Positions 1-64,000 of a stretch of 64,000 nucleotides of DNA are shown here, piece by piece (within the stretch, counting starts at the first letter, position 1; each line of letters opens with the position of its first letter). Made by a program: the position numbers and the translations under genes. Under the pieces are notes generated by a model. That model was not told the DNA's origin, did not search any database, and saw only the letters and a list, made by a program, of their open reading frames with translations. This DNA is from Thermoproteota archaeon. Its GTDB lineage: Archaea > Korarchaeota > Korarchaeia > Korarchaeales > Korarchaeaceae. The DNA lies in assembly GCA_026986575.1 (NCBI GenBank), contig JALSOH010000004.1, positions 1 to 64,000 on the forward strand, read 5' to 3'.

Positions 1-110
1 CTAGTTATCGCTTCCTGTATGAGCTCTATCTTCTCAGGGTTTATCCTCACCCTGTCTAAGCCGACACCGGCCACCTTGGCAGCCAGTCTCTTCTGGTAAT
101 CCAGTTTCAC
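1..110 (-). CDS. rpl19e: Ribosomal protein L19e (N-terminal part, runs off the left edge)
   Basis: Only the first 36 codons lie in the window; the gene continues beyond base 1. Reading starts at a GTG (110-108) and gives KLDYQKRLAAKVAGVG followed by a segment rich in Arg and Glu, the standard start of archaeal/eukaryotic L19e, a long helical protein of the large subunit. A GAGGTGATGTGA ribosome binding site sits directly before the GTG. It follows L32e by 13 bases in the same direction, the usual archaeal spc order (L6, L32e, L19e, L18). The truncation is only the window edge. Confidence 0.93.
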   Translation of the reverse strand, partial: MKLDYQKRLAAKVAGVGLDRVRINPEKIELIQEAIT

Positions 111-123
111 TCACATCACCTCT

Positions 124-510
124 CTAGTTGGCTAGGGTGAGTCCCAGCCTCTGCGCCTCATCCCTTATGGCGGCCCTCTTCCTCTCCCCCACGGTGCCCG
201 CTATGTAGATTATGGCATCTTTCCCGTACTCCTCAGCCACGCCTCTCAGTTCTTTCACATTATGCACTATCACGGGCTTCCTGCCCGATGGGTGGAGGCC
301 CCTGATCTCATCAGGATTCTTGTATCCGATCACCGGCTGTTTGGGCCTGCTCTTCAGCTTCAGCCTCTGCTTGTTATCTATCCCTCGAGGTTTCCTCCAG
401 CTCTTAACAGCGCCCAACTTCCAGTATCTAGCTAGGTTCAGGAACCTAGGCTTTTTCTTCTTCAACCTCTGTAGGAGCATCCTATTTTCCTCCACTCTAG
501 ACTCGGTCAT
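124..510 (-). CDS. rpl32e: Ribosomal protein L32e
   Basis: A 128-residue basic large-subunit protein, recognised by the KKKKPRFLNLARYWKLGAVK region and the following RKPRGIDNKQRLK segment, which match the archaeal L32e core, and by its place between L6 and L19e. I chose ATG 510 because GGTGA sits two bases before it; an in-frame GTG at 516 overlaps the L6 stop (GTGA) and is the alternative. It is translated with the rest of the spc-type operon that reads leftward from L14. The length is normal and nothing is missing. Confidence 0.96.
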   Translation of the reverse strand: MTESRVEENRMLLQRLKKKKPRFLNLARYWKLGAVKSWRKPRGIDNKQRLKLKSRPKQPVIGYKNPDEIRGLHPSGRKPVIVHNVKELRGVAEEYGKDAIIYIAGTVGERKRAAIRDEAQRLGLTLAN

Positions 511-512
511 TT

Positions 513-1064
513 TCACTTCACCACATAAATACCGTCCATAAACACCCTAGGATCCTTATCCTTTATTCTGGTGGCCTGCCTGATGTTAGCCGCCGTCTGC
601 CCGACATCCTCCTTTGATATGCCCTCGATATATATCCTATCCCCTTCAACCCTCACCTTAGTATCTCCGACGATCTTGGCGTATCTGGGAGCCTTCTCCC
701 CTAGGAAGTTGTTTATCACGACGAGCTTCCTCTTCTCATCTACCTCGACCTTCATCGGGAAGTGGGCGTACACTATTATCATCTCCTTAGAGAAGCCTTC
801 GGTGACCCCCTTCATCATGTTCTTAATGTGGGCCGCCACTGTCCCCAAGTAAGCATAATGGAACTTCCTCTTACCGTAAACCCTCACCTTGACCTTATCT
901 CCCTCTTTAGCTATCTCCACCAGTTCCTCGTGGAATTTCTTCTCAAGCGTACCCTTTGGGCCCTTGGCCACGACCTTGGACCCGTCCACTTCTATGTCAA
1001 CACCCTCCACTATAGGGACCTCAATCTCCTGAGCTTGAGTGACCACCCTTGGGAACCTGCCCAT
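513..1064 (-). CDS. rpl6: Ribosomal protein L6
   Basis: A 183-residue large-subunit protein near the sarcin-ricin loop and factor-binding site. The protein shows the two-fold L6 repeat: first half with VDIEVDGSKVVAKGPKGTLEKKF, second half with KVRVEGDRIYIEGISKEDVGQTAANIRQ. The open frame extends 16 codons further upstream, but ATG 1064 has a perfect GAGGTGAT site four bases before it and fits the family length, so the longer version is rejected. It lies 16 bases after S8 and its stop abuts the start of L32e. Confidence 0.96.
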   Translation of the reverse strand: MGRFPRVVTQAQEIEVPIVEGVDIEVDGSKVVAKGPKGTLEKKFHEELVEIAKEGDKVKVRVYGKRKFHYAYLGTVAAHIKNMMKGVTEGFSKEMIIVYAHFPMKVEVDEKRKLVVINNFLGEKAPRYAKIVGDTKVRVEGDRIYIEGISKEDVGQTAANIRQATRIKDKDPRVFMDGIYVVK

Positions 1065-1080
1065 CTCTATCACCTCAGTA

Positions 1081-1473
1081 TCAGTAGCAGTACGCGAGGA
1101 GGACCCCTCCAATTCCTCTCTTCTTCGCCTCCCTGTGACTCATGATTCCCTGATTGGTGGAGACTATTATGACCCCAACGTTCTCTGCTGGCAGGTACAT
1201 CTTCTCCCAGTATAGGAACTCGTCCTTCTTAACCGAGAACCTCGGCTTAATAACTCCCGCCTTGTTTATCCTTCCCTTCAACCTGACTCTGTACTTTCCG
1301 GCCCTCCCATCGTCTATGTATTCGAATTCCTCTATGTAACCCTCCTCCTGGAGTATCCTGAGCACCTTCCCTATGAGCTTGGAGGCTATGTTTATGACAG
1401 TCTCCCTCTTTCCTACCCTAGAGGCGTTGGTCAGGGTGCTCATAGCGTCAGCCAACGGATCTAGTCTCGTCAT
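1081..1473 (-). CDS. rps8: Ribosomal protein S8
   Basis: A 130-residue small-subunit protein that binds the central domain of 16S rRNA. It begins [20 protein letters not shown] and ends with the conserved [18 protein letters not shown] region that contacts helix 21. The start ATG is preceded by GAGGTGATCGCTA. It sits between S14 and L6, in the conserved archaeal order, in the operon led by L14. Length and motif content are normal for archaeal S8. Confidence 0.97.
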
Positions 1474-1484
1474 TAGCGATCACC

Positions 1485-1649
1485 TCACTCGTACTTCTTC
1501 CACCCCATGAGAGGAGCCACTTCCAAGAAGCACTGCCTGCAGAGGTAGAGACCGTACTTCCGGATTATGCCTCTCCCCACTCTCCCGCATCTCCTGCACA
1601 CGTAAGCGCCCTTGCCCTTGGTCCTCACCTTTCTCCTCGGCTTCGCCAT
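1485..1649 (-). CDS. rps14: Ribosomal protein S14 (zinc-binding type)
   Basis: A short gene of 54 codons between L5 and S8. The translation begins [18 protein letters not shown] and holds two CxxC pairs (C18/C21 and C37/C40), the zinc-binding signature of the short archaeal S14, followed by [13 protein letters not shown]. The protein is part of the small-subunit head near the decoding region. Start ATG 1649 is preceded by GAGGTAAA. The end overlaps nothing; S8 starts 12 bases downstream. Confidence 0.95.
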
Positions 1650-1663
1650 TTTACCTCCTCACC

Positions 1664-2224
1664 TCACTCGCTATCGGACACCACCTTCAGCCTTAAGTAC
1701 TTTTCCGCGAAGACCATGGACTCCTCTTTGGTCAGCCTGTGCCTCCTAGGTATCCTCGCGCGCTTTATCCTCCTCTTAGCCACTCTGTAGCCAGCCCTCC
1801 CCATGGTCACGATGACATCCATGCCGAAGATCCCTATATCGGCCTTGTACCTGACCCCGGGGATCTCTATGTGCTCTTTTATGCCGAAGGCGAAGTTACC
1901 GAACTCATCAAAGGCGCTGGCTTTGATCCTCCTGTCCACAGCATCGGCCACCCTGTCCAGCAATTCCAAAGCCTTCCTACCCCTGACAGTGACTGTGACA
2001 GCTATGGGCTCCCTTTTCCTTATTCCGAACTCTCTAATAGTTCTTTTAGCTCTTCTCTGGACGGGTTTCTGTCCAGTGAGTTCCTCGAGCACCTTACCGG
2101 CTCTCAGGAGTACCTCCCCGCTCCTGCCGACAGCTATGTTCAGAGTCACCGCCATGACCTTTGGCATTAGCATGGGGTTGCTCTTCCACCTCTCCTCTAT
2201 GGCGTCGGCCAGTTCAACGGTCAT
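1664..2224 (-). CDS. rpl5: Ribosomal protein L5
   Basis: A 186-residue 5S-rRNA-binding protein of the central protuberance. The sequence carries the family hallmarks in order: NPMLMPKVMAVTLNIAVG, LEELTGQKPV, FGIRKREPIAVTVTVRG, then SFDEFGNFAFGIKEH and DIGIFGMDV, ending in IPRRHRLTKEE as in other archaea. A GAGGTGATCTC site stands immediately before the ATG. It sits between S4e and S14. Length is normal. Confidence 0.97.
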   Translation of the reverse strand: MTVELADAIEERWKSNPMLMPKVMAVTLNIAVGRSGEVLLRAGKVLEELTGQKPVQRRAKRTIREFGIRKREPIAVTVTVRGRKALELLDRVADAVDRRIKASAFDEFGNFAFGIKEHIEIPGVRYKADIGIFGMDVIVTMGRAGYRVAKRRIKRARIPRRHRLTKEESMVFAEKYLRLKVVSDSE

Positions 2225-2228
2225 GAGA

Positions 2229-2951
2229 TCACCTCACCCTTATAGCGGGCTTCTCGCTCCCGACGACCAGCACGTTCTCCGCGGTTCCCCTGTATACCAA
2301 GTTGGGGTCCTCCAAGTCCTGCAGCTCTATGAACTCCGCCAGCTCCTTTATGGTGCCTATGTGACCCGCCATCCTTCCCCTGATCATGGCGGCAACGACT
2401 CCCACCTCAAGCGGGAAGATCTGCCTTATCTCCTGGGATGGTACCTCTATCAGCAGGGAGTAGCCGACCTTGATAGACTTGGCCATGTCAGAATCAGGCT
2501 CCAGCAGGAAGTTCCTCCCGTCATGGGTGGTCAGCTGTATCTTTCCTCCCCTCACGGTCCTCTTACCAAGCACCTTGACGATCTTGAGGCTGGATTCTGC
2601 CTCAGGTATCTCTACAAGCTTCAGGAACTTGAAGGGATCAGGAACTATTCTGTAGTGCTTACCCAAGTCTGGTATTGAGATCACATCCATTAGGCCCACT
2701 TGGTACTTGTAGTCGTACCTAGGCTTGCCGCCCACCCAGATCTTCTTCATATAGATGATCCTCTTGGCCTCTCTAGCCGTGGTAGCCAGTTCCAAGATGT
2801 CCCTGACCACTACGAGCAGAGGGAACCCCTGATCCATGGGGTGGGAGCCTGGTCTCGGCTTCACCACCCATAACTTCTCTCTCTTGGCTATAGGCCAATA
2901 ACCGGGAGCTGCGAGTCTCTTTAAATGTCTACTTCCTCCCATCTTCCCCAT
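2229..2951 (-). CDS. rps4e: Ribosomal protein S4e
   Basis: A 240-residue small-subunit protein specific to archaea and eukaryotes. It starts MGKMGGSRHLKRLAAPGYWP, contains an S4-type RNA-binding segment near residues 40-90 (REAKRIIYMKKIWVGGKPR) and a KOW-like stretch near the C-terminus (VVAAMIRGRMAGHIGTI). I start at ATG 2951; the frame has a GTG two codons earlier that overlaps the L24 stop, and an ATG three codons later. It follows L24 with almost no gap, which suggests translational coupling. Confidence 0.96.
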   Translation of the reverse strand: MGKMGGSRHLKRLAAPGYWPIAKREKLWVVKPRPGSHPMDQGFPLLVVVRDILELATTAREAKRIIYMKKIWVGGKPRYDYKYQVGLMDVISIPDLGKHYRIVPDPFKFLKLVEIPEAESSLKIVKVLGKRTVRGGKIQLTTHDGRNFLLEPDSDMAKSIKVGYSLLIEVPSQEIRQIFPLEVGVVAAMIRGRMAGHIGTIKELAEFIELQDLEDPNLVYRGTAENVLVVGSEKPAIRVR

Positions 2952-2953
2952 AA

Positions 2954-3544
2954 TCACTCATCTCCCTTTCTTTCAGATTCCACATCGGGTACGCCCTGAG
3001 TCTCTTGGGTCTCTACCTCCTCGATCTCAGCTCCCGCTTTCGTTTCCATCTCTGCTCCCTCCTCTTCCCCCACTTCCTCGACCTCCTCTCCTTCCTTCGG
3101 GGTTTCCTCCTCTGCCTGTCCTTCTCTCTTTTCAGTCCTCTCCTCCTCCACTATAGTCTCCTCTATCTCCTCCTCGGTTACTCCCTTCCTCTCAAGTATC
3201 TTTTTCCTAGCATCGTCCTTGAGGTCGAGCTTCGTGATTATGACCTTGGAGGGGTGGATGGGGACTGGTATCTCGGTCCCATCGGTCTTCTTCCTTATTA
3301 GCCCCTTGATCGCTATCCTGTACTTGTCCCTGTCTACGGAAATGACCTCGCCCTCAGTCCCCCTGTAATCGCCCCGGACTACCTTGACCCTATCGCCCTT
3401 CCTTATAGGCATTGACCTGATCCCATACTTCTCCCGCAGTTCTGGGGAGAGGTGAGCTGACATTATCTTGCCCCTGTGGTGAAGGGGCGCGTTGTACAGA
3501 TACTTCCTCTGCTTACTCGGTTTATGTGATATGGTCCTCTGCAA
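2954..3544 (-). CDS. rpl24: Ribosomal protein L24 with long acidic C-terminal tail
   Basis: The first about 121 residues are a normal archaeal L24: [39 protein letters not shown], a KOW motif ([20 protein letters not shown]), and [11 protein letters not shown]. After this, where most homologs end, about 75 further residues follow that are mostly Glu with some Thr, Gly and Val, and are probably disordered. The start is TTG 3544, three bases after GGTGATC; a GTG at 3553 lies inside that site and is less likely. L24 binds near the exit tunnel of the large subunit, so the acidic tail would project close to nascent chains. No frameshift or repeat expansion is needed to explain the tail. Confidence 0.93.
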
Positions 3545-3554
3545 TTCGATCACC

Positions 3555-3980
3555 TCACACTACCTGAGCAGAGACTGCTCCTAGAGCGGGCCACCTCTCG
3601 ATGGCCTCCTTGGCTATGGGTCCCCTGAACTCCGAACCCTTGGGTGTGCCATCATCGTTGACTAGTACGGCTGCATTGTCCTCGAAGACGACCCACTGAC
3701 CGTTCTTCCTCCTGTAGGGTTTCCTCTGCCTTACTATTATCGCTTTCATCGGCTTGTGCATCAAGTCGTACTTGCCCCTTTTGACGACCACCGTCACCAT
3801 ATCACCGACGCTGGCTGAGGGTATCCTTCCCTTCCGTCCCTTGTAGCCGTGGACACCGATAATCATGAGTACCTTCGCCCCGGTATTGTCTGCGCACTTC
3901 AGCTTAGCCATCACAGGGAGTCCTCGCGAGATCTTCGGTTTTACTCCCTCTACCTTCTTCCTCCTCGCTACCCTCGACAT
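3555..3980 (-). CDS. rpl14: Ribosomal protein L14
   Basis: A 141-residue large-subunit protein at the subunit interface. It contains the diagnostic [20 protein letters not shown] region and the later [22 protein letters not shown] and [16 protein letters not shown] motifs. The ATG is preceded by GAGGATGATCT and by a TATA box about 35 bases upstream, so L14 is the first gene of this operon. In many archaea S17, Rpp29 and L29 lie upstream in the same operon; here they are not adjacent. Confidence 0.97.
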
Positions 3981-4012
3981 AGATCATCCTCAACACCAAC
4001 GGTAGCCACCGA

Positions 4013-4022
4013 TATAAAAAAG
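4013..4022 (-). promoter_or_regulatory. TATA box of the L14 ribosomal operon
   Basis: On the minus strand the sequence reads CCTTTTTTATATCGG. The box centre is about 36 bases before the L14 start, giving a predicted start of transcription near 3990 and a leader of roughly ten bases that holds the GAGGATGATC binding site. The segment from here to 4144 otherwise shows no gene I can support. Confidence 0.65.
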
Positions 4023-4144
4023 GTGATGGGAATCTCCGTGAGATGGGGGAGGACTGGGGTGCCTCAAGGCCCTACCTCGCGCAGTTGGGGCCTCAGTTTC
4101 CAATTATTGAGGTGAATACGGGGCTCACTTTGGAAAATTTTTGT

Positions 4145-4582
4145 TCACTGGTCACGATCAGCTCGTCCGCACCTCTTGAGTAGATCCTCCACCCTGCTCA
4201 GGTATCTAGCGAGCTTAACGGCCTTTGCTGATATCGGAATTATCTTGCCCCTCTGAAGTACTGCGTGCTCAACTGCTAACTCCTTTCCGGATATCCTGAC
4301 GGCCTCCTCCACCGAGTGATGTAGATGGAGGCAGTGGGGACTGCCGTCAACGGTCAGGACACTTACCTTGCTAACATCCACCCTAGCAAGTATGGAGGCC
4401 ACCTTCAAGGCTATCACATTTATGTGATCCCTCTCCGGACAGGCGGAGAGGCACAATCCTCCGCAGAATTCCCTGACGATCTCGGGCCATTCAATAGTCA
4501 GGCAGGAGCCTATTATCCTGAGCTCTCCCTCCCTCTTGAGGAGATGGGACCCGGAATTAGTGGACAGTAGGTCCAAGATCAA
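4145..4582 (-). CDS. Unknown Cys/His-containing protein, possible metal or Fe-S binding
   Basis: A 145-residue protein I do not recognise with confidence. It has a Cys cluster near residues 27-48 (GSC, then CGGLCLSACPERDH) and a second motif DGSPHCLHLHHSVEEAV near residues 79-95, which together look like a metal or iron-sulfur site. The C-terminal third is helical and basic and has a final Cys. There is no membrane segment or signal peptide. It starts at a TTG with an AT-rich TATA-like element near 4605-4614, so it is probably leaderless and transcribed alone, divergently from the TSUP operon. A role in redox or metal handling is only inferred from the Cys pattern. Confidence 0.6.
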   Translation of the reverse strand: MILDLLSTNSGSHLLKREGELRIIGSCLTIEWPEIVREFCGGLCLSACPERDHINVIALKVASILARVDVSKVSVLTVDGSPHCLHLHHSVEEAVRISGKELAVEHAVLQRGKIIPISAKAVKLARYLSRVEDLLKRCGRADRDQ

Positions 4583-4659
4583 GACTTACCCCGATCTGTG
4601 TGAAATATCTAAAGTTATTAAGAATCAGTTGGCGGGCCACAGTGTAAAGGTGGTCTCAA

Positions 4660-5409
4660 TTGGAACCCCTCGTCAGGTTCTTAGAGGTGATACTCAGCGG
4701 AATCGGCGTCGGGATCATCTCATCAATGGCTGGTATAGGAGGGGGGACCCTCATGGTCCCCTTGATGGTTCTAGTCTTGGGGGTGGATGTGAAAGTAGCG
4801 ATCGCCTCCAGTCTGCTCACAATAATCGTTACCTCCGCCTCCAGCTCAACAGTCTATCTCAAGGAGGGACTGGTTAATCTCAAGGCTGCTCTGACGTTAG
4901 AACCGTCAACCGCCTTGGGGGCTATTGTGGGGGCTTCTATCACCATAGGCCTGCCTTCGAACCTAGTTGAGAGGATCTTCGGCTTCGGACTTATCGCTAT
5001 TTCCCTGATCATGCTCGCTAGGACATTCACCAGACCCAGAGAGGAGGGCGAGGTGAAACACTGGACCCTCGGCGTTCTCTCGTCGTTCTTCGCCGGCATG
5101 GCCTCGGGGATGTTCGGCATAGGAGGGGGTGTCCTCAAGGTGCCTATAATGAACCTAGTAATGGGAATGCCGATAAAGGAGGCTGTGGCGACCAGCTCCT
5201 TCATGGTGGGTCTCACCGCCTCCTCTGGGAGTATGGTCTATGCCATCAAGGGGTTCGTCGATCCCGTCTTGGTACTTGGATTCGCGTTGGGAATAATACC
5301 GGGGGCCACTCTGGGTGCAAAATCGCTCAAGGGCATGAAATCCAGGTATATAAAGCTCATCTTCGCATTGGTGCTTCTCTACGCGGGGATCAAGCTCGTG
5401 GGATGGTGA
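4660..5409 (+). CDS. TSUP (TauE/SafE) family membrane transporter
   Basis: A 249-residue polytopic membrane protein. It shows the duplicated TSUP signature: GVGIISSMAGIGGGTLMVPL in the first half and GMASGMFGIGGGVLKVPIM in the second, each starting a four-helix repeat, about eight membrane segments in all. The family exports or takes up small anions such as sulfite, sulfoacetate or sulfonates; the substrate here cannot be read from sequence. It starts at TTG after AAAGGTGGTCTCAA. DUF1634 and MFS genes follow within 10 and 20 bases in one operon. Confidence 0.9.
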   Translation: MEPLVRFLEVILSGIGVGIISSMAGIGGGTLMVPLMVLVLGVDVKVAIASSLLTIIVTSASSSTVYLKEGLVNLKAALTLEPSTALGAIVGASITIGLPSNLVERIFGFGLIAISLIMLARTFTRPREEGEVKHWTLGVLSSFFAGMASGMFGIGGGVLKVPIMNLVMGMPIKEAVATSSFMVGLTASSGSMVYAIKGFVDPVLVLGFALGIIPGATLGAKSLKGMKSRYIKLIFALVLLYAGIKLVGW

Positions 5410-5418
5410 GGTGATTAT

Positions 5419-5688
5419 TTGGACGTTGATCTTGGGAATCTGCCCTCCTTCCTCAGGTGGGGCGTCATTCTGGGGCTTTCCGTGCTGGCAGCGGGTATCG
5501 CGATCGAGCACCTTTCAGGCAATCACCTGATCAGACAGGCGGGCCTCTTCATCATAGTGGTGACGCCTGTGAGCTTCCTAGTAGCGCTCTCCTATAGAAT
5601 GCTAGCAGATGGAGAGTACAAGATAGCGGTTCTTTCTCTGCTGACCTTATCCGTAGTGATCATCTCTGCTCTCTTATCCTTGAGATAA
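5419..5688 (+). CDS. DUF1634-type small membrane protein
   Basis: An 89-residue protein with three hydrophobic segments (residues about 13-30, 40-58 and 68-88) and little else. Small DUF1634 proteins are commonly encoded next to TSUP transporters, and both the layout and sequence (GVILGLSVLAAGI, then GLFIIVVTPV) fit. It starts at TTG immediately after a strong GAGGTGATTATT site, nine bases past the TSUP stop. It is probably a partner or regulator of that transporter; no enzyme motif is present. Confidence 0.8.
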   Translation: MDVDLGNLPSFLRWGVILGLSVLAAGIAIEHLSGNHLIRQAGLFIIVVTPVSFLVALSYRMLADGEYKIAVLSLLTLSVVIISALLSLR

Positions 5689-5707
5689 GTGAGAGTGAGG
5701 TGGTGAA

Positions 5708-6937
5708 TTGCCCGTATCTCTGCTTAAATCAGAGACCAGTAAGAAGGCCCTGAGGCTATCTATCAACTCATTCTTTCAAGGCACATCAATGAGTTTCACT
5801 TTCTTCCTGCTCTATGCTTACGGTGTGGACAAGTTCGGCCTCTCCCCAACTGAGGTGGCTATAGCCATCTCGCTTGGAGGGATATCCAGTGCTATAACAC
5901 AACCTCTCTGGGGCTGGTTGGTGGACAGAGCTGCTAAGAGAAGGAGGTCTCTCATGCTAGCTGGCTACCTCCTCTCCTCAGTGTTTATATACTGGGTATA
6001 TAACTCCCAAGCGAACTGGGAGTTCTACGCGGCAGGAGCTGTGCTTAACTCATTTATGGGACTGTCAAACTCCGCGTGGCTGGCTATTTTAGGAGATCTG
6101 ACTGTATTAGAGGAGAGAGGAAGAATCTCGGGGGTGACCAGCACATTCTCCACAATGGGAACAGCAGTATTTTCACCAATAGCTGGAATGACCATGGACT
6201 CCTTCGGCTACCGGTTCGCCAGTCTAGTAGGCGTCAGCCAGTTTCTTCTAGCAGCCGTAACAGTGTGTCTGATTCCCCACAGCTTGCCAACATCTCCAGA
6301 ATTGGTAAAGGGCGGAAAAAGCGAGGAAGAAGCGATTTCAGATCATGCGAAGGGGAGCTACAGACCATTCCTTATAGCTAGCATACTGTGGTCCTTAATA
6401 TGGTCTCTAGCATGGCCACTCTTCTCCGTAGCCCAAATAAAGGTGTATGAGCTGAGTAAGGCGGAGATAGGTCTCATAAGCACCGTTGCTAATGTTACAA
6501 GGTTAATCCTGCAGCCCGTATGGGGATTCGTGGCGGACAGGGTGGGCAGGAAGGTCCTCCTGGTGATGTCCCCCGCCTTCGCTGCGGCAATTCCGTTCTC
6601 CTATTCGTTAGGAAGTAACCTCCTTCACATCCTCATAGGAACAGCTGTGGGAATGGTGGGGTTCTCCATGTACTTCGTGGCCTCGCCAACCTACCTTCTA
6701 GATGCCTCCTCACCGGAGAGGCGTGGCTCAGCTGTCTCCACGTTTAACGCCCTCACATCGCTCACCAACTCAGTGGCACCGCTAATAGGTGGGGCGCTAG
6801 GTGACTTGCTAGGGGTGAGGGAGACCATGCTCCTACTGGGATTCACTAGGCTATTCTCCAGCCTGTTCTTCGTCAGAATACCTGAAACACTCAGGAGGAG
6901 AGAAGGGAGGAGATTGTGGAGAAGACTTCCTTTCTGA
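5708..6937 (+). CDS. Major facilitator superfamily transporter
   Basis: A 409-residue protein with about 12 predicted membrane helices in two six-helix halves. MFS motif A occurs in both: GWLVDRAAKRRR near residues 69-80 and GFVADRVGRKVLL near residues 271-283, separated by a charged loop (KGGKSEEEAISDHAKG). Substrate unknown. The start is TTG after GAGGTGGTGAA. It is the third gene of the TSUP operon. Its last 47 bases overlap the 3' end of the oppositely directed adk gene, so both C-termini are encoded by the same DNA. Confidence 0.9.
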   Translation: MPVSLLKSETSKKALRLSINSFFQGTSMSFTFFLLYAYGVDKFGLSPTEVAIAISLGGISSAITQPLWGWLVDRAAKRRRSLMLAGYLLSSVFIYWVYNSQANWEFYAAGAVLNSFMGLSNSAWLAILGDLTVLEERGRISGVTSTFSTMGTAVFSPIAGMTMDSFGYRFASLVGVSQFLLAAVTVCLIPHSLPTSPELVKGGKSEEEAISDHAKGSYRPFLIASILWSLIWSLAWPLFSVAQIKVYELSKAEIGLISTVANVTRLILQPVWGFVADRVGRKVLLVMSPAFAAAIPFSYSLGSNLLHILIGTAVGMVGFSMYFVASPTYLLDASSPERRGSAVSTFNALTSLTNSVAPLIGGALGDLLGVRETMLLLGFTRLFSSLFFVRIPETLRRREGRRLWRRLPF

Positions 6938-7544
6938 CCCCCTCCACATCTTTAGACGCGTCTATTCTCACGAGGAGTCCCTTATCCTCGTAGTACTTTA
7001 TTAGAGGGCTGGTTTCCTCGTTAAACACGTCCAGCCTCCTAAGTATCTTCTCGTAGCAATCATCTCTCCTTTGATAGAGCCTGCCGCCGCACTCGCATCT
7101 CCTCGCATCTGGTGGAGGATCATAGAAAACGTTGTATGATCTACCACAGCTCTCGCAGACCAAGCGGCCCATCATCCGTCGAAGGACGGTCAGCTCGTCG
7201 ACATCGAAGAAGAGCACCGCTGTCAGGGACCTTCCCCTCTCGTTAAGGAACTTCTCGAGCCATTCGGCCTGTTCCAGATTCCTAGGAAATCCATCCAGCA
7301 CGAACCCTTTCTCCATAGCCTCCGACAGCTTCTTCTCCAAGACCTGATACACTATATCGTCGGGTACCAAGAGGCCCCTCTCCATGTACCCTCTTATGGT
7401 CTCGCCTAGTTCCGAACCGCTCCTTACCTCCTCCTTCAGGAGTTCGCTCATGATCAGCCTAGGAACTTTGAATTTTTCGGAGATGAAGGCGCCTTGAGTT
7501 CCCTTTCCGGCTCCAGGCCTGCCTAGAAGCACGAGACGGAGCAT
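6891..7544 (-). CDS. adk: Adenylate kinase (bacterial-type, zinc LID)
   Basis: A 217-residue enzyme that interconverts AMP+ATP and 2 ADP. It starts MLRLVLLGRPGAGKGTQ (P-loop), has the DGFPRN motif that binds AMP, and a LID domain with four Cys (CESCGRSYNVF and CECGG) expected to bind zinc, then RRDDCYEKILRRL. The frame is open 30 codons further upstream, but ATG 7544 follows a GAGGTGTGCGGTGAG site and matches the family start. The short-type zinc-LID form contrasts with the distinct archaeal adenylate kinase family. Its 3' end overlaps the MFS gene by 47 bases. Confidence 0.93.
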   Translation of the reverse strand: MLRLVLLGRPGAGKGTQGAFISEKFKVPRLIMSELLKEEVRSGSELGETIRGYMERGLLVPDDIVYQVLEKKLSEAMEKGFVLDGFPRNLEQAEWLEKFLNERGRSLTAVLFFDVDELTVLRRMMGRLVCESCGRSYNVFYDPPPDARRCECGGRLYQRRDDCYEKILRRLDVFNEETSPLIKYYEDKGLLVRIDASKDVEGVRKEVFSTISSLLSS

Positions 7545-7606
7545 CTCACCGCACACCTCTTCAGGTCGGGGTTGGACCCTGATAGGCTGAGTGGCGCGGG
7601 AAAGCG

Positions 7607-7612
7607 TATAAG
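7607..7612 (+). promoter_or_regulatory. TATA box of the M20 peptidase gene
   Basis: GCGTATAAGTT is centred 26 bases before ATG 7635, which places the transcription start at or next to the start codon, so the mRNA is probably leaderless. This supports ATG 7635 over an earlier in-frame start at 7572, which would lie upstream of transcription. Confidence 0.6.
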
Positions 7613-7634
7613 TTCTTACCCTCTCATCAAACAT

Positions 7635-8828
7635 ATGAACGATGAGGAGATGTTCCGATTTCTCATGGATCTCGTTCGCCTTGATACTAACGCAACAGAG
7701 AGGAAGAACTACTGGGAAGCAGCCCGGATGATAGAGGAGAAGGCAAAAAAGCTAGGATTGAACACCCACATACATGTACACAGGGATGATAGAGGGGAGG
7801 TCCCCAACGTCATAGCGTGGGCCGACGTGGGGGCTGATAAGAACCTCATCCTCCTGTCCCACTATGATGTAGTGCCCGCTAGGGGTCCCTGGAAGCTCGA
7901 CGGCAGGGAGTTCGATCCCTTCGAACCCCAGAGGGTGGGAGGGAGGATATACGGGAGGGGGGCTGCAGATGACAAGTCAGCCATAGTCCTGAGTCTTTCG
8001 GCGGCTAAGAGGATTCTGGATAAGGGATCAGGTAAGTACAACCCTGTAGTAGTTGTGGTAGGAGATGAGGAAGTTGGAGGGACTGGTGTATTCGCTGTGG
8101 CTGAGAAGGGTTTCGAAGAGGTCGGAATAAGGCCCGACAGGGTCGTGGTGATAGATGCAGCTCCCGATTTCGTGGGCATAGGTGCGAGCGGTGTGATCCA
8201 CGGTGAAATAGTCGTGAAGGGAAGGGGAGGCCATGCTGGTAGGCCCTTCGCGGCGATCAACCCAGTTCACCAAGCCATAGCCATAGCCAACGATCTGCTC
8301 ACTGGTTTCTCACAGGAACACGCCTCCAGACTGTCGGTAGTCCCAGCACCCCCAAGATCTCCTGTCCCCAAGCTTTGGGGGAGGTTCAGCCTGACCATAG
8401 TGAGGGCTGGTGACAAGCACAACGTCATACCTCCGGAAGCGATTCTAGGGTTCGATATAAGGTTCATACCGGACGAGAAGAAGGACGACGTGATTGGGAG
8501 GTTCTTGGCTGCCGTCTCCACTGCCGCAATCAAGTTCGGTGCCCAGGTCGAGGTCAGATTCGAGGAGACTCTGAACCCCGGTTGGATGACTCACCCTGAT
8601 CACGAGTTTGTGAAGGAGGTGCTGGACAGCTACGAGAAGTTCTTCGGCAGAAGGGATATAGCCGGATCCCTCGGAGGAAATGATGGGTTCGTGTTCGCAG
8701 GCAAGGGCATACCAACGGTCTCCGTTGGAACAATAGAGGTAGAAAGCAGGGCTCATGGCGACTTGGAGAACGTCAAGGAGGACATAGTGATCAGGGTCAG
8801 GGACCTGCTGGTGGACCTGATGTCCTGA
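7635..8828 (+). CDS. M20 family metallopeptidase (ArgE/DapE/carboxypeptidase type)
   Basis: A 397-residue cytosolic di-zinc hydrolase. Visible motifs are LLSHYDVVPARG (zinc His, about residue 76), GRGAADDKS (bridging Asp, about 107), GDEEVGGTG (catalytic Glu and zinc Glu, about 142), and a late His in RAHGDLENVKED. The internal HAGRPFAAINP segment marks the dimerisation domain. The substrate could be an N-acyl amino acid, dipeptide or succinyl-diaminopimelate analogue; sequence alone does not decide. It is divergent from adk, leaderless from its own TATA box, and not in an operon. Confidence 0.9.
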   Translation: MNDEEMFRFLMDLVRLDTNATERKNYWEAARMIEEKAKKLGLNTHIHVHRDDRGEVPNVIAWADVGADKNLILLSHYDVVPARGPWKLDGREFDPFEPQRVGGRIYGRGAADDKSAIVLSLSAAKRILDKGSGKYNPVVVVVGDEEVGGTGVFAVAEKGFEEVGIRPDRVVVIDAAPDFVGIGASGVIHGEIVVKGRGGHAGRPFAAINPVHQAIAIANDLLTGFSQEHASRLSVVPAPPRSPVPKLWGRFSLTIVRAGDKHNVIPPEAILGFDIRFIPDEKKDDVIGRFLAAVSTAAIKFGAQVEVRFEETLNPGWMTHPDHEFVKEVLDSYEKFFGRRDIAGSLGGNDGFVFAGKGIPTVSVGTIEVESRAHGDLENVKEDIVIRVRDLLVDLMS

Positions 8829-8853
8829 TCTATCCTCCCTCATTGCTCAGTAG

Positions 8854-9150
8854 TCATTTTATTATGAATCTAGGTGGCTCTATCCACTCGCTTCCACACT
8901 TGGGACATTTACTTGGCTTTCGTGGCTTCTTCAGGTTCCTGAACACGTATCCGCACTTCCTGCATATAGGGGGCTCCATCAGGAGCGTCTTCCCGTACTT
9001 GGCCCTAGCCGTCTTCGCAATGTGTTCCAAGTGCCTGTAGATCTCTCTAGTCTCTCTCGGATTCATGCCTAGCTCTCTAGCTATGTCGTCAACAGATAGC
9101 GGTTCCTCCGAGTTCATTAGGAGATCCAGTATCTTCTCCCTGAAACTCAT
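8854..9150 (-). CDS. HTH regulator fused to a C-terminal zinc ribbon (COG3357-like)
   Basis: A 98-residue protein. Residues 1-45 form a winged-helix-like HTH (EKILDLLMNSEEPLSVDDIARELGMN), and residues about 63-90 form a zinc ribbon with CRKCGYVF and CPKCGSEW. The combination is typical of an archaeal family of small predicted transcription regulators. A perfect CCAGCC-TTA-GGCTGG inverted repeat lies directly against its start codon, which suggests autoregulation. It shares a TATA element with the divergent formyl-THF ligase gene, so that gene may be its target. Target ligand is unknown. Confidence 0.85.
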   Translation of the reverse strand: MSFREKILDLLMNSEEPLSVDDIARELGMNPRETREIYRHLEHIAKTARAKYGKTLLMEPPICRKCGYVFRNLKKPRKPSKCPKCGSEWIEPPRFIIK

Positions 9151-9165
9151 CCAGCCTTAGGCTGG
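9151..9165. promoter_or_regulatory. Palindromic operator next to the HTH/Zn-ribbon start
   Basis: CCAGCCTTAGGCTGG is a perfect six-base inverted repeat with a three-base spacer ending one base before the ATG of the minus-strand regulator gene and lying between its TATA box and start codon. A dimeric HTH protein bound here would cover the transcription start. Function is inferred from position. Confidence 0.55.
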
Positions 9166-9170
9166 GATCA

Positions 9171-9180
9171 TTATTTAAGC
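9171..9180. promoter_or_regulatory. Shared bidirectional TATA element
   Basis: TTATTTAAGC is centred about 27 bases before the plus-strand GTG at 9202 and about 25 bases before the minus-strand ATG at 9150. No other TATA-like sequence lies in this 51-base gap, so one near-symmetric box appears to serve both leaderless genes. Confidence 0.55.
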
Positions 9181-9201
9181 TAGTTAGGGGGGCTCCGATC
9201 G

Positions 9202-9912
9202 GTGGATGTGAAGGAGGAAAAGAGAAGGATCAGAGAGATGGTCTGGAAGAGGCTGGAGGAGGGAGGGGTGGCTCTCTTTCCGAAGCCCATACGGGGGCGT
9301 ATTCCCAACTTCAAAGGGGCGGAGAGGGCCGCCATCAACCTCACCCTCCAGCCCGAATGGAGGTCCGCTGAGGTCGTGTTCGTCAATCCGGACTCTCCTC
9401 AGAAGTTCGTGAGGATGCTGGGCCTCATGCAGGGGAAACTCGTGATAATGGCGACCCCTAGGCTGAGGGAGGGTTTCCTTATTCTTGATCCCAGGGAGAT
9501 AGTTCCGGCGAATTATGAGCGAGCGGCCACAATCAGGGGCGCCTTCAAGTACGGGAGGAAGGTGGGCCTCGACCTGCCTCGCATCGACATGAAGGTCACA
9601 GGATCAGTAGCCGTTGACCTGAAGGGAGGCAGGCTGGGTAAGGGACACGGATTCTCCGACATCGAGTATGGCATCTTGGGGGAGATCGGTGCCATAGCGG
9701 AGGATACGCCGGTGGCGACCACGGTGCACGAGCTTCAGATAGTCGAGAGGGTTCCGAGGGAGGAGCACGATATGCCAGTGTATCTGATAGCCACGCCGGA
9801 GAGGGTTGTGAGGACCGGTACTAGGGGAAAGCCCCGCATACTATGGGACGAGCTGGACGAACGTTTGTTATCCGAGATACCTCTGCTGATCCTCCTCAGG
9901 GAGAGGGGCTGA
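9202..9912 (+). CDS. 5-formyltetrahydrofolate cyclo-ligase family protein
   Basis: A 236-residue protein of the COG0212 family, which converts 5-formyl-THF (or a related folate) to the methenyl form with ATP. Indicators are an N-terminal KRRIREMVWKRLEEGGVALFPKP, a central phosphate/folate segment GGRLGKGHGFSDIEYGIL (about residues 144-161), and the C-terminal HELQIV followed by VRTGTRGKPRILWDEL. It starts at GTG (9202) with a second GTG two codons later. Archaeal members may act on other pterins. It is divergent from the HTH regulator and overlaps the 3' end of the Lrp gene by 17 bases. Confidence 0.82.
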   Translation: MDVKEEKRRIREMVWKRLEEGGVALFPKPIRGRIPNFKGAERAAINLTLQPEWRSAEVVFVNPDSPQKFVRMLGLMQGKLVIMATPRLREGFLILDPREIVPANYERAATIRGAFKYGRKVGLDLPRIDMKVTGSVAVDLKGGRLGKGHGFSDIEYGILGEIGAIAEDTPVATTVHELQIVERVPREEHDMPVYLIATPERVVRTGTRGKPRILWDELDERLLSEIPLLILLRERG

Positions 9913-10402
9913 AGACCTTGCTCATGGGGAAGAGGCCCTCGTGCGGGCTCTTGAGGACCATGAGGGTATGGGTTCTCTCCACATCCGGATGCCTCGCCAG
10001 CTCATTAACGAGGAACCTCGTCAATTCGTCCATGTTGCGGGCCCTCACCTTGAGCAAGATGTCATAATCGCCTGTGATTATGTGAGCCTCTTCTATCCAA
10101 GGGAGGTCGGGCCTCGATTCGGATTCGGCTGCTATGTTCTCTATGAAGATTTCCTGATTGGATTTATCGCCCACCGGCTTTCCCCTCCTTATCTGAACTA
10201 GGACGAAGGCAGTTAGCTGATATCCAAGCTTCTTGTAGTTGATTATCGCTGTGAATCCCTTCACATACCCTGATTCGACCAGCTTCTTGAATCTGGAGGT
10301 CAAGGTGGTCCTAGGAGCCTTCACCCTTTTCGCAAGCTCGGTCAGGGTAATCCTCCCATTCCTTATAATCTCGTCAAGTATGCGGGCATCCAGTTCGTCC
10401 AT
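9896..10402 (-). CDS. Lrp/AsnC family transcriptional regulator
   Basis: A 168-residue DNA-binding protein: N-terminal HTH (DELDARILDEIIRNGRITLTELAKRV, residues 2-27, then the recognition helix APRTTLTSRFKKL) and a C-terminal RAM domain (ITGDYDILLKVRARNMDELTRFL) that forms dimers or octamers and may bind an amino acid. It is leaderless: a TATA box, CCAAATTTTAATTT at 10423-10436 on the minus strand, lies 27 bases before the ATG. It follows feoB but has its own promoter. Target genes are not evident. Confidence 0.93.
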   Translation of the reverse strand: MDELDARILDEIIRNGRITLTELAKRVKAPRTTLTSRFKKLVESGYVKGFTAIINYKKLGYQLTAFVLVQIRRGKPVGDKSNQEIFIENIAAESESRPDLPWIEEAHIITGDYDILLKVRARNMDELTRFLVNELARHPDVERTHTLMVLKSPHEGLFPMSKVFSPSP

Positions 10403-10422
10403 CGAGTTTTATGACGGCTGTG

Positions 10423-10436
10423 AAATTAAAATTTGG
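10423..10436 (-). promoter_or_regulatory. TATA box of the Lrp gene
   Basis: CCAAATTTTAATTT on the minus strand, centred about 27 bases before ATG 10402. The TTTTAATTT stretch also follows the feoB stop directly and could end feoAB transcription. Confidence 0.5.
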
Positions 10437-10439
10437 TCC

Positions 10440-12536
10440 TCAAGAGAAGCCCATCAAAATGCCAACCCAGTACGCTGTGCCGGCCAGCAGGAGCGCCAGC
10501 GCTATCTCGATTGCCACCGTTAACAAGACGTATTTCCCTATTCTCAGCTCGGAAAAGAGTGCTGCTACAGTTGCGAGGCAGGGTACATAGTAGTTCATCG
10601 CTAGGGCCATGGAAACCGCTTTCAGAGGGGTTATACCCATAGACCTTAGGGCTTCCACAGGATCAGCTGCTCCTGTTATACTGGAGAAGGTTATAAGGAG
10701 CCCTTCCTTCGCCACAAATCCTACCTCAAAGGCTAGAGCGTACTTCCAATCGGGCAACCCTATAAGGGAGGTCACCGGGGTCAGCAGGTTACCTAGGATA
10801 GCCGCGTAACTCTTGGATATGTCTCCCTGTGACAGATAGCCAGTAGGTCCGAAATTCAGTAGGAACCACGTGACTACTCCAAGGACGAATATGAGCAATC
10901 CCGCCTTCTTCACGAAGTGCTCCGTGTTGCTCCTAGCATACCACCATATGACCCTGAGGCTGGGCCGGTGGTACGGTGGGAGCTCCATGACCAAGTCGGG
11001 GGCATACTCCACCTTGAACAAGAACTTGTTCAGGAGCTTCGATGTCAGTAGGTATAGAACGAAACTCAAGAGATACACGGAGACGGTCAGAGCCGACTGC
11101 TCCAAGGGGTTCGTGAACGCAGCGGAAGCGAGTGCCAGCAGCACGAGGAGGCGGGCCTGGCAGGGGATTAGGGGTGAGGCCATGGATGTGACCATCCTCT
11201 CCCGGTCATCGTCCATAGCCCGGGTGGACACCACTGCCGCCACGCTGCATCCCATGCCTAAGGCTGCTGGGAAGAAGGCCCTACCGCTCAGTCCGAATCT
11301 CCTGAATAGGTTATCGAGGGACACAGCTGCCCTAGGGAAGAGTCCACTGTCCTGCATGGCACCAAGAAACACATAGGCCATGAGGAGGAGGGGGATGAAG
11401 GACGCGAGCGTGCCGATGCTTCCTATTATGCCGTCTGAGATGAGGCCCACCAGCCAGTCAGCATACCCCATAGGGGTCAGCCAATCCGAGATTGCGGAGG
11501 ACAGCCAGTCGAAGAAAGAGCCCAATATACCGGATAAGCTGTACTCCTCTATTAGAGCGGCCAGTTCAGTATATCCCATGTGGTCGAAGAGTATGTTGAG
11601 CGGGAAACCGGTATTGACCGCGAATATCAGGAAGAATGTGAACAGGATCAGGAGGACGGACGATATGGGGCCTGTCACTGGGTGGAGCATCAGCTGATCC
11701 AGTTTCTCGGTGAGGGTGGGGGCAGCTAGCCTCACCCTAGTCACGGTGGAGCTGACAATCTCGTCTATCAGCGAATAACGGGAACTTATGGCTATCCTCT
11801 CCGGATCCTCTCCCAGCTCAATCCTAGCCCGTTCCCTGATGGAGCGCACTTTACCAGCCAGTTCAGGATCCTCCTTACTTAGCTCATCTAGAAGGACTTC
11901 GTCTCCCTCTAGGAGGCGAACAGCAGCCCAACGACACGGATATTTCTTAAGAATACCTCTCTCCCTGAGTAACCTTTCCACCTCATGGATGAAGGGTTCC
12001 AGTCCGTTGTAATCGACCTTAAGAGGTAGGATCCTCATCCTTCCTTGGGCTACATCCAGTATCCTGTCCAAGAGAACGCCCAAGCCGATACCTTTCAGGG
12101 CGGAAACCGGGACGACCGGGACTCCCAGCTTGGATTCCAGTCCCTCTATATCTATATGTATCCCTCTCTTCTCAGCGGCATCCATCATGTTCAACGCTAT
12201 CACAGCCTTCTGGTAGAGCTCAAGGGCCATCACCGCGAAGTACAGGGACTTCTCTAAGGAAGTGGCATCCACAACTATGACGATGACATCCGGCTTCTCC
12301 TCGACTATGAATTCCCTTGCTATCCTCTCCCCTATATCCTGGGCCGAGAGGCTGTACGTTCCCGGGAGGTCAACTATCCTCAGGACCACTCCGTGGTGTT
12401 CCGTCCTACCCTCCGCCCTCTGGAGAGTTACTCCCGGCCAATTAGCGACATGGACATCGCCTCCCGTTATCCTGTTGAAGAGGGTACTCTTACCCACGTT
12501 TGGAGATCCCGCCAGCGCTACCAGCACCTCGCTCAC
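10440..12536 (-). CDS. feoB: Ferrous iron transporter FeoB
   Basis: A 698-residue inner-membrane Fe(II) transporter with an N-terminal GTPase. G1 is GSPNVGKS (residues 10-17), G3 DLPG (56-59) and G4 NMMD (116-119). A helical GDI-like region follows, then two gate domains (the motif GMGCSVAAVVSTRAM is in the first) and about eight to ten membrane segments. The start GTG overlaps the feoA stop in a GTGA, so the two are translationally coupled. No FeoC gene follows. Expression is probably iron-repressed through the DtxR/IdeR-type box upstream of feoA. Confidence 0.96.
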   Translation of the reverse strand: MSEVLVALAGSPNVGKSTLFNRITGGDVHVANWPGVTLQRAEGRTEHHGVVLRIVDLPGTYSLSAQDIGERIAREFIVEEKPDVIVIVVDATSLEKSLYFAVMALELYQKAVIALNMMDAAEKRGIHIDIEGLESKLGVPVVPVSALKGIGLGVLLDRILDVAQGRMRILPLKVDYNGLEPFIHEVERLLRERGILKKYPCRWAAVRLLEGDEVLLDELSKEDPELAGKVRSIRERARIELGEDPERIAISSRYSLIDEIVSSTVTRVRLAAPTLTEKLDQLMLHPVTGPISSVLLILFTFFLIFAVNTGFPLNILFDHMGYTELAALIEEYSLSGILGSFFDWLSSAISDWLTPMGYADWLVGLISDGIIGSIGTLASFIPLLLMAYVFLGAMQDSGLFPRAAVSLDNLFRRFGLSGRAFFPAALGMGCSVAAVVSTRAMDDDRERMVTSMASPLIPCQARLLVLLALASAAFTNPLEQSALTVSVYLLSFVLYLLTSKLLNKFLFKVEYAPDLVMELPPYHRPSLRVIWWYARSNTEHFVKKAGLLIFVLGVVTWFLLNFGPTGYLSQGDISKSYAAILGNLLTPVTSLIGLPDWKYALAFEVGFVAKEGLLITFSSITGAADPVEALRSMGITPLKAVSMALAMNYYVPCLATVAALFSELRIGKYVLLTVAIEIALALLLAGTAYWVGILMGFS

Positions 12537-12769
12537 GGGATCACCTCCACCCAGACGCGGGAGGCGACATTCCTCCCCAAGGCCAAGGTCATCCCCCTGA
12601 CCCTGAGGACGACGGGTCCTAGTGAGTTCGAGATAACCTCCACCACTTCCCCGGGGAGGAGGCCCAGCTCCATCAACCTCCTAGCCTTCCCTCTGCCCAC
12701 ATTCATCGTTATAATGCGACCTCTCTGACCTGGTCTCAAAGCGATGAGAGGTAGTAGGTTTCCATCCAT
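12533..12769 (-). CDS. feoA: FeoA SH3-like protein
   Basis: A 78-residue protein with the SH3-like FeoA fold: LIALRPGQRGRIITMNVGRGKARRLMELGLLPG followed by VVEVISNSLGPVVLRVRGMTLALGR. It assists FeoB in ferrous iron uptake. ATG 12769 is chosen because GGAGGGGAGGAGG ends four bases before it; the frame has a GTG at 12790, but that would lie between the operator and the binding site. It is the first gene of feoAB. Confidence 0.93.
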   Translation of the reverse strand: MDGNLLPLIALRPGQRGRIITMNVGRGKARRLMELGLLPGEVVEVISNSLGPVVLRVRGMTLALGRNVASRVWVEVIP

Positions 12770-12790
12770 TGCCTCCTCCCCTCCGAGCAC

Positions 12791-12810
12791 AAGTTAGGCT
12801 AACCTAACTT
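12791..12810. promoter_or_regulatory. DtxR/IdeR-type iron box upstream of feoAB
   Basis: AAGTTAGGCTAACCTAACTT is a perfect eight-base inverted repeat with a CTAA spacer. Compared with the IdeR consensus TTAGGTTAGGCTAACCTAA, the last 15 bases match without a break. It is 21 bases before the feoA ATG and about 30 bases after the TATA box, so it covers the predicted transcription start, the position for an iron-loaded repressor. The regulator gene itself is not in the window. Confidence 0.8.
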
Positions 12811-12826
12811 CTAGGGGAGTTCATTG

Positions 12827-12834
12827 CTTTAAAA
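12827..12834 (-). promoter_or_regulatory. TATA box of feoAB
   Basis: TTTTAAAG on the minus strand, inside the last codons of the upstream helicase gene. The distance places transcription start within the 12791-12810 iron box. Confidence 0.55.
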
Positions 12835-14670
12835 TTTCGCGCCCTTCCTACGCCGAGAAGAGACAGGTAATCCCCTCCTCCTCATCCTAGATAGCCTCTC
12901 CTCGATTGTTCCCTTAGTAACTATCTCGTAAACATCTGCTACCTTCCCAGGAGCTCCTCTCACAACCCTTCCGACTCTCTGAGCCATTTGTCTCCTAGAA
13001 CCAGAACCGCTGACTATGATTGCCACATCGGCGTCAGGCACATCGATGCCCTCATCCAGTACGCGGGTTGTCACTATTATGTTCACATCACCCCTCCTGA
13101 ACCTGTCGAATATCTCGGCCCTGTTAGTCGTCTTGCCTATCAGAAGCTCGACCCTGTAACCTAGCTCCTTGGCTCTCCTGTATATCTCCTCGGCCTGATC
13201 TATGTACTCGGTGAATATGAGTATCTTCCTCCCCTCAAGGTCTCTCAGCAGATCCAGCACCTTCCCTATCTTAGCTCTCGCTTTGAGAGCGTACTTCTTC
13301 TCGATCATCCTCCTCTCCTCCTCGCTTCTGGCCGTCAGTATCTCCCTCGACATCCGTCTCCTCTCTTCGGGGGAGAGCTCCACATATATCACGTGGTGTC
13401 TCACCGGAGCTAGGAATCCCATGGAGAGGAGCTGCTCGTAGTCTACCTTGTAAACGACCTCCCCGGATGTGAGGAATATGAGGTGATGGTTCCCGTCCGC
13501 CCTCTCCGGGGTGGCGGACAAACCCAGCCTGTACTTGGCTTTAGCCTTGAAAGCTATCTCCTTGAACGTGGCAGCCGGTACATGGTGGACCTCATCGAAG
13601 ATGATCAGACTGAACTTGTCGAATATCCCCTCTATGTGCTTGGCCACGGAGTTGTAGATTCCCACCGTGATCGGCCTTACCTCCTTCTTCCTCCCCGTGA
13701 AGATCCCTGGCTTGAAGGAGAGTTTCTCGCTTATCAGTTCGAACCACTGCTTCGCGAGCTCTTCGGTCACCACGCAGATCAAGGTGCTTTTCGAGGTCCT
13801 GAAGATCGCTTCTAGGCCCACATAAGTCTTGCCAGCTCCAGTAGGCATGACCACGGTGCCGAACCTCCCGTTCCTCTCCCAGCTGTCGACAGCCCGCTTC
13901 TGGAAGTCGTAGAGGGAGAAGTCCTTGTAGAGGGCCACATCCTGATCGGGCCAGTTCACCTCATCTGAGACTGAGTAGTTGTACCTCTTGGCTATGTCCT
14001 GAACTCTGTGATGCATGAAAAAGGGCCCTTCGAACGTAGTGTAGCTCTTCCTCTTCAACACGGTGAGCTCCTTTACTTGAACGTCTTTTAGGGTCCTCAC
14101 GTAGTATTTCACCTTGGAGGCGAGTTCCAAGCTGCTTATGATACCTTCTTCAGGGTATGGTATCTCTATGACCATCTTCCTGCCTGCATCCCTAAGGATC
14201 ACCACTCTCTTGGATGAGAATAGAGATTCCAGCTTCTTCAGATGCTCTTCCAAGTAATAGCCATTTATGGAGCCTAGGACGATGTCGTATGCCTTGAGGG
14301 GTCCCTCCCTAGATATGATCCTCTCCACCTCTCTCAGGTCAAGTAGAGCCAGCCCTCCCTCCATTCTGAAAGGTCTTCTGACCTCTCCGCATGGGAGAAA
14401 TGCGAAATAGCCCTTATCCATCATCTCTCCCAGCTTCACATCCACCTCAGCCTTGAACTCCTCCAGTTCTCTCCTAATTTCTTCATCCGGCACGTGAAAG
14501 AACTCTACTAGGACATCCCAATTAGAGCACAGGGCTTTCCTCGGATCGAATATCCAAGTCTTGGCCGAGGGATCGAAGCGACATACGGACTTGACCTTCT
14601 CCTTCACCTCGTTGAAGAGGTGATCGGGAACTGATCTTTCGTATATCTTACCGCCTACCTTGACCCTCAC
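12829..14670 (-). CDS. XPB/Ssl2-type DNA helicase
   Basis: A 613-residue superfamily 2 helicase. An N-terminal domain (residues 1-240) with no clear catalytic motif precedes the Q-like LYDFQKRAVDSWERNGRFGTVV segment and motif I MPTGAGKT (about 275), motif II FDEVHH (about 358) and motif III LSATPERADG (about 387). The second RecA domain has ILIFTEYIDQAEEIYRRA and motif VI AQRVGRVVRG (about 557). The family acts in nucleotide excision repair and transcription with Bax1; no Bax1 gene is adjacent here. It starts at GTG, seven bases after the GTPase gene stop, so the two are cotranscribed. Confidence 0.9.
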   Translation of the reverse strand: MRVKVGGKIYERSVPDHLFNEVKEKVKSVCRFDPSAKTWIFDPRKALCSNWDVLVEFFHVPDEEIRRELEEFKAEVDVKLGEMMDKGYFAFLPCGEVRRPFRMEGGLALLDLREVERIISREGPLKAYDIVLGSINGYYLEEHLKKLESLFSSKRVVILRDAGRKMVIEIPYPEEGIISSLELASKVKYYVRTLKDVQVKELTVLKRKSYTTFEGPFFMHHRVQDIAKRYNYSVSDEVNWPDQDVALYKDFSLYDFQKRAVDSWERNGRFGTVVMPTGAGKTYVGLEAIFRTSKSTLICVVTEELAKQWFELISEKLSFKPGIFTGRKKEVRPITVGIYNSVAKHIEGIFDKFSLIIFDEVHHVPAATFKEIAFKAKAKYRLGLSATPERADGNHHLIFLTSGEVVYKVDYEQLLSMGFLAPVRHHVIYVELSPEERRRMSREILTARSEEERRMIEKKYALKARAKIGKVLDLLRDLEGRKILIFTEYIDQAEEIYRRAKELGYRVELLIGKTTNRAEIFDRFRRGDVNIIVTTRVLDEGIDVPDADVAIIVSGSGSRRQMAQRVGRVVRGAPGKVADVYEIVTKGTIEERLSRMRRRGLPVSSRRRKGAKF

Positions 14671-14676
14671 TCCTAT

Positions 14677-16245
14677 CTACTCCACTATTCCAGTTATCTT
14701 ACCCAAGCCCTTGGTTCTGCCCTCCCTGAAGACGAATGTATCACCTACCCTCACGTACTCAGGCCTTCTGATGAACCTGAATACCACTTCAGCCTTGTCT
14801 CCCGTCCGGAGGTAGGGTTTCGGTGAATCTATGAGCTTCACGGGCTGTTTTATCGTCCTGAGCTGGATAACCGGCTCATAACCGACTCTGATTGTCGTGG
14901 GATGATGGAGCACCCTTATGTTCGCCCTGAAGGTTCTCACGGCCCTAGGCTTCGCATCCACGTCTAGGAGGACCATCCCCTTCCTGACCTCATCGTAATC
15001 CACGTTGGTAACTGCGAATGTGGCGAACTGGCCCGCGGAGACTCTCTCCACCGAGATCCTGCTCACATGGATAGACTTCACCCTGACGGTTCTGAACGAG
15101 CCGTCGTCGAACGGTCCTAGGAGGGCTCTCTGGCCCACGGAGATAGCACCTGACTCCACTAGCCCGGATACGATCAGTCCCACTCCAGTAACGTTAAACT
15201 TGTCGTCTACGTAGGTGAGGAACGGTTCTCTCTCCTTATCGCTCCAGTTCAGCCTAGGGGGAAGTAGGTTGAGGAACTTCTTGAGTAGATCAAGCCCCTC
15301 ACCTGTGACGTTTGATACGAGGAATATGGGAGTGATCCTTCCGTGAGGCATGTTCCTAGCAGCCACGGCACAGTCATTCTGGTTTTTTACCGGATATGGG
15401 ATTCTATTAACCCCTGGCAGCTTGAGGTACTCGGTGACCTTCCTTATGTTGGAGGAGAGCACCTCTCTAGGTGTCATATCCACTTTCGTGATCACCACGA
15501 AGGATGGGATCTTGAGGGCCACCGAAATGCCCAAGTGCTCCTTGAAGCTACCTATGGGTCCAGCGTTCCCCGCTACGACTATGGCCGTGTAATCCGGCAT
15601 AGAACCCAGCACACCCTTCAGAGTGGTCTTGAGGTACTTCTCGTGGCCGGCCAAGTCCACCAGCGTTATCACCTTGGAGGACCTGAGGTATATCTCGGAC
15701 TCGTTGTATCCCTCCAGCTCATCGTTTACCGATCTTCCCCTGTTATCGAATCCCAAGATGTGATAGGTGACCGAGGAGGATCTCCTGTACTTAAGCTCGT
15801 GGAGATACCTAGCGACCTGGCTCATGGCCAGCCCATCTCCGTCGTCGAGTATGCCGGAGACGAGGACTCCCTTCAGAGTAGACTTGCCAGCATCCACGTT
15901 GCCCAAGAGGGCGATCGATATCTGGATCGGAGGTACATCGACAGTCTTCCTTATCAAGAGCTCATACACGTATCCTCTGGAAGCCTTCTCTCTCCTCACC
16001 ACCATGTACTTTGCTCCCAGACTCTCTACAATCCTGTCCATGACCTCGAATGTCCTCCTAGCCTCGTCCTCGGTCAGTCCCACAGGGAGCCCGTCGTCCG
16101 ATATCCCGAGCTCGTAGAAGGCCTCCCCTCCGCCCTCGTTTAGCCTGTAATTCAGCTGAGTTACGAGTTTGGCGATCCGCTCTTCCGACTGAGGATCGAG
16201 CTTTAGCTTGTACTCTTGATTTCCCTCTTCTCTCTCGGGCCCCAA
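14677..16245 (-). CDS. GTPBP1-like translational GTPase
   Basis: A 522-residue GTPase related to EF-Tu/eEF1A and to eukaryotic GTPBP1/2 (COG5258). G1 is GNVDAGKS (115-122), G3 DLAGHEKY (197-204) and G4 TKVD (253-256). Two beta-barrel domains follow (residues about 345-520), as in EF1A. The N-terminal 100 residues are a family-specific extension. Its exact role in archaea is not known; eukaryotic relatives take part in mRNA surveillance or stalled ribosome rescue. Start TTG 16245 has GGTGGTCC nine bases upstream, and a TATA-like GCATTTTAAG lies at 16283-16292. Confidence 0.88.
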   Translation of the reverse strand: MGPEREEGNQEYKLKLDPQSEERIAKLVTQLNYRLNEGGGEAFYELGISDDGLPVGLTEDEARRTFEVMDRIVESLGAKYMVVRREKASRGYVYELLIRKTVDVPPIQISIALLGNVDAGKSTLKGVLVSGILDDGDGLAMSQVARYLHELKYRRSSSVTYHILGFDNRGRSVNDELEGYNESEIYLRSSKVITLVDLAGHEKYLKTTLKGVLGSMPDYTAIVVAGNAGPIGSFKEHLGISVALKIPSFVVITKVDMTPREVLSSNIRKVTEYLKLPGVNRIPYPVKNQNDCAVAARNMPHGRITPIFLVSNVTGEGLDLLKKFLNLLPPRLNWSDKEREPFLTYVDDKFNVTGVGLIVSGLVESGAISVGQRALLGPFDDGSFRTVRVKSIHVSRISVERVSAGQFATFAVTNVDYDEVRKGMVLLDVDAKPRAVRTFRANIRVLHHPTTIRVGYEPVIQLRTIKQPVKLIDSPKPYLRTGDKAEVVFRFIRRPEYVRVGDTFVFREGRTKGLGKITGIVE

Positions 16246-16357
16246 CCTAAATACGGACCACCTAGGCAGACGACCAGATCCCCTTAAAATGCTTGACCAG
16301 AGCAGGACGGGGAGGGAGAATTAAAAGCTTTTCCTGCTACCTCCTAAGGGTGGTCCG

Positions 16358-17356
16358 ATGAGGCCCAAGGTTTTCGTGACCCGAGAGATCCCCGAGAGGG
16401 GACTTTCTAAGATAAGGGAACACTACGAGGTTGACCTGTGGACGGATGAGGCCCCTCCGCCCAAGGATGTGATAATAGAGAGGGTGCAGGATGTTGACGC
16501 CTTGGTCTCGCTCCTCACCGATCCCATAGACGCTGAGGTCTTTGACGCCGCCCCGAAGCTCAGGATAGTCTCGCAGTATGCCGTGGGTTATGATAACATA
16601 GATATCGAGGAGGCCACGAAGAGGGGTATATACGTCACCAACACGCCGGGAGTCCTCACGGAGACTGTGGCGGATTTCACGTTTGCACTGATGCTTGCCG
16701 TAGCTAGGAGAGTTGTGGAGGCGGACAAGTACGTAAGAGAGGGTAAATGGAAGGTGGCCTGGCATCCCCTAATGATGCTCGGCTCCGACGTGTATGGAAG
16801 GACGCTGGGCATAGTCGGGATGGGGAGGATAGGCAGCGCGGTAGCTAGAAGAGCTAAGGGCTTCGGGATGAGGATCCTCTACTACGACTCGGTGAGGAGG
16901 GAGGACTTGGAGAAGGAACTAGGGGCCGAGTTCGTGGACTTGGACAGGTTGCTCGAGGAGTCCGATTACGTGAGCCTTCACGTACCCTTGACCCCTGAGA
17001 CCTACCACCTCATCGGTGAGGAGCAGCTGAGGAAGATGAAACCTACTGCTTTCCTGATAAATACCGCGAGAGGTAAGGTGGTAGATCAGAAGGCCCTCTA
17101 TAAAGCTCTTAGAGAGGGATGGATAGCTGGAGCTGGCCTAGATGTCTTCGAGCAGGAACCCATATCACCCGACGATCCCCTCCTGAAGCTGGATAACGTC
17201 GTGCTTGCGCCTCACGCTGCGAGCGCGAGTCATGAGACCAGATCGAGGATGGCCGAAATGGTGGCCGAGAACCTGATAGCCTTCCTCAACGGGAAAGTGC
17301 CGCCGAACTTGGTGAATAAAGGGGTGGTGGATGTCAGGCCTCCTGGCTTCGGCTGA
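16358..17356 (+). CDS. gyaR: D-2-hydroxyacid dehydrogenase (glyoxylate reductase type)
   Basis: A 332-residue NAD(P)-dependent enzyme. The nucleotide-binding motif is GMGRIG (154-159) and the catalytic set is the Arg of NTARGK, the downstream Glu and the His of APHAASAS. Overall sequence ([41 protein letters not shown]) is closest in my memory to hyperthermophile glyoxylate reductases, although hydroxypyruvate or phosphoglycerate could be substrates. It starts at ATG with GGTGGTCC upstream and TATA-like AATTAAAAGC near 16318-16327. The last 23 bases overlap the convergent mtnA. Confidence 0.88.
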
Positions 17357-18377
17357 ACAGCCCTCTTATTCCCTCTTCTAAGGGCCTCTCTACGATCCCT
17401 TTTTCCGTGATTATGCCCGTGATGTTGGAGGGGGGCGTCCTGTCGAACGCCGGGTTGATTATGTTGACGCCCTCCGGCGCTATCCTCTTTCCCCCTATGA
17501 AGGCCACCTCTTTGGGGTCCCTCATCTCTATCTTCACGTCCCCCGGTTCCGAATTGAGATCGAAGGTGGAGGTAGGAGCTGCGACATAGAAGGGAACGCC
17601 GTGCTCCTTTGCCAGTATGGAGAGGGAGTATGTGCCTATCTTGTTGTACGTGGTACCGTCCCTCAGTACTCTATCGGCGCCGGTTATCACTAAGTCCACC
17701 CCCAGCTCCGACATGATGTAACCTGCAGCTCCATCCACTATGAGCTTCACCGGAATCCCCGCCCTGCTGAGCTCGAACGCGGTGATTCGAGCTCCTTGAA
17801 GGACCGGTCTAGTCTCCAAGGCAATGACCTCGAACTCTATGCCTTCCTCGTATGCCCTGTACATCGGAGCGGTCGCCGTACCGTACCAGACCGTGGCAAA
17901 GGACCCAGCGTTGCATATGGTCATAACCCTGTATCCGTCCTTGATGAGCCTGTAACCGAACTCCCCTATCCTCCTGTTGCTCTCTACGTCCTCCTCGGCG
18001 ATCCTTCTCGCCTCATCAATGACTTTCTCCCTTATCTCGTCCAGAGATGATCCCTTCGCCGCTTCTAACACCCTGTTTATTGCCCAGAATAGATTGTACG
18101 CAGTGGGCCTGGTGGATCTAAGCAGCTCAGCGGCTTTTCTGAGTTCATTCAGCAGCTCATCCCTCCCTCCCCCAAACTTGGACGCCACGAGCGCCAGGCC
18201 GAGAGCAGCAGTAGCTCCTATGGCTGGAGCTCCCCTCACAACCATGTTCTTTATGGCGAAGGCTACGCACTCAACATCCTCGCATTCGAAGAAAACGAGA
18301 TCTTCGGGGAGCTTCCTCTGATCAACTAGGATCACTTTCCCCCCGTCGAAGTCAACCGTTCTGGGTAGATCTATCAA
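17334..18377 (-). CDS. mtnA: S-methyl-5-thioribose-1-phosphate isomerase (MtnA) family
   Basis: A 347-residue sugar-phosphate isomerase homologous to eIF2B subunits. It carries VRGAPAIG (48-55), the catalytic Cys in [15 protein letters not shown] (C155) and catalytic Asp in [19 protein letters not shown] (D235), at the spacing seen in characterised MtnA. The function is methionine salvage, isomerising methylthioribose-1-phosphate to methylthioribulose-1-phosphate; ribose-1,5-bisphosphate isomerase is a close alternative. The TTG start lies inside the last 26 bases of the DUF434 gene, preceded by GGGGATGAAG. Its stop overlaps the convergent gyaR. Confidence 0.86.
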
Positions 18378-19020
18378 ACTTCATCCCCGGGGTCCATCCC
18401 CCGGAGGGAAATAACGATTTCGGGAGTATGCCTATTCTCTCCAGCGCGGTCCTAGGGAGGTCCACGATGCAGGAAGCGTGGGAGATGACGCGGGAGTCAC
18501 TGCTCGCTACTACCTCGTGCTCCAGTATATCCGAGTCAACGCTCTTGGATACCACCACCTCGGCATCGCTGAGGATCTCCCTCATCCTGCTGGCGATCCT
18601 TCCGCTCTTGGAGATCGGCGAGTCCAAGTAGATGACAGCCTTTTCCGGTTTAAGCAGCTTTAGCACATCATTTAGGAGGTGAACCGCCTCATCGAACCTG
18701 TCGGATGGCTTATAAGATGAATACGCTAGAGATAGGTCTCTCACCATACCATCGGAGCACACGTAAACCGGTTGACCCGATAAAGCTGCCTCCAGAGTTA
18801 TCAGGACGTTAAAACCGTCGATCCCCAAGTCCCTTCCCGAGACGCACTTGGAGGGTACGATCTTGAGGGAGTTACGGAGGGACTCCTCGGGCGACCTGAC
18901 CAGCTTAGATAAAGCGACTACCTCCATCTTCCTCAGGGAGAACCTCCTTCCTACGATCTCAACCGAGTCTTGGAAGCCCAATGTGAAAAGGAGATGAGTG
19001 AGGGGGGCCAAGCTCTCCAC
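18352..19020 (-). CDS. DUF434-type conserved archaeal protein
   Basis: A 222-residue protein of an uncharacterised archaeal family (DUF434/COG2454). N-terminal residues 20-75 contain RRFSLRKMEVVALSKLVRSP and CVSGRDLGIDGFNVLITLEA. The C-terminal half resembles a PIN- or Toprim-like alpha/beta fold, with acidic residues in GIDGFNV, YLDSP, SVDSDILEHEVV and SDSRVISHA. A nuclease-like role is possible but unproven. Its GTG start overlaps the alaS stop by one base and its 3' end overlaps mtnA, so the three are one transcript. Confidence 0.72.
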   Translation of the reverse strand: MESLAPLTHLLFTLGFQDSVEIVGRRFSLRKMEVVALSKLVRSPEESLRNSLKIVPSKCVSGRDLGIDGFNVLITLEAALSGQPVYVCSDGMVRDLSLAYSSYKPSDRFDEAVHLLNDVLKLLKPEKAVIYLDSPISKSGRIASRMREILSDAEVVVSKSVDSDILEHEVVASSDSRVISHASCIVDLPRTALERIGILPKSLFPSGGWTPGMKFDRSTQNG

Positions 19021-21725
19021 TAGCTCCCTCCTAATCGTGCTCTGATCACCCCCAAAAAGCTCTTCAACTTCTCCTTTGGTATGGATCCCCTGCCGAGCCT
19101 CTGATTACCTCCGCCTCCACCGCCAACTGACCTTGTGGCCTCTCTCACCAGATCGCCAGCCGTCAGATCGTAACCGTTGACGAGCACTGCCACCTCCACT
19201 CTATCTCCGGACGGTTTCGTCAGGATAACTACCCTCTCATCGCTCCCAACTAGTTTGTCGACCAGCTTAACACCCTCGTCCAAGCTGACGGAAGCGAGTT
19301 CGACGCGCGAGACCCTGTAATCTCCCACTTTTTCGAACTCCTTCAGAGTTTCCCTGATTTTGGCTTCCTCTATTTCCCTCGCGTGTCTCCTGATCTCCCT
19401 CCTGAGGTCCTTCAGCTCCTCCATAGCGGCCTTAAACGCCTTATCCACCTCTTCTTCACTCACTCCCAAAGATTGGGCGATCTCCTTCAGCATGGAATGG
19501 GCTTTGATGAGCCTCCTAGCGGCTGGCACACCAGCTGAGAATTCCAGCCTTATCACTCCGTCTTGGATCCTCCTCGCCCTCCATATCTTTATCGGCCCTA
19601 TATCCCCTGTCCTCGTGACATGGGTCCCGCCGCACGCCTGCACGTTGTAGCCTTGGATCTCCACTATTCTGAGGATCGGATCAGGTACGACCCCTCCTTG
19701 GTACAGGATGAAGCCGTACCTCCTCTCGGCATCGGTCCTGAGGAGCCAGAACGTGTTCACAGGGAGGTTCCTCATCGCCGTCTCGTTGGCGAGCAGCTCT
19801 ATGCGCTCGAGTTCCTCGGGGGTTATGCTCTTGTAGTGGGTTATATCCAGCCTGCTCTCCTCATCACCCTTCTGGGCTCCCCACTGCCATACATGGGGTC
19901 CTAGCACGCGCCTCGCGGTCTCTAGGATCACGTGAGTGGCAGTGTGATGCCTCATCCTAGATAGCCTCCTCCCCTCGTCGACCTTGCCGTGCACCCTAGT
20001 GCCCAATGGGGGCAGGGGGCCGTTAAGGCGATGGAGGACCCTCCCCTTATATTTCTCCACTGAAACCACCTCAGCCCTTCCGCCAGGCCACAATAGCACG
20101 CCCACATCGCTGGGCTGACCTCCTCCCTCTGGGTAGAAGGCGGTCTCGTCAAGGAGGACCATGCCCCCGACGTGACCCACCACCGTAGCATCGAATTCCA
20201 TTAGGTAAGGATCCTGATAGTAGAGCAGCTTGGTCGGCTTGTATCTATCCAACTCGTCTATGAAGGGTGGGAGCCTGGGCGCCTCGGGCTTCCTTGACTC
20301 ATGCCTCCCGGCGATCAACTCGTAGAAATTATCTGGAACCTCCACATTGACGCCAAGCTTCTCGGCCACCGTCTGCACGAGCTCGGGCGGAACCCCGTGG
20401 GAGTCGTAGAGGGTTATGAGGTCCTCCAAGTCCAGCTTCCTCTTGCTCTTCACTATTCCTCTAACTATCTTCTCTCCTCTCCTGAGGATCTCCTCATATC
20501 TGGCCTGCTCAATATCCACTATCTCCACTATCCTGTCCAAGGCCTCCTTGAGCTCTGGGAATCCCTTATCTGACCAGTAACTTACCTGCTTGGCCACCAA
20601 CTCCGAGAGGTTCATCTCCACACCTAGCAGTTTCAGCAGTTTGAGCGACCTCCTTATGAGCAGCCTGCCCAAGTAGCCCTCGTTCACATTTGAGGGGACT
20701 AGACCATCAGCCAGCATGAATGCTATCGCCTTCGTGTGATCCAAGAGGGCGAATACCTTCTCCAAGGGAGAGATCTTCTCCTCCAAGTATGATGAGTCCA
20801 GCATCAATATCTCCGCTATCTTCCCCCTCAGGACATCGACCTTCCTCCCCTTCTCCAGCTCCCTAAGTATGGATGAGACCTCCGAGTACCTGCTAAGGAG
20901 TCGCTCCTCCACCCGCTCGACACCCAGCTCAGACCTGAAGGTGTCGACCAGATCCCCATAAACGGCGTGGAAGCCGGTAGGATCGCCTCTGAGGAGCCAT
21001 GTTATCCTCTCTAGCCCATATCCGGTATCAACGACTTTGGTGTCCATTGGGACGTACTTCCCGTTCTCCTCCCTGTACTCCATGAAGACGAGAGTGGCTA
21101 TCTCCAATCCCCTGACTATAGGTTCGAGATCAGGACCGGCGTTCCCTCCTCCCTCCCATATCCCCTCCTTGTAGATTATCTCCTCTTCAGGGATACCCAA
21201 GACCTCGGTTGCGTACTCATGGAACAGTTCAACCGTCCTCTCCTTCCAGTAAACGAACCTCTCTTTCGTGTTGAAGGCGTGGTGGGCCATCATCTCGAAG
21301 ATGGTGAGATGCCTCCCCATTGTGGGCCCGACCTTGTCGACGTCCTTGAGCCTTATGCACGGCTGGGAGATGGTGAGGGGGTTCGCCGGGGGTGGAACCA
21401 GGCCGGCGGTTATGAAGGGCTGGAAGTCGACTATTGAGGCGCTGGTGAGGAAGAGATCATCCCTCCACCTAGCTATAACTGGGTACCTCCCTATCCTCGT
21501 GTGATCCTTGGATTCCATGAAGGACAGAAAGTCCTCCCTGACCTCCTCCAAGCCCTTATCAGCTACTCCCCTCCCTATGAATGAGTAAGGCTCACAGGGT
21601 GCCTCTCCACATGTCTCCCTGTCGGGATCGAGAGTCCAGAAGTACTCCCCGCATTTGGGGCACTTCTTCCTGACGTAGCCCCTCTCTATGAGGAACTGTA
21701 TCTCTATGGGATCGCCTAGTCCCAT
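19020..21725 (-). CDS. alaS: Alanyl-tRNA synthetase (archaeal type)
   Basis: A 901-residue class II synthetase. It has the archaeal N-terminal zinc segment CPKCGEYFWTLDPDRETCGE (residues 20-39, with a further Cys at 42), the catalytic core with PFITAGLVPPPANPLTISQPC, the editing domain HHTATH (about 592-597) and CGGTH (about 696-700), and a C-terminal C-Ala region with SVGGGGGGNQRLGRG. All residues needed for editing zinc binding are present. ATG 21725 follows GAGGATGACTA. It leads the alaS-DUF434-mtnA transcript, from a TATA box that overlaps the L12 terminator. Confidence 0.97.
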   Translation of the reverse strand: MGLGDPIEIQFLIERGYVRKKCPKCGEYFWTLDPDRETCGEAPCEPYSFIGRGVADKGLEEVREDFLSFMESKDHTRIGRYPVIARWRDDLFLTSASIVDFQPFITAGLVPPPANPLTISQPCIRLKDVDKVGPTMGRHLTIFEMMAHHAFNTKERFVYWKERTVELFHEYATEVLGIPEEEIIYKEGIWEGGGNAGPDLEPIVRGLEIATLVFMEYREENGKYVPMDTKVVDTGYGLERITWLLRGDPTGFHAVYGDLVDTFRSELGVERVEERLLSRYSEVSSILRELEKGRKVDVLRGKIAEILMLDSSYLEEKISPLEKVFALLDHTKAIAFMLADGLVPSNVNEGYLGRLLIRRSLKLLKLLGVEMNLSELVAKQVSYWSDKGFPELKEALDRIVEIVDIEQARYEEILRRGEKIVRGIVKSKRKLDLEDLITLYDSHGVPPELVQTVAEKLGVNVEVPDNFYELIAGRHESRKPEAPRLPPFIDELDRYKPTKLLYYQDPYLMEFDATVVGHVGGMVLLDETAFYPEGGGQPSDVGVLLWPGGRAEVVSVEKYKGRVLHRLNGPLPPLGTRVHGKVDEGRRLSRMRHHTATHVILETARRVLGPHVWQWGAQKGDEESRLDITHYKSITPEELERIELLANETAMRNLPVNTFWLLRTDAERRYGFILYQGGVVPDPILRIVEIQGYNVQACGGTHVTRTGDIGPIKIWRARRIQDGVIRLEFSAGVPAARRLIKAHSMLKEIAQSLGVSEEEVDKAFKAAMEELKDLRREIRRHAREIEEAKIRETLKEFEKVGDYRVSRVELASVSLDEGVKLVDKLVGSDERVVILTKPSGDRVEVAVLVNGYDLTAGDLVREATRSVGGGGGGNQRLGRGSIPKEKLKSFLGVIRARLGGS

Positions 21726-21753
21726 TAGTCATCCTCGAAAAGTTGCGAAGGAG

Positions 21754-21764
21754 GGATAAAAAAG
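21754..21764 (-). terminator. T-rich terminator of L12 that doubles as alaS TATA box
   Basis: On the minus strand ACTTTTTTATCC follows the L12 stop by about ten bases, a typical archaeal U-rich terminator. The same run is centred 33 bases before the alaS ATG, the right place for its TATA box. No other candidate for either role is in the 50-base gap. Confidence 0.55.
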
Positions 21765-21775
21765 TAGCCGTGACC

Positions 21776-22093
21776 TCAGCCGAACAGCGCGCCGAGTCCA
21801 GCGAGGGCAGCCTCTTCCTCCTCTTTCTCCTTCTCCTCTTCCTTCTTCTCCTCGGCCTTAGCCTCCTCAGCCTGAGCCGGAGCTGCAGGAGCGGCCGGAG
21901 CTGCCGTGGCGACAGCGGCCTGGCTCACTATCTCGTCTATGTCTAAGTTGGAGAGGGTGCTCACGAGCTGCTTTATCCTAGCCGGATCGGGCTCGACGCC
22001 TGCGGCCTTGAGCACCTGCTCAAGATCGGACTCCTCGACCTTCTTCTTTACCTCGTGCAGCATGAGAGCGGCATATATGTACTCCATGCCCAT
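21776..22093 (-). CDS. rpl12: Ribosomal stalk protein L12 (P1)
   Basis: A 105-residue acidic stalk protein. The N-terminal dimerisation domain is [20 protein letters not shown], the middle is an Ala/Pro hinge and a Lys-Glu run, and the tail [10 protein letters not shown] is the conserved factor-binding end. ATG 22093 is chosen because CACCTC on the plus strand (GAGGTG) is eight bases upstream; an ATG two codons later is also possible. A TATA box CATTAAAATAG lies at 22126-22136. L1, L10 and L11 are not adjacent, so this gene is separated from its usual operon. Confidence 0.96.
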
Positions 22094-22139
22094 CCTTATC
22101 ACACCTCATGATACGACGGACCCCACTATTTTAATGTTG

Positions 22140-24326
22140 CTAGCTCTCCAAGGCCCCGAATCCCGTCCTAGGCCTGCGCCTCCCCACCGACACCCTGAAT
22201 CCTCTGGTCACGCCTATGACGAACATGGCTACCAAGAGGACGGAGAACGTGAATATGGCCAGGTAGAACATCCTGAGCTCTAGCGGGGTCACTACGACTG
22301 TCTCGTACCTGTAACTGGATGTGGGGACCTTGATCACGGTCTTGCCGTCCGTAGACTTGTAGTTAATGTCAGTCACCCTTATCCACTGCATCCCAGTCGT
22401 CTGGGTCTTCATGGTGAGTATGAGCTTCACGAAGCCCTCTGGCTTCACAGTATCACAGACCATCCTCACCTTTATCCTGTCCTCCTTGGGCTCCCAGACA
22501 GGCTGATCGCACGAGACACCCTCGCCCTTCTTCACCGTCGGGGGATTGACCATGTAGAATCCCGGGGAGAGCTCCATCTCGACCGTGAGGTCCTTGGCCT
22601 CCCCGCTGCCCCTGTTTATCATGTAGATCGAAAAGCCGACAAGGGAGTTGACCACGGTGACGTTCTGGGGTATGTCCTCCACCCTCACGGAGAGCTGGGG
22701 CTTCACTATCGTCACCACCACGGGGGACTTCTGGGCCGACATGAGGACCTTCTGTCCCTCCTTCGGATCCACGTACGTCACCTTGGCGGGACCGAAAGTT
22801 GCCACGCCCTCCCTCACCGCCTTCAGGGTGTAAGATAGGGAGAGCATGCTCCCCGGATTGAGCTTGCTTGCCGTCAGCTTGGTCTTGCCCGAAACGAGCT
22901 TGAATATGTCTTTGGGGTAGTCGTCCTGCACCACCACATTAGTTGCGGCTGCCGTACCGTTGTTCCCCACGATTATGTCCACCTTTATTGTCCCGTTGAT
23001 GGGTATGGTGGTGGAGGAGATGGTCTTGGTTATGTAAACCTTCGAGTACCCGAACTCCTTCACCGTTATGGTGTAAAGCTTGAACGTCTCGTTGTAGTAG
23101 CCCCTTATGTCGAAGTAGCCGACGGTCAAGTTGACCCTGTACATCATACCTTCAGCATCGCTCGGGATGACTATCCTGAACTCTATCGGCTCAGTCATCG
23201 CTCTTGGAGGCATGTCCGAATGAACCACTACCGGAAAGTGACCGCCAGCTATAGCAGAGGGCTTTATAATCTCTATCGGGAGGTTTGGCTCGACTTGGGC
23301 GTTTATCGTCACGTTGTAGGCGTGGTCGTTGCCCACGTTCTGGGCCCTGAAGTTGAACGTTATTGGAGTTCCCGGATTCACCTGCAGGTCTCCGGTGGGT
23401 TTGCTTACGGAGAGAACTACCCTAGGCGCGCCTGTGTGACCCTTGTAGACGAGTCCAAATACCACATTGATGGAGTCTCTTGTGGACTTGGTGGCATTGG
23501 GGTTATATTCGAATATCTTAACGGACCTGTTGGCGTCGAAGCCTTGGTACTGGAAGATCACTGGGTAAGTGACCACGAAGCCTATGGTGTAGTTGCCGTA
23601 GTGCCCCTCACCGGGTCCTGCATGGAATGAGAAGGTCAGTTGATGGGACTCGTTTACATCAAGTCCTCCTAGAGAAATATTCACCTCGTTGCCGGTCTTC
23701 GTGCCCATCACCGGCATTACATTAGTGAGGTTTATCGAGCCCTCTCCCTCCAAGCGGTACCAGTTGGAATAGACCTTCACCCAATCTATAGGCATGGCAC
23801 CGGTGTTCTTCAGGATGACCGGTACTTGGAACTGGGCGTAGGGTTGATCGAACTCCCTCACCTTCGGAAAATCAATCTCCATAGTTAGGTTGGTCTCTGG
23901 GGAGTAAATGGAGTCGAGTAGGTCGAAGTATATTATACCATTCACCTTGTCGGTCAGGTCACCCTTTATGAAGACCTTGTAGAGAATCCTTCCCGTCCTG
24001 CTGCAGCCCTCTCTGACGGGTATCTCCTTCCTAGTATCTAAGGGAGGACCGCCGGCGCTTATCTCAGTAGGAACGTAAACAAAGGGCGTGCAGGGCGCCC
24101 CTTCCTTAAGCACCCTAGCTTCAACATACTGAACCGCTCCGCCCATATACATCAGTCTAGCTTGAAGCTTAAATCCTCCCGGCAGATCATATCTCGTTCC
24201 GTTCTTCATTGACAGACCTTTCCAATCATATCTAATCTCTTGAGCACCTACCTCTATTATCGTGGGGCTTTTCGGGATTAGAAGGGCGCTCAGAAACAGC
24301 AACATTATTAATGTGGCGTATCTCAT
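22140..24326 (-). CDS. Secreted, membrane-anchored multi-Ig-like (CARDB/DUF11-type) protein
   Basis: A 728-residue cell-surface protein. Residues 1-28 form a signal peptide (MRYATLIMLLFLSALLIP). The body is built of several beta-sandwich modules with NNGTAAATNVVVQDDYP and NRGSGEAKDLTVEMELS signatures of CARDB/DUF11-like domains (COG1361). A membrane helix lies near residues 690-712 (FYLAIFTFSVLLVAMFVIGV) and a basic tail follows. Many Asn-X-Ser/Thr sites (NGT, NLT, NES, NYT) suggest N-glycosylation. The domains face outward and the C-terminus is inside. It shares an AT-rich promoter element with the divergent tRNA. A role as an S-layer partner or anchor is inferred. Confidence 0.8.
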   Translation of the reverse strand: MRYATLIMLLFLSALLIPKSPTIIEVGAQEIRYDWKGLSMKNGTRYDLPGGFKLQARLMYMGGAVQYVEARVLKEGAPCTPFVYVPTEISAGGPPLDTRKEIPVREGCSRTGRILYKVFIKGDLTDKVNGIIYFDLLDSIYSPETNLTMEIDFPKVREFDQPYAQFQVPVILKNTGAMPIDWVKVYSNWYRLEGEGSINLTNVMPVMGTKTGNEVNISLGGLDVNESHQLTFSFHAGPGEGHYGNYTIGFVVTYPVIFQYQGFDANRSVKIFEYNPNATKSTRDSINVVFGLVYKGHTGAPRVVLSVSKPTGDLQVNPGTPITFNFRAQNVGNDHAYNVTINAQVEPNLPIEIIKPSAIAGGHFPVVVHSDMPPRAMTEPIEFRIVIPSDAEGMMYRVNLTVGYFDIRGYYNETFKLYTITVKEFGYSKVYITKTISSTTIPINGTIKVDIIVGNNGTAAATNVVVQDDYPKDIFKLVSGKTKLTASKLNPGSMLSLSYTLKAVREGVATFGPAKVTYVDPKEGQKVLMSAQKSPVVVTIVKPQLSVRVEDIPQNVTVVNSLVGFSIYMINRGSGEAKDLTVEMELSPGFYMVNPPTVKKGEGVSCDQPVWEPKEDRIKVRMVCDTVKPEGFVKLILTMKTQTTGMQWIRVTDINYKSTDGKTVIKVPTSSYRYETVVVTPLELRMFYLAIFTFSVLLVAMFVIGVTRGFRVSVGRRRPRTGFGALES

Positions 24327-24355
24327 TCTCGCTCCGGGAACCGGTGGATAGGGGA

Positions 24356-24369
24356 GTATTAATTATATG
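24356..24369. promoter_or_regulatory. AT-rich element likely shared by tRNA-Arg and the surface-protein gene
   Basis: AGTATTAATTATAT is centred about 31 bases before the tRNA-Arg start at 24394 and about 36 bases before the minus-strand ATG at 24326. It is the only TATA-like run in the 67-base gap. Confidence 0.5.
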
Positions 24370-24393
24370 TTCGTCTATGGTCGTATTGACTGG

Positions 24394-24468
24394 GGGCCCG
24401 TAGCTCAGCAAGGATAGAGCGGCGGCCTTCTAAGCCGCAGGTCGGGGGTTCAAGTCCCCCCGGGCCCG
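24394..24468 (+). tRNA. tRNA-Arg (anticodon TCT)
   Basis: A 75-base cloverleaf: acceptor GGGCCCG pairs with CGGGCCC (24461-24467) with discriminator G; D arm GCTC/GAGC; anticodon stem GCGGC/GCCGC with loop CTTCTAA and anticodon TCT at 24429-24431; T arm GGGGG/CCCCC around TTCAAGT. There is no intron and CCA is not encoded. TCT reads AGA (and, with wobble, AGG), the arginine codons that dominate the genes around it. The all-GC acceptor and T stems fit growth at high temperature. A TTTT run follows at 24469. Confidence 0.97.
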
Positions 24469-24472
24469 TTTT
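24469..24472 (+). terminator. TTTT run after tRNA-Arg
   Basis: Four Ts directly follow the discriminator base, a plausible short termination signal. The rest of the segment to 24544 shows nothing else I can support. Confidence 0.35.
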
Positions 24473-24544
24473 CCCGTAGAAAGATTTTGTGGGTAAATTT
24501 CGCTTTATAGCCAAGGCGCACGGTGGATAAGGGGTCCCCATGCT

Positions 24545-25153
24545 CTAATTAGGCCAGTAGGGCCCCAACATCATCTTCCTAAGATCCACGGATTTCTCAC
24601 CGTGTACGTATATGGGAACCCTCCTCACTTGGGAAAGGGGGATCTTACCGAGCCACTGCAGCCCCACCTTGCTCCCCTGCTTGGGGTGAACTATGATGAG
24701 GTAGCTCCTAGTCTCGTCCAAGTCCAAAGCGTACTCTCCGGCTATTGCCAGTATTAGCCTGTCAGTGGCGGCGTACAGGCCCTCCTGACTGCTACCTTGG
24801 ATCCTGACTGTGGAGTTTCTCGGGAATATGTGGACACTTGTGTCTCCTGAGAGGGTGATTAGGAGTGTTACGTTCCCTTGTGGGACCGTGCCCAAGGGTC
24901 CGACCAGTATACTTGTCTCATTCAAATTCCCACCAGAGAAGAACGAGAGCGCCAGTGTGATCGCATAGGAGGATAGTCCTATGCTCCCAGATCCCTCCTT
25001 CATGGTCTGGTTTAGGGGATAGGTTATGGTGACATACCACTTGCCATGACCCCCTGTGGGCTGAGAGGGAGTCTCCTTCAGAAAAACGGAGTAGGCGGCC
25101 AGCCCCGCGATTGCCAGAGCTGCTAGGATGATCACTAGGTACTTAGCTTCCAA
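24545..25153 (-). CDS. Single-pass surface protein of unknown function
   Basis: A 202-residue protein with an N-terminal membrane segment (KYLVIILAALAIAGLAAYSV, residues 4-23) and an extracytoplasmic beta-rich remainder with several N-glycosylation sequons (NQT, NET, NVT, NST). The start is TTG 25153, preceded by GGAGGAG seven bases upstream and overlapping the stop of the upstream gene by 11 bases; an ATG at 25198 would add 15 residues. It is translationally coupled to the large toroid protein and probably works with it. I do not recognise a family. Confidence 0.68.
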   Translation of the reverse strand: MEAKYLVIILAALAIAGLAAYSVFLKETPSQPTGGHGKWYVTITYPLNQTMKEGSGSIGLSSYAITLALSFFSGGNLNETSILVGPLGTVPQGNVTLLITLSGDTSVHIFPRNSTVRIQGSSQEGLYAATDRLILAIAGEYALDLDETRSYLIIVHPKQGSKVGLQWLGKIPLSQVRRVPIYVHGEKSVDLRKMMLGPYWPN

Positions 25154-27575
25154 AGGGGCTCCTCCTCCCCCTCCCTCTTCTCTTGGATGTCCGGGCAACC
25201 AAAGGCGACACCCTTCTCATGCTCTCCCTAGTCCTCTTCGCCCTGTTGTAAAGTCTTATCGCCACGAGGGCAGCTATAACCAGTATTATCGCGGATATAA
25301 GGTAGATGAAGTTCTTGGATACCCTGACCCTCACCTTGATTATGGTCGAGTCGGAGAACTGAGGCATGCTCCTGCCTATGGAGTCCTTGTACTCGTACCC
25401 AACACTAACGAAGCTACCCAGTTCCGTGGCTGGATAGAAGTTGGTCGCCTTCAGCCTAAGTGGTATGGTCATTGTATCGCCAGACTTCAGTTTATCGATC
25501 CTCAGAAGCATAGATCCGTCTGGATTCGGTCTCAGGAGGACATCCTTTGGGATCATGCTCAGGTTCAGGGTTATTCCCTCTCCAGTAGCTATTTTCAGCT
25601 CCACCTCGGTAGCGTCCTCGTTTCCAGTATTAGAGAGGGCCATCACCAGCCCCTTCTCCTCGTCCCATTCAAGTTGGAGATCGGTGGTGTTGGTTGAGAG
25701 GATCACGTAAGGTCTCAAGATGGTCACCTTGACCTCCTTACTTATGTTGTGGACCTCCCCCCTAGCGTCAGTGTAAGTTATCAGCGTGGTGGAGAGGGTC
25801 TGGGGACCGGGTGATGCGTCTGTGGGAATCACCTGATAGACTAGGGCCAGCTTGGCACCCGGATCTAACGGATTGGGAATTACGTAACTACCCAAACTGT
25901 TAGTCGAGGTCACCAACGCAGTTCCATTCCCGGGGAAGCTGGTAACTAGCTCGAATCCCGTACCCAGCTTCTCAATTATGCTTATGTCTGCGATGGGTAG
26001 GTCTCCAGTATTGGACATCACCAGTGTAACGTTGATGGGCTTCCTCAACTGGACGGTCGTTGGTTTCACGGTCTTGGACTCTAGGGAGAGCTTGGGGTTC
26101 CTCAGGATCCTGAAGGTGAGGCTCTTGGTGAAGAGAGGTTTACCGGAATTCGCCTCCTTTATGAACAGCTTGACAGTCACGTTCACGGGAGAGGGCACCT
26201 GATCTGGAGCGGCTATCTTGATGGAGAAATCCTTCGATTTGCCACCCGAGAGGGCCAGCTTTGATGGCAGTTTAGATGAGAGGGCCGCTGGAGATCCTAC
26301 GTCTAAATTCATGAGTAAAGAGAGGGAGCGGGATATCTTGTTCTCCACCTTAACCTTGAGAGTGATCTCGGTTCCCTCTACAACGACCGGAGGATTGTAC
26401 TCGCCGTATCCCCCGACGAAGTAAGCCTGAGCCGAGATTGATGATACTCTCAACCAGTAGGCGAATATCGACACGTAGGTGTAGGTATAGGCGTACCTCA
26501 ACCAAACGAAGGGCAGGTTAGTGAAGAGCCCGTCAGATCTTATAGTGGATGCGAGGTCCACTAATAGTGGCTCGTAGCTCGCAACGAACTTGTCCGTCTC
26601 CAAATAGCCCAGAGAGGAGAACTTAGCTAGGGCATTGAGCGCTAGGGCTGTGGTTATCTCATAGGTTCCGGACGAGTAAGCCTGTTTAACGTTGCTCTCC
26701 AAGTAGGCGACGACACCCTTCACCAGACCGTCGTCCACATCGAATCCTAGGAACATGGCTTCTGCGAGGGCGTCAGCGACATCTCCAGTGACTTGGACGG
26801 ACGAGGACTTCTCCTCCTGCCAGTAGTTGAAGTCTTTGCTCTTTTTAGCGGTAGCCGTGAGGAATGATATCGCCTTCCTGACGCTATTGTCCAAGCCCGC
26901 CACTCTCACACCCACTTCCTTGGCAGCTAGTATGGCCCTGAGGGCCTGCGCGGTGATGCTGGGGCTGGGCTCCTTCAGCTGGAACACATCGGCCTCGGGC
27001 ATCCTCCCCCAACCGCCTCCCTCGCTCTGGAGGGATATGAGCTGGGACACGGAGTGGGCGAGGGAGGAAAGCTTCTCTTTGGGAAGTGCGCCGGCCGCGA
27101 AGGCGCCTGCCACGGCCCTTATAGCCTGGGCACTGAAAGACACATCCACCAGTCTCCCACTTACATCGGAACCCCAAAGGCCGTTGTTCTTAGCACGCTC
27201 GAGCATCCAAGTGGTCATGGATGCCAGCCTAGTCTTGGCCCTAGACACATCGCCTTCATCGAACTCCATGAAGTTAGAGGCCTGAAGGGCCTCTGCGAGA
27301 ATTAGTGATGCGTATATGTTGAACTCCAAGTCTGGTATGGCTCCGAAGGTGAAGCCGCTCTTGTCTACGTAAAGCACCCCGTTGATGTATCCGTAACTTC
27401 CCTGCGGGATCTCACCGGGAGAGTTATACTCGGGAACCCTAGTTACTGCCCTCAGAGGTCCCTCAACAGCCTGCTCTATTATCTCTCTAGAAGTTTGCGA
27501 GGAAGTAAGCATCGTCTGAGAGGCGAGCAGGATGATTAGGAGTAAAGACAGTAGCGAAGACCTCCCCATTCCCAT
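25143..27575 (-). CDS. Secreted alpha/alpha-toroid protein with Ig-like domains and a C-terminal anchor
   Basis: An 810-residue surface protein. A signal peptide (about 1-26) is followed by a helical region (about 30-380) with repeated GGWGRMP, TAQALRAILAAKE and TTALALNALAKF patterns typical of alpha/alpha-toroids (prenyltransferase/squalene cyclase or A2M thioester-domain fold). No DxDD or CGEQ catalytic motif is seen. Residues about 395-735 are three Ig-like or DUF11 modules. A membrane helix (about 755-778, FIYLISAIILVIAALVAIRL) and a basic tail end the protein. It is probably leaderless from CTTATATA at 27600-27607. Function unknown. Confidence 0.75.
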   Translation of the reverse strand: MGMGRSSLLSLLLIILLASQTMLTSSQTSREIIEQAVEGPLRAVTRVPEYNSPGEIPQGSYGYINGVLYVDKSGFTFGAIPDLEFNIYASLILAEALQASNFMEFDEGDVSRAKTRLASMTTWMLERAKNNGLWGSDVSGRLVDVSFSAQAIRAVAGAFAAGALPKEKLSSLAHSVSQLISLQSEGGGWGRMPEADVFQLKEPSPSITAQALRAILAAKEVGVRVAGLDNSVRKAISFLTATAKKSKDFNYWQEEKSSSVQVTGDVADALAEAMFLGFDVDDGLVKGVVAYLESNVKQAYSSGTYEITTALALNALAKFSSLGYLETDKFVASYEPLLVDLASTIRSDGLFTNLPFVWLRYAYTYTYVSIFAYWLRVSSISAQAYFVGGYGEYNPPVVVEGTEITLKVKVENKISRSLSLLMNLDVGSPAALSSKLPSKLALSGGKSKDFSIKIAAPDQVPSPVNVTVKLFIKEANSGKPLFTKSLTFRILRNPKLSLESKTVKPTTVQLRKPINVTLVMSNTGDLPIADISIIEKLGTGFELVTSFPGNGTALVTSTNSLGSYVIPNPLDPGAKLALVYQVIPTDASPGPQTLSTTLITYTDARGEVHNISKEVKVTILRPYVILSTNTTDLQLEWDEEKGLVMALSNTGNEDATEVELKIATGEGITLNLSMIPKDVLLRPNPDGSMLLRIDKLKSGDTMTIPLRLKATNFYPATELGSFVSVGYEYKDSIGRSMPQFSDSTIIKVRVRVSKNFIYLISAIILVIAALVAIRLYNRAKRTRESMRRVSPLVARTSKRRGRGRRSPFGS

Positions 27576-27598
27576 ACCCGCTTGGTAGTGATGGACGA

Positions 27599-27607
27599 AT
27601 ATATAAG
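27599..27607 (-). promoter_or_regulatory. TATA box of the toroid-protein gene
   Basis: CTTATATAT on the minus strand is about 28 bases before ATG 27575. The remaining gap 27609-27875 has no gene or RNA that I can support; it is the untranscribed space between the S-layer terminator and this promoter. Confidence 0.55.
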
Positions 27608-27875
27608 ATGGAATGGATGCTCGTATGAAATCCGTATAGACAGTTGACTAACAGGGGTTGATCGAACGGTGGAGATCCATACGGGGGATTCTCATGCTCT
27701 TCCGAGCCTCGTAGTGGGAGGAGGGGCGCAGATAACACTAGGAGATCATCCGTACTAGCTATGCATTGTATGAAGAGAAGAGTAGGTCCTTGGAATTAAA
27801 GACCATGGGATAGAGCAGACATTGCCGGGGTAGAGGAGATCAAACTAAGCTTAGGGAGAGGAATCAGGGCATGAC

Positions 27876-27910
27876 AGAACAGAAAACAGAAAGAAAGGAA
27901 AGGGGGAGGG
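27876..27910 (-). terminator. Pyrimidine-rich terminator of the S-layer gene
   Basis: Directly after the stop at 27912 the minus strand is a nearly pure pyrimidine tract with several T runs (CCCTTTCC, TTTCTTTC, GTTTTC). Archaeal termination at U-rich tracts after highly expressed genes fits this. No hairpin is apparent. Confidence 0.5.
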
Positions 27911-27911
27911 T

Positions 27912-30680
27912 TTAGCTGCTGGGCAGCCCGACTGGGACTACCAGCACAGGCTGCACAGCGACCCTCGTGGGCACGGTGGTCGGCCTTATACCTATGACTA
28001 TGACGGCGGGAGCGTTGTCGCCTTCACCAGCGTTGTAGTAGGTCTGTATGGTGGTGTTGGCCAGCTTGGTCGGGTCAGCCAGCGCTATGCTGGCAGCCAG
28101 CGTACCGAACCTGTCGGTACCGGCCACGACCAGTATGGCCTTGTCCTCATTCCACGGGTTGCTCTTGGCGTACTGGATCACACCGAGACCGTTGCCGCCC
28201 TCGACCTTGTAGACGTAGGTGGTGTCTATGGTCGGGTCTATCAGCTTGATGGCGTAGGTCAGGTTGATGTCCCTCTCACCGGGAGCGCCCTGCGGGTTGT
28301 ACAGCCAGGAGGTCTTGCCGTCGGTCTTGTAGAGTATGTACAGGTTGCCGGTGTCGTTCAGGTAGTCAACCAGCGTGTTGACCAGAGGACCGCCGACGAG
28401 TATCAGGTTCTTGTTCACCACGTCCTCGCTGAGGGTCTCACCGTCGAAGACCCAGTCGTCCATGTAGGCTATCGGGGCCCTTATGAAGCTGAAGACCTCC
28501 TCCGGGTTGGCGAAGTTGAAGTACAAGTCCTTGTACTCGTCCGGAGTCACATCCTCGAAGACGGTACCGCCCTCGGGCGTGGTCACCGGTACGAGCTCGG
28601 TGGCGCCGGTGAATATGCCATCGCCGTTCCTATCCTCGACCCTATCATAGATGCCAGCGAACACGCCAGTGGCGTTTATCGGGTAGAGCCAGTTGAGCTG
28701 CCAGTGGTAGACAGCGAGGGTTACATCATCGTCCTGCCAGTCAGCATACTTGGTGTACTCGAGGTACTTGCCGCAAGCAGGAGTCTTGGGCTGGTCAGAG
28801 GTCTGGCCGAACAGTGTATCGGGCTCGACGAAGGCCTTGCACTCGAGGTCCTTCATTATCTCGTCCTTCTGAGTGAACTCGTAGAGACCCCAAGTCGGTC
28901 CGCAGGCAGGACCGCAGTACTCGCCAGTTATTCCAGGCGGCAGAGCGGGGCACTCCTGCCCAGCCACGATGAGTCTGTTGACTACGCTGGTGAACCAGTA
29001 GTCCTTGCCACCGACCACGAGGTGGCCGTCATCGTTGAGGGGCTCGTACCAGCCAGTCTCGTTCTGAGTGAAGAGCGTAGCTCCAAGAGTCCCGGACTTG
29101 ACTACCATGTACCACTCTACATCGTTCTGAGTGCTATCGGTGTAGTAGCCGCTTATGCCAAGGAAGGCCTCGTCCTCAGCAAGACCCTCAAGCCACGGGC
29201 CGAAGACAGTCTGCTCATCTACTATGTAACCCTTAGCCTCGTAGAAGTGGCTCGGGGCACCTGCCACAGCACCACCAGCAACGAGACCCATGTTACCTCC
29301 AGCGAAGATCCTCGGGCCAGTAGCGTCAGGATAAGTGGAAAGCTCAAGTATCACATCCACATTGTAGCTTCCGGTGTCAGGGTCAGCAGCATCTGCATAG
29401 TCAGAGCCAGCTGGGTGCGGCCATCCGTAGGTGCTGTCGAAGAACCACTTGGTGTTAGTCCAGTCGAAGTACAGGTCATCGTTCGTTCCACTGTAGGTAG
29501 TTTCACCGTGACCAGGGTAGATGTTCGGGGCAAGTATCAGTGAGTAGAAGTCCATGGTGACAGTCTGAAGGACTTCGTCAACGTCCCTGACAGTTATACC
29601 GAAGTACGGCACCAGCCTCTCGTTGTCGGAGACCACTCCATCTCCGTCTATATCAGCGAGTATGTAGATATCCCTGTGGATCATGCTGTAGAGGAACTTC
29701 TGGAAGCTACCAGGGTTATTGTCCTGAGGTACGGGTAGCCCACTGTTCTCAATGTGGAAGTAATCAACGGGCGTGTCAGTTCCTATCTTATAGGCTATGA
29801 AGCCCACGCTGTAAGTGTTAGGCTCATCAACCTCCACAGTCTCAGCTACGAGCTTATAGCCCATCCACGGCAGGGTTATCTCGGTACCCTTCTTGACGTC
29901 TATCGGGTTCAGCGGGTGTATGAAGTAGAACCCACCGTGAGCCCAAGTGTAGGTTATCGGACCCGCGACGGGTGTGTAGTCCTTGGTGGTGTCCCAAGCA
30001 TCATAGCTGAAGGTGAAGGTTCCGGGGCAGTCGAAGGCCAGAGGAACCGCATATCCAGTCTTCTCGTTGTTGGTGTACGCAGGTGGGAAGTATCCAGGAG
30101 CGAAGACCACCCACTCCTTAAGGTCGTCGGGATCGACCTCGAGACCTATGGAGTAAGTTATCTGAGTTGGGTTCATGTCGCTCTTCACGCCAGAAGGCAC
30201 GAAGACATAGCCGTCATGAAGTGGGTATATCTTGTCGAATGGATCAGGATCTCCAGCACCCCAGTTCCAGCTCCAGAGGAAGCCCCAGAAGTCTTTTGTG
30301 TCAGCATCATTGTCGTATTCTCCCCAGTCGCCCACGAGATCCAGAGCCTGGTACCTGTGGCCGTATGCCTCAGCGGTGAAGCTACCGTGGTAGAGGGTTA
30401 TGCCGTTGGCGGCGGCGTGCTTGGCATCGACCCACATGGCATTAGTATAGTATAGGTGAGAGGCTATCTTGGCGGCTATGAGGGTGGCGCCGAGAACGTC
30501 CTCGGGAGCGGCCTTGCTGCCGAGTATGATGGCTATGTCGGGCATGCCGTCGAAGTCGTAGTCAATGGTTCCGTCCTGCACGAAAGGCTGCGGGAACATG
30601 TGGATTGGGTAGGCCATAGCAGGGAGCAGGCTTGCCCCCAGCAGCACTACCAAGGCTGCTATTATGTATGCCTTCTTCAT
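27912..30680 (-). CDS. S-layer-type major surface protein
   Basis: A 922-residue secreted protein, likely the S-layer subunit. Signal peptide about 1-23 (MKKAYIIAALVVLLGASLLP). The first mature segment, with DFDGMPDIAIILGSKAAP and a following ATLIAAKIASHLYYT, and the last segment, with AILVVAGTDRFGTLAASIAL, resemble the paired N- and C-terminal S-layer domains of Thermococcales and methanogens. Two Ca-binding-like loops occur: DIDGDGVVSDNE (about 343) and DRNGDGIFTG (about 680). A Cys-rich patch lies near 590-650. There is no C-terminal membrane helix. The start ATG has GGAGGTG six bases upstream; codon use is highly uniform, as in very highly expressed genes. Confidence 0.82.
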   Translation of the reverse strand: MKKAYIIAALVVLLGASLLPAMAYPIHMFPQPFVQDGTIDYDFDGMPDIAIILGSKAAPEDVLGATLIAAKIASHLYYTNAMWVDAKHAAANGITLYHGSFTAEAYGHRYQALDLVGDWGEYDNDADTKDFWGFLWSWNWGAGDPDPFDKIYPLHDGYVFVPSGVKSDMNPTQITYSIGLEVDPDDLKEWVVFAPGYFPPAYTNNEKTGYAVPLAFDCPGTFTFSYDAWDTTKDYTPVAGPITYTWAHGGFYFIHPLNPIDVKKGTEITLPWMGYKLVAETVEVDEPNTYSVGFIAYKIGTDTPVDYFHIENSGLPVPQDNNPGSFQKFLYSMIHRDIYILADIDGDGVVSDNERLVPYFGITVRDVDEVLQTVTMDFYSLILAPNIYPGHGETTYSGTNDDLYFDWTNTKWFFDSTYGWPHPAGSDYADAADPDTGSYNVDVILELSTYPDATGPRIFAGGNMGLVAGGAVAGAPSHFYEAKGYIVDEQTVFGPWLEGLAEDEAFLGISGYYTDSTQNDVEWYMVVKSGTLGATLFTQNETGWYEPLNDDGHLVVGGKDYWFTSVVNRLIVAGQECPALPPGITGEYCGPACGPTWGLYEFTQKDEIMKDLECKAFVEPDTLFGQTSDQPKTPACGKYLEYTKYADWQDDDVTLAVYHWQLNWLYPINATGVFAGIYDRVEDRNGDGIFTGATELVPVTTPEGGTVFEDVTPDEYKDLYFNFANPEEVFSFIRAPIAYMDDWVFDGETLSEDVVNKNLILVGGPLVNTLVDYLNDTGNLYILYKTDGKTSWLYNPQGAPGERDINLTYAIKLIDPTIDTTYVYKVEGGNGLGVIQYAKSNPWNEDKAILVVAGTDRFGTLAASIALADPTKLANTTIQTYYNAGEGDNAPAVIVIGIRPTTVPTRVAVQPVLVVPVGLPSS

Positions 30681-30745
30681 AGTAACACCTCCCCATGCCA
30701 CCTGATGTGGATGTGGCAAGGGGCTGAGGGTCGGTGGAAGGGGGC

Positions 30746-30756
30746 TTATAAAATTA
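30746..30756 (-). promoter_or_regulatory. Strong TATA box of the S-layer gene
   Basis: AATTTTATAAG on the minus strand matches the archaeal TATA consensus well. Transcription would begin near 30725, giving a leader of about 45 bases that carries the GGAGGTG binding site. Confidence 0.7.
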
Positions 30757-30771
30757 TTGTCATCGTAACTG

Positions 30772-30795
30772 TTGCACAACGTTGCACAACGTTGA
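30772..30795. repeat. Tandem 10-base repeat upstream of the S-layer TATA box
   Basis: GTTGCACAAC occurs twice head to tail, followed by a partial GTTG. The period is ten bases, about one helical turn, and the repeat ends roughly 16 bases upstream of the TATA box. The junctions also create CAACGTTG palindromes. The placement fits an activator binding site. Confidence 0.55.
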
Positions 30796-31081
30796 TAGAG
30801 AACTCTACGGCAGGTTTGGTGAATAGGGAGCAGGTATTTGAGTTTTCTCTCTCCATATTCAACATATAACTGTTTATTAGCTGAGAGAGGGCCCCTAGAG
30901 GTTCTTGAGATAACTGAGTTGACATGAAATATCCGTAACATGCATTTTAACTGATCATTCTCATATAATTCTCGTTTACACAATAGGTATTTGAAGATGA
31001 TAGCGGAAGCATGAGAAAAATAATAGTAAAGTGCGAATTTAGGCATACGACGAATATTTAGTAGCCTTCCGACTTAGGACA
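30796..31081. other. AT-rich intergenic spacer without a recognisable gene
   Basis: This 286-base stretch between nop10 and the S-layer promoter is clearly richer in A and T than its surroundings. I find no supported gene, tRNA or box C/D pair. A CTCTCTC/GAGAGAG inverted repeat with a long loop (about 30845-30890) is the only structure seen and is weak. Confidence 0.5.
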
Positions 31082-31210
31082 TCACTGCCTCGGTGGGTTG
31101 AAGGGCTTCGGATGAGGATCTATGGTCTCCGCACCGCACACGGGGCATTTCTCCCTGAATGTGTATCTCCAGCAGCGGGAACACCTCCTCATCTCTAGAT
31201 GGGTCACCAT
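31082..31210 (-). CDS. nop10: Nop10, H/ACA RNP protein, with short C-terminus
   Basis: A 42-residue zinc-ribbon protein: MRRCSRCWRYTFREKCPVCG has both CxxC pairs and ETIDPHPKPFNPPRQ ends it. Nop10 binds Cbf5 in H/ACA pseudouridylation particles. Typical archaeal Nop10 is 55-60 residues with a C-terminal helix after the PPRFSPED region; here the stop comes just where that helix should begin. ATG 31210 is chosen for its GAGGGATC site; an ATG six codons later lacks one. It follows aIF2alpha by 45 bases, the usual archaeal order, ending the replication-translation cluster. Confidence 0.85.
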   Translation of the reverse strand: MVTHLEMRRCSRCWRYTFREKCPVCGAETIDPHPKPFNPPRQ

Positions 31211-31255
31211 AGATCCCTCGAAAAGGTTGAAACGACTGAAACGGAGTGAGAGACC

Positions 31256-32065
31256 TCAGGCGAGTCTTTTCCTGTACTCCCTCTCCTCCACGATTTCGAA
31301 TATCTCTGTCTCCCCCAGCTCCTTGGAAATGGCTTTGACTACGTATGTGGACATCCTCCTGACAAGTTTGGGATCTTGGGAGCGAACGGAGATGATGTAC
31401 CTAGGCGCACCCGCGGTATATATGTCCACCTCAACGCCCTCGGTCTTAGGAGTAGAGAGACCCCTCAGCAAGGCCCTTCTAATCCTCTCTATCCCATCGT
31501 GGGCGTATGAGACGAGTTTCACCACTATGTTCTTTACGTAGATTGGTGGCTTTATCTGAACCCTGACTATTTCCTCCAGCTTCTCGGCCAGCCTCTCGTC
31601 CAAGCCAGCCTTCAGGAGGGGATCTATCCCCTCGTACAGCACATCCTCCAGAGCTTCCATCGGGCTCCTGTAGTAGTCAGCAAGTTTCATCCAAGAATCC
31701 TTTGCTATCGACTCCGGATCTGGGAAACCAGCTCTCTGAGCTGCCAGTTTAAGTAGAGAGATTACCCTTATTCTCTCTTTCCACTCCTCCAGTTTCCTCT
31801 TCTTCTGCTCCTCGCTTACGTACCTGAGGGAGAGATCCACCTGTCCCAGCTTCCTGTTGGCCCTGATGACCCTTCCTACTATTTTGTCCCCTTCCTTTAC
31901 GAAGTCCCTTATGTCCTTTATCCTTCCCGAGGCCACATGACTTCGGGGGATGTAGGCCTCTAGTCCCTCATACTCGTCCAGCTCGACTATCACTCCGTGG
32001 TCCTCTACCCTCTTCACAGTACCGACAACGAGCTCGTTCCTCCTCGGGAAGGCCTTGTAGCTCAC
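31256..32065 (-). CDS. eif2a: Translation initiation factor aIF2 alpha
   Basis: A 269-residue subunit of aIF2, which delivers initiator tRNA. It has an N-terminal S1 domain (ELVVGTVKRVEDHGVIVELDEYEGLEAYIP, about 11-40, in two runs split here at residue 30), a helical middle (EEQKKRKLEEWKERIRV) and a C-terminal alpha-beta domain (PPIYVKNIVVKLVSYAHDG). The GTG start overlaps the S27e stop in a GTGA. The L44e-S27e-aIF2alpha-Nop10 order is conserved across archaea. Confidence 0.95.
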   Translation of the reverse strand: MSYKAFPRRNELVVGTVKRVEDHGVIVELDEYEGLEAYIPRSHVASGRIKDIRDFVKEGDKIVGRVIRANRKLGQVDLSLRYVSEEQKKRKLEEWKERIRVISLLKLAAQRAGFPDPESIAKDSWMKLADYYRSPMEALEDVLYEGIDPLLKAGLDERLAEKLEEIVRVQIKPPIYVKNIVVKLVSYAHDGIERIRRALLRGLSTPKTEGVEVDIYTAGAPRYIISVRSQDPKLVRRMSTYVVKAISKELGETEIFEIVEEREYRKRLA

Positions 32066-32274
32066 TCTCTCACTCTACCCAAATACTCGATGACCGTCGC
32101 CAAGATCTCGGCCTTACCACCCCTAGGCCTGGCCAGCACCTCGTCGCACACGTGGCACTTGACCTCTCTGGAGGCGTGAGAGAAGATTATCTGCTCGTTA
32201 CCGCACTTAGGGCACCTCACCCTGACGAAGTAGCTTTTGGGGAGGGGGATCAACTCCATCTCATCCATGGGCAT
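32062..32274 (-). CDS. rps27e: Ribosomal protein S27e
   Basis: A 70-residue zinc-ribbon small-subunit protein: SYFVRVRCPKCGNEQIIFSH and KCHVCDEVLARPRGGKA give two CxxC pairs. The start ATG at 32274 overlaps the L44e stop (TGATG) with GAGGTG just before; a second ATG at 32268 is the alternative. The open frame extends 23 codons upstream into L44e, but those residues do not fit the family. Length is normal. Confidence 0.94.
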   Translation of the reverse strand: MPMDEMELIPLPKSYFVRVRCPKCGNEQIIFSHASREVKCHVCDEVLARPRGGKAEILATVIEYLGRVRE

Positions 32275-32552
32275 CACCTCTTTATCTCCACCCTGGCCAG
32301 TCTCCCCAAGTTCTTCATCACTTTCCTGCCACACTCCTCGCATGTGAGTATGAGGAGGATCTTCTTTGTGGTTTTGGCCTTCCTCCTCAGCTTACCTCTG
32401 GGCTCTCCTCCGTAACCCCTCCTCTTCCTCTCAAGCTGCCTCTGACCCCACGACATCGTCCGTGCCTTGCCCTGCTTGTACAGGGAGACCTTGTGCTTGG
32501 TATGCCTGCCGCATCTGGGGCAGTACGTGTTGATCTCTGCGGGAACCTTCAT
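32274..32552 (-). CDS. rpl44e: Ribosomal protein L44e
   Basis: A 92-residue large-subunit protein with two CxxC pairs, NTYCPRCGRHTKHKVSLYK and LTCEECGRKV, and the basic QRQLERKRRGYGGEPRGKL middle that is typical of L44e near the E site. ATG 32552 overlaps the GINS stop (ATGA), which couples a replication gene to the ribosomal genes that follow. Confidence 0.95.
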   Translation of the reverse strand: MKVPAEINTYCPRCGRHTKHKVSLYKQGKARTMSWGQRQLERKRRGYGGEPRGKLRRKAKTTKKILLILTCEECGRKVMKNLGRLARVEIKR

Positions 32553-33049
32553 TCCTCGACCACCTCAACAACTCCCTTCTCCTTTAAGGCCGCCGCGTTC
32601 TCCGAGGGAATGAATGCCACATCGCCCTCGGAGAACGGTCCGTAGACCTTCATGTCTACACCAACGAATTTGGCCACGGGAGTTTTAAACGTTACTAATA
32701 CCCTCTCGACCCCGTCGCTCAGGGGGGTGAAAACACTTCCCTCCTCATTTTCCTCCTCAGTCTCGAGTTGTTCGGCTTCATAAACAGCTTTTCGGGCCTC
32801 TTCTGAGATTATTCCACCATAAAGAGCTCTCTTGAATGTTTTAGTTATGGATAATGCGTTTTCCATCTCTATTCGCAGGTCCCTGATCACCTCGGCGGCC
32901 TTGAGGTATATCCTACCCTCCAACCCCTCCGGCAGGTTCGTCAACAACTCTTCTTCGACTGACCTGAGACGCTCAATTAAGGAATCGTCAACTCGGCCCT
33001 CGGCTAGCGAGATGAGAACCTCCCTTATAACATCCTTGTACTTTGCCAT
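32549..33049 (-). CDS. GINS subunit (Gins51/Gins15 type)
   Basis: A 166-residue replication protein. Residues 1-105 are the helical A domain (ITKTFKRALYGGIISEEARK), and residues about 117-164 the small beta B domain, with KFVGVDMKVYGPFSEGDVAF and PSENAAALKEKGVVEVV. The A-then-B order marks the Sld5/Psf1 (Gins51) class that binds MCM and GAN/Cdc45. It sits between priS and L44e as in many archaea. A TATA-like CATTAATTATGATC at 33073-33086 (minus strand) could give it a separate promoter inside the operon. Confidence 0.88.
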   Translation of the reverse strand: MAKYKDVIREVLISLAEGRVDDSLIERLRSVEEELLTNLPEGLEGRIYLKAAEVIRDLRIEMENALSITKTFKRALYGGIISEEARKAVYEAEQLETEEENEEGSVFTPLSDGVERVLVTFKTPVAKFVGVDMKVYGPFSEGDVAFIPSENAAALKEKGVVEVVEE

Positions 33050-33072
33050 CTACCCGGTAGGATGGAACGAGT

Positions 33073-33086
33073 GATCATAATTAATG
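33073..33086 (-). promoter_or_regulatory. Possible internal promoter before GINS
   Basis: CATTAATTATGATC on the minus strand spans the priS stop and is about 31 bases before the GINS ATG, which would give a near-leaderless GINS-L44e-S27e-aIF2alpha-Nop10 mRNA. Confidence 0.4.
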
Positions 33087-34235
33087 ATTGAGTGGCTCCG
33101 CCCTCCCCCTTAAGATGACGAATGCCGCCGCGAAACCGGGCAGCTGAACCTCCTCACCCGGCGAATATGGCCCGAAAGCCTCATCTTTCAATCTGAACGT
33201 GGGAATGGGCATCTTCACTCGGACCTTGATCTCCGGCTCTGAGGGCAGACCGACTGCATCTTTGAACGGATTGAAAGCCCCATACTCATCCAAAGAGAGT
33301 CGTAAAGCCCTGAATCCGGTCTTACCGTGGATGCTGTTCGGTATCCTAGTCAGTCTCCCCGTGTCCATGGTGACCATCCAGTCGATCCTCGCTCCGGACC
33401 TCTGAGCCGACTCCTTAAGCAGGTTGAGGAGGTGCTTCCTCTCCCTAGAGCTGAGTTTGACTCCCATATCCCTCGATAAGAGGAGTACCTTCTCCCTCAG
33501 AGAGGGGGCTAGTTTCGCATGACCACTCAACAAGTGCTGTAAGGCCCTCCTAGCGATACTGCTCCTCAGATCAAGCCTCACGAGCCCCTTCTTGACTATG
33601 AACAGGGGAGTAGGATCGAAGCCCTTGCCCATCGCGTAGAAGGCGACCTCCCTCCTTCCATCCTTGGATAGAGTGGTCAGTTTCCCCTCAGAGACCCTGA
33701 CGTGGAAACCCCTGTTTCCCGTGTATGAGACCGCTATCTCGTCCAAGGAGGCGCCGAGGTCCTCTGACAGCACCTCTATGAGCTTTCTCACCTCGTACTT
33801 GGTCAGCGATATGCACCTCTCGTTGAGCCAGTGGTTGACCTCTATCCTCTCAGACCCGCATTTCGGGCACTTCCCCGGTGGGATTCCCTTCCCAGTGAGG
33901 CCGCAATTCCTGCACCTCCACACAGACTCACTCTCACATTCCCCGTCCTTGAAGTCCGTGGAGTCTATATCGAAGAGGAGCTCCGCCCTTATAGGTTCCT
34001 TCTCATCCATTGGAGCCGTCGGGTTCCTGTACAGGGAGACAGAGTAGTAGGCGTGCATGGGCGGGTTGTCCACCAAGTACCTCCTGAGCTCCGGGAGGTC
34101 CCTGAAGGATACATGCCTCCTGACCTTCCCCTCGAAGTCCCTGAACATGAACTCCCTTAGGGGCACATCCGAAACGTAGATGGTGCCTGCCATGCTCCTG
34201 TAATATTTAGCGAAGAGCGTCTCGAGCACCCTCAA
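33081..34235 (-). CDS. priS: DNA primase small (catalytic) subunit PriS
   Basis: A 384-residue primase catalytic subunit. The metal-binding Asp pair is in LLFDIDSTDF (D89 and D91), a zinc knuckle follows (CRNCG at about 108, CPKCG at about 123) and YTGNRGFHVRV (about 175) completes the prim-pol core. TTG 34235 is chosen because GGAGG is seven bases upstream and it overlaps the priL stop in a TTGA; an ATG at 34268 inside priL would add 11 residues. The priL-priS order and overlap imply fixed stoichiometry. Confidence 0.93.
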   Translation of the reverse strand: MRVLETLFAKYYRSMAGTIYVSDVPLREFMFRDFEGKVRRHVSFRDLPELRRYLVDNPPMHAYYSVSLYRNPTAPMDEKEPIRAELLFDIDSTDFKDGECESESVWRCRNCGLTGKGIPPGKCPKCGSERIEVNHWLNERCISLTKYEVRKLIEVLSEDLGASLDEIAVSYTGNRGFHVRVSEGKLTTLSKDGRREVAFYAMGKGFDPTPLFIVKKGLVRLDLRSSIARRALQHLLSGHAKLAPSLREKVLLLSRDMGVKLSSRERKHLLNLLKESAQRSGARIDWMVTMDTGRLTRIPNSIHGKTGFRALRLSLDEYGAFNPFKDAVGLPSEPEIKVRVKMPIPTFRLKDEAFGPYSPGEEVQLPGFAAAFVILRGRAEPLNH

Positions 34236-35161
34236 TCCAAACCCTCCAGCATGTACCTCCTTCCACAATCACCGGGGCAAAGGCCCCAATTCTTCATGGT
34301 CTCGCAGCTCGGCGCCTTGTACTTCCTCCTAGCTATGTGAGAGATCTGGTAAGAAGCTATCCTCTCGTTGAAGTCCGGTGCACTCCGGAACAGATCTAGC
34401 ACCTGCTCCTCCGACCAGCCCACATTGAGTAGGAAGGATGTGAGGGCGAACCTGGCCTGATGGGTCAGGTTCTCTCCCCTCCTGAGTTTGGATATCAGGT
34501 CCTTTATGCAGGGCGGGAAGTCCCCCTTCTTAGGCCTCTTGAACCTCTTCCTCATCCTCTTGGCGAACATATCCGAGATCTCCTTAGCTATCTCCTCCAA
34601 GGGATCAGGAAGTTCGACTCTTGGAGTTTCCATTACCCTCATCTTTATGTATTCCGAGATCAGCCTTCTCAGGTCCCTTTCGTTCACGAGGACGTACCCC
34701 TTCCTCACCACACGATTGACGAGCCTCCATTTCGGTCCACCTATACCGGCACAACCGTTGGAATAGCTGACCACGTCGACCCAGAGTCCATCATCGAGCC
34801 TGAGCTCGAAGCCGAACGTCTCTCTAGCCAGATCAACCAGTTTCTCCGTGGGTAAGCGTTCGGATAGTTCCATGAACCTCTTGGCCTCGTAATTGGCCAG
34901 CCTGCTGAGCATCGATCTCCCGACCCTAGAGGCTATGAGCTTCGCTGCGACGAAGGCGTAAACCTCGTTCACAGGGTTGGTCAAGTCTGGATGGATGGTC
35001 CTCCCCTCGATGGCCCTGATCAGCCTCTCCCTAGCGAGCCTCCTAGCGTTCTCCAGCAATGGATCGAAGGCTAAGTCTTCCAATGTGAGGCCCTGCTCCT
35101 CCAGAAGGGCTGCAGCCTCCCTCGAAAAAGGAGCAATGAGGAGGATCTCCCCTTCCCTCAT
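34232..35161 (-). CDS. priL: DNA primase large subunit PriL
   Basis: A 309-residue subunit that stabilises PriS and helps initiate primers. The C-terminal domain has the four Cys of the 4Fe-4S cluster: FPPCIKDL (about 216), PSCETMKNWGLCPGDC (three Cys, about 284-297). The N-terminal part is helical (NPVNEVYAFVAAKLIASRVG). The ATG lies in AGGTATGATCAGATG, five bases after the PCNA stop. It is translationally coupled to priS downstream. Confidence 0.92.
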   Translation of the reverse strand: MREGEILLIAPFSREAAALLEEQGLTLEDLAFDPLLENARRLARERLIRAIEGRTIHPDLTNPVNEVYAFVAAKLIASRVGRSMLSRLANYEAKRFMELSERLPTEKLVDLARETFGFELRLDDGLWVDVVSYSNGCAGIGGPKWRLVNRVVRKGYVLVNERDLRRLISEYIKMRVMETPRVELPDPLEEIAKEISDMFAKRMRKRFKRPKKGDFPPCIKDLISKLRRGENLTHQARFALTSFLLNVGWSEEQVLDLFRSAPDFNERIASYQISHIARRKYKAPSCETMKNWGLCPGDCGRRYMLEGLD

Positions 35162-35165
35162 CTGA

Positions 35166-35918
35166 TCATACCTGCAGGTGGGCTAAGTAGTAGGTTATGC
35201 CAGCCCCCTCTATGCCTCCGAGGGGGTAGGTGAGTTTGAGGGGAGCCTGCGTCTTCAATTCCAGATCAGCCTCCTCGGAAATCTTCGCCGGCTTCGTCAT
35301 CTTCTCCAAGTAGGCCATGTTATAAACGCTCTTAGAGGGTTCCTCGGCCCAAACATCAATCAGAGCCCTGTCTTCCTTCGTGATAGATATTGTGGCCTTC
35401 CCCTTGTCGCTCTCGGCCTTGAATTCGATCTTTTCGCTGTCTATGTAGATCTCAACGTCGGATCCTATTATCTTCAGATCCTTTATGGCATTTGGTATCA
35501 CATCGCTGTCGAGCCTCGCCTTGGCCTTGTAGTCCACCTTTATCGTCTTGAACTCGAATGGGGTTCCGGCCAGCAGGGGCAGCTCGAAGTTCTTCCTGTA
35601 TCCATCGGTCGCGGTCACTTTCATCAGGGACTCGGTGAACTCCAGCTCCACCCTCTCCTTAGCCTTCACCCTCTTCAGTATCTTGGAGAGGTCGGTGAAG
35701 TTTATCCCATAGAAGTTCGACTGGTCCACCTCGAAGTCTATGAAATAGGTTCTGGGGAGTATCAGCTGGATCATTGCAGTTTTAGAGGGATCCAAGGCTT
35801 GGAGACCCATGCCCTCTTCCGGATCCAGCTTTATTGATGCCTCGCCCACTAGGGATTCGACCGCGTCAACTATGGCCTTGAGGGTGCTAGCCTCCTCGAA
35901 GACCACCCTATTTACCAT
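35166..35918 (-). CDS. pcn: PCNA sliding clamp
   Basis: A 250-residue clamp. It shows the duplicated clamp fold with LDPEEGMGLQALDPSKTAM, an interdomain connector and LKLTYPLGGIEGAGITYYLA at the C-terminus (the usual archaeal end is YFLAPR-like). ATG 35918 is preceded by AAAGGTGGTAGAG; a GTG three codons earlier lies inside that site. It overlaps the OB-fold gene by 11 bases and is followed by priL, so the clamp is made together with primase and PolD. Confidence 0.95.
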   Translation of the reverse strand: MVNRVVFEEASTLKAIVDAVESLVGEASIKLDPEEGMGLQALDPSKTAMIQLILPRTYFIDFEVDQSNFYGINFTDLSKILKRVKAKERVELEFTESLMKVTATDGYRKNFELPLLAGTPFEFKTIKVDYKAKARLDSDVIPNAIKDLKIIGSDVEIYIDSEKIEFKAESDKGKATISITKEDRALIDVWAEEPSKSVYNMAYLEKMTKPAKISEEADLELKTQAPLKLTYPLGGIEGAGITYYLAHLQV

Positions 35919-36237
35919 CTCTACCACCTTTCAGTTTTCTCTCCACTTCTCGCCTTACCTCATCCACATCCCTGAGCAAACTTATATCTATTCCTGATAT
36001 GTCGGCAATTGCGTACCCCTGCAGCTCTTTGAAATCCTCAGAGGACGTGATCACCGAACCCACCACCAGCACTATGTCCTTGGGCTTGAAATCGGAGGCC
36101 CTATCGTAATACACCCTAGCTCGGGATGTACCGTCATCCAAGATAAGGTAGTTCTCTATCACGTTTATGACCACTCCTATTATGGCCACCTCTCCTTCCC
36201 TAACCTCCCTTATCCTGACCCACTTCAAGTAGAGCAT
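35908..36237 (-). CDS. Small OB-fold nucleic-acid-binding protein
   Basis: A 109-residue protein. Residues about 14-85 look like a single OB fold (EVAIIGVVINVIENYLILDD, then SRARVYYDRASDFKPKDIVLV and YAIADISGIDISLLRD), similar in style to RPA/Stn1-type or tRNA-anticodon OB domains. The last 25 residues are a charged helix. It has no zinc finger or catalytic motif. Its position between the PolD large subunit (5-base gap) and PCNA (11-base overlap) suggests a replisome or single-strand-binding accessory. The family is not firmly recognised. Confidence 0.75.
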   Translation of the reverse strand: MLYLKWVRIREVREGEVAIIGVVINVIENYLILDDGTSRARVYYDRASDFKPKDIVLVVGSVITSSEDFKELQGYAIADISGIDISLLRDVDEVRREVERKLKGGRDGK

Positions 36238-36242
36238 CCTCC

Positions 36243-39200
36243 CTACAGGAAATCCACGAGCTTCCTAGCGACCGGCCTCTCCTTACTCTCCCCTTTCTTC
36301 CCTTCGTCCCTGTTCTTTAGAGGCTTCGGCTTCGAATCCGAGGGCTTCTCCCCTAGAACGGATTCTAGTGTGTTCAAAGAGCTGGCATCCTCTTCCTCCC
36401 TGAAGAGGGACCTAGCCTCGGCCTCTAGCACCTTTATCCTCTGGGACAGGTACCCTTCAATCCCGTACTCGCGCATGAGTGATAGTGTTGGCTCCAAGTA
36501 CTTCAGCACCGTTCCCTTGTGCACGGTGAGCTGTATGGGCCCGCCGCACACGAGGCATTTGCCCGAGAGCGGCGGTCTCCTGTACTTGGCATTGCACTTG
36601 GTGCACCTGAACATCTGCTGGCCGAACTTCCTCAGGTTGCCCACGATGTCCCTTATGAAGTGGGAAGAGATGGCTCTCGAAAGGGCGTCCATCTTATCCA
36701 CAGCCTTTATCTTCTCTTCTAGGGAGAAGTGGGCCCTCATCTTGTCCTCCATCTTGTTAAGCTTCCTGTACATCGTCTGGAGCGGTCCCCGGTAAACGTG
36801 GGAGGTGGGTACGGAGTACCCAATTTCCGGGTACTTAACGCCTCTCGCGAGTTCAGTCTCCACCGTCGGCACCAGATCCTTCAGCTTGCCTGGATCCTCG
36901 TACCTGTAGGTGGCCTCGTAGAACGCTGAGGGCAGGGAGGTCACCACCTCCATGTTGTACACCTCATCGTCTATGTACTCGGGATCCACCCTCGTCACCA
37001 TCAGGAGGGGCGCATCCTCCCTTCCTCCTGGAGTGGATGGCAGGAAGTCTTGGGAGAAGTTGATGAGACCATCTAGGGCTAGCATTATGGAGTCCTCATC
37101 CCCGTCGATGTTTCTCCTCTTGGCGGCATGGAGAAAGGGGTGGGCGTAGAGAACGTCAGCGTCAGTGAATCCAATTATCCGGGCGACGTTAGCCACGAAC
37201 GTGTGAGGTGAGATCGTGAGGACTAGGTGCCCCACCAAGTCCTCCTCGCTCTCCAAGTTGTAGAAGGGTTCCAAGCCGTACACCTTTTCCAAGAGCTCAT
37301 CCATATATTTGGAGACCCTGAACAGATACTTCGCGGCCTCCCTAGGTATTATCATGTCTTGCACCTTCAGCTCTAGGATCTGGTCCTCACTCACCAGCTC
37401 CTCCCCGTGAATGTCGTGGGTATAGCCCAGTTCCCTCAGCTTCGAGATGGGAACCCCTGCTTCCTTAGGCTTGAAGTGGGTGAGTGCCGCATTAACGGCA
37501 TCGAATCTGATCGTACCGTCCTTGAAGACGTAAAGGTCGTACTTGCTCCTCAAAATGCCTTTCTCTATCATCTCGGGTGATTTAGATCCACTGGTCAGCC
37601 CCTTAACACCTTTAACCTTTTTCAGGAGTTCCATGGGCTCTCTTAGGTTGGAGAATGCTCTATTCACTTCCTCCTTTATGTTCAGGACCGTCTTCTTGTA
37701 GGGAACCGGATCCGCGTTGGGATGATCTCCACACCTGCCGTTGACCCTCTTGCCGCAAATTGGACAGAACATGAGTTGAACCGTCCTCGTCCCGCACTTT
37801 GGGCATTTGAATCTCGTGGTCTTGGTTCCGCAGCTGGGACACACCCTCAGGGCCACTTCGACCTCTACCTTGCCCTGATTGTATGCGGCCTCCATTGAGC
37901 GAGTCATCCCCTTGAGTTCCCCTATGGGAAAGAGCAGATTCACTGGGGGTTTCATCTTCCTGGGCTTAGCTTTCTCTGGCCTGCCAACCCTCATACCGAT
38001 CTTCGTGGGACCCTTGGGCATCACTTTGACGTCTAGGTGCTCATTGAGGAATCTTAGGGTCTCGTACTCAGAGATCCCATTGATATCGACGTCAGCGGGT
38101 ATCTTGGATGCCAAATACTCTAGGAGAGATGCGTCTTCCCCTTCCACCCATAGCATGTTCATTCCCACTCTATGGGGAACTCCGAGCCTCTCCAAGATGT
38201 CCTTGATCTCATCACTAGCCCTAAGAGAGATAGCCTTCCCAGATCTGGCCCCTTCCCTCGCGGCCTCAAGCAGGGTTAGCAGTTCCCCGATCCTCACGTG
38301 CTCCCAGAAATAAGTGTACCTCGGATGGAGTGGAATACCAAATTTCTTGGATATCTCCAAGGCCTCTAAGAAGGAGACTCTCTGCCATCTCTCCACAGGG
38401 GGAACTATTCCCAACTCTTTGGCCTTCTCGCTCAGGAGGGAATACCACCACTCCTCCACCCAAGCTGATGGGAGGAGCTTGTGGTTGTTTTCGAGGAACT
38501 CCCCAAAACCTATCAAGATATCCCCTAGGTGCAGTATCTTCTCCACTGAACCGGCCAGCACCTTGGCCTGCTCAGGATCGTCAATCCTGACAACACTTCC
38601 ATCCCTGAGCCTCACGACGGGCCCTTCTATCCAATCTACCGGCATCACCACGGCGCTCTTCCCGGGTCTCTCGATCCTGACCTGAGTGCCCACCGCCACG
38701 AAGCTGTCGAGTACGTACATGGTCGCGGGGTTCATTCCTATGCTCGCTAGTCCCGTGTTCCTAGATCTGCCGTACCTCAGCCTGAATCCCCCAATCCTAG
38801 ATGGGTGGGCCAGTACGGGCCTCCCCATGACGGCATCCTTCAGGTACTTGTACGAGGGTTCTACAACTGGGCAGCCTTCGTCCTGTGCTCCCTCGCCGCC
38901 CTTCTCTCCTCGACCGCCATCCTCTCCCAACCATCTCCAAGCGGAATCGTCGAAATCTCCTATGGACTTCTTGAGCTGTTTTATGATCTTCTTCAGCTTC
39001 TTAGCTTTCTGTATGACGCAGTCATTGATGACCAAGACGGCCCCTCCCCTTATCCTGTTGGTCTCCACCCTAGGGAGATTTCTGAAGGAGGAGACCTCCT
39101 CCTTCTCCGTTGGAGGACCCGTTACCTCGATGGGTATGTGCATAACTGCTCTCCTAACCTCTTCAGGCTCGGAGTTGTACTGCAGATGGGCCACCCTCTT

Positions 39201-39773
39201 GTACAGGAAGACCTCCTCTGTGTACCTCTCGACCTCCTCGTGGGTGGGGATGTACCTACCCAAACCCAACCTCTGCCTTATGTAGTCAGCCATTAGGACG
39301 CTTATAGCCCCCTCTGTACCTCCGGCAGTTCTTATCGGCCCGTTATAGTACACTGAGAGGTAGGCATCACGGCCCGCACCCTTTATGGCCACCCTGCTTA
39401 TTCCCTCAATCGGAGCGGAGACTGTGGCATCGGTTATTATGGCCATGCCTACTCTCAGCGCCAGCTCAGCCCTGTATTCGTCGTCTCCCCCAACATCTAT
39501 CTTGGGAACTTCGCCTTCCCTGGGAATTATCTCAGCTATGACCCTGAAAGCCGTCTCTACTTTGTTATCAGTCTTCTCCAGCCAATACTTGACCCTATCC
39601 CCCAAGGACTCCACATTGAAGAGCGCAACTATCCTTTCATGGAGCTCGTTCGCTATCTTTATCTCCACATCCTCCTTAGGGTCGTAACCCGCAGCTCTGG
39701 CCTTCTTGGCGACCTCAAGCACCATCTTCAGGTCTTCTTCGAGCGAGATGAAGTACCTCTCGTCTACCGACAT
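36243..39773 (-). CDS. polC: DNA polymerase D large subunit DP2
   Basis: An 1176-residue catalytic subunit of PolD. It starts in SVDERYFISLEEDLKMVLEV; a zinc module at about 645-685 (CPSCGTKTTRFKCPKCGTRT, then CPICG), the double-psi-barrel metal site RRNIDGDEDSIML (about 886-898) and a second zinc module (CTKCNAKYRRPPLSGKCLVCG without its last residue, about 1057-1076) are all intact. No intein interrupts the active site, a common place for one. The C-terminus KLVDFL could be a weak PCNA-binding motif. ATG 39773 is about 30 bases past a TATA box; an earlier GTG at 39794 would lie upstream of transcription. It leads the cluster to PCNA, primase and GINS. Confidence 0.96.
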   Translation of the reverse strand: MSVDERYFISLEEDLKMVLEVAKKARAAGYDPKEDVEIKIANELHERIVALFNVESLGDRVKYWLEKTDNKVETAFRVIAEIIPREGEVPKIDVGGDDEYRAELALRVGMAIITDATVSAPIEGISRVAIKGAGRDAYLSVYYNGPIRTAGGTEGAISVLMADYIRQRLGLGRYIPTHEEVERYTEEVFLYKRVAHLQYNSEPEEVRRAVMHIPIEVTGPPTEKEEVSSFRNLPRVETNRIRGGAVLVINDCVIQKAKKLKKIIKQLKKSIGDFDDSAWRWLGEDGGRGEKGGEGAQDEGCPVVEPSYKYLKDAVMGRPVLAHPSRIGGFRLRYGRSRNTGLASIGMNPATMYVLDSFVAVGTQVRIERPGKSAVVMPVDWIEGPVVRLRDGSVVRIDDPEQAKVLAGSVEKILHLGDILIGFGEFLENNHKLLPSAWVEEWWYSLLSEKAKELGIVPPVERWQRVSFLEALEISKKFGIPLHPRYTYFWEHVRIGELLTLLEAAREGARSGKAISLRASDEIKDILERLGVPHRVGMNMLWVEGEDASLLEYLASKIPADVDINGISEYETLRFLNEHLDVKVMPKGPTKIGMRVGRPEKAKPRKMKPPVNLLFPIGELKGMTRSMEAAYNQGKVEVEVALRVCPSCGTKTTRFKCPKCGTRTVQLMFCPICGKRVNGRCGDHPNADPVPYKKTVLNIKEEVNRAFSNLREPMELLKKVKGVKGLTSGSKSPEMIEKGILRSKYDLYVFKDGTIRFDAVNAALTHFKPKEAGVPISKLRELGYTHDIHGEELVSEDQILELKVQDMIIPREAAKYLFRVSKYMDELLEKVYGLEPFYNLESEEDLVGHLVLTISPHTFVANVARIIGFTDADVLYAHPFLHAAKRRNIDGDEDSIMLALDGLINFSQDFLPSTPGGREDAPLLMVTRVDPEYIDDEVYNMEVVTSLPSAFYEATYRYEDPGKLKDLVPTVETELARGVKYPEIGYSVPTSHVYRGPLQTMYRKLNKMEDKMRAHFSLEEKIKAVDKMDALSRAISSHFIRDIVGNLRKFGQQMFRCTKCNAKYRRPPLSGKCLVCGGPIQLTVHKGTVLKYLEPTLSLMREYGIEGYLSQRIKVLEAEARSLFREEEDASSLNTLESVLGEKPSDSKPKPLKNRDEGKKGESKERPVARKLVDFL

Positions 39774-39800
39774 ATCCCGGTTAAGGCGCCTCACCGAGGG

Positions 39801-39807
39801 TATAAAG
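39801..39807 (-). promoter_or_regulatory. TATA box of the polC replication cluster
   Basis: CCCTTTATACC on the minus strand is centred about 30 bases before ATG 39773, so the cluster mRNA probably starts at or just before that codon. Confidence 0.6.
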
Positions 39808-39858
39808 GGATGGCCCGGGACATCAAGTCCATCGGGATACTTAATTTAGAAGTGAAAG

Positions 39859-39866
39859 TTATAAAA
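39859..39866 (+). promoter_or_regulatory. TATA box of elf1
   Basis: GTTATAAAATTC on the plus strand is centred about 20 bases before ATG 39882, consistent with a leaderless or nearly leaderless mRNA. Confidence 0.55.
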
Positions 39867-39881
39867 TTCGGGTGCTTTGAA

Positions 39882-40127
39882 ATGGGAAGGAGAAAGAGGA
39901 GAACCACTCTTCCGGTCAGAAAGAGGAGGAAGTCCGCCTTCTTCAGGTGCCCCGTTTGTCAGCACAACTCGATAATGGTTGAACTCCACGAGAAGGAGGG
40001 AAAGGCCGTCATCAAGTGTTTCAACTGCGGGCTTGTTGAGGAGATCGAGATGAAGCCGGGAGAGACGAAGGTCGATGTCTACACCAGGTTCTTCGACTCG
40101 TACATAGAGAGGGCGGAGGGAGCCTGA
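39882..40127 (+). CDS. elf1: Transcription elongation factor Elf1 homolog
   Basis: An 81-residue zinc-ribbon protein. The basic N-terminus MGRRKRRTTLPVRKRRK is followed by CPVC (C23/C26), CFNCG (C46/C49) and the conserved DVYTRFFDSYI end, the Elf1 pattern in eukaryotes and TACK archaea. It binds elongating RNA polymerase near the downstream DNA. The frame is open far upstream, but ATG 39882 has a TATA box at leaderless distance. It is divergent from polC and ends three bases from the convergent porG. Confidence 0.9.
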   Translation: MGRRKRRTTLPVRKRRKSAFFRCPVCQHNSIMVELHEKEGKAVIKCFNCGLVEEIEMKPGETKVDVYTRFFDSYIERAEGA

Positions 40128-40129
40128 GC

Positions 40130-40735
40130 TCATCCCTCTCCTATTACCTCAGGAACGAACTTAGGATTATCTATAACTTTGGTTTCCGCGTGTGCCCGCT
40201 TGAGGGCCTCCAGATTCACATCAGTGAGCCTCTTCATCATGGCCCTAACCGAGCTCGCGGCGCTCTCGAGACCCACTATGCCTGTAGCTTTCACTAAGGC
40301 TCCGACCATGGCCGAGTTAGGGACGGGGAGTCCAGCCACTTTCAATCCCAGTTCCATAGAGATGGCGGTAGCATCCACAGTAGCGAGCCTCTGCACCCTC
40401 TTGGGAAGGAATATCTCCGCGGGATCTTCGGGCACGTTCATCACGACTATCGTATCGTGTTTCACGCCCCTCCAAGCCACCTCCAGATTGAGGAACATGG
40501 GATCCAGCAAGACCAGTACGTCCGGCTCATATATCTGACTCCTCAGCCTTATGGGGGAGCTGGAGACTCTAGTGAACGCCATTACAGGAGCGCCTCTCCT
40601 CTCAGCTCCGAAGAATGGAAATGCTTGGGACCATTTGCCCTCCAAGAAGGCAGCTTTAGCCACGATTCTGGAAGCGAGAACGGCGCCCTGACCGCCCCTA
40701 CCGTGCCACCTAATCTCGATGAGTTCGTCCCCCAA
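40130..40735 (-). CDS. porG: Pyruvate/2-oxoacid:ferredoxin oxidoreductase gamma subunit
   Basis: A 201-residue gamma subunit. It starts IEIRWHGRGGQGAVLASRIV (the conserved HGRGGQG motif) with FPFFGAERRGAPVMAFTRVS next, as in PorG/KorG/IorB-like proteins. It takes part in CoA-dependent oxidation of 2-oxoacids with electron transfer to ferredoxin. The alpha, beta and delta subunits normally encoded beside it are absent here, so this is a detached subunit. It starts at TTG with an AT-rich TATA element about 35 bases upstream. Confidence 0.9.
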   Translation of the reverse strand: MGDELIEIRWHGRGGQGAVLASRIVAKAAFLEGKWSQAFPFFGAERRGAPVMAFTRVSSSPIRLRSQIYEPDVLVLLDPMFLNLEVAWRGVKHDTIVVMNVPEDPAEIFLPKRVQRLATVDATAISMELGLKVAGLPVPNSAMVGALVKATGIVGLESAASSVRAMMKRLTDVNLEALKRAHAETKVIDNPKFVPEVIGEG

Positions 40736-40765
40736 ATCCGTTCCCCAAGTTCTACAGGTGTAAAC

Positions 40766-40774
40766 TTTTTAAAA
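40766..40774. promoter_or_regulatory. Symmetric TATA element between porG and rpoH
   Basis: TTTTTAAAA lies about 35 bases before the porG TTG (minus) and about 56 bases before the rpoH TTG (plus). It is the only TATA-like run in the 90-base gap, so it may serve both. The rpoH leader would be about 30 bases and contains GGGGGTG. Confidence 0.45.
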
Positions 40775-40825
40775 CCGTATTGCACCTCACCCTGATGCCA
40801 GTGTTCCCTTTAAGGGGGTGCTTAT

Positions 40826-41248
40826 TTGGTAGAGTCTGAGGATGTTCCAGTCGATATTGACCTAGATGAGGGATCCGATTCCCCCAATCCTAGTAAGGAG
40901 GCTAAATCTCCTGGGAAGAGGTCCTCAGGAAAGTCCTCCTCTAAGGCTAAGAAGACCGCGAAGACCAAGAAGGAGAAGACCCAGAAGAGGACCAAGACCA
41001 CTAGAACCAAGAAGACAAAGAAGGCGATCAAGTATGATCCGACCGAGAACTTCATGGTGCCCAAGCATGAGATAGTCAGCGAGGATGAGAAGAGGGAATT
41101 GGAGAGGATGTATGGGTCCTTGGATTTGTTTCCCAAGATACTCGTGACTGACCCCATAGTGATGAAGTTGGGGGCGAAGGAGGGAGATCTGATCCGGATA
41201 CATCGTGAGGAGGGCTTCTATTACAGGTACGTGGTTAGTAGGAGTTGA
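40826..41248 (+). CDS. rpoH: RNA polymerase subunit H with lysine-rich N-terminal extension
   Basis: A 140-residue protein. The last about 65 residues are the standard RpoH/Rpb5 C-terminal domain (MVPKHEIVSEDEKRELERMY, DPIVMKLGAKEGDLIRIHR). Before it lie about 74 residues not found in typical 75-85-residue archaeal RpoH: about 20 acidic residues, then a Lys/Ser/Thr-rich stretch (21-68) like a histone tail. The start is TTG 40826 after GGGGGTG. No other in-frame start between it and the domain has a binding site, so the tail appears real. It leads rpoH-rpoB-rpoA. Confidence 0.92.
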   Translation: MVESEDVPVDIDLDEGSDSPNPSKEAKSPGKRSSGKSSSKAKKTAKTKKEKTQKRTKTTRTKKTKKAIKYDPTENFMVPKHEIVSEDEKRELERMYGSLDLFPKILVTDPIVMKLGAKEGDLIRIHREEGFYYRYVVSRS

Positions 41249-41278
41249 TTTTACGATTATGTTGTGGGGGTTGTTTCC

Positions 41279-44200
41279 GTGTCGTCGACCGTGAATGTTG
41301 GGGATATGAATATCGATTTCTACCCTATAGTAAAGGCCTACTTCCGGGAGCGGAAGCTCTCGGATGTCCAGATAGAGTCCTTCAACAGGTTCTTGGAGAG
41401 GGGAATACAGGAGGTCATAGATGCGTTCAAAGAGTTGGAGCTAGTGGAGAACTACAAATTGGTGCTGAGCAGAGTCTACGTGGGCAGGCCCGAGGTGGAG
41501 GAGTACGATGGTTCATCGCTCCCGGCGATGCCTAATGAGATAAGGCTGAGGAACGCCAATTACCTCGCTCCGATAGAGCTGGAGATAAAGGTATACTCTG
41601 GAGGAATGGAGCTGAAGAGCGAGAGGGTGAGGATAGGCCACATACCCATAATGGTAAGGTCCAAGGGCTGCTATCTCTACAGGCTGGATGAGAAGAGGTT
41701 GATAGAGAAGGGAGAGGACCCTAGGGATCCCGGAGGTTACTTCATCATAAACGGATCGGAGAGGGTGCTCGTCATAAGGGATGATCTAGCGCCCAATAAG
41801 GTGATAGTTGAGCAGACCACAGCGGAGAATAAACCGTACTCGCATGTGGCCCAGATAGTGTCTGCTAAGGCTGGTTTGAGGACTAGGCTCTACTTAGAGT
41901 ATTACACCCGGGATGGGACGATAAAGGCCTCCACCGGGGCCATAAGGGGAGTCCCCGTTGCCATGCTGCTGAAGGCTCTCGGACTTGAGAGGGATGAGGA
42001 CATAGTTGATGCCATATCCAGCGATGAGGAGATAAGGAATGAGTTCCTCTACAGCCTCGACGATGTCCAGAGACGGGCTGAAGAGGAGGGAACTGTTGGG
42101 ATGCTCACTCAGGAGGAGGCTCTGGACTACATAGGCAGGAGGCTCGTGCAGGCGGTTCCCAAGGCAGACAGGGTGAGGTACGCGAAGGAATACCTGAAGA
42201 ACAACCTGCTGCCTCACATCGGAAACAGCGAGGAGGACAACATGGTAAAGGCTTACTTCCTAGCCAAGATGATAGAGAAGCTGCTCAAGGTCGTCAGGGG
42301 TAAGATCGCTCCCGATGATAAGGATCACTTCTCTAACAAGAGGCTCAGACTGGCTGGAACATTGATGCAGGAGGTCTTTAGGGACGCATTTTATCAACTG
42401 GTGAGGAGGCTGAAGGAAAAGGCGGATGAGCAGCTCAGCAGTGGCGTCTATGACTTGGACGTCAGGAGGATCCTGATGAGCCAGAAGATGATCACTCAAC
42501 GCATACTGAGGGCTGTAGCTACGGGAGCCTGGCCGGGAGGCGATCTGGGCGTTAGCCAGAACTTGGAGAGGACCAACTACATAGCTACGCTGCACCACCT
42601 GAGGAGGGTCAACTCGCCCCTACCAGCTGGGCTGCCCCTTCACGAGGCGAGACAGATCCACGGTACCTCCATAGGTAGATTATGTCCCCTTGAAACTCCA
42701 GAGGGAACGAACGTGGGGCTGGTCAGGAGCCTCGCCGTGTTCAGCGATGTGACCTTCGGGACCGATCCAGAGCCTGTTATAGAGATGGTTTTGGACTGGG
42801 GCGCCAAACCCGCGGTCCAGGCAACGCCTAAGGAGGTGGGGAGGCTAACCCCCGTATACGTGGATGGCAGGCTCATAGCGTTCACCGATAAGCCAGAGGA
42901 TCTGATAGCCTTCCTCAGGGAGAGGAGGCCTGAGATGAGTCCGGAGGTTAACTTCACTTACAATAGGGAGGAGAATGCCGTCTACATAAACGCGGACGCT
43001 GGTAGGATGAGGAGGCCCCTCATACCCGTTGACAAGATAGAAGAGGCGATAAAGCTCCTGCCGGAGGTGGAGGCCGGCAACATAAGCTTCTCCGATCTCG
43101 TGAAGATGGGAGTTGTGGAGTTGCTGGATGTGGACGAGGAGGAGTCCGCGGTCATTGCCTACAGCCTCAAGGAGTTGAACGAGAGACACACCCACCTAGA
43201 CTTCGCCCCCTACGCGATGTTCGGCGTAGCCGCCTCCCAGATACCCTACGCGGAGCATAACAACATACCTAGAGACATAATCGGCGCCAATATGGTCAGG
43301 CAGGGCTTAGGCGAGTATGTAGCGAACTGGAGGCTCCGGTTCGACTCCAGAGCATTCCTCATGTTCTACCCGCAGAGACCCATAGTGAAGACGCGGGGCT
43401 CCGAGATAACGGGTTACGATTATAGACCCTCCGGGCAGAACCTCGTCGTCGCTCTCATACCTATGGATGGGTACAACATGGACGACGCCTTAGTCATGTC
43501 GAAGGGCTCGATAGATAGGGGTGCCGCGAGGGCGGTCTTCTTCAGGACCTATGAGGCGGAGGCTAGGAGGCAAGCCATAATAGAGGGTGATCGGTTTGAG
43601 AACCCACTGCCGCTCAAGAAGGTATCTGGAAAGAAGGAGGAGCAGTACTACCAGAAGCTCGGGGAGGATGGCATAGTAGATCCCGAGACCTATGTTGAGG
43701 GAGGAGATGTCCTCATAGGTAAGACTAGCCCGCCCAGGTTCTCACCGGAGCTGTCCATCGGAGGGGGCTACCAGTACACCTTCGAGAGGAGGGACACCTC
43801 CATAGCTATGAGGGCATGGGAGAAGGGTGTGGTCACTGATGTCCTGCTGGCAACTAAGACGGGTGGAGAGAAGCTAGTCAGGGTCAAGGTCAGGGACACG
43901 AGGCCTCCCGAACTGGGAGACAAGTTCGCCACGAGACATGGTCAGAAAGGAGTGCTCGGCATGATATACAGGCAGGAGGATATGCCCTTCACTTCCGAGG
44001 GCATAGTGCCTGACATAGTTCTAGATCCGCACGCTATACCCTCTAGGATGACCATAGGCCAGCTCTACGAGATACTGGCGGGGAAGGTGGGTGCTCTGGA
44101 GGGCAGGTTCGTTGACGGCACTCCTTTCATGTCCGAGCCTGTGGAGGACCTCATGGAGGCCCTGAAGAAGCTCGGATTTGAGTATAGCGGTGAGGAGATA

Positions 44201-44653
44201 ATGTACGATGGCAGGACCGGTCGGATGATAAAGGCTCCCATATTCATAGGCATCAGCTACTACCAGAGGCTCAAGCACATGGTCAGGGACAAGATACACG
44301 CCAGAGCAAGGGGACAGATGCAGCTCCTGACGAGGCAGCCGGTCGAGGGAAGGGCTAGAGGTGGCGGACTCAGGCTCGGTGAGATGGAGGGAGAGGTGCT
44401 CATCTCGCACGGAGCCGCTTCGGTAATGAGGGACAGGTACGTTGAGCAGTCGGATAAGACGATAATCTACGTCTGCAAGAATTGCGGCACAGTAGCGTTC
44501 TTCAACCAGAGGACCAACGAGTTCTTCTGTCCGAGGTGCCAGTCATCCGTTGAGGTGAAGCCGCTGATCACCAGTCACGCCTCGAAGCTGTTCATTGATG
44601 AGCTGATGAGCGGTCACATAGACGTTAGGCTAGATGTGAGGGAGGAGGTCTGA
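41279..44653 (+). CDS. rpoB: RNA polymerase subunit B (unsplit)
   Basis: An 1124-residue second-largest subunit, encoded as one gene rather than split B''/B'. Hallmarks are GRLCPLETPEGTNVGLVR, GYNMDDALVMSKGSIDRGA, DKFATRHGQKGVLGMI and PHAIPSRMTIGQLYE, and a C-terminal zinc clamp (CKNCG and CPRCQ, about 1065-1086). The start is uncertain: GTG 41279 has GTGGGGG eight bases before it; GTG 41264 and ATG 41309 are alternatives. It follows rpoH by about 30 bases and precedes rpoA by 16. Confidence 0.95.
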   Translation: MSSTVNVGDMNIDFYPIVKAYFRERKLSDVQIESFNRFLERGIQEVIDAFKELELVENYKLVLSRVYVGRPEVEEYDGSSLPAMPNEIRLRNANYLAPIELEIKVYSGGMELKSERVRIGHIPIMVRSKGCYLYRLDEKRLIEKGEDPRDPGGYFIINGSERVLVIRDDLAPNKVIVEQTTAENKPYSHVAQIVSAKAGLRTRLYLEYYTRDGTIKASTGAIRGVPVAMLLKALGLERDEDIVDAISSDEEIRNEFLYSLDDVQRRAEEEGTVGMLTQEEALDYIGRRLVQAVPKADRVRYAKEYLKNNLLPHIGNSEEDNMVKAYFLAKMIEKLLKVVRGKIAPDDKDHFSNKRLRLAGTLMQEVFRDAFYQLVRRLKEKADEQLSSGVYDLDVRRILMSQKMITQRILRAVATGAWPGGDLGVSQNLERTNYIATLHHLRRVNSPLPAGLPLHEARQIHGTSIGRLCPLETPEGTNVGLVRSLAVFSDVTFGTDPEPVIEMVLDWGAKPAVQATPKEVGRLTPVYVDGRLIAFTDKPEDLIAFLRERRPEMSPEVNFTYNREENAVYINADAGRMRRPLIPVDKIEEAIKLLPEVEAGNISFSDLVKMGVVELLDVDEEESAVIAYSLKELNERHTHLDFAPYAMFGVAASQIPYAEHNNIPRDIIGANMVRQGLGEYVANWRLRFDSRAFLMFYPQRPIVKTRGSEITGYDYRPSGQNLVVALIPMDGYNMDDALVMSKGSIDRGAARAVFFRTYEAEARRQAIIEGDRFENPLPLKKVSGKKEEQYYQKLGEDGIVDPETYVEGGDVLIGKTSPPRFSPELSIGGGYQYTFERRDTSIAMRAWEKGVVTDVLLATKTGGEKLVRVKVRDTRPPELGDKFATRHGQKGVLGMIYRQEDMPFTSEGIVPDIVLDPHAIPSRMTIGQLYEILAGKVGALEGRFVDGTPFMSEPVEDLMEALKKLGFEYSGEEIMYDGRTGRMIKAPIFIGISYYQRLKHMVRDKIHARARGQMQLLTRQPVEGRARGGGLRLGEMEGEVLISHGAASVMRDRYVEQSDKTIIYVCKNCGTVAFFNQRTNEFFCPRCQSSVEVKPLITSHASKLFIDELMSGHIDVRLDVREEV

Positions 44654-44669
44654 AGGAGGAGGTGATCTC

Positions 44670-47600
44670 ATGGCGTTGATATGGGAACCGGTGGCCGATG
44701 AGGAAGCCATTCCCTACAGCCTCAGGAAGGTAATGTTCGGTCTCATCTCCCCGTCTGATGCCCGGAGAATAGGGTTCATCGAGATAACCGAGCCGACCGC
44801 CTACGATGAGGGCGGCCTACCAGTACAGGGAGGAGTGTTGGATCCCAGACTCGGAACGATAAATCCCAGGAAGAGGTGCCCCATCTGTGGGAACTATCCG
44901 AAGAACTGTCCCGGGCACTTCGGTAGGATAGAGTTAGCGATGCCCGTTGTTCACATAGGCTACGTTAAGAGGATAAAGGATGCCCTGAACACTGTCTGTC
45001 ATAAGTGTGGTAAGGTCTTGCTCCCCGAGGAGGAAAGGGCTTACTTCATATCCCGGGCCAAGGAAGTGGCTGAGAGGAATCCTGAGAAGAAGATAGATGA
45101 CGAGCTGGTCAGGCAGGTCAGGGAAGAGGTGAAGAAGTACACCAAGAAGCACAAGAAGTGCCCTCACTGTGGAGCTGACGTGCAGAGGGTGGAGCTGGAG
45201 GAGGTATATAAGTTTATAGTCAAGGAACCGGAGCCTAGGAGGCTATGGCCTACTGAGATAAGGGATATACTAGAGAGAGTTAGTGACGATGACTCTCTCC
45301 TTATAGGATTCAATCCTGAGAGGGCCAGGCCTGAATGGACCGTTCTCACCGTGCTACTAGTGCCTCCTCTCCCGGTCAGACCTTCAATATATCTAGAAAC
45401 TGGTGAGAGATCCGAGGACGATCTCACTCACATTCTGGTGGAGATACTCAAGGTAAATAGAAAGCTCCATAACTCCAAGAGGCTGGGCGCTCCCAGCAGC
45501 ATGGTCGAGAGCGAGTGGGACCTACTGCAGTACTGGGTGAGTGTGTTCTTCAATAACGCTGCCGCTAATATGCCCGTAGCTACGCAGAAGGGGACTAGGA
45601 GGCCCCTCAAATCCCTGTTCCAGAGGCTCAGCGGTAAGGAGGGAAGGCTTAGGAAGAACCTCATAGGCAAGAGGGTTAACTTCTCCAGCAGGACCGTGAT
45701 CTCCCCCGATCCGATGATAGACATAGATGAGGTAGGAGTACCTGTGGAGATAGCCATGGTCCTCACCGTTCCGGAGTACGTCAACGAGAACAACATAGAG
45801 AAGCTCAAGGAGCTAGTCATGAGGGGGCCTGATGAGTATCCCGGCGCCAACACCGTGAGGAAGGGTGGGGCCACTCCATTGAGCCTGAAGATAATCCAGA
45901 GGAAGGGCAAGGAGGCGCTCAAAGAGGTCGCCGAGCAGCTGGAGCCCGGTGATGTGGTGGAGAGGCACCTGATGGATGGCGACTATGTAATATTCAACAG
46001 GCAACCGTCACTACACAAACTCTCCATGCTCGGGCATAGGGTGAAGGTGCTGCCCGGCGCTACATTCAGGCTTCACCCCGCCGTTTGCGTTCCCTACAAC
46101 GCAGATTTCGATGGAGATGAGATGAACCTCCACGCGCCCCAGCTCCTCGATGGGGCTATCGAGGCTAAGGAGCTGATGGGCGTGAAGAACAACATGCTCT
46201 CCCCGAGGACTGGAGGTTCCATTGTGGGGGCTAGACAGGACTTCATAACTGCCCTGTACATGATAACGAAGAAGGACTCGCTCTTTGACAAGTCGGAGGC
46301 TACGCGGATCCTCGCTAGAGCTGGCATAACGGAGCTTCCCGAGCCGGCCATAAAGAAGCCAAAGGAACTCTGGACGGGGAAGCAGCTCATATCTGTGCTG
46401 CTCCCCAAGGATTTGGACTTCGAGTCTGTAGCCAAGTCAGCCAAGGGAGTGGAGTGCGTAGATCCCTCCTGCCCCGGAGACGGGTACGTATTGATAAGGA
46501 GAGGTCAGCTCCTTTCCGGAGTCTTGGATGACGACATCGTGGGAACCCTCGTTAAGGGGAAGCTCACGATAATAGATGTCCTCATAAGGGATTACGGTAA
46601 TGAGATGGCCGCCGACTTCCTCAACAAGCTGTTGAAGATAGCTGCCAAGGAAGTCATGCTCTACGGAATAACCACCTCCCCCAAGGAGTTGATGATGCCT
46701 GAAGAGGCCTACAAGGAGATAGACGACATCTACTCACAGCTCAAGGAGGAGGTAATGGAGCTGATAAGGAGTAGGCCCATAGTCAGGAAGGCGGCCATTT
46801 ACAGGACAAAAGAAGAGCTCCTCAGATTGATGAGAGAGGAGCAAATGCTAGAATTCGATATAGTTCAGACGATAGATAGCTTCTGGAGCAAGGTCAGCGA
46901 TGTCGTCGCCAAGTACGTCGATCCGAAATCCAATGTAGCCATAATGGCCAAGACAGGAGCCAGGGGTTCGATAGCGAACCTGTCCCAGATAATGGGTCAG
47001 GTCGGGCAGCAGAAGATCAAGACGAGGATCGGATTCGTGCTAACCAGCGGTAGGCCTAGGAAAGGGTATAGAGACAGGGTGCTCTCCTATTTCGAGAGAG
47101 GCGACCTCAGCCCAGAGGCGAGGGGATTCGTGAGGAACAGTTACGTCAAGGGATTGAATCCCGTCGAATTCATATTCCACGCCATGTCCAGCAGGGAGTC
47201 CCTCATAGACAAGGGTAGGAGGACCGAGGACAGTGGGTACTTCTACAGAAGGGTAGCTAACTCGCTCAAGGATGTTTATGTGTCCTACGATGAGACGGTC
47301 AGGGACTCGCTGGGACACATCCTCCAGTTCAGGTTCGGCGGTGATGGATACGATCCGACCAAGTTGTTCAGGAACGAGCCCGTCAACATCAAGAGGATAA
47401 TAGAGAAGCATGTGAAGGGTAAGAGGAAGAGGGGTGTTTCCAAGAGCAGGATAGAGGAGGCGCTGAAGGAGGCTGGACTCCCGACAGCCCTAGCGGAGAA
47501 GATACATGAGGCGAGGCCTAAGGAGTCCGAGCTCAGGGCAATAATAGAGGAGCTGAAAAGGGGCTTCGAACGGGCTAAGGTTGAGGTCCTGACCCCTATA

Positions 47601-48641
47601 GGCCTCATCAGCGCCCAGAGCATAGCGGAGCCAACCACTCAGATGGTTCTCAGGACCTTCCACGCGCCCGGACTGCTGGCCATGGATGTGACCCATGGGG
47701 TGGAGAGGTTCAAGGAACTCGTGTTCTACGCCTCTACGAGCACTCCCACCATGGAGATACATCTCAAGCCCGAGTGCCAAGACGATGAGGTGAAGATAAG
47801 GAAGGTGATAAGGAGCATCAGGGAACTGAGGATAAGGGACCTTATAGAGGAGTACGCCATAGACAACTTCGGCTATAGGCTCATATTGAAGCCCGACATG
47901 AGGGCTCTAGAGAGCAACCTGATCACCCTCGACAAGTTCGTGGGCTACATAAGAAGCGCCGTCAAAAACATGAAGGGAGAAGTCTCTCTAGAGGGCGATA
48001 AAGTCGTAGTAGAGCTCTTCGAGGCGGCTAAGAAGGATAAGCCTCTTCAAACCCTCAGATCTTGGTCTTACAGGGTGCTGGATAAGCTGGTCTCCGGTAT
48101 AAAGGGGATAAAGAGGGCATGGGTAGAGACCGTAGAGGTGGATGGTAAGAAGGAGTACGTGATAAGGACTACGGGATCCAACTTGGCTGAGGTCCTCAAC
48201 CTGAGCTGTGTCGACGTATCCAAGACGATAACCAACGATTGTAAGGAGATCGAGAAGGTTCTGGGTATAGAGGCTGCTAGGAACTGCATATTCAAAGAGC
48301 TGGCCCGTATATTGGAGGAACAGGGTCTGGAAGTTGATAGGAGGTACATCTCCTTGGTGGCTGATACGATGACCTACTCTGGCACCATAGAGGCCATAAG
48401 GTTGCAGGCTGCTGGGGTTGCATCAGGGTTCTTCAGCGAGATGAAGACCCCCCTCAGCAAGATGGCCTTCGAGTGGACCACCCACGTCATCCTGAATACT
48501 GCTAGGCGTGGTGAGGATAATCCGATAGTGGGACCACTAGACGCTTTAATAATGGGACAGACCCCGCCAATAGGGACGGGAAGGGTTTCGGTCAGGTGGG
48601 ATCTCAGCCCGCCCGGTAGCAGTAGAGGTGATAATGAATGA
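44670..48641 (+). CDS. rpoA: RNA polymerase subunit A, fused A' and A''
   Basis: A 1323-residue largest subunit. The N-terminal zinc motif (CPICGNYPKNCPGHFG), the catalytic NADFDGDEMNLH (about 475-486), and the A''-type trigger-loop region (about 980-1010) are on one chain; most archaea split it near 900-960. Two catalytic elements deviate from family norms: the bridge helix reads SSRESLIDKGRRT (840-852) where other RNAPs have GGREGLIDTAVKT, and the trigger loop reads QMVLRTFHAPG (991-1001). The ATG follows GGAGGTGATCTC. The last four bases overlap L30e. Confidence 0.96.
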   Translation: MALIWEPVADEEAIPYSLRKVMFGLISPSDARRIGFIEITEPTAYDEGGLPVQGGVLDPRLGTINPRKRCPICGNYPKNCPGHFGRIELAMPVVHIGYVKRIKDALNTVCHKCGKVLLPEEERAYFISRAKEVAERNPEKKIDDELVRQVREEVKKYTKKHKKCPHCGADVQRVELEEVYKFIVKEPEPRRLWPTEIRDILERVSDDDSLLIGFNPERARPEWTVLTVLLVPPLPVRPSIYLETGERSEDDLTHILVEILKVNRKLHNSKRLGAPSSMVESEWDLLQYWVSVFFNNAAANMPVATQKGTRRPLKSLFQRLSGKEGRLRKNLIGKRVNFSSRTVISPDPMIDIDEVGVPVEIAMVLTVPEYVNENNIEKLKELVMRGPDEYPGANTVRKGGATPLSLKIIQRKGKEALKEVAEQLEPGDVVERHLMDGDYVIFNRQPSLHKLSMLGHRVKVLPGATFRLHPAVCVPYNADFDGDEMNLHAPQLLDGAIEAKELMGVKNNMLSPRTGGSIVGARQDFITALYMITKKDSLFDKSEATRILARAGITELPEPAIKKPKELWTGKQLISVLLPKDLDFESVAKSAKGVECVDPSCPGDGYVLIRRGQLLSGVLDDDIVGTLVKGKLTIIDVLIRDYGNEMAADFLNKLLKIAAKEVMLYGITTSPKELMMPEEAYKEIDDIYSQLKEEVMELIRSRPIVRKAAIYRTKEELLRLMREEQMLEFDIVQTIDSFWSKVSDVVAKYVDPKSNVAIMAKTGARGSIANLSQIMGQVGQQKIKTRIGFVLTSGRPRKGYRDRVLSYFERGDLSPEARGFVRNSYVKGLNPVEFIFHAMSSRESLIDKGRRTEDSGYFYRRVANSLKDVYVSYDETVRDSLGHILQFRFGGDGYDPTKLFRNEPVNIKRIIEKHVKGKRKRGVSKSRIEEALKEAGLPTALAEKIHEARPKESELRAIIEELKRGFERAKVEVLTPIGLISAQSIAEPTTQMVLRTFHAPGLLAMDVTHGVERFKELVFYASTSTPTMEIHLKPECQDDEVKIRKVIRSIRELRIRDLIEEYAIDNFGYRLILKPDMRALESNLITLDKFVGYIRSAVKNMKGEVSLEGDKVVVELFEAAKKDKPLQTLRSWSYRVLDKLVSGIKGIKRAWVETVEVDGKKEYVIRTTGSNLAEVLNLSCVDVSKTITNDCKEIEKVLGIEAARNCIFKELARILEEQGLEVDRRYISLVADTMTYSGTIEAIRLQAAGVASGFFSEMKTPLSKMAFEWTTHVILNTARRGEDNPIVGPLDALIMGQTPPIGTGRVSVRWDLSPPGSSRGDNE

Positions 48642-48949
48642 GCAGTGAGGTTGAACCTGAGCTTTACCTAGCTCTCAAGTCCGGAAATGTGATACTGGGA
48701 GCTAGAAGGGTGATAAAGCAGCTGAAATCCGGAGAGAATCCCAAGTTGGTGATAGTCGCCAGCAACGCGCCGCAGGACATAAAGATGGAGGTCGAGTACT
48801 TGGCTAAGCTGGCCAACGTACCAGTCTACCAGTACCCCGGCAAATCTATCGACCTTGGAAGGGCCTTTAAGAAGCCCTTCTTCGTTTCAGTGGCAGCGGT
48901 AATGGAGGAGGGTGAGTCCAAAATCTTGGAGGTCTTAGGAGTGGAGTGA
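48638..48949 (+). CDS. rpl30e: Ribosomal protein L30e
   Basis: A 103-residue L7Ae-fold protein: LALKSGNVILGARRVIKQLK, KLVIVASNAPQDIKMEVEYL, and VPVYQYPGKSIDLGRAFKK. It is a large-subunit component in archaea and eukaryotes and can bind kink-turns. ATG 48638 overlaps the rpoA stop by four bases behind GAGGTGATAATGA. The rpoA-L30e-nusA-S12-S7 order is conserved in archaea. Confidence 0.95.
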   Translation: MSSEVEPELYLALKSGNVILGARRVIKQLKSGENPKLVIVASNAPQDIKMEVEYLAKLANVPVYQYPGKSIDLGRAFKKPFFVSVAAVMEEGESKILEVLGVE

Positions 48950-48968
48950 TCTCTGGAGGTGTAGGGGG

Positions 48969-49439
48969 ATTCCAGGTAGGAAGGTCATCATAACGCCTGA
49001 ACAGTTCCGCTACATACAGCTCTTCCATAACATGCTCGGGGTCAGGCCCAAGGATGTCGTGGAGGATAAAGAGGAGAATAGGCTTATTTTCGTGGTGGAG
49101 AAGGGCGATCTAGGAAGGGCAGTAGGGAGGGGAGGTAGGAAGCTGAAGACCATGAGGCGCCTCCTGAGGGGAGACCTAGACATGTCCATAGAGGTCGTCG
49201 AGTTCGACGACACTCCGGAGGGATTCGTGACCAATCTGCTGAGCCCAGCCAGAGTACCCAAGGTCAGGATAGTGAAGCAGGGCGATGAGACCGTCGCTAT
49301 CGCATACGTAGTCGAACAGGATAAGAGCATAGCAATAGGGAAGAACGGTAGGAGGATAAAGAGGGCTAGGATCCTAGCCAAGAGGTGGTACAGCATAGAC
49401 AACATTAAAATAGCAACATGGACTACCCCTACCTCGTGA
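48969..49439 (+). CDS. nusA: NusA-like KH protein, probable ATT start
   Basis: A 156-residue archaeal NusA with two KH domains; GxxG loops occur in AVGRGGRKLK and AIGKNGRRIKRAR. It is implicated in transcription or rRNA processing. The first conserved strand and helix (KVIITPEQFRYIQLFHNMLG) lie upstream of the only canonical start, ATG 49032. Between the upstream stop and that ATG there is no ATG, GTG or TTG. A perfect GGAGGTG at 48955-48961 stands seven bases before ATT 48969, so I take ATT as the start. Starting at 49032 would remove 21 residues that match the family. Confidence 0.85.
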   Translation: MPGRKVIITPEQFRYIQLFHNMLGVRPKDVVEDKEENRLIFVVEKGDLGRAVGRGGRKLKTMRRLLRGDLDMSIEVVEFDDTPEGFVTNLLSPARVPKVRIVKQGDETVAIAYVVEQDKSIAIGKNGRRIKRARILAKRWYSIDNIKIATWTTPTS

Positions 49440-49448
49440 GGTGGTTGC

Positions 49449-49889
49449 ATGGGTAAGAAATCTCCGCTGGGACTGTACGCCGCTCGAGGATTAGCTGAGA
49501 AGTACAAGGAGAAGAGGCTTCACAGCTGGAAGGTCAGGAGGAGACTGTACAGGCTGAAGGAAAAATTCGACCCTCTAGAGGGCGCGCCCATGGCTAGGGG
49601 CATAGTGCTGGAGAAGGTGGGTCTCGAGGCGAGGCAACCCCACTCCGGGTTGAGGAAGGCGGTCAAGGTCCAGTTAGCTAAAAACGGGGTCATAGTCACC
49701 GCGTTCGCGCCGGGAGATGGTGCTCTGAACGTGATCAATGAGCACGATGAGGTGATAATCGAGGGCATCGGCGGTTCTAGGGGCAGATCCATGGGAGACA
49801 TACCCGGAGTCAGGTATAAGGTGATAAAGGTCAACGGCGTATCCCTGCAGGCGATACTGCAGGGTAAGAAGGAGAAGCCCAGCAGGTGA
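49449..49889 (+). CDS. rps12: Ribosomal protein S12 with altered decoding motif
   Basis: A 146-residue small-subunit protein of the decoding centre. The archaeal features are [36 protein letters not shown] and [15 protein letters not shown]. The near-universal PNSA loop that contacts the A-site codon-anticodon helix reads PHSG here (residues 64-67), and the next residues are LRKAVKVQL where others have IRKCVRVQL. The DNA reads cleanly (CCC CAC TCC GGG). The start ATG is preceded by GAGGTGGTTGC. It is followed by S7 four bases downstream. Confidence 0.95.
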
Positions 49890-49893
49890 TCGC

Positions 49894-50544
49894 ATGAGCG
49901 AGGAGGTTGAGGCCAAGGAGAAGAACCCCAAGACCGGTGGTCCCGAGATAAAGCTATTCGGTAAGTGGAGCTACGAGGGAGTTGAGGTGAAGAACGTCGC
50001 CCTGAAGAGGGTGATCTCCCTCAAGCCCGTTTACCTTCCGCACACCGGCGGAAGGCACGAGCATAAGAGGTTCGGGAAGCTCGAGCTTCCCATCGTTGAG
50101 AGGCTGGTTAACAGGCTCATGAGTCAGGCTATCAATGCTGGTAGTAAGAAGGACCATGTGAACAGCAAGAATCCAGGGAAGAAGCTCAAGGCCCTGAGGA
50201 CCGTTAAGTACGCGTTCCAGATCATCGAGTTGAGGACCGGCCGGAACCCCATACAGGTCTTCATAGACGCCATCGAGAACTCCATAATAAGGGAGGAGGT
50301 CACTAGGATCATGTACGGAGGAGTCAGCTACTTCCACGCCGTCGACACTTCACCGAGCAGGATGGTCGACCTCGCCATCAGGCACATAGCTCAGGGAGCG
50401 GCCATGAAGGCATTCAGGAGCCCGAGGAGCTTGGCCGAGGCCCTTGCTGATGAGATAATCGCTGCTGCCGAGTACGACAGGAACAAGAGCTTCGCCATAA
50501 GGAGGAAGGAGGAAATAGAGAGGATTGCCTTGAGCAGCAGGTGA
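49894..50544 (+). CDS. rps7: Ribosomal protein S7
   Basis: A 216-residue head protein that organises the 3' major domain of 16S rRNA. It contains [48 protein letters not shown] and the C-terminal [14 protein letters not shown] typical of archaea. The N-terminal 30 residues are an archaeal extension. The ATG follows GGTGATCGC. It ends the RNA polymerase-ribosomal operon; the elongation factor and S10 genes that often follow are absent. Confidence 0.96.
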
Positions 50545-50563
50545 TCCCGTTCCATCCCATCCA

Positions 50564-50573
50564 TTTATAATAT
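50564..50573 (+). promoter_or_regulatory. TATA box of the LSm gene
   Basis: TTTATAATAT is centred about 33 bases before ATG 50601, giving a leader of some eight bases that holds GGTGAT. Confidence 0.55.
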
Positions 50574-50600
50574 GAGGAGTCTGGGTTTTGGTGATGAGTT

Positions 50601-50831
50601 ATGAGTAGGGAGCTCCCGATATCGCATCTTAGGAAGGCCCATGGCGCCGAGATAACCGTCAGACTGAAGAACGGAAGTGAGATAAGAGGTAAGCTGCTGG
50701 TTTACGATGAGATGATGAACTTGGTCCTAGATTCAGCTAGGGAACTAGATCCCGACACGAAAGAAGTGAGGAGGAGTATGGGCACCCTCTTCATAAGGGG
50801 AAACAACGTACTCTTCATAACACTGGAGTGA
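50601..50831 (+). CDS. Sm-like (LSm) RNA-binding protein
   Basis: A 76-residue archaeal LSm protein. Sm1 is GAEITVRLKNGSEIRGKLLVYDEMMN (residues 15-40, in two parts here), ending in the RNA-binding MN pair, and Sm2 is MGTLFIRGNNVLFITLE with the RG motif. It forms a heptameric ring that binds U-rich RNA. It is monocistronic; the L37e gene that often follows it in other archaea is missing. Its stop codon is inside an inverted repeat shared with the convergent glmS. Confidence 0.93.
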   Translation: MSRELPISHLRKAHGAEITVRLKNGSEIRGKLLVYDEMMNLVLDSARELDPDTKEVRRSMGTLFIRGNNVLFITLE

Positions 50832-50843
50832 TTTTTCACTCCA
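50824..50843. terminator. Inverted repeat joining the LSm and glmS stop codons
   Basis: TGGAGTGA-TTTT-TCACTCCA is a perfect eight-base inverted repeat with a TTTT loop. Each arm contains the TGA stop of one gene. The hairpin can form in either transcript and could protect or end both. Confidence 0.45.
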
Positions 50844-52623
50844 CAGTCACACTTTTAGCTAGGTTTCTGGGTTTGTCCGGATCTCTTCCAAGGATTACTG
50901 CTGTGTGGTATGCTATTAGCTGTAGTGGAACCGTGTAGATCAGTGGGGAGATGAGTTCATCCCAGGCATCCGTTTCCAAGCTCGCATCAGCCGGGATCTC
51001 CATACCTCTGGGCTGTATAGTTATGGTGAATGCTCCCCTAGATCTCACCTCCATGATATTGTATATCGTCTTCTTTCGGAGCTCCTCATTCACCGGAACC
51101 AGCATAATGGCAGGTGTGCCCTCCTCTATTAGGGCGAGCGGTCCGTGCTTGTACTCGCCAGCAGGATAGCCCTCAGCGTGTATGTAACTTATCTCCTTGA
51201 GCTTGAGCGCTCCCTCCAATGCTGTTGGGTAGTTTATTCCCCTCCCCAAGAAGAACACATGCTCCTTGTCCTTGAGGAGATCACTCATCTTCTTGGAGAA
51301 CTCATCCAGAGAATCCATAGAACCCCTCAGTAGCTCCGATACCTCGGTAAGTTCCCTAGAAATTCCGCTTCTGCCGCTAATGAGGGAAGAGACGACGTAA
51401 AGGACAGCTACCTGGGCGGAGAAGGTCTTAGTTGCCGCGACCCCAATCTCTGGGCCCGCTTGTATGAAGATGGACTCGTCGGAAATCCTAGTGAGCGTGC
51501 TTCCCGGGACATTCACTATGGAAACCACCTTGGAGCCCTTCGACTTCGCTATTCTAACGGCCTCTAGCACGTCTGCGGTTTCACCCGATTGGCTGATGGC
51601 TAGAACGATGTCTCCCTGCCTCAGGTGGGAGGACCATTCCGGGAACTCTGAGGCCACTATGATCTCGGACCTGACGCCAGCTAGCTTAGATAAGAGGTAC
51701 TTTCCGATCAGACCAGCATGATAGGAGGTCCCAGCAGCGACTATCGTGAGAGAGCCATCCCTAAGCAGGGAGTTCAGCCTCTCGGAGAACCTCGTATAGT
51801 AATCAATGCTCTCCGCAATCTTCCTGAGGATGTGAGGCTGCTCATGTATCTCCTTAAGCATGAAGTGATCGAACGCTCCCTTGTCCAGCAACTGAGGCGT
51901 CCATTCCACCTCTTCGGTCTCCTTATGGACCTTCTCCAGACTATCTCCATTCAACCTCCAGATCTCTACCTCAGAGGGGGTGAGTAGGGCTATCTCCCCG
52001 TCATCCATAAAGATGAACCTATTCGTCAGGTGGAGCAGTGCGGCCACATCCGATGCGCAGTAATTCCCATCCTCCCCTAGGCCTATAACCAATGGACTCT
52101 TGTTCCTAGCTAGAAAGAGGGCTCTCTCGCCCGATATGATGGATACTATGGCGTAGCTTCCCTTCAACTTTTTAATGGCCTTCACGAATGCTGAGAGGGG
52201 TTTGTCGCCCGACTTGAGGTTCCCCTCCACCAAGTGGGCCACGACCTCTGTATCTGTCTCGGAATGGAGCACATGCCCCTTGGCTATCAGCTCCCTCCTC
52301 ATACCCTCAAAATCGTCGAGAGTCCCGTTGTGAACAACGGCCACCTCCCCATTACAGGAGAGGTGAGGGTGGGCGTTCTCGGGGCTCACTCCGCCGTGGG
52401 TGGCCCATCTAGTATGACCTATCCCTACGTATCCGTCTCTTATCTTCGCGTCTCCTACTACCGCTTCTATCGTGCCCACACCCTTAACTACCTCTATGTC
52501 CCCATCGGACATCACTGCTATCCCGGCTGAGTCATATCCTCTGTATTCCAGCTTTTTTAGGGATCTTATTAAGTCTCTGGCCACTCCCAAGCGTCTCCTT
52601 ACTATGCCCACTATTCCGCACAC
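50836..52623 (-). CDS. glmS: Glucosamine-6-phosphate synthase (GlmS)
   Basis: A 595-residue enzyme that makes glucosamine-6-phosphate from fructose-6-phosphate and glutamine, for sugar-nucleotide and surface glycan synthesis. The N-terminal nucleophile Cys2 (CGIVGIV), GHTRWATHGGVS and HNGTLDDF form the glutaminase domain; two SIS domains follow (AAGTSYHAGLIGKYLLSKLA; FLGRGINYPTALEGALKLKE). The last residues are AKSVTVE. It starts at GTG after GAGGTG and lies 12 bases after the coiled-coil surface-protein gene, so the two are likely cotranscribed. Confidence 0.96.
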   Translation of the reverse strand: MCGIVGIVRRRLGVARDLIRSLKKLEYRGYDSAGIAVMSDGDIEVVKGVGTIEAVVGDAKIRDGYVGIGHTRWATHGGVSPENAHPHLSCNGEVAVVHNGTLDDFEGMRRELIAKGHVLHSETDTEVVAHLVEGNLKSGDKPLSAFVKAIKKLKGSYAIVSIISGERALFLARNKSPLVIGLGEDGNYCASDVAALLHLTNRFIFMDDGEIALLTPSEVEIWRLNGDSLEKVHKETEEVEWTPQLLDKGAFDHFMLKEIHEQPHILRKIAESIDYYTRFSERLNSLLRDGSLTIVAAGTSYHAGLIGKYLLSKLAGVRSEIIVASEFPEWSSHLRQGDIVLAISQSGETADVLEAVRIAKSKGSKVVSIVNVPGSTLTRISDESIFIQAGPEIGVAATKTFSAQVAVLYVVSSLISGRSGISRELTEVSELLRGSMDSLDEFSKKMSDLLKDKEHVFFLGRGINYPTALEGALKLKEISYIHAEGYPAGEYKHGPLALIEEGTPAIMLVPVNEELRKKTIYNIMEVRSRGAFTITIQPRGMEIPADASLETDAWDELISPLIYTVPLQLIAYHTAVILGRDPDKPRNLAKSVTVE

Positions 52624-52635
52624 TTCAGAAGCACC

Positions 52636-53964
52636 TCATTCCTTCATCAGCTGTGACTTCCACTTCCTCAAGATAATGGTTGCACCTGAAATCATCGCAA
52701 CGAATATCAACGATACGGTCACGCCCGACAGGAGCCTTGCCTCCTCAGCAGCCTCCTCCCTAATGACCCTTATTCTCTCCCTCAAGGCGGATATCTCCCG
52801 CGACACGTTCGAGTATAAGTCCGGCGCGCTAGTCAGGTTCAGTCCGTCCGCACGGGAAGTTAAGTTGGCGAGAAGGCCTTTCATGGCTTTGTACTCCGTC
52901 TGATTTATGTTCCTCACCTCCTCTATCTCTTCCATGGCTCTGCCAATCATCTCGATTATCTTGTCCTTGTACGTCAGAAGAAGTTCCTCCTCCAGGCGCT
53001 CTATTGTGACAGATGACTGGTTGAGGAGCATCTTGACCCTGAGGATGTCCGCATAGGATATGTTCTCTCGATCTAGGAGGACCTCCGCCTCTCTGATTTT
53101 GGAGTCGATGATGGAGATGTTTATCAGCACATCCTCTGGTATGGGAAGTCCGGCCTCCACGGACCTCTCGTAAGCGCTCTGAAGTAGTCTCCTTTTGTCC
53201 TTTACCTCCTTCAGCGTTGCCCTTAGCTCCTCCTTGTTGTATCCCGAGATCACTCTCACGGTCCTCTTGACATTGACCTCGAAGCTCCTGTCGGTGCAGC
53301 CTATTCCGTAGCATAGGCTCACTATGAGGGTGTGATTCCCCTCACCCTCTACCGGTAGAGATAGACCTACCTCACCGGACGTGCCGTTGAGCTCTCTCTC
53401 CATGGTGAGCCTGCCATCTAAGTACACGGAAATCGTCGGACGGTAGTCCCGAGGGATTCCCTCCACTTCGTAGCTCACTTGGATTGAGAGTGGTTGACCC
53501 ACGGTAATCTCTCTGGATTGCGGGATGACCACTAGGGTAGCGTTTATGCGTGGTTTAATCACCATAACGGACGAAGCGTTGCCCTCCACCAGCTTGAGGC
53601 CTACTTCTCCCTTCTTGAAGAACCTGACCACGGGCCTCACGAAGTTAGGGCCCTCCAAGGAGTTCCTATCCACATCAACTATTATGGGAACTATTACTGT
53701 GGTGTTCGGCCTGAGCTCCCTCAAACCCAAGTTCCTCGTGAAAGCTCCCCAAGGGGTGATCAGCTTCACATAATCGATGAGGATCATTCCATCCATGTTC
53801 ATCACCGATACATTCACGGTGCAGGGGTATCCTGCTACGCAGGGATCCCTAGGTTCAACTGTGACGCTCAAATCGGCCTCCTGAGATTGAGCTAGTATTG
53901 TTGCCATGAAGCTCACAATTAGAAGCGTCGTCATGATGTAAAGGACGGCGGGGGCTGCTTTCAT
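52636..53964 (-). CDS. Secreted coiled-coil protein with C-terminal membrane anchor
   Basis: A 442-residue surface protein. Signal peptide about 1-26 (MKAAPAVLYIMTTLLIVSF), then two Ig-like modules (about 30-240) with CVAGYPC and CYGIGC Cys pairs, then a long helical section (245-410) of Glu/Arg-rich heptads (LRATLKEVKDKRRLLQSAY; ERLEEELLLTYKDKIIEMIG), and a membrane helix (about 415-435). N-glycosylation sequons are frequent. It is leaderless from a TATA element shared with the divergent DUF460 gene. It is cotranscribed with glmS. Function unknown; a cell-surface stalk is plausible. Confidence 0.72.
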   Translation of the reverse strand: MKAAPAVLYIMTTLLIVSFMATILAQSQEADLSVTVEPRDPCVAGYPCTVNVSVMNMDGMILIDYVKLITPWGAFTRNLGLRELRPNTTVIVPIIVDVDRNSLEGPNFVRPVVRFFKKGEVGLKLVEGNASSVMVIKPRINATLVVIPQSREITVGQPLSIQVSYEVEGIPRDYRPTISVYLDGRLTMERELNGTSGEVGLSLPVEGEGNHTLIVSLCYGIGCTDRSFEVNVKRTVRVISGYNKEELRATLKEVKDKRRLLQSAYERSVEAGLPIPEDVLINISIIDSKIREAEVLLDRENISYADILRVKMLLNQSSVTIERLEEELLLTYKDKIIEMIGRAMEEIEEVRNINQTEYKAMKGLLANLTSRADGLNLTSAPDLYSNVSREISALRERIRVIREEAAEEARLLSGVTVSLIFVAMISGATIILRKWKSQLMKE

Positions 53965-53984
53965 CAGCCCTTAGGGGGAGCTAA

Positions 53985-53995
53985 GCTTTATTAAC
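53985..53995. promoter_or_regulatory. Shared TATA element between the coiled-coil and DUF460 genes
   Basis: GCTTTATTAAC is centred about 26 bases before the minus-strand ATG 53964 and about 30 bases before the plus-strand ATG 54020. It is the only candidate in the 55-base gap. Confidence 0.5.
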
Positions 53996-54019
53996 CTAGT
54001 CGCATCAGGGTCATATCGA

Positions 54020-56053
54020 ATGGACGATTTGGTGATAGCTGGAATAGACATAAGATCCGGTTCACCTAGATCAAAGAAGAGGCCTACTTACTCAGTGTCC
54101 ATAGTAAGGGGGGAGAATGTCCTCTTTGAGTCCGAGGAGGTTACCCTAGATGAGGTCTTCTCCCTGATGAGGAGATATGGTGTCAAGATACTCGCTACGG
54201 ACAACGTTTACGAGCTTGCGGAGGACATGAAGGGGCTCAGGCTCGTCATGGAGAAGATGTCCCCGGGTAGCAAGCTCATCCAGGTCACCGGATCTCCTCA
54301 CGGGATAAGATCCCTCTCATCGATAGCAAAGGAGGCTGGTCTTCCGTCTCCCTCCCACAGGGATCCGCTCGGTACCGCTAGGATAGTTGCCAGGTTGGCG
54401 CAGAGAGGGGTGGGAATAGAGGTCATCGCAATGTATCCAGAGACTAGGGTACTCATAACGAAGAACAGGAGTATAAGGCAGGGAGGTTCGGGAAGCGACA
54501 GATGGAGGAGGTCTATAGAGGCCAGCATACTAAGTGAGGCCAATAAGATAGCCACGGAGCTCGATGCCGCAAATCTCGATTACGACCTGTATGTGGAGAG
54601 AGCTTCTGGGGGTCTGAGGAGGGCGGAGTTCATAATCTACGCAGGAATAGAAGATGTCCGGAGGATAGTGAAGGAGAGCAGTGAGTGGACGCCTTTGAGG
54701 GTGGTGGTGCGCCAGTCTTGGAGAAGTAAAATAAAGTTCCCCTCTAGTCGTCTCTCTCCTCTACCCAGATCTAGACCCATAATAGTCGGCATAGATCCGG
54801 GCATGTCCGTTGGTCTCGCTGTTATCGACCTGAACGGCAACTTATTGGCCTTAAGGACTATGAGAAGAGCGTCGAGATCCGAAATAGTTGAGGAGATACT
54901 TAATTATGGCTATCCGGTTATAATAGCGACAGATGTGAATCCTCCTCCCAAGAGCGTCGTGAGGATAGCTAGTATGTTCGACTCCAAGTTGATGGTGGCG
55001 AAGTACGACATGAAGGCCGACGAGAAAAAGAGGATAGTGGCCGACTACGAGGAACTCAAGGGTATTAGGGTAGAGAGCTCCCATGAGAGGGACTCTCTGG
55101 CTGCCGCTCTCAAGGTCTACTACAGAGTGAAGAATCTAGCCTCTAAGGCGAGGTTAAGGGCCAAGGAGGAGGGACTATCCAGCGAGATCGATCGCATCCT
55201 GACTAAGGTGCTCAAGGGAACTCCTATATCGGTGGCTATAGATGAAATATTAGCTGAAAGGGAAGAGGAGAGAGAAGTAAGGGAGCTTACCTACGCCGAG
55301 CTGAAGAAGGAGCTCAGGAGGCTCAATAAATACGTGAGGAGCCTTAACGAGAGGATTGGAGAGTTGAAAAGGGAGCTCGAGAAGAAGGACGCGTTGTTGA
55401 TGGAGAAGGAGAGGGAGATAAACGAATTGAGGAGGAAGATAGAGGATCTTGAGGACAGGAGATCCAGGGAGTTGGAGATAGATAGGAGGATCTCCATTAG
55501 AGATGCGAGAATAAAGGAACTCGAGCAGGAACTGGAGAGGGAGAGATGGAGGAATGAGCTCCTCAAGTCCCAGATGAGGCAGCTCGTCAGCTCCCCTAAG
55601 GTGGTTAATGGTGTCAAATTGACCGTTTTACCATCCCTTTCCAAGGAGAGAATCGACGAGCTCGGGAATAAGGCCTCCGAAGGTGTACTGCTGGCTCTCG
55701 ACGCCACCGGAGCCAGTACCAGCATCCTAAGGAGGTTGAAGGAGATTGGTATCAAGGCCGTCCTCTACCGCGGTAGTCCTCCGCCAAAGGAGTTCATAGA
55801 GAGAGCGGGGTTCGAGGGCATCACAGTAGCACCACTGGATCAGTTCAAGATCTCTTGGAAGGGACTGGATCCGGTCCTTCCATCAGAAGAGGCACTCAGA
55901 TTACTGTCTACTGTGAGTACACAACAAGAATCAAAGGAAATCGATCGCAGGAGTGAGTTAGATGTTCTAAACATAATAAGGGACTACAGGATGGCTCTGC
56001 TCAGGGCGGTGAACGGCGGAGAGGAATCGACAGAGGAGGCTAACCTAGAGTAA
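54020..56053 (+). CDS. DUF460 (COG2433) RNase-H-fold protein with coiled coil
   Basis: A 677-residue archaeal protein of unproved function. The N-terminal domain (about 1-230) begins LVIAGIDIRSGS; a second RNase-H-like core (about 255-390) begins RPIIVGIDPGMSVGLAVIDL, with later acidic DVNPPPKSV and SHERDSLAAALKVYY, resembling YqgF/RuvC-type nucleases. A Lys/Glu coiled coil covers about 425-545, and a C-terminal domain (about 565-640) has LLALDATGASTSILRRLKE. A Holliday-junction or RNA nuclease role is predicted in the family, not demonstrated here. It is leaderless; S30e follows 42 bases downstream. Confidence 0.85.
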   Translation: MDDLVIAGIDIRSGSPRSKKRPTYSVSIVRGENVLFESEEVTLDEVFSLMRRYGVKILATDNVYELAEDMKGLRLVMEKMSPGSKLIQVTGSPHGIRSLSSIAKEAGLPSPSHRDPLGTARIVARLAQRGVGIEVIAMYPETRVLITKNRSIRQGGSGSDRWRRSIEASILSEANKIATELDAANLDYDLYVERASGGLRRAEFIIYAGIEDVRRIVKESSEWTPLRVVVRQSWRSKIKFPSSRLSPLPRSRPIIVGIDPGMSVGLAVIDLNGNLLALRTMRRASRSEIVEEILNYGYPVIIATDVNPPPKSVVRIASMFDSKLMVAKYDMKADEKKRIVADYEELKGIRVESSHERDSLAAALKVYYRVKNLASKARLRAKEEGLSSEIDRILTKVLKGTPISVAIDEILAEREEEREVRELTYAELKKELRRLNKYVRSLNERIGELKRELEKKDALLMEKEREINELRRKIEDLEDRRSRELEIDRRISIRDARIKELEQELERERWRNELLKSQMRQLVSSPKVVNGVKLTVLPSLSKERIDELGNKASEGVLLALDATGASTSILRRLKEIGIKAVLYRGSPPPKEFIERAGFEGITVAPLDQFKISWKGLDPVLPSEEALRLLSTVSTQQESKEIDRRSELDVLNIIRDYRMALLRAVNGGEESTEEANLE

Positions 56054-56095
56054 GGTATATTAATCGGGCGGATCATATCACACCGGTGGTAAAAT

Positions 56096-56263
56096 ATGCC
56101 GAGAGGTACGCACGGTGCATTGAATAAGGCTGGGAAGGTTAGGTCCCTCACCCCGAAGGTTGAGGCTAGGCCTAGGAGGAGTCCTGTCCCTAGGGTGAGG
56201 ATGAAGAGCATCTACCGCAAGAGGTTCATACTCGGAAGGAAGCCCGGACAGCACCCTATATAA
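56096..56263 (+). CDS. rps30e: Ribosomal protein S30e
   Basis: A 55-residue basic small-subunit protein: MPRGTHGALNKAGKVRSLTP, then KVEARPRRSPVPRVRMKSIY and RKRFILGRKPGQHPI. It is the archaeal form, not fused to a ubiquitin-like domain as in eukaryotes. S30e is found in TACK archaea and eukaryotes and not in Euryarchaeota, which helps place this genome. GGTGGT lies six bases before the ATG; GGTATATTAATC (56054-56065) is a possible TATA box. Confidence 0.93.
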   Translation: MPRGTHGALNKAGKVRSLTPKVEARPRRSPVPRVRMKSIYRKRFILGRKPGQHPI

Positions 56264-56269
56264 GAGAGA

Positions 56270-56275
56270 TTTTTT
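56270..56275 (+). terminator. T6 run after S30e
   Basis: TTTTTT begins six bases after the S30e stop codon. A small AGGAC-CTCA-GTCCT inverted repeat (56276-56289) follows; it comes after rather than before the T run, so it is not a classic intrinsic terminator. Confidence 0.45.
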
Positions 56276-56307
56276 AGGACCTCAGTCCTACTTCGAAGGG
56301 AGATAGC

Positions 56308-57447
56308 TTGCGAGCATTCTTGGCCCTCCAGCCCTATGGAATCCTACTGCTTGATCACAAGGGCAAGGTTCTGAAGTCTTGGGGATTTCCCAAGGATCCC
56401 GAGAAGATCGCTAGCATACTCACTAACGAGGGCTTGTTAGAAGAGCCCCTCAGGAAACTGCTCGCCGGTTTGAAAGCTGATGAGCTTTTAGTAGACGATC
56501 AGATACTGAAGGACCTATTGGATAGAGAGGGCATTAAATCGATACTCTCGCCAGCCGAGGAGGTCTTCCTCCAGCTGAGAAGGACGCCTCACCGCTACGC
56601 CTCCCAGATATGGGGAGGGGTGAAGCAGAGGGAGTACTTCAGGATGCTCAATGAAATAGGAATAGAGCTTACGAGGATCAGGATAAAGAAACAGCTGAGC
56701 TCTCTGGATCAGCAGGTCATAAAGGCCATAGACTACATCGATCACGCTAACAAGGCATTGAATGTACTAGCCCCGGCCATCAGAGAGTGGTACTCCATTC
56801 ACTTTCCAGAGCTGAATGATTTAGTGGAGGACCATCCGCTGTTCATGAGGGTTGTTTCCCTACAGCCTGACAGAAGAAAAATGACCTTGGAAATACTGAA
56901 GGAGGCTGGGTTAAGCGATGCCAAGGCTAGGCATGTTATGGAGGCCGCGAGCAATTCGATAGGGGCTGATTTCGATGAGAGAGACTTGGGAATATTGAGA
57001 AAAGTCGCTGAGAATTGGATGTCCCTTTATGAATCTAGAAAGATGGTAGAGGCCTTCATAGAGGACCTCATGAAACGCGCCGCCCCCAATCTCTCAGCGG
57101 TCGTTCATCCGCTTGTGGGGGCCAGACTCATAGCCGTAGCTGGGGGCCTAAGCAGGCTTGCAAGCTTACCAGCCAGTTCGATCCAGATATTGGGTGCCCA
57201 TAAGGCCATCTTCATGCACTTGGTGAAGGGAGCCAAGCCCCCGAAGCATGGCATACTCTTCCAAGCCAAGGAGGTGAGGACCGCACCTAAGAAGCTGAGG
57301 GGGAAGGTCGCAAGACTGCTGGCAACCAAGATAGCCATAGCCGCTAGAGTGGATGCCTTTGGGGATGGCAGGTATATAGGAGACGAGCTAAGGAATGAGA
57401 TAGACGAGAAGTTGAGGGAGATCTTGGGCGGGGGTGGTAGGAAATGA
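56308..57447 (+). CDS. nop5: Nop5 (Nop56/58) C/D RNP core protein
   Basis: A 379-residue scaffold of box C/D 2'-O-methylation particles. The N-terminal domain (about 1-115) that binds fibrillarin precedes a coiled coil (about 120-230, DQQVIKAIDYIDHANKALNV) and the Nop domain (about 235-355, PNLSAVVHPLVGARLIAVAGG, SSIQILGAHKAIFMHLVKG), which binds L7Ae and RNA. There is no eukaryote-like KKE/D tail. It starts at TTG after GGGAG and overlaps the fibrillarin gene by four bases (ATGA). Confidence 0.95.
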   Translation: MRAFLALQPYGILLLDHKGKVLKSWGFPKDPEKIASILTNEGLLEEPLRKLLAGLKADELLVDDQILKDLLDREGIKSILSPAEEVFLQLRRTPHRYASQIWGGVKQREYFRMLNEIGIELTRIRIKKQLSSLDQQVIKAIDYIDHANKALNVLAPAIREWYSIHFPELNDLVEDHPLFMRVVSLQPDRRKMTLEILKEAGLSDAKARHVMEAASNSIGADFDERDLGILRKVAENWMSLYESRKMVEAFIEDLMKRAAPNLSAVVHPLVGARLIAVAGGLSRLASLPASSIQILGAHKAIFMHLVKGAKPPKHGILFQAKEVRTAPKKLRGKVARLLATKIAIAARVDAFGDGRYIGDELRNEIDEKLREILGGGGRK

Positions 57448-58127
57448 GGATTAAGGAGGACCAGAAGTTCCGCAACCTGTTTTGGATAGTGGATGGTAAG
57501 AAGCAGCTGGCCACCAAGAGCATAGCCCCGGGTCACAGGGTCTACGATGAGATTGTGAGGCAGATAAAGAGAGAGGAGTACAGGATATGGAATCCCTACA
57601 GGTCAAAGCTAGCGGCAGCTATATACAAGGGCTTGAAGAACTTTCCGTTCAGGAGGGGGACCAAGGTCCTGTACTTGGGCATCGCATCGGGAACGACTGC
57701 CTCTCATGTGAGCGACGTGATTGAGGATGATGGGATCATATTCGGTGTGGAGATAGCTCATAGGGTTCTCAGGGACCTTTTGGGAGTGGCTAAAGTGAGG
57801 AGGAACATCGTACCAATCATGGAAAGTGCTAGAAGGCCTCAAAGTTACTCTTGGATCGTCTCCGAGGTGGATGTGGTGTATGAGGATGTAGCGCAGCCAG
57901 ATCAGGCTAGCATACTCGTGAAGAACGCGGATATCTTCCTAAGGAAGGGTGGTGTGGCTATGATAGCCGTCAAAGCCAGCAGCATAGATGTGACCCTCCC
58001 GCCCAAGAAGGTCTATAGGCTGGTCGAGAAGGAGGTCACCTCCACTGGGAGATATAAGTTGCTGGAGACCGTTGATCTCTCTCCCTACGACCCCAAGCAT
58101 GCGATGATGGTCTTCAGGAAGCTGTGA
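57444..58127 (+). CDS. flpA: Fibrillarin, C/D RNP 2'-O-methyltransferase
   Basis: A 227-residue S-adenosylmethionine-dependent methyltransferase that modifies rRNA and tRNA guided by box C/D RNAs. The SAM site is KVLYLGIASGTTASHVSDVI and GVEIAHRVLRDLL; YEDVAQPDQASILVKNADIF and MIAVKASSID continue the fold. The catalytic tetrad-type Lys/Asp positions appear present. It is coupled to nop5. The last 14 bases overlap the convergent trm1. Confidence 0.96.
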   Translation: MRIKEDQKFRNLFWIVDGKKQLATKSIAPGHRVYDEIVRQIKREEYRIWNPYRSKLAAAIYKGLKNFPFRRGTKVLYLGIASGTTASHVSDVIEDDGIIFGVEIAHRVLRDLLGVAKVRRNIVPIMESARRPQSYSWIVSEVDVVYEDVAQPDQASILVKNADIFLRKGGVAMIAVKASSIDVTLPPKKVYRLVEKEVTSTGRYKLLETVDLSPYDPKHAMMVFRKL

Positions 58128-59247
58128 TCTCCTTAACTATTTCCTCAATCTCAGCCCTGCCCGCTGTCGTCTTTACTCCAAGAGGTTCTAAGTGTGTCCT
58201 AGCAGCGAAGTATCCTCTTTCCCTCAAGGTGGCGATAACATCGCTCACCTTGGGCATTTTAACGTGTAAGCTCGAGCAGATGTCGTCGAGCATGTAGTAG
58301 AAGGGAGGACCTCCGGACTCCTCCCTCAGGGCGTTCAGGAGGCGTTCAACTTCCTCATTGATCGGTGTCACCCCATCCAAGAATTGAGTATCCGTGATCT
58401 CATCCAGCCACAGGGGACCTAACAGTTCCCCGCATTTAGCATCGGGCAGATCTACCCCCTTATGGATCACGTGCTCCCCATCGCAGGTCTCCACCCAGCC
58501 CAGAGATTCCCTGAGCTGGCGGCTGGAGGCCGAAGGCCCCCTATCGATGGAGAAGAACACCCTGACGTAATGCTCCCTCCCGTAGGAGAGCAGGGGTCTG
58601 GCGATTAGGTCGAGCCTAGCCGCTACTCTGACGGTGAAGGAGATCAAAGCGCGTATCCCGAACTCCTTGTGAAAGGGGAGCTTCCTCCCCCACACCCCGT
58701 AGTACCTGAACAGCTTGTCCGGGTAGATGCCGAACAGGGGCGGGGTGTCCGTGGCCGTGACTCCCAACAGGCCACCCCTCCTGACGGCCCTCAGGAAGGA
58801 ATCCATGTAGGGAGCTGGGGAACCGAAAGGGTCTAGATCCAAATAATGGGGTCTATTTCCCTCCCACGCGAGCTTCTCAGCTTCCAGCCTGGCGTCTGAG
58901 CAGGTCGCCCTGATCCTCACCCCGTTGAGCCTCGCATTCAGCTTTATCACATGGACTGCCAAGCAGTTGGAGTCGTTGGCCAGCACTTCATCGATGCCTC
59001 CCTCAACTGCCAGTCTGAGGGCCCTGACTCCCGACGCTGCCATGAGATCGGCGGCGCTCTTCATGTTCAAGGACCTGACGATTGAGATGGTGACGTCCCT
59101 GTTCAGTTTCATTCGCGGGTTGTAAAACACTGGCGCCTTCGTGTAGGACAGGCCCATCCTCTCCAAGTACTCCAAGTCAGTGGAGTAGAAGGTCACGCTT
59201 CCCTCCCTATATAGCTTGAGCGGTATGCTGAGCGAGGGTTCCATCAT
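58114..59247 (-). CDS. trm1: tRNA (guanine26-N2)-dimethyltransferase Trm1
   Basis: A 377-residue methyltransferase that makes m2,2G26 in tRNA. The SAM-binding segment AADLMAASGVRALRLAVEGG (about 65-84), DLDPFGSPAPYMDSF (about 138-152) and LGVTATDTPPLFG are diagnostic. The C-terminal domain (about 250-377) includes a Cys patch (CDGEH; AKCGELLG). The frame is open 68 codons further upstream, but that part lies antisense to the THEP1 gene. Start at ATG 59247 (an ATG follows at 59244), 23 bases from a TATA box. The 5' ends of trm1 and THEP1 overlap. Confidence 0.92.
   Translation of the reverse strand: MMEPSLSIPLKLYREGSVTFYSTDLEYLERMGLSYTKAPVFYNPRMKLNRDVTISIVRSLNMKSAADLMAASGVRALRLAVEGGIDEVLANDSNCLAVHVIKLNARLNGVRIRATCSDARLEAEKLAWEGNRPHYLDLDPFGSPAPYMDSFLRAVRRGGLLGVTATDTPPLFGIYPDKLFRYYGVWGRKLPFHKEFGIRALISFTVRVAARLDLIARPLLSYGREHYVRVFFSIDRGPSASSRQLRESLGWVETCDGEHVIHKGVDLPDAKCGELLGPLWLDEITDTQFLDGVTPINEEVERLLNALREESGGPPFYYMLDDICSSLHVKMPKVSDVIATLRERGYFAARTHLEPLGVKTTAGRAEIEEIVKEITAS
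59208..59214 (+). promoter_or_regulatory. TATA box of the THEP1 gene, inside trm1
   Basis: CCTATATAGC lies about 35 bases before ATG 59246 and inside the first codons of the oppositely directed trm1. Confidence 0.45.
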
Positions 59248-59788
59248 GGGGAGGGAGGGCAAGTATATTATAAGGGGTAAACCGGGATCTGGAAAATCCA
59301 CAGCCGCTATGATGGTAAAGGAGCGTTTAGAGAACCTAGGAGTGAAGGTGGGAGGAATAAGGACCCCAGAGGTCAGGTCTGGAGGGAGGAGGATAGGATT
59401 TGAGGTGGAGGACCTACTGACTGGGGAGAGAGTCCTGTTCGCCTCTGTCAACTACAGGAATGGTCCTAGGATCTCCAAATACGGTGTCAGGATAGATCTC
59501 TTTGAGAAGGTGGCAATTCCTGCCTTGGAGAACTCGATGAGGGAATGCGACCTAGTCTTGGTTGATGAGATTGGCAAGATGGAACTGTTCTCTGATAGGT
59601 TCGTGGAGGTTGTGAGGGAGCTGTGGAGATCGGACAGGGCGGCTCTCGGCACAGCTCCCATCTCCAAAATCAAATTCGTTGAGGAGATATGCTCCCTATC
59701 GGAGGTCTTCTGGATAGAGAGGGGGATGGCTGAAAGAGTCGCGGAGAAGCTCGTAGAGAGGATCCTCAGGTATCTGGGTAGGTTATGA
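59246..59788 (+). CDS. THEP1-type nucleoside-triphosphatase
   Basis: A 180-residue NTPase of the COG1618 family. Walker A is GKPGSGKST (11-19), Walker B LVLVDEIGKMELFS (about 97-110), and the middle GVKVGGIRTPEVRSGGRRIG loop is typical. Purified members hydrolyse NTPs slowly; the cellular role is unclear. The frame is open ten codons upstream to a TTG, but ATG 59246 fits the promoter and family. It is divergent from and overlapping trm1, and its last 23 bases overlap gar1. Confidence 0.88.
   Translation: MGREGKYIIRGKPGSGKSTAAMMVKERLENLGVKVGGIRTPEVRSGGRRIGFEVEDLLTGERVLFASVNYRNGPRISKYGVRIDLFEKVAIPALENSMRECDLVLVDEIGKMELFSDRFVEVVRELWRSDRAALGTAPISKIKFVEEICSLSEVFWIERGMAERVAEKLVERILRYLGRL
59264..59274 (-). 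promoter_or_regulatory. TATA box of trm1, inside the THEP1 gene
   Basis: CTTATAATATA on the minus strand is centred about 23 bases before trm1 ATG 59247 and lies in codons 7-10 of the THEP1 gene. Confidence 0.45.
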
Positions 59789-60044
59789 GCCTGCTCTCCT
59801 CCCTGCGCTCCACCAAGTACAGCCTCTTGCCCACGAACTCCTTAGCTTTGTCTAGAGGCACCACGACCTTCACCAGTGCGTATGGCTCGTGAACCGGCCC
59901 AATTACGTCACTGACCACCCCAACAAGGAGCAGATCCTCTGAGACGACCCTCTTGTCCTTAGGGTCTTCCTTGACCGGGGGCTTCATCTTCACCAAGAAG
60001 TTCCTAGACCTAGTCAGTTTCACAACCTCTCCCAGCACCCTCAC
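59766..60044 (-). CDS. gar1: Gar1, H/ACA RNP protein
   Basis: A 92-residue beta-barrel protein that binds Cbf5 and controls substrate turnover in H/ACA pseudouridylation. The core is LLLVGVVSDVIGPVHEPYAL and VKVVVPLDKAKEFVGKRLYL, the conserved GPV.EPY/VG..LY pattern. It has no Gly-Arg tails, as usual in archaea. The GTG start overlaps the SRP19 stop (GTGA). Order S8e-SRP19-Gar1 is one operon. The 3' end overlaps the THEP1 gene by 23 bases. Confidence 0.9.
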   Translation of the reverse strand: MRVLGEVVKLTRSRNFLVKMKPPVKEDPKDKRVVSEDLLLVGVVSDVIGPVHEPYALVKVVVPLDKAKEFVGKRLYLVERREESRLITYPDT

Positions 60045-60322
60045 TTCCTAGACCTCCTGATCACCTCAGCCACCTTCTTAAGGAGCTCCTCCTTGCTTCC
60101 TTGGTAGACCACCTTCACCCTCCCCTCGAACCTGTACCACCTCGAGGGCCTGTGCTTCTCCTCCACCTCGTATTCTAGGGAGAGATATCTCAGGGCGCTC
60201 ACCACATCTTGGAGGGTCGGCTTCCTCACAGCCAAGGACCGAGGTACCCTCCTGCCCTCAGATCTGCTCAACCTAGAATCGAAATAGGAGGGGTATATTA
60301 TCTTGCGGCCCTTACGAGGCAA
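60041..60322 (-). CDS. srp19: Signal recognition particle protein SRP19
   Basis: A 93-residue protein that helps assemble SRP54 on 7S RNA. It carries IIYPSYFDSRLSRSEGRRVP, KPTLQDVVSALRYLSLEYEV and RWYRFEGRVKVVY, the SRP19 pattern. Its TTG start overlaps the S8e 3' end by 11 bases, with GAGGG six bases before. It is coupled to gar1 downstream. Confidence 0.92.
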   Translation of the reverse strand: MPRKGRKIIYPSYFDSRLSRSEGRRVPRSLAVRKPTLQDVVSALRYLSLEYEVEEKHRPSRWYRFEGRVKVVYQGSKEELLKKVAEVIRRSRK

Positions 60323-60716
60323 CCTCTTCCCTCAGTAGAACCCCGTTCAGGATCCCGTGCTGACCGGGTCTAGATGTTATCCTCACCAAGCCTAGCTCGG
60401 TCTTGACCAGCGCTCCTCTCGTTATTATCTTCCTCCTAGTCAGCACCTTGCTGGCCGGGTTCTCAACCACATCCAATATCTTCACCTTCTTCGTGGTGCC
60501 ATCGCCCAGTGCGACATTGACCTCGTGGTCCGACACCAGTCTGAGCTTCCTTCCACCGCCCATTATCCTGATCGGCTTGAGCTTCCTAGCTCCAACTACA
60601 GTGAAGGCTGGCGGTCTACCGGCCTCTCTCTTCCTTTTCCCTCTACTCTTCCTTACCTTACCACCGGTAGGCTTCCTACCTCCGGGCATTACTGGACCGT
60701 GGTAGTAGTACGGCAT
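60312..60716 (-). CDS. rps8e: Ribosomal protein S8e
   Basis: A 134-residue small-subunit protein of archaea and eukaryotes. The N-terminal MPYYYHGPVMPGGRKPTGGK is followed by a basic stretch, then NPASKVLTRRKIITRGALVK and TSRPGQHGILNGVLL at the C-terminus. AGGTGAAGTGGGAAC precedes the ATG. It lies 13 bases after the second polymerase-like gene and upstream of srp19 and gar1. Confidence 0.94.
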   Translation of the reverse strand: MPYYYHGPVMPGGRKPTGGKVRKSRGKRKREAGRPPAFTVVGARKLKPIRIMGGGRKLRLVSDHEVNVALGDGTTKKVKILDVVENPASKVLTRRKIITRGALVKTELGLVRITSRPGQHGILNGVLLREEVAS

Positions 60717-60729
60717 GTTCCCACTTCAC

Positions 60730-61905
60730 CTAGCTAGCTTGATCACTCCCATTAATAAGATTGGCTAGGGAGGCGAACACCACCGAGCCCGCTATGAGGG
60801 CCAAATCCAGTTGGCTGAATCCTATCTCGGCCCTCGTAATGAGTATAGGCCATATTATGCTGTATGAGAATAGATCATTGCCTCCCTCCATTGATAGTCG
60901 GTAGCTGTATCCCGAGAGGAACCCTACCAGCACGGAGAGGACCGTCATGCCTATCAGGCCCAGATCCACAAGTAAGCCGATGAACATGGTGGGCGTGATC
61001 CCGTAAGCCTTGCCGAAGATCCCCCTGCCCAAGGATTGCGATGGGTGCAGGGGTATGGATGAGAGCCAAAAGGGCCCGTATGGAGGTAGTGGTGTCAGGA
61101 AGTAGCTGCACAACTCTTTCGAGTAATAATAGGTAGTTGTGAGCCTGAAAGCAATCCTCTCATAGGTTGGCACGTGAACGTACGACCTCGCCTCCCCGAC
61201 AACGATGAATAGCGCTAGGAGGATAACCATGAGTGCGAAGCCCTGGGGATCCCTCCTCCTGACCAGAAGCAGGAAGGTGGACAGGATCACCAAGAAGACA
61301 TCCGCCCTGAATCCGTGGAGTATCATCAACCCGGAGGTCAGGGACAAGAAGGCCCAAGGAAGGAGTTTGCGTCTGCCTTCCATCAACCGCCACAACAGGC
61401 TCGGGTAGGAGATGAAGATCAGGAACATTCCGAAAGCTCCCTCGACGGGAGTCAGCGGTAGCTCCCTTATGACCTCCCAGTCTCCATATTGGAGGAATGA
61501 GTGCACGACGAAGAAGGTTCCAGAGGCGTAAACCAAGAGTTGGAAGACGGGTATCTCACCCTTGCTGTGTGCAATGATGTAGGCGGCCAAGTTGAGCGCG
61601 GCCACCCACGTCAGGGCTATTAGGGGGTAGAGAGGAGTTATTTCCCTGAAGGAAACTGCCAATACGGTGATCACTAGGGCTTCACCGATGACGAGTGATA
61701 CCTTATGCAATTTCCTGTCGCCGACCTTGGAAGCACCGATAAGGCCAGACTGGAAGGCTAGAACGCCCAACCCGGATACCAACACCCACCCGTAATCCAG
61801 CCCGTAACTTCGAGAGCCCAGTAGGAGGATCGCCACTAGGATCGTGGATATGCCTATCGTGGGGTGCACTGAGACGAGGTATATCACCTCTCTGAGCGAT
61901 CTCAT
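60730..61905 (-). CDS. Polytopic membrane protein, polymerase-like copy 2
   Basis: A 391-residue protein with about 10-12 membrane segments. It has an external RxD-like motif at a membrane edge (HGFRADVFLVILSTFLLLVR) and a later GRGIFGKAYGITPTMFIGLL-VDLGLIGM region, a pattern like oligosaccharide repeat-unit polymerases (Wzy-type). The start is ATG 61905, overlapping the stop of the upstream paralog (ATGA); the frame runs further upstream inside that gene and is rejected. It may polymerise surface glycan or S-layer oligosaccharide. Substrate unknown. Confidence 0.68.
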   Translation of the reverse strand: MRSLREVIYLVSVHPTIGISTILVAILLLGSRSYGLDYGWVLVSGLGVLAFQSGLIGASKVGDRKLHKVSLVIGEALVITVLAVSFREITPLYPLIALTWVAALNLAAYIIAHSKGEIPVFQLLVYASGTFFVVHSFLQYGDWEVIRELPLTPVEGAFGMFLIFISYPSLLWRLMEGRRKLLPWAFLSLTSGLMILHGFRADVFLVILSTFLLLVRRRDPQGFALMVILLALFIVVGEARSYVHVPTYERIAFRLTTTYYYSKELCSYFLTPLPPYGPFWLSSIPLHPSQSLGRGIFGKAYGITPTMFIGLLVDLGLIGMTVLSVLVGFLSGYSYRLSMEGGNDLFSYSIIWPILITRAEIGFSQLDLALIAGSVVFASLANLINGSDQAS

Positions 61906-63206
61906 TTCTCCGGCCTCAGGGAGGTGAGAAGGACCATCGCAGCGAGGAGGAGGTAGAGGTATATGTTGATGTCCAGTATTCCCGTCTCTATCCCGACGAC
62001 CAAGTAGGCGAACAGCACCGAATAGGGACCAAGCAGGTAGTCTGCTTTCTTGGAGAACCTGTAAGCTAGGGCCAGTAGATAGGAGAAGATAAGGGAAGCT
62101 GCTACCGCTCCTAATATTCCCCAATCCAAGAGAGGCCCTCCTATCAAGGTCGCCGTAGTTGATACAGTCCTCCTACCTCCCACGTAGATGCTTATCAAGG
62201 TTCTAGGGCCGTAACGCGTACCCCTGATGAGTCCAAGGGAGGATAGAGCCGCTAGATGCACCCAACCACCGGTAACCGGTCTGAGGGCGTAGAGCCTGAC
62301 TATCGTGTCAAGGGCCGCTATCGTGATGGTCGGCCTGTAGAGAACTGAGAGAAGTGGGTTTTGAGCCAATCCCGTGGTCAGCGATCTGATCGCACCTACT
62401 CCGAGGAAGAAAGCGGCAGCCACCAGCAGTCCCAAGAAAACTTGCTTGTAATTGACCATCTTCCTGTGATAAAGGACGGCGAGGGCCATCAGTATGTAAG
62501 CTATCATCTCAGTCCTGAAAGCTAAGAAAAACGAGGGGATAAACCCAATCAGGGTCAATGAGTAGGCCTCGCACTTTCTCAAATCCAACGAGGAGAGGAG
62601 GAACGCGGTGCCGGGAACGGTGGTCCAAGCGAGGTAGTTGAGGAGGGGAGACAGACCCCTCCTGAGCTCATCGTTCAAGAGAGGGAGGCCTCCCACCCTA
62701 GATATCTGCATGATGAAAGCTATGTAACCTAACAGGAACATGGCAGCACCGAGGAGGATAACTAACCCCCTGTTATCGATAACACGAAGGTCTTCCTCCT
62801 TGTAGGCTAGGAAGATCCCCGAAGCCATCACGAGTACGGTGAAATAGATTAGGATCATGGTTAAGGTCGAGACCCTGACCATTGACGACCAGAAGAACAG
62901 GAGAAAGCCTAAAGGGAGCATCCACGGGGAGAGCAGTATCTCCACCAACCTATCCAGAGGGAGACCTATCCTCCACCGCGGAGCTAGCTTGCCCACCCCT
63001 GAGGTGAGTGGATTGATGAGGTTGCAGGTCCTCCTAAGAGCTTTCAGGAAGATGGAGGATCGGGCAGCTGATGATAGGATTTCGTACGAGGTGACAAGGA
63101 GCCTGTAGGTTAGGCTGGTCCTGACTAATTTAGGTATACCGAGTCTCCTCCATATTCTCCCCAAGATGGAAGTGCTGAACGCTCTTAGTAGAAGGGAAAT
63201 CAGCAA
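61902..63206 (-). CDS. Polytopic membrane protein, polymerase-like copy 1
   Basis: A 434-residue protein with about 11-12 membrane segments after a basic N-terminal section (about 1-85). It has FRTEMIAYILMALAVLYHRK, the counterpart of the FRAD motif in its neighbour, and GGRRTVSTTATLIGGPLLDW-GILGA near the C-terminus. It and the downstream protein look like distant paralogs of the oligosaccharide repeat-unit polymerase group. TTG 63206 follows GGGGGATC. It is 10 bases after the partial gene upstream. Assignment to glycan polymerisation is tentative. Confidence 0.68.
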   Translation of the reverse strand: MLISLLLRAFSTSILGRIWRRLGIPKLVRTSLTYRLLVTSYEILSSAARSSIFLKALRRTCNLINPLTSGVGKLAPRWRIGLPLDRLVEILLSPWMLPLGFLLFFWSSMVRVSTLTMILIYFTVLVMASGIFLAYKEEDLRVIDNRGLVILLGAAMFLLGYIAFIMQISRVGGLPLLNDELRRGLSPLLNYLAWTTVPGTAFLLSSLDLRKCEAYSLTLIGFIPSFFLAFRTEMIAYILMALAVLYHRKMVNYKQVFLGLLVAAAFFLGVGAIRSLTTGLAQNPLLSVLYRPTITIAALDTIVRLYALRPVTGGWVHLAALSSLGLIRGTRYGPRTLISIYVGGRRTVSTTATLIGGPLLDWGILGAVAASLIFSYLLALAYRFSKKADYLLGPYSVLFAYLVVGIETGILDINIYLYLLLAAMVLLTSLRPEK

Positions 63207-63216
63207 AGTGATCCCC

Positions 63217-64000
63217 CTATGGCTTGGGGATGAATGTCAGCCTAGTAACATCTATGGCGTCCGACAGGGGTCGCGCGTTATCTAGCAGGTTGGCATACAC
63301 CGAGACTCCTGTAAGTGGTTCATCCGTGCCAATGTAAACGTAAGCAGCGTCCAGCATGGCGTTGGTGTAATTAACCCCCAGCTCCCTGAGTATCGAATCA
63401 ATCTCCCTCAAATCATCGGATGTGAGGGCCACCTTCTGCGTGTAGTCGAATTTCATTGTTATGAAAGAGTCACCCAAGTAAACGTATATGAAGCCCCAAG
63501 GGATTCTCTCGTAGATCTTCCACTTAAGCTGAGTGTAAAGGTACGCGCTCGGTTTGAGGCCGGGCACGTCAATGACCAGTGAGGACCTAGCCTTCACAAC
63601 CCTGACGCCGTACTCCCCCGCTACCTTTCCGCTTATTTCCTCAAGCTTGTCCGCTATCTTGCTAACACTGTCAGCCTTTATCGGATAGGTGTAGATCCTG
63701 ATGACTGAGGGGGCGGTCGTCTTGAAGGTTATTTTCGAGGCTGCTATGTCCTCCACGTAAGCATTCGGACCCCCGATGGTTATCCTCTTACCTTTGTACC
63801 ATCCAAAAAGTCTCGTCTCATAAGACCAAGTTATGAGGACATCATCATGGAACTCCGTCCCGTTGGTGGTCCACACGCCGTCTATCCTAGCCTCGACTAT
63901 GTATCCCATGGTGGAAAGTCTGGTGAACTCCAAGGCCGCATTTCTGATATTGAGGCCGGAGTACGCGTTGACCTCCTGAGGTGGGGGAAGTAGGTTCTCA
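63217..64000 (-). CDS. Unknown protein, C-terminal 261 codons only (runs off the right edge)
   Basis: The frame is open from the right edge through 63217, where it stops at TAG; the true start is outside the window. The visible part begins ENLLPPPQEVNAYSGLNIRN and is beta-rich with a helical segment (KADSVSKIADKLEEISGKVA). It has N-glycosylation sequons (NGT, NYT) but no membrane helix in this part. I do not recognise a family. It is cotranscribed with the two polymerase-like genes, which hints at a cell-surface role. Confidence 0.7.
   Translation of the reverse strand, partial: ENLLPPPQEVNAYSGLNIRNAALEFTRLSTMGYIVEARIDGVWTTNGTEFHDDVLITWSYETRLFGWYKGKRITIGGPNAYVEDIAASKITFKTTAPSVIRIYTYPIKADSVSKIADKLEEISGKVAGEYGVRVVKARSSLVIDVPGLKPSAYLYTQLKWKIYERIPWGFIYVYLGDSFITMKFDYTQKVALTSDDLREIDSILRELGVNYTNAMLDAAYVYIGTDEPLTGVSVYANLLDNARPLSDAIDVTRLTFIPKP

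Follow-up and report, generated by a model that had tools for sequence, protein, structure and literature searches.

Four neighbouring genes on one strand of the genome of a heat-loving korarchaeon constitute a real envelope module that is found throughout a phylum and that may well be a second S-layer of the lattice-plus-stalk type. They encode an S-layer-type protein (S), two large proteins with a C-terminal membrane helix (T810 and D728) and a small single-pass partner (s217). We describe their gene content, order, topology, paralogy and co-occurrence as observed in the genomes, together with a predicted fold of T810. The anchoring itself we infer: S would be the lattice protein and T810 its anchor, and the place of contact between them is likewise a proposal. 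To the reading that the four genes are one envelope module, with S as the lattice, one or more separate stalks, and T810 together with s217 as the dock of S, we assign a probability of about one half.

Passages of a 2021 review describe archaeal S-layer anchoring as poorly understood (PMC8559796). Among the literature titles and abstracts searched we found nothing on a korarchaeal S-layer or envelope, and the literature search returned no paper combining an alpha/alpha toroid with archaeal S-layers. An S-layer gene that is locked, within one phylum, to putative stalk genes and a small partner supplies named candidates for the membrane attachment of PF05124-type proteins.

Organization of the locus

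The analysed window is a stretch of 64,000 nucleotides from a genome (G000) of 1.91 Mb in 11 contigs. Named relatives of its S gene belong to Thermoproteota/Crenarchaeota MAGs (hydrothermal) and to Candidatus Methanodesulfokora washburnensis, which places the lineage, probably, in the class Korarchaeia. On the minus strand the genes follow the order eIF2-alpha, S, T810, s217, D728, ribosomal P1 and AlaRS, with a tRNA gene on the plus strand between s217 and D728 (Table 1); the names eIF2-alpha, P1 and AlaRS are our reading of the translations.

Table 1. Features of the putative envelope module, with positions in the window
Feature	Positions	Strand	Evidence
S, S-layer protein, 922 aa	27912-30680	-	PF05124, TIGR01564, PDB 9FSA match, hydropathy, conservation
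S mRNA leader hairpin	30689-30723	-	Folding and aligned leaders
T810, 810-aa candidate stalk	25143-27575	-	AF2 model, fold matches, profile match, tails of relatives
s217, small single-pass protein	24545-25153 (202 aa, TTG start)	-	Hydropathy, relatives
tRNA gene, antisense between s217 and D728	24394-24468	+	Rfam RF00005, 70.3 bits
D728, 728-aa candidate stalk	22140-24326	-	Pfam domains, hydropathy, paralogy to T810, head swap

The earlier note, made from the letters of this DNA, had described S as a protein with a signal peptide and without a C-terminal membrane helix, and had pointed to two large Ig-like proteins on the same strand, with C-terminal helices and basic tails, and to a small single-pass partner as its possible membrane stalks. 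Hydropathy bears out the description of S, whose only hydrophobic segment is at residues 6-24, and that of s217, whose one helix is N-terminal (residues 6-24). Both large proteins do have the C-terminal helix and the basic tail, but T810 is Ig-like in its C-terminal half only.

A/T-rich boxes, recognized by eye in the window, lie upstream of S, T810 and D728 individually, which makes three transcripts likely. The start of s217 is probably the TTG at 25153 and not that of the 217-aa ORF; with this start the gene shares 11 bases with T810, an overlap that most relatives have too and that points to one translational unit. The hairpin in the S leader ends on the ribosome-binding site GGGGAGGTG. 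Its C-rich and G-rich arms (CCCC...GGGG) beside that site are kept in all 14 aligned S leaders, stem sequence and loop length differ between relatives, and folding z-scores range from -0.8 to -3.4 (9 leaders).

An antisense tRNA-Arg, its anticodon TCT read only in the relatives, separates s217 from D728 in members of the genus and also in G016 and G020. At two loci (L102:5150-5243 and L110:14871-14963) ARAGORN names a tRNA-Pyl where relatives carry tRNA-Arg beside s217, possibly a misnamed or intron-bearing tRNA.

Co-occurrence and synteny across the phylum

The phylum set comprised 29 genomes (G000-G028), 19 of them at least 90% complete. S was searched in 61 genomes, single-sequence D728, T810 and s217 in 29 (a partly different set), and profiles of T810, s217 and D728, together with PF05124, in 394. 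All 19 of the more complete genomes carry S and T810, and 18 of the 19 carry s217 and D728; the sole miss, for both, is G010, in which a contig ends inside T810. In G001 all that is present of S is a 33-aa end piece, located where a contig breaks off. Among the ten less complete genomes, G004, G013, G019 and G028 carry T810, s217 and D728, G006 has a partial D728 at a contig end, and all three are absent from G003, G017, G021, G023 and G024 (66-86% complete). An S gene without these neighbours anywhere, which the earlier note had named as the finding that would count against its proposal, does not occur among the 19 genomes that are at least 90% complete; G017 and G023 have S alone and so formally present that finding, but they are 78% and 72% complete, and S lies at a contig edge in both, so that absence of the neighbours is indistinguishable from missing sequence.

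S lies immediately before T810 in 18 genomes and, as the fragment just mentioned, in G001 (by profile), T810 is followed by s217, overlapping or at most 52 bases apart, in 22 of 22 genomes, and s217 is followed by D728 in 18 of 22, the exceptions being G022, G026, G027 and G028. In G022 (Methanodesulfokora) S does not adjoin T810-s217. The order S-T810-s217 is kept across families and is intact in G025, G026 and G028, although AlaRS, P1 and eIF2-alpha are arranged there unlike in the window. Since most genomes keep the whole neighbourhood from eIF2-alpha to AlaRS, part of the synteny is general. S, T810, s217 and D728 are kept together through the phylum, which suggests that the candidate stalks may tie the S-layer to the cell, and because it recurs in this way the four-gene grouping is far beyond chance.

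Two rearrangements were observed in passing. In G022 (L152 = G022:C87 and L190 = G022:C66), integrase and D5-type helicase genes come after s217, and D728 is found on a separate contig with a small s217 fragment; the cluster was probably split by an element integrated at the tRNA next to s217. In G011 the S-layer cluster adjoins a block of three genes, L44e and S27e among them (L096:14289-15292), which is inverted with respect to the window.

Outside the phylum, the profiles detected no full-length T810 or D728 in the 394 genomes; matches there were partial, to Ig or toroid regions, the best being 2.9e-17 for T810 and 5.2e-29 over 279 columns for D728. The PF05124 family has a wide distribution, occurring in 233 of the 394 genomes in all. 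As the family is common outside the phylum where full-length T810 and D728 are missing, the candidate stalks would be at most a lineage-specific solution.

Protein distances were compared for the 11 genomes whose fetched stretch contains all four genes (S, T810, s217 and D728) in complete form, the others being dropped, and partial correlations were computed for the 8 genus members with all four complete, with AlaRS divergence removed and 5760 permutations each. For distances in the S base, partial r was 0.89 (p 0.0002) with the T810 toroid, 0.64 with the T810 Ig part, 0.64 with the D728 Ig part, 0.51 with s217, 0.35 with the D728 head and 0.22 with P1, values that are confounded by linkage, T810 being the nearest gene to S, and that come from species pairs which are not independent. 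Of the parts compared, the T810 toroid is the one that S-base distances follow most closely, which is suggestive only, since neighbours share a recombination history.

The candidate lattice protein

S matches Pfam PF05124 (S_layer_C) at 3.6e-36 and 124.9 bits, against a curated cut-off of 23.9, and TIGR01564 at 3.5e-14 and 52.4 bits, against a cut-off of 25, and it is the sole good PF05124 lattice candidate in its own genome. A signal peptide (about residues 1-23) precedes a base or anchor region in two halves, N (about 25-110) and C (about 690-890), which are separated by a variable insert (about 111-640). Among 8 species of the genus, identity to the window averages 91% in the base halves and 76% in the insert, and residues 891-902 are identical in all 8.

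A single solved structure, PDB 9FSA, is matched by S, at 1.6e-6 with the single sequence and 5.8e-12 with the profile; in the profile search, a comparison of sequence only, both the N and the C half align to it. Passages of PMC11410804 identify this structure as the anchor, a dimer, in the S-layer protein of Methanococcus voltae, with residues 24-75 joined to 484-576. Given this match, the conserved base of S is probably its membrane-facing part, though it has no membrane helix. Fold prediction of S from a 16-row alignment gave no usable model (pLDDT 34.5).

The C-terminal tail of S (903-922) is conserved, hydrophobic and proline-rich. We considered it as a membrane helix and rejected it as such, because it is short and proline-rich and hydropathy is against it; in the distant relatives G026 and G027 the hydropathy of the tail reaches 2.0-2.4, a stronger stretch than in the window. 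Elsewhere in G000, S_layer_C-like tails are also present in an SBP_bac_5 substrate-binding protein (G000:C4:472092, L125) and in a thioredoxin-like protein (G000:C6:259506, L126).

The stalk candidates and their small partner

Hydropathy places a signal segment of T810 at residues 8-26 and a C-terminal helix at 757-775 (754-786 in the model), followed by about 35 strongly basic residues; the near-identical tails of close relatives have a net charge of +12. The AF2 model (pLDDT 82.7, 11-row alignment) comprises the signal peptide, an alpha/alpha toroid head (29-376), three Ig-like domains (379-751), the third of which runs directly into the helix without a coiled coil, and the membrane helix. 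The predicted toroid superimposes on squalene-hopene cyclase 8pak (Z 25.3, rmsd 3.8 over 299) and on the TED of complement C5, 9y6c (Z 23.6, rmsd 2.9 over 269), and the T810 profile also finds squalene-hopene cyclase in PDB by sequence (1.5e-6). T810 has no cysteines and is therefore not a thioester protein. DXDD is the catalytic motif of squalene-hopene cyclases; T810 of the window has DVDD at residues 279-282, incompletely kept by the aligned relatives. Integrin alpha-chain legs are among the top Foldseek rows for the Ig part, with TM-scores below 0.2; as modelled, this part is like integrin legs, and like other strings of Ig domains, in layout and not by kinship.

D728 has hydrophobic segments at 6-24 and at 686-704; its tail is short and basic, with a net charge of +5 in close relatives. 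A beta-rich, allelically variable head (about 25-300) precedes Ig/DUF11/TRAP-beta-like domains (about 300-680), in which TRAP-beta/DUF11/CARDB-type Pfam domains and a PDB TRAP-beta entry (1e-9) are matched; we read these matches as generic Ig similarity, and Ig/DUF11 stalks are themselves of a generic kind, which counts against the anchor reading. At the C terminus, over about 350 columns that include the helix, T810 and D728 align as paralogues (hhalign, pairwise, 99.8%, 1.9e-28), the sequence alignment of D728 with the Ig part of T810 extending to the helix, and their heads differ. Between the window and G015, D728 is 67% identical in the head and 98% in the stalk, and the DNA is a mosaic, with about 55-80% identity over the head (about 23450-24205) and about 90% on both sides. 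A head that has been replaced between close relatives looks exposed and under diversifying pressure, and this swap, together with the looser linkage of the gene, points more to a variable surface head than to a conserved dock. The two large proteins, first put forward side by side as stalk candidates, thus differ in linkage: T810-s217 form a tight unit with S, but the D728 gene lies apart from the others in 4 of 22 genomes and has had its head swapped.

No PGF motif was found before the C-terminal helix of T810 or D728; archaeosortase (PGF-CTERM) substrates carry it just before that helix, as stated in passages of PMC8559796. A C-terminal basic-x-L/F-G end, seen in 14 of 23 T810-family ORFs (the 23 take in one truncated ORF and one duplicate entry of a locus) and in 15 of 19 D728-family ORFs, was rejected as a sorting signal of the two proteins, since it also ends 40 of 465 control ORFs and is lost in several lineages. 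In G026, D728 is followed by a gene for a 460-aa protein with a signal peptide, a C-terminal helix and the end KPKLG (L104:5671-7053), perhaps a third stalk.

For s217, comparison with PDB gave no meaningful match, and profile-profile comparison gave none with S. A distant relative occurs in methanogen-like genomes (96.3%, 1.7e-9 over 93 columns). Weak matches were obtained in 10 genomes outside the phylum; an S-layer gene adjoins in G049 and G182, and in G339 a weak S fragment lies near the s217-like gene. That s217-like genes always accompany PF05124 genes was rejected, there being no S-layer match beside the gene in 7 of the 10. The distant relatives that adjoin an S-layer gene in two methanogen-like genomes (L165:8848-9429 and L173:8084-8641) have a cysteine near the end of the signal segment.

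A proposed architecture and its alternatives

In the architecture that we propose, S would form the lattice, with the base domain made from its N- and C-terminal halves facing the membrane. T810 would stand in the membrane by its helix and basic cytoplasmic tail, its three Ig-like domains making a rod across the pseudo-periplasm with the alpha/alpha toroid at the tip, and the S base would be docked by this toroid, or else by the top Ig domain. The s217 protein, produced from the same message as T810, may be an assembly partner at the membrane. D728 would be a parallel stalk, a paralogue that shares the rod and the membrane segment of T810 but has a different, exchangeable head, serving as a second stalk or as a surface head, probably in the same layer.

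The four genes might instead belong to one envelope module in which T810, s217 and D728 are S-layer-associated surface proteins, with roles in adhesion, ligand capture or interaction with proteins or viruses, while S is fixed by something else, for instance its own tail or lipid; we consider this possible but somewhat unlikely. The window and G015 differ in the D728 head as they would if it were exchanged in the manner of a receptor or adhesin, and the T810 toroid matches the complement TED, a fold with which complement TED proteins bind ligands. S ends in 20 conserved, hydrophobic residues, the stretch being more hydrophobic in G026 and G027, but these do not make a membrane helix. Moreover, T810-s217 occur as constantly as S does, and an accessory adhesin would not usually be so conserved. 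That D728 is the real S-layer stalk, T810-s217 having some other envelope function, appears quite unlikely to us: D728 has the rod and membrane segment of T810, and its Ig-type domains, with no toroid, come closer to the beta-sandwich domains of SlaB as described in passages of PMC10903991, yet of all members D728 has the loosest linkage (18 of 22), and the evolution of its head does not keep pace with that of S (partial r 0.35).

Toroid-plus-Ig-stalk proteins could also be general archaeal factors of cell shape or envelope biogenesis tied to a tubulin-like cytoskeleton, with the S-layer gene a mere neighbour. In Thermococcales-like genomes the relatives of toroid and stalk adjoin a CetZ-like gene, not an S-layer gene: the CetZ-like gene comes directly after the toroid gene in 5 of 5 fetched loci (family assigned by Pfam scan in two and by BLAST in the other three), in G055 and G075 the gene directly before the toroid gene encodes an Ig stalk with a C-terminal helix, and the thermococcal toroids resemble that of T810 (hhalign 97.4%, 1.1e-11). 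However, the korarchaeal cluster is without a tubulin-family gene, the two FtsZ/tubulin-family genes of the genome being about 90-115 kb away, a C-terminal helix is missing from the one thermococcal toroid protein inspected, and the order S-T810-s217 is constant across families; we give this explanation little credence. Even less can be said for a chance neighbourhood frozen in a slowly rearranging segment, which we hold to be very improbable: the housekeeping genes on both sides are kept in most genomes as well, but the S-T810-s217 order survives where those flanks differ.

The reading of S as lattice and T810-s217 as its dock can be broadened, in a form that we regard as doubtful. In this extension T810 would be toroid-tipped and integrin-like, its TED-like head gripping the dimeric S base and its basic tail linking inward to the membrane surface, the nucleoid or an FtsZ/CetZ-type cytoskeleton; D728 would extend an exchangeable head through the same lattice, and the s217-type protein would be a general helper of PF05124 proteins. 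The stalk-toroid-CetZ gene order of Thermococcales hints at the inward cytoskeletal link, and the distant relative beside an S-layer gene in two methanogen-like genomes hints at the general helper.

Comparison with known systems

The T810 head shares its toroid fold with the TED of complement C3/C5 and alpha-2-macroglobulin, from which it differs in having no thioester cysteine, and with squalene-hopene cyclase, from which it differs in that DXDD is not conserved among relatives. With the alpha-chain legs of integrins T810 shares tandem Ig-like domains that lead into a single membrane helix, at the low TM-scores given above. An operon of the Thermococcales-like genomes (L184, L183, L154, L155, L157) encodes an Ig stalk, a secreted toroid protein, a CetZ-like tubulin and a protein of 210 aa that contains hydrophobic segments; in G055 it is followed by genes with class III (pilin-type) signal peptides.

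Tetrabrachion/STABLE of Staphylothermus, the stalk of which is a coiled coil, resembles the proposed module in being a stalked lattice. Tetrabrachion is presented as a long-stalked protein in passages of PMC4460559. In Methanodesulfokora, a 1262-aa subtilase gene directly after an S fragment (L114, G022:C68, 8404-12192) recalls the STABLE protease of tetrabrachion.

S resembles the S-layer proteins of Methanococcales and Thermococcales that belong to PF05124/TIGR01564 in its base domain, which is split and matches 9FSA of M. voltae, a dimeric anchor termed not described previously in the corresponding passage of PMC11410804. They differ in that the insert of S is much larger and that its candidate stalk genes are linked, full-length ones being missing in the other archaea searched. 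Archaeal anchors, in passages of PMC8559796, include C-terminal helices and PGF-lipid anchors; of the anchors named there, S has neither.

A close parallel is the SlaA/SlaB pair of Sulfolobales, in which, according to passages of PMC10903991 and PMC5744192, the lattice protein has no membrane helix and an adjacent gene encodes a stalk of tandem beta-sandwich domains with a C-terminal membrane helix. Our cluster likewise has a separate lattice candidate without a membrane helix and an adjoining candidate stalk gene, and both T810 and D728 have a single C-terminal helix, preceded by three Ig-like domains in the T810 model and by DUF11/TRAP-beta/CARDB domains in D728. It departs from that pair in the toroid tip, in having two paralogous candidate stalks and a small partner, and in S being of the methanococcal PF05124 type, not SlaA; moreover, the long trimeric coiled coil that SlaB has before its helix is missing in the T810 model. 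The earlier proposal that two large proteins act as SlaB-like stalks of unrelated sequence thus holds for their layout, their adjacency to S and their co-occurrence with it, and family searches gave no Pfam or NCBIfam match that names SlaB, but the two candidates are not equivalent. With beta-sandwich domains and helix in common and the coiled coil missing, T810 and D728 may work like SlaB without being filed as SlaB, and the module, if our reading is true, would be a second lattice-plus-stalk wall, built outside the Sulfolobales and with an alpha/alpha toroid fold.
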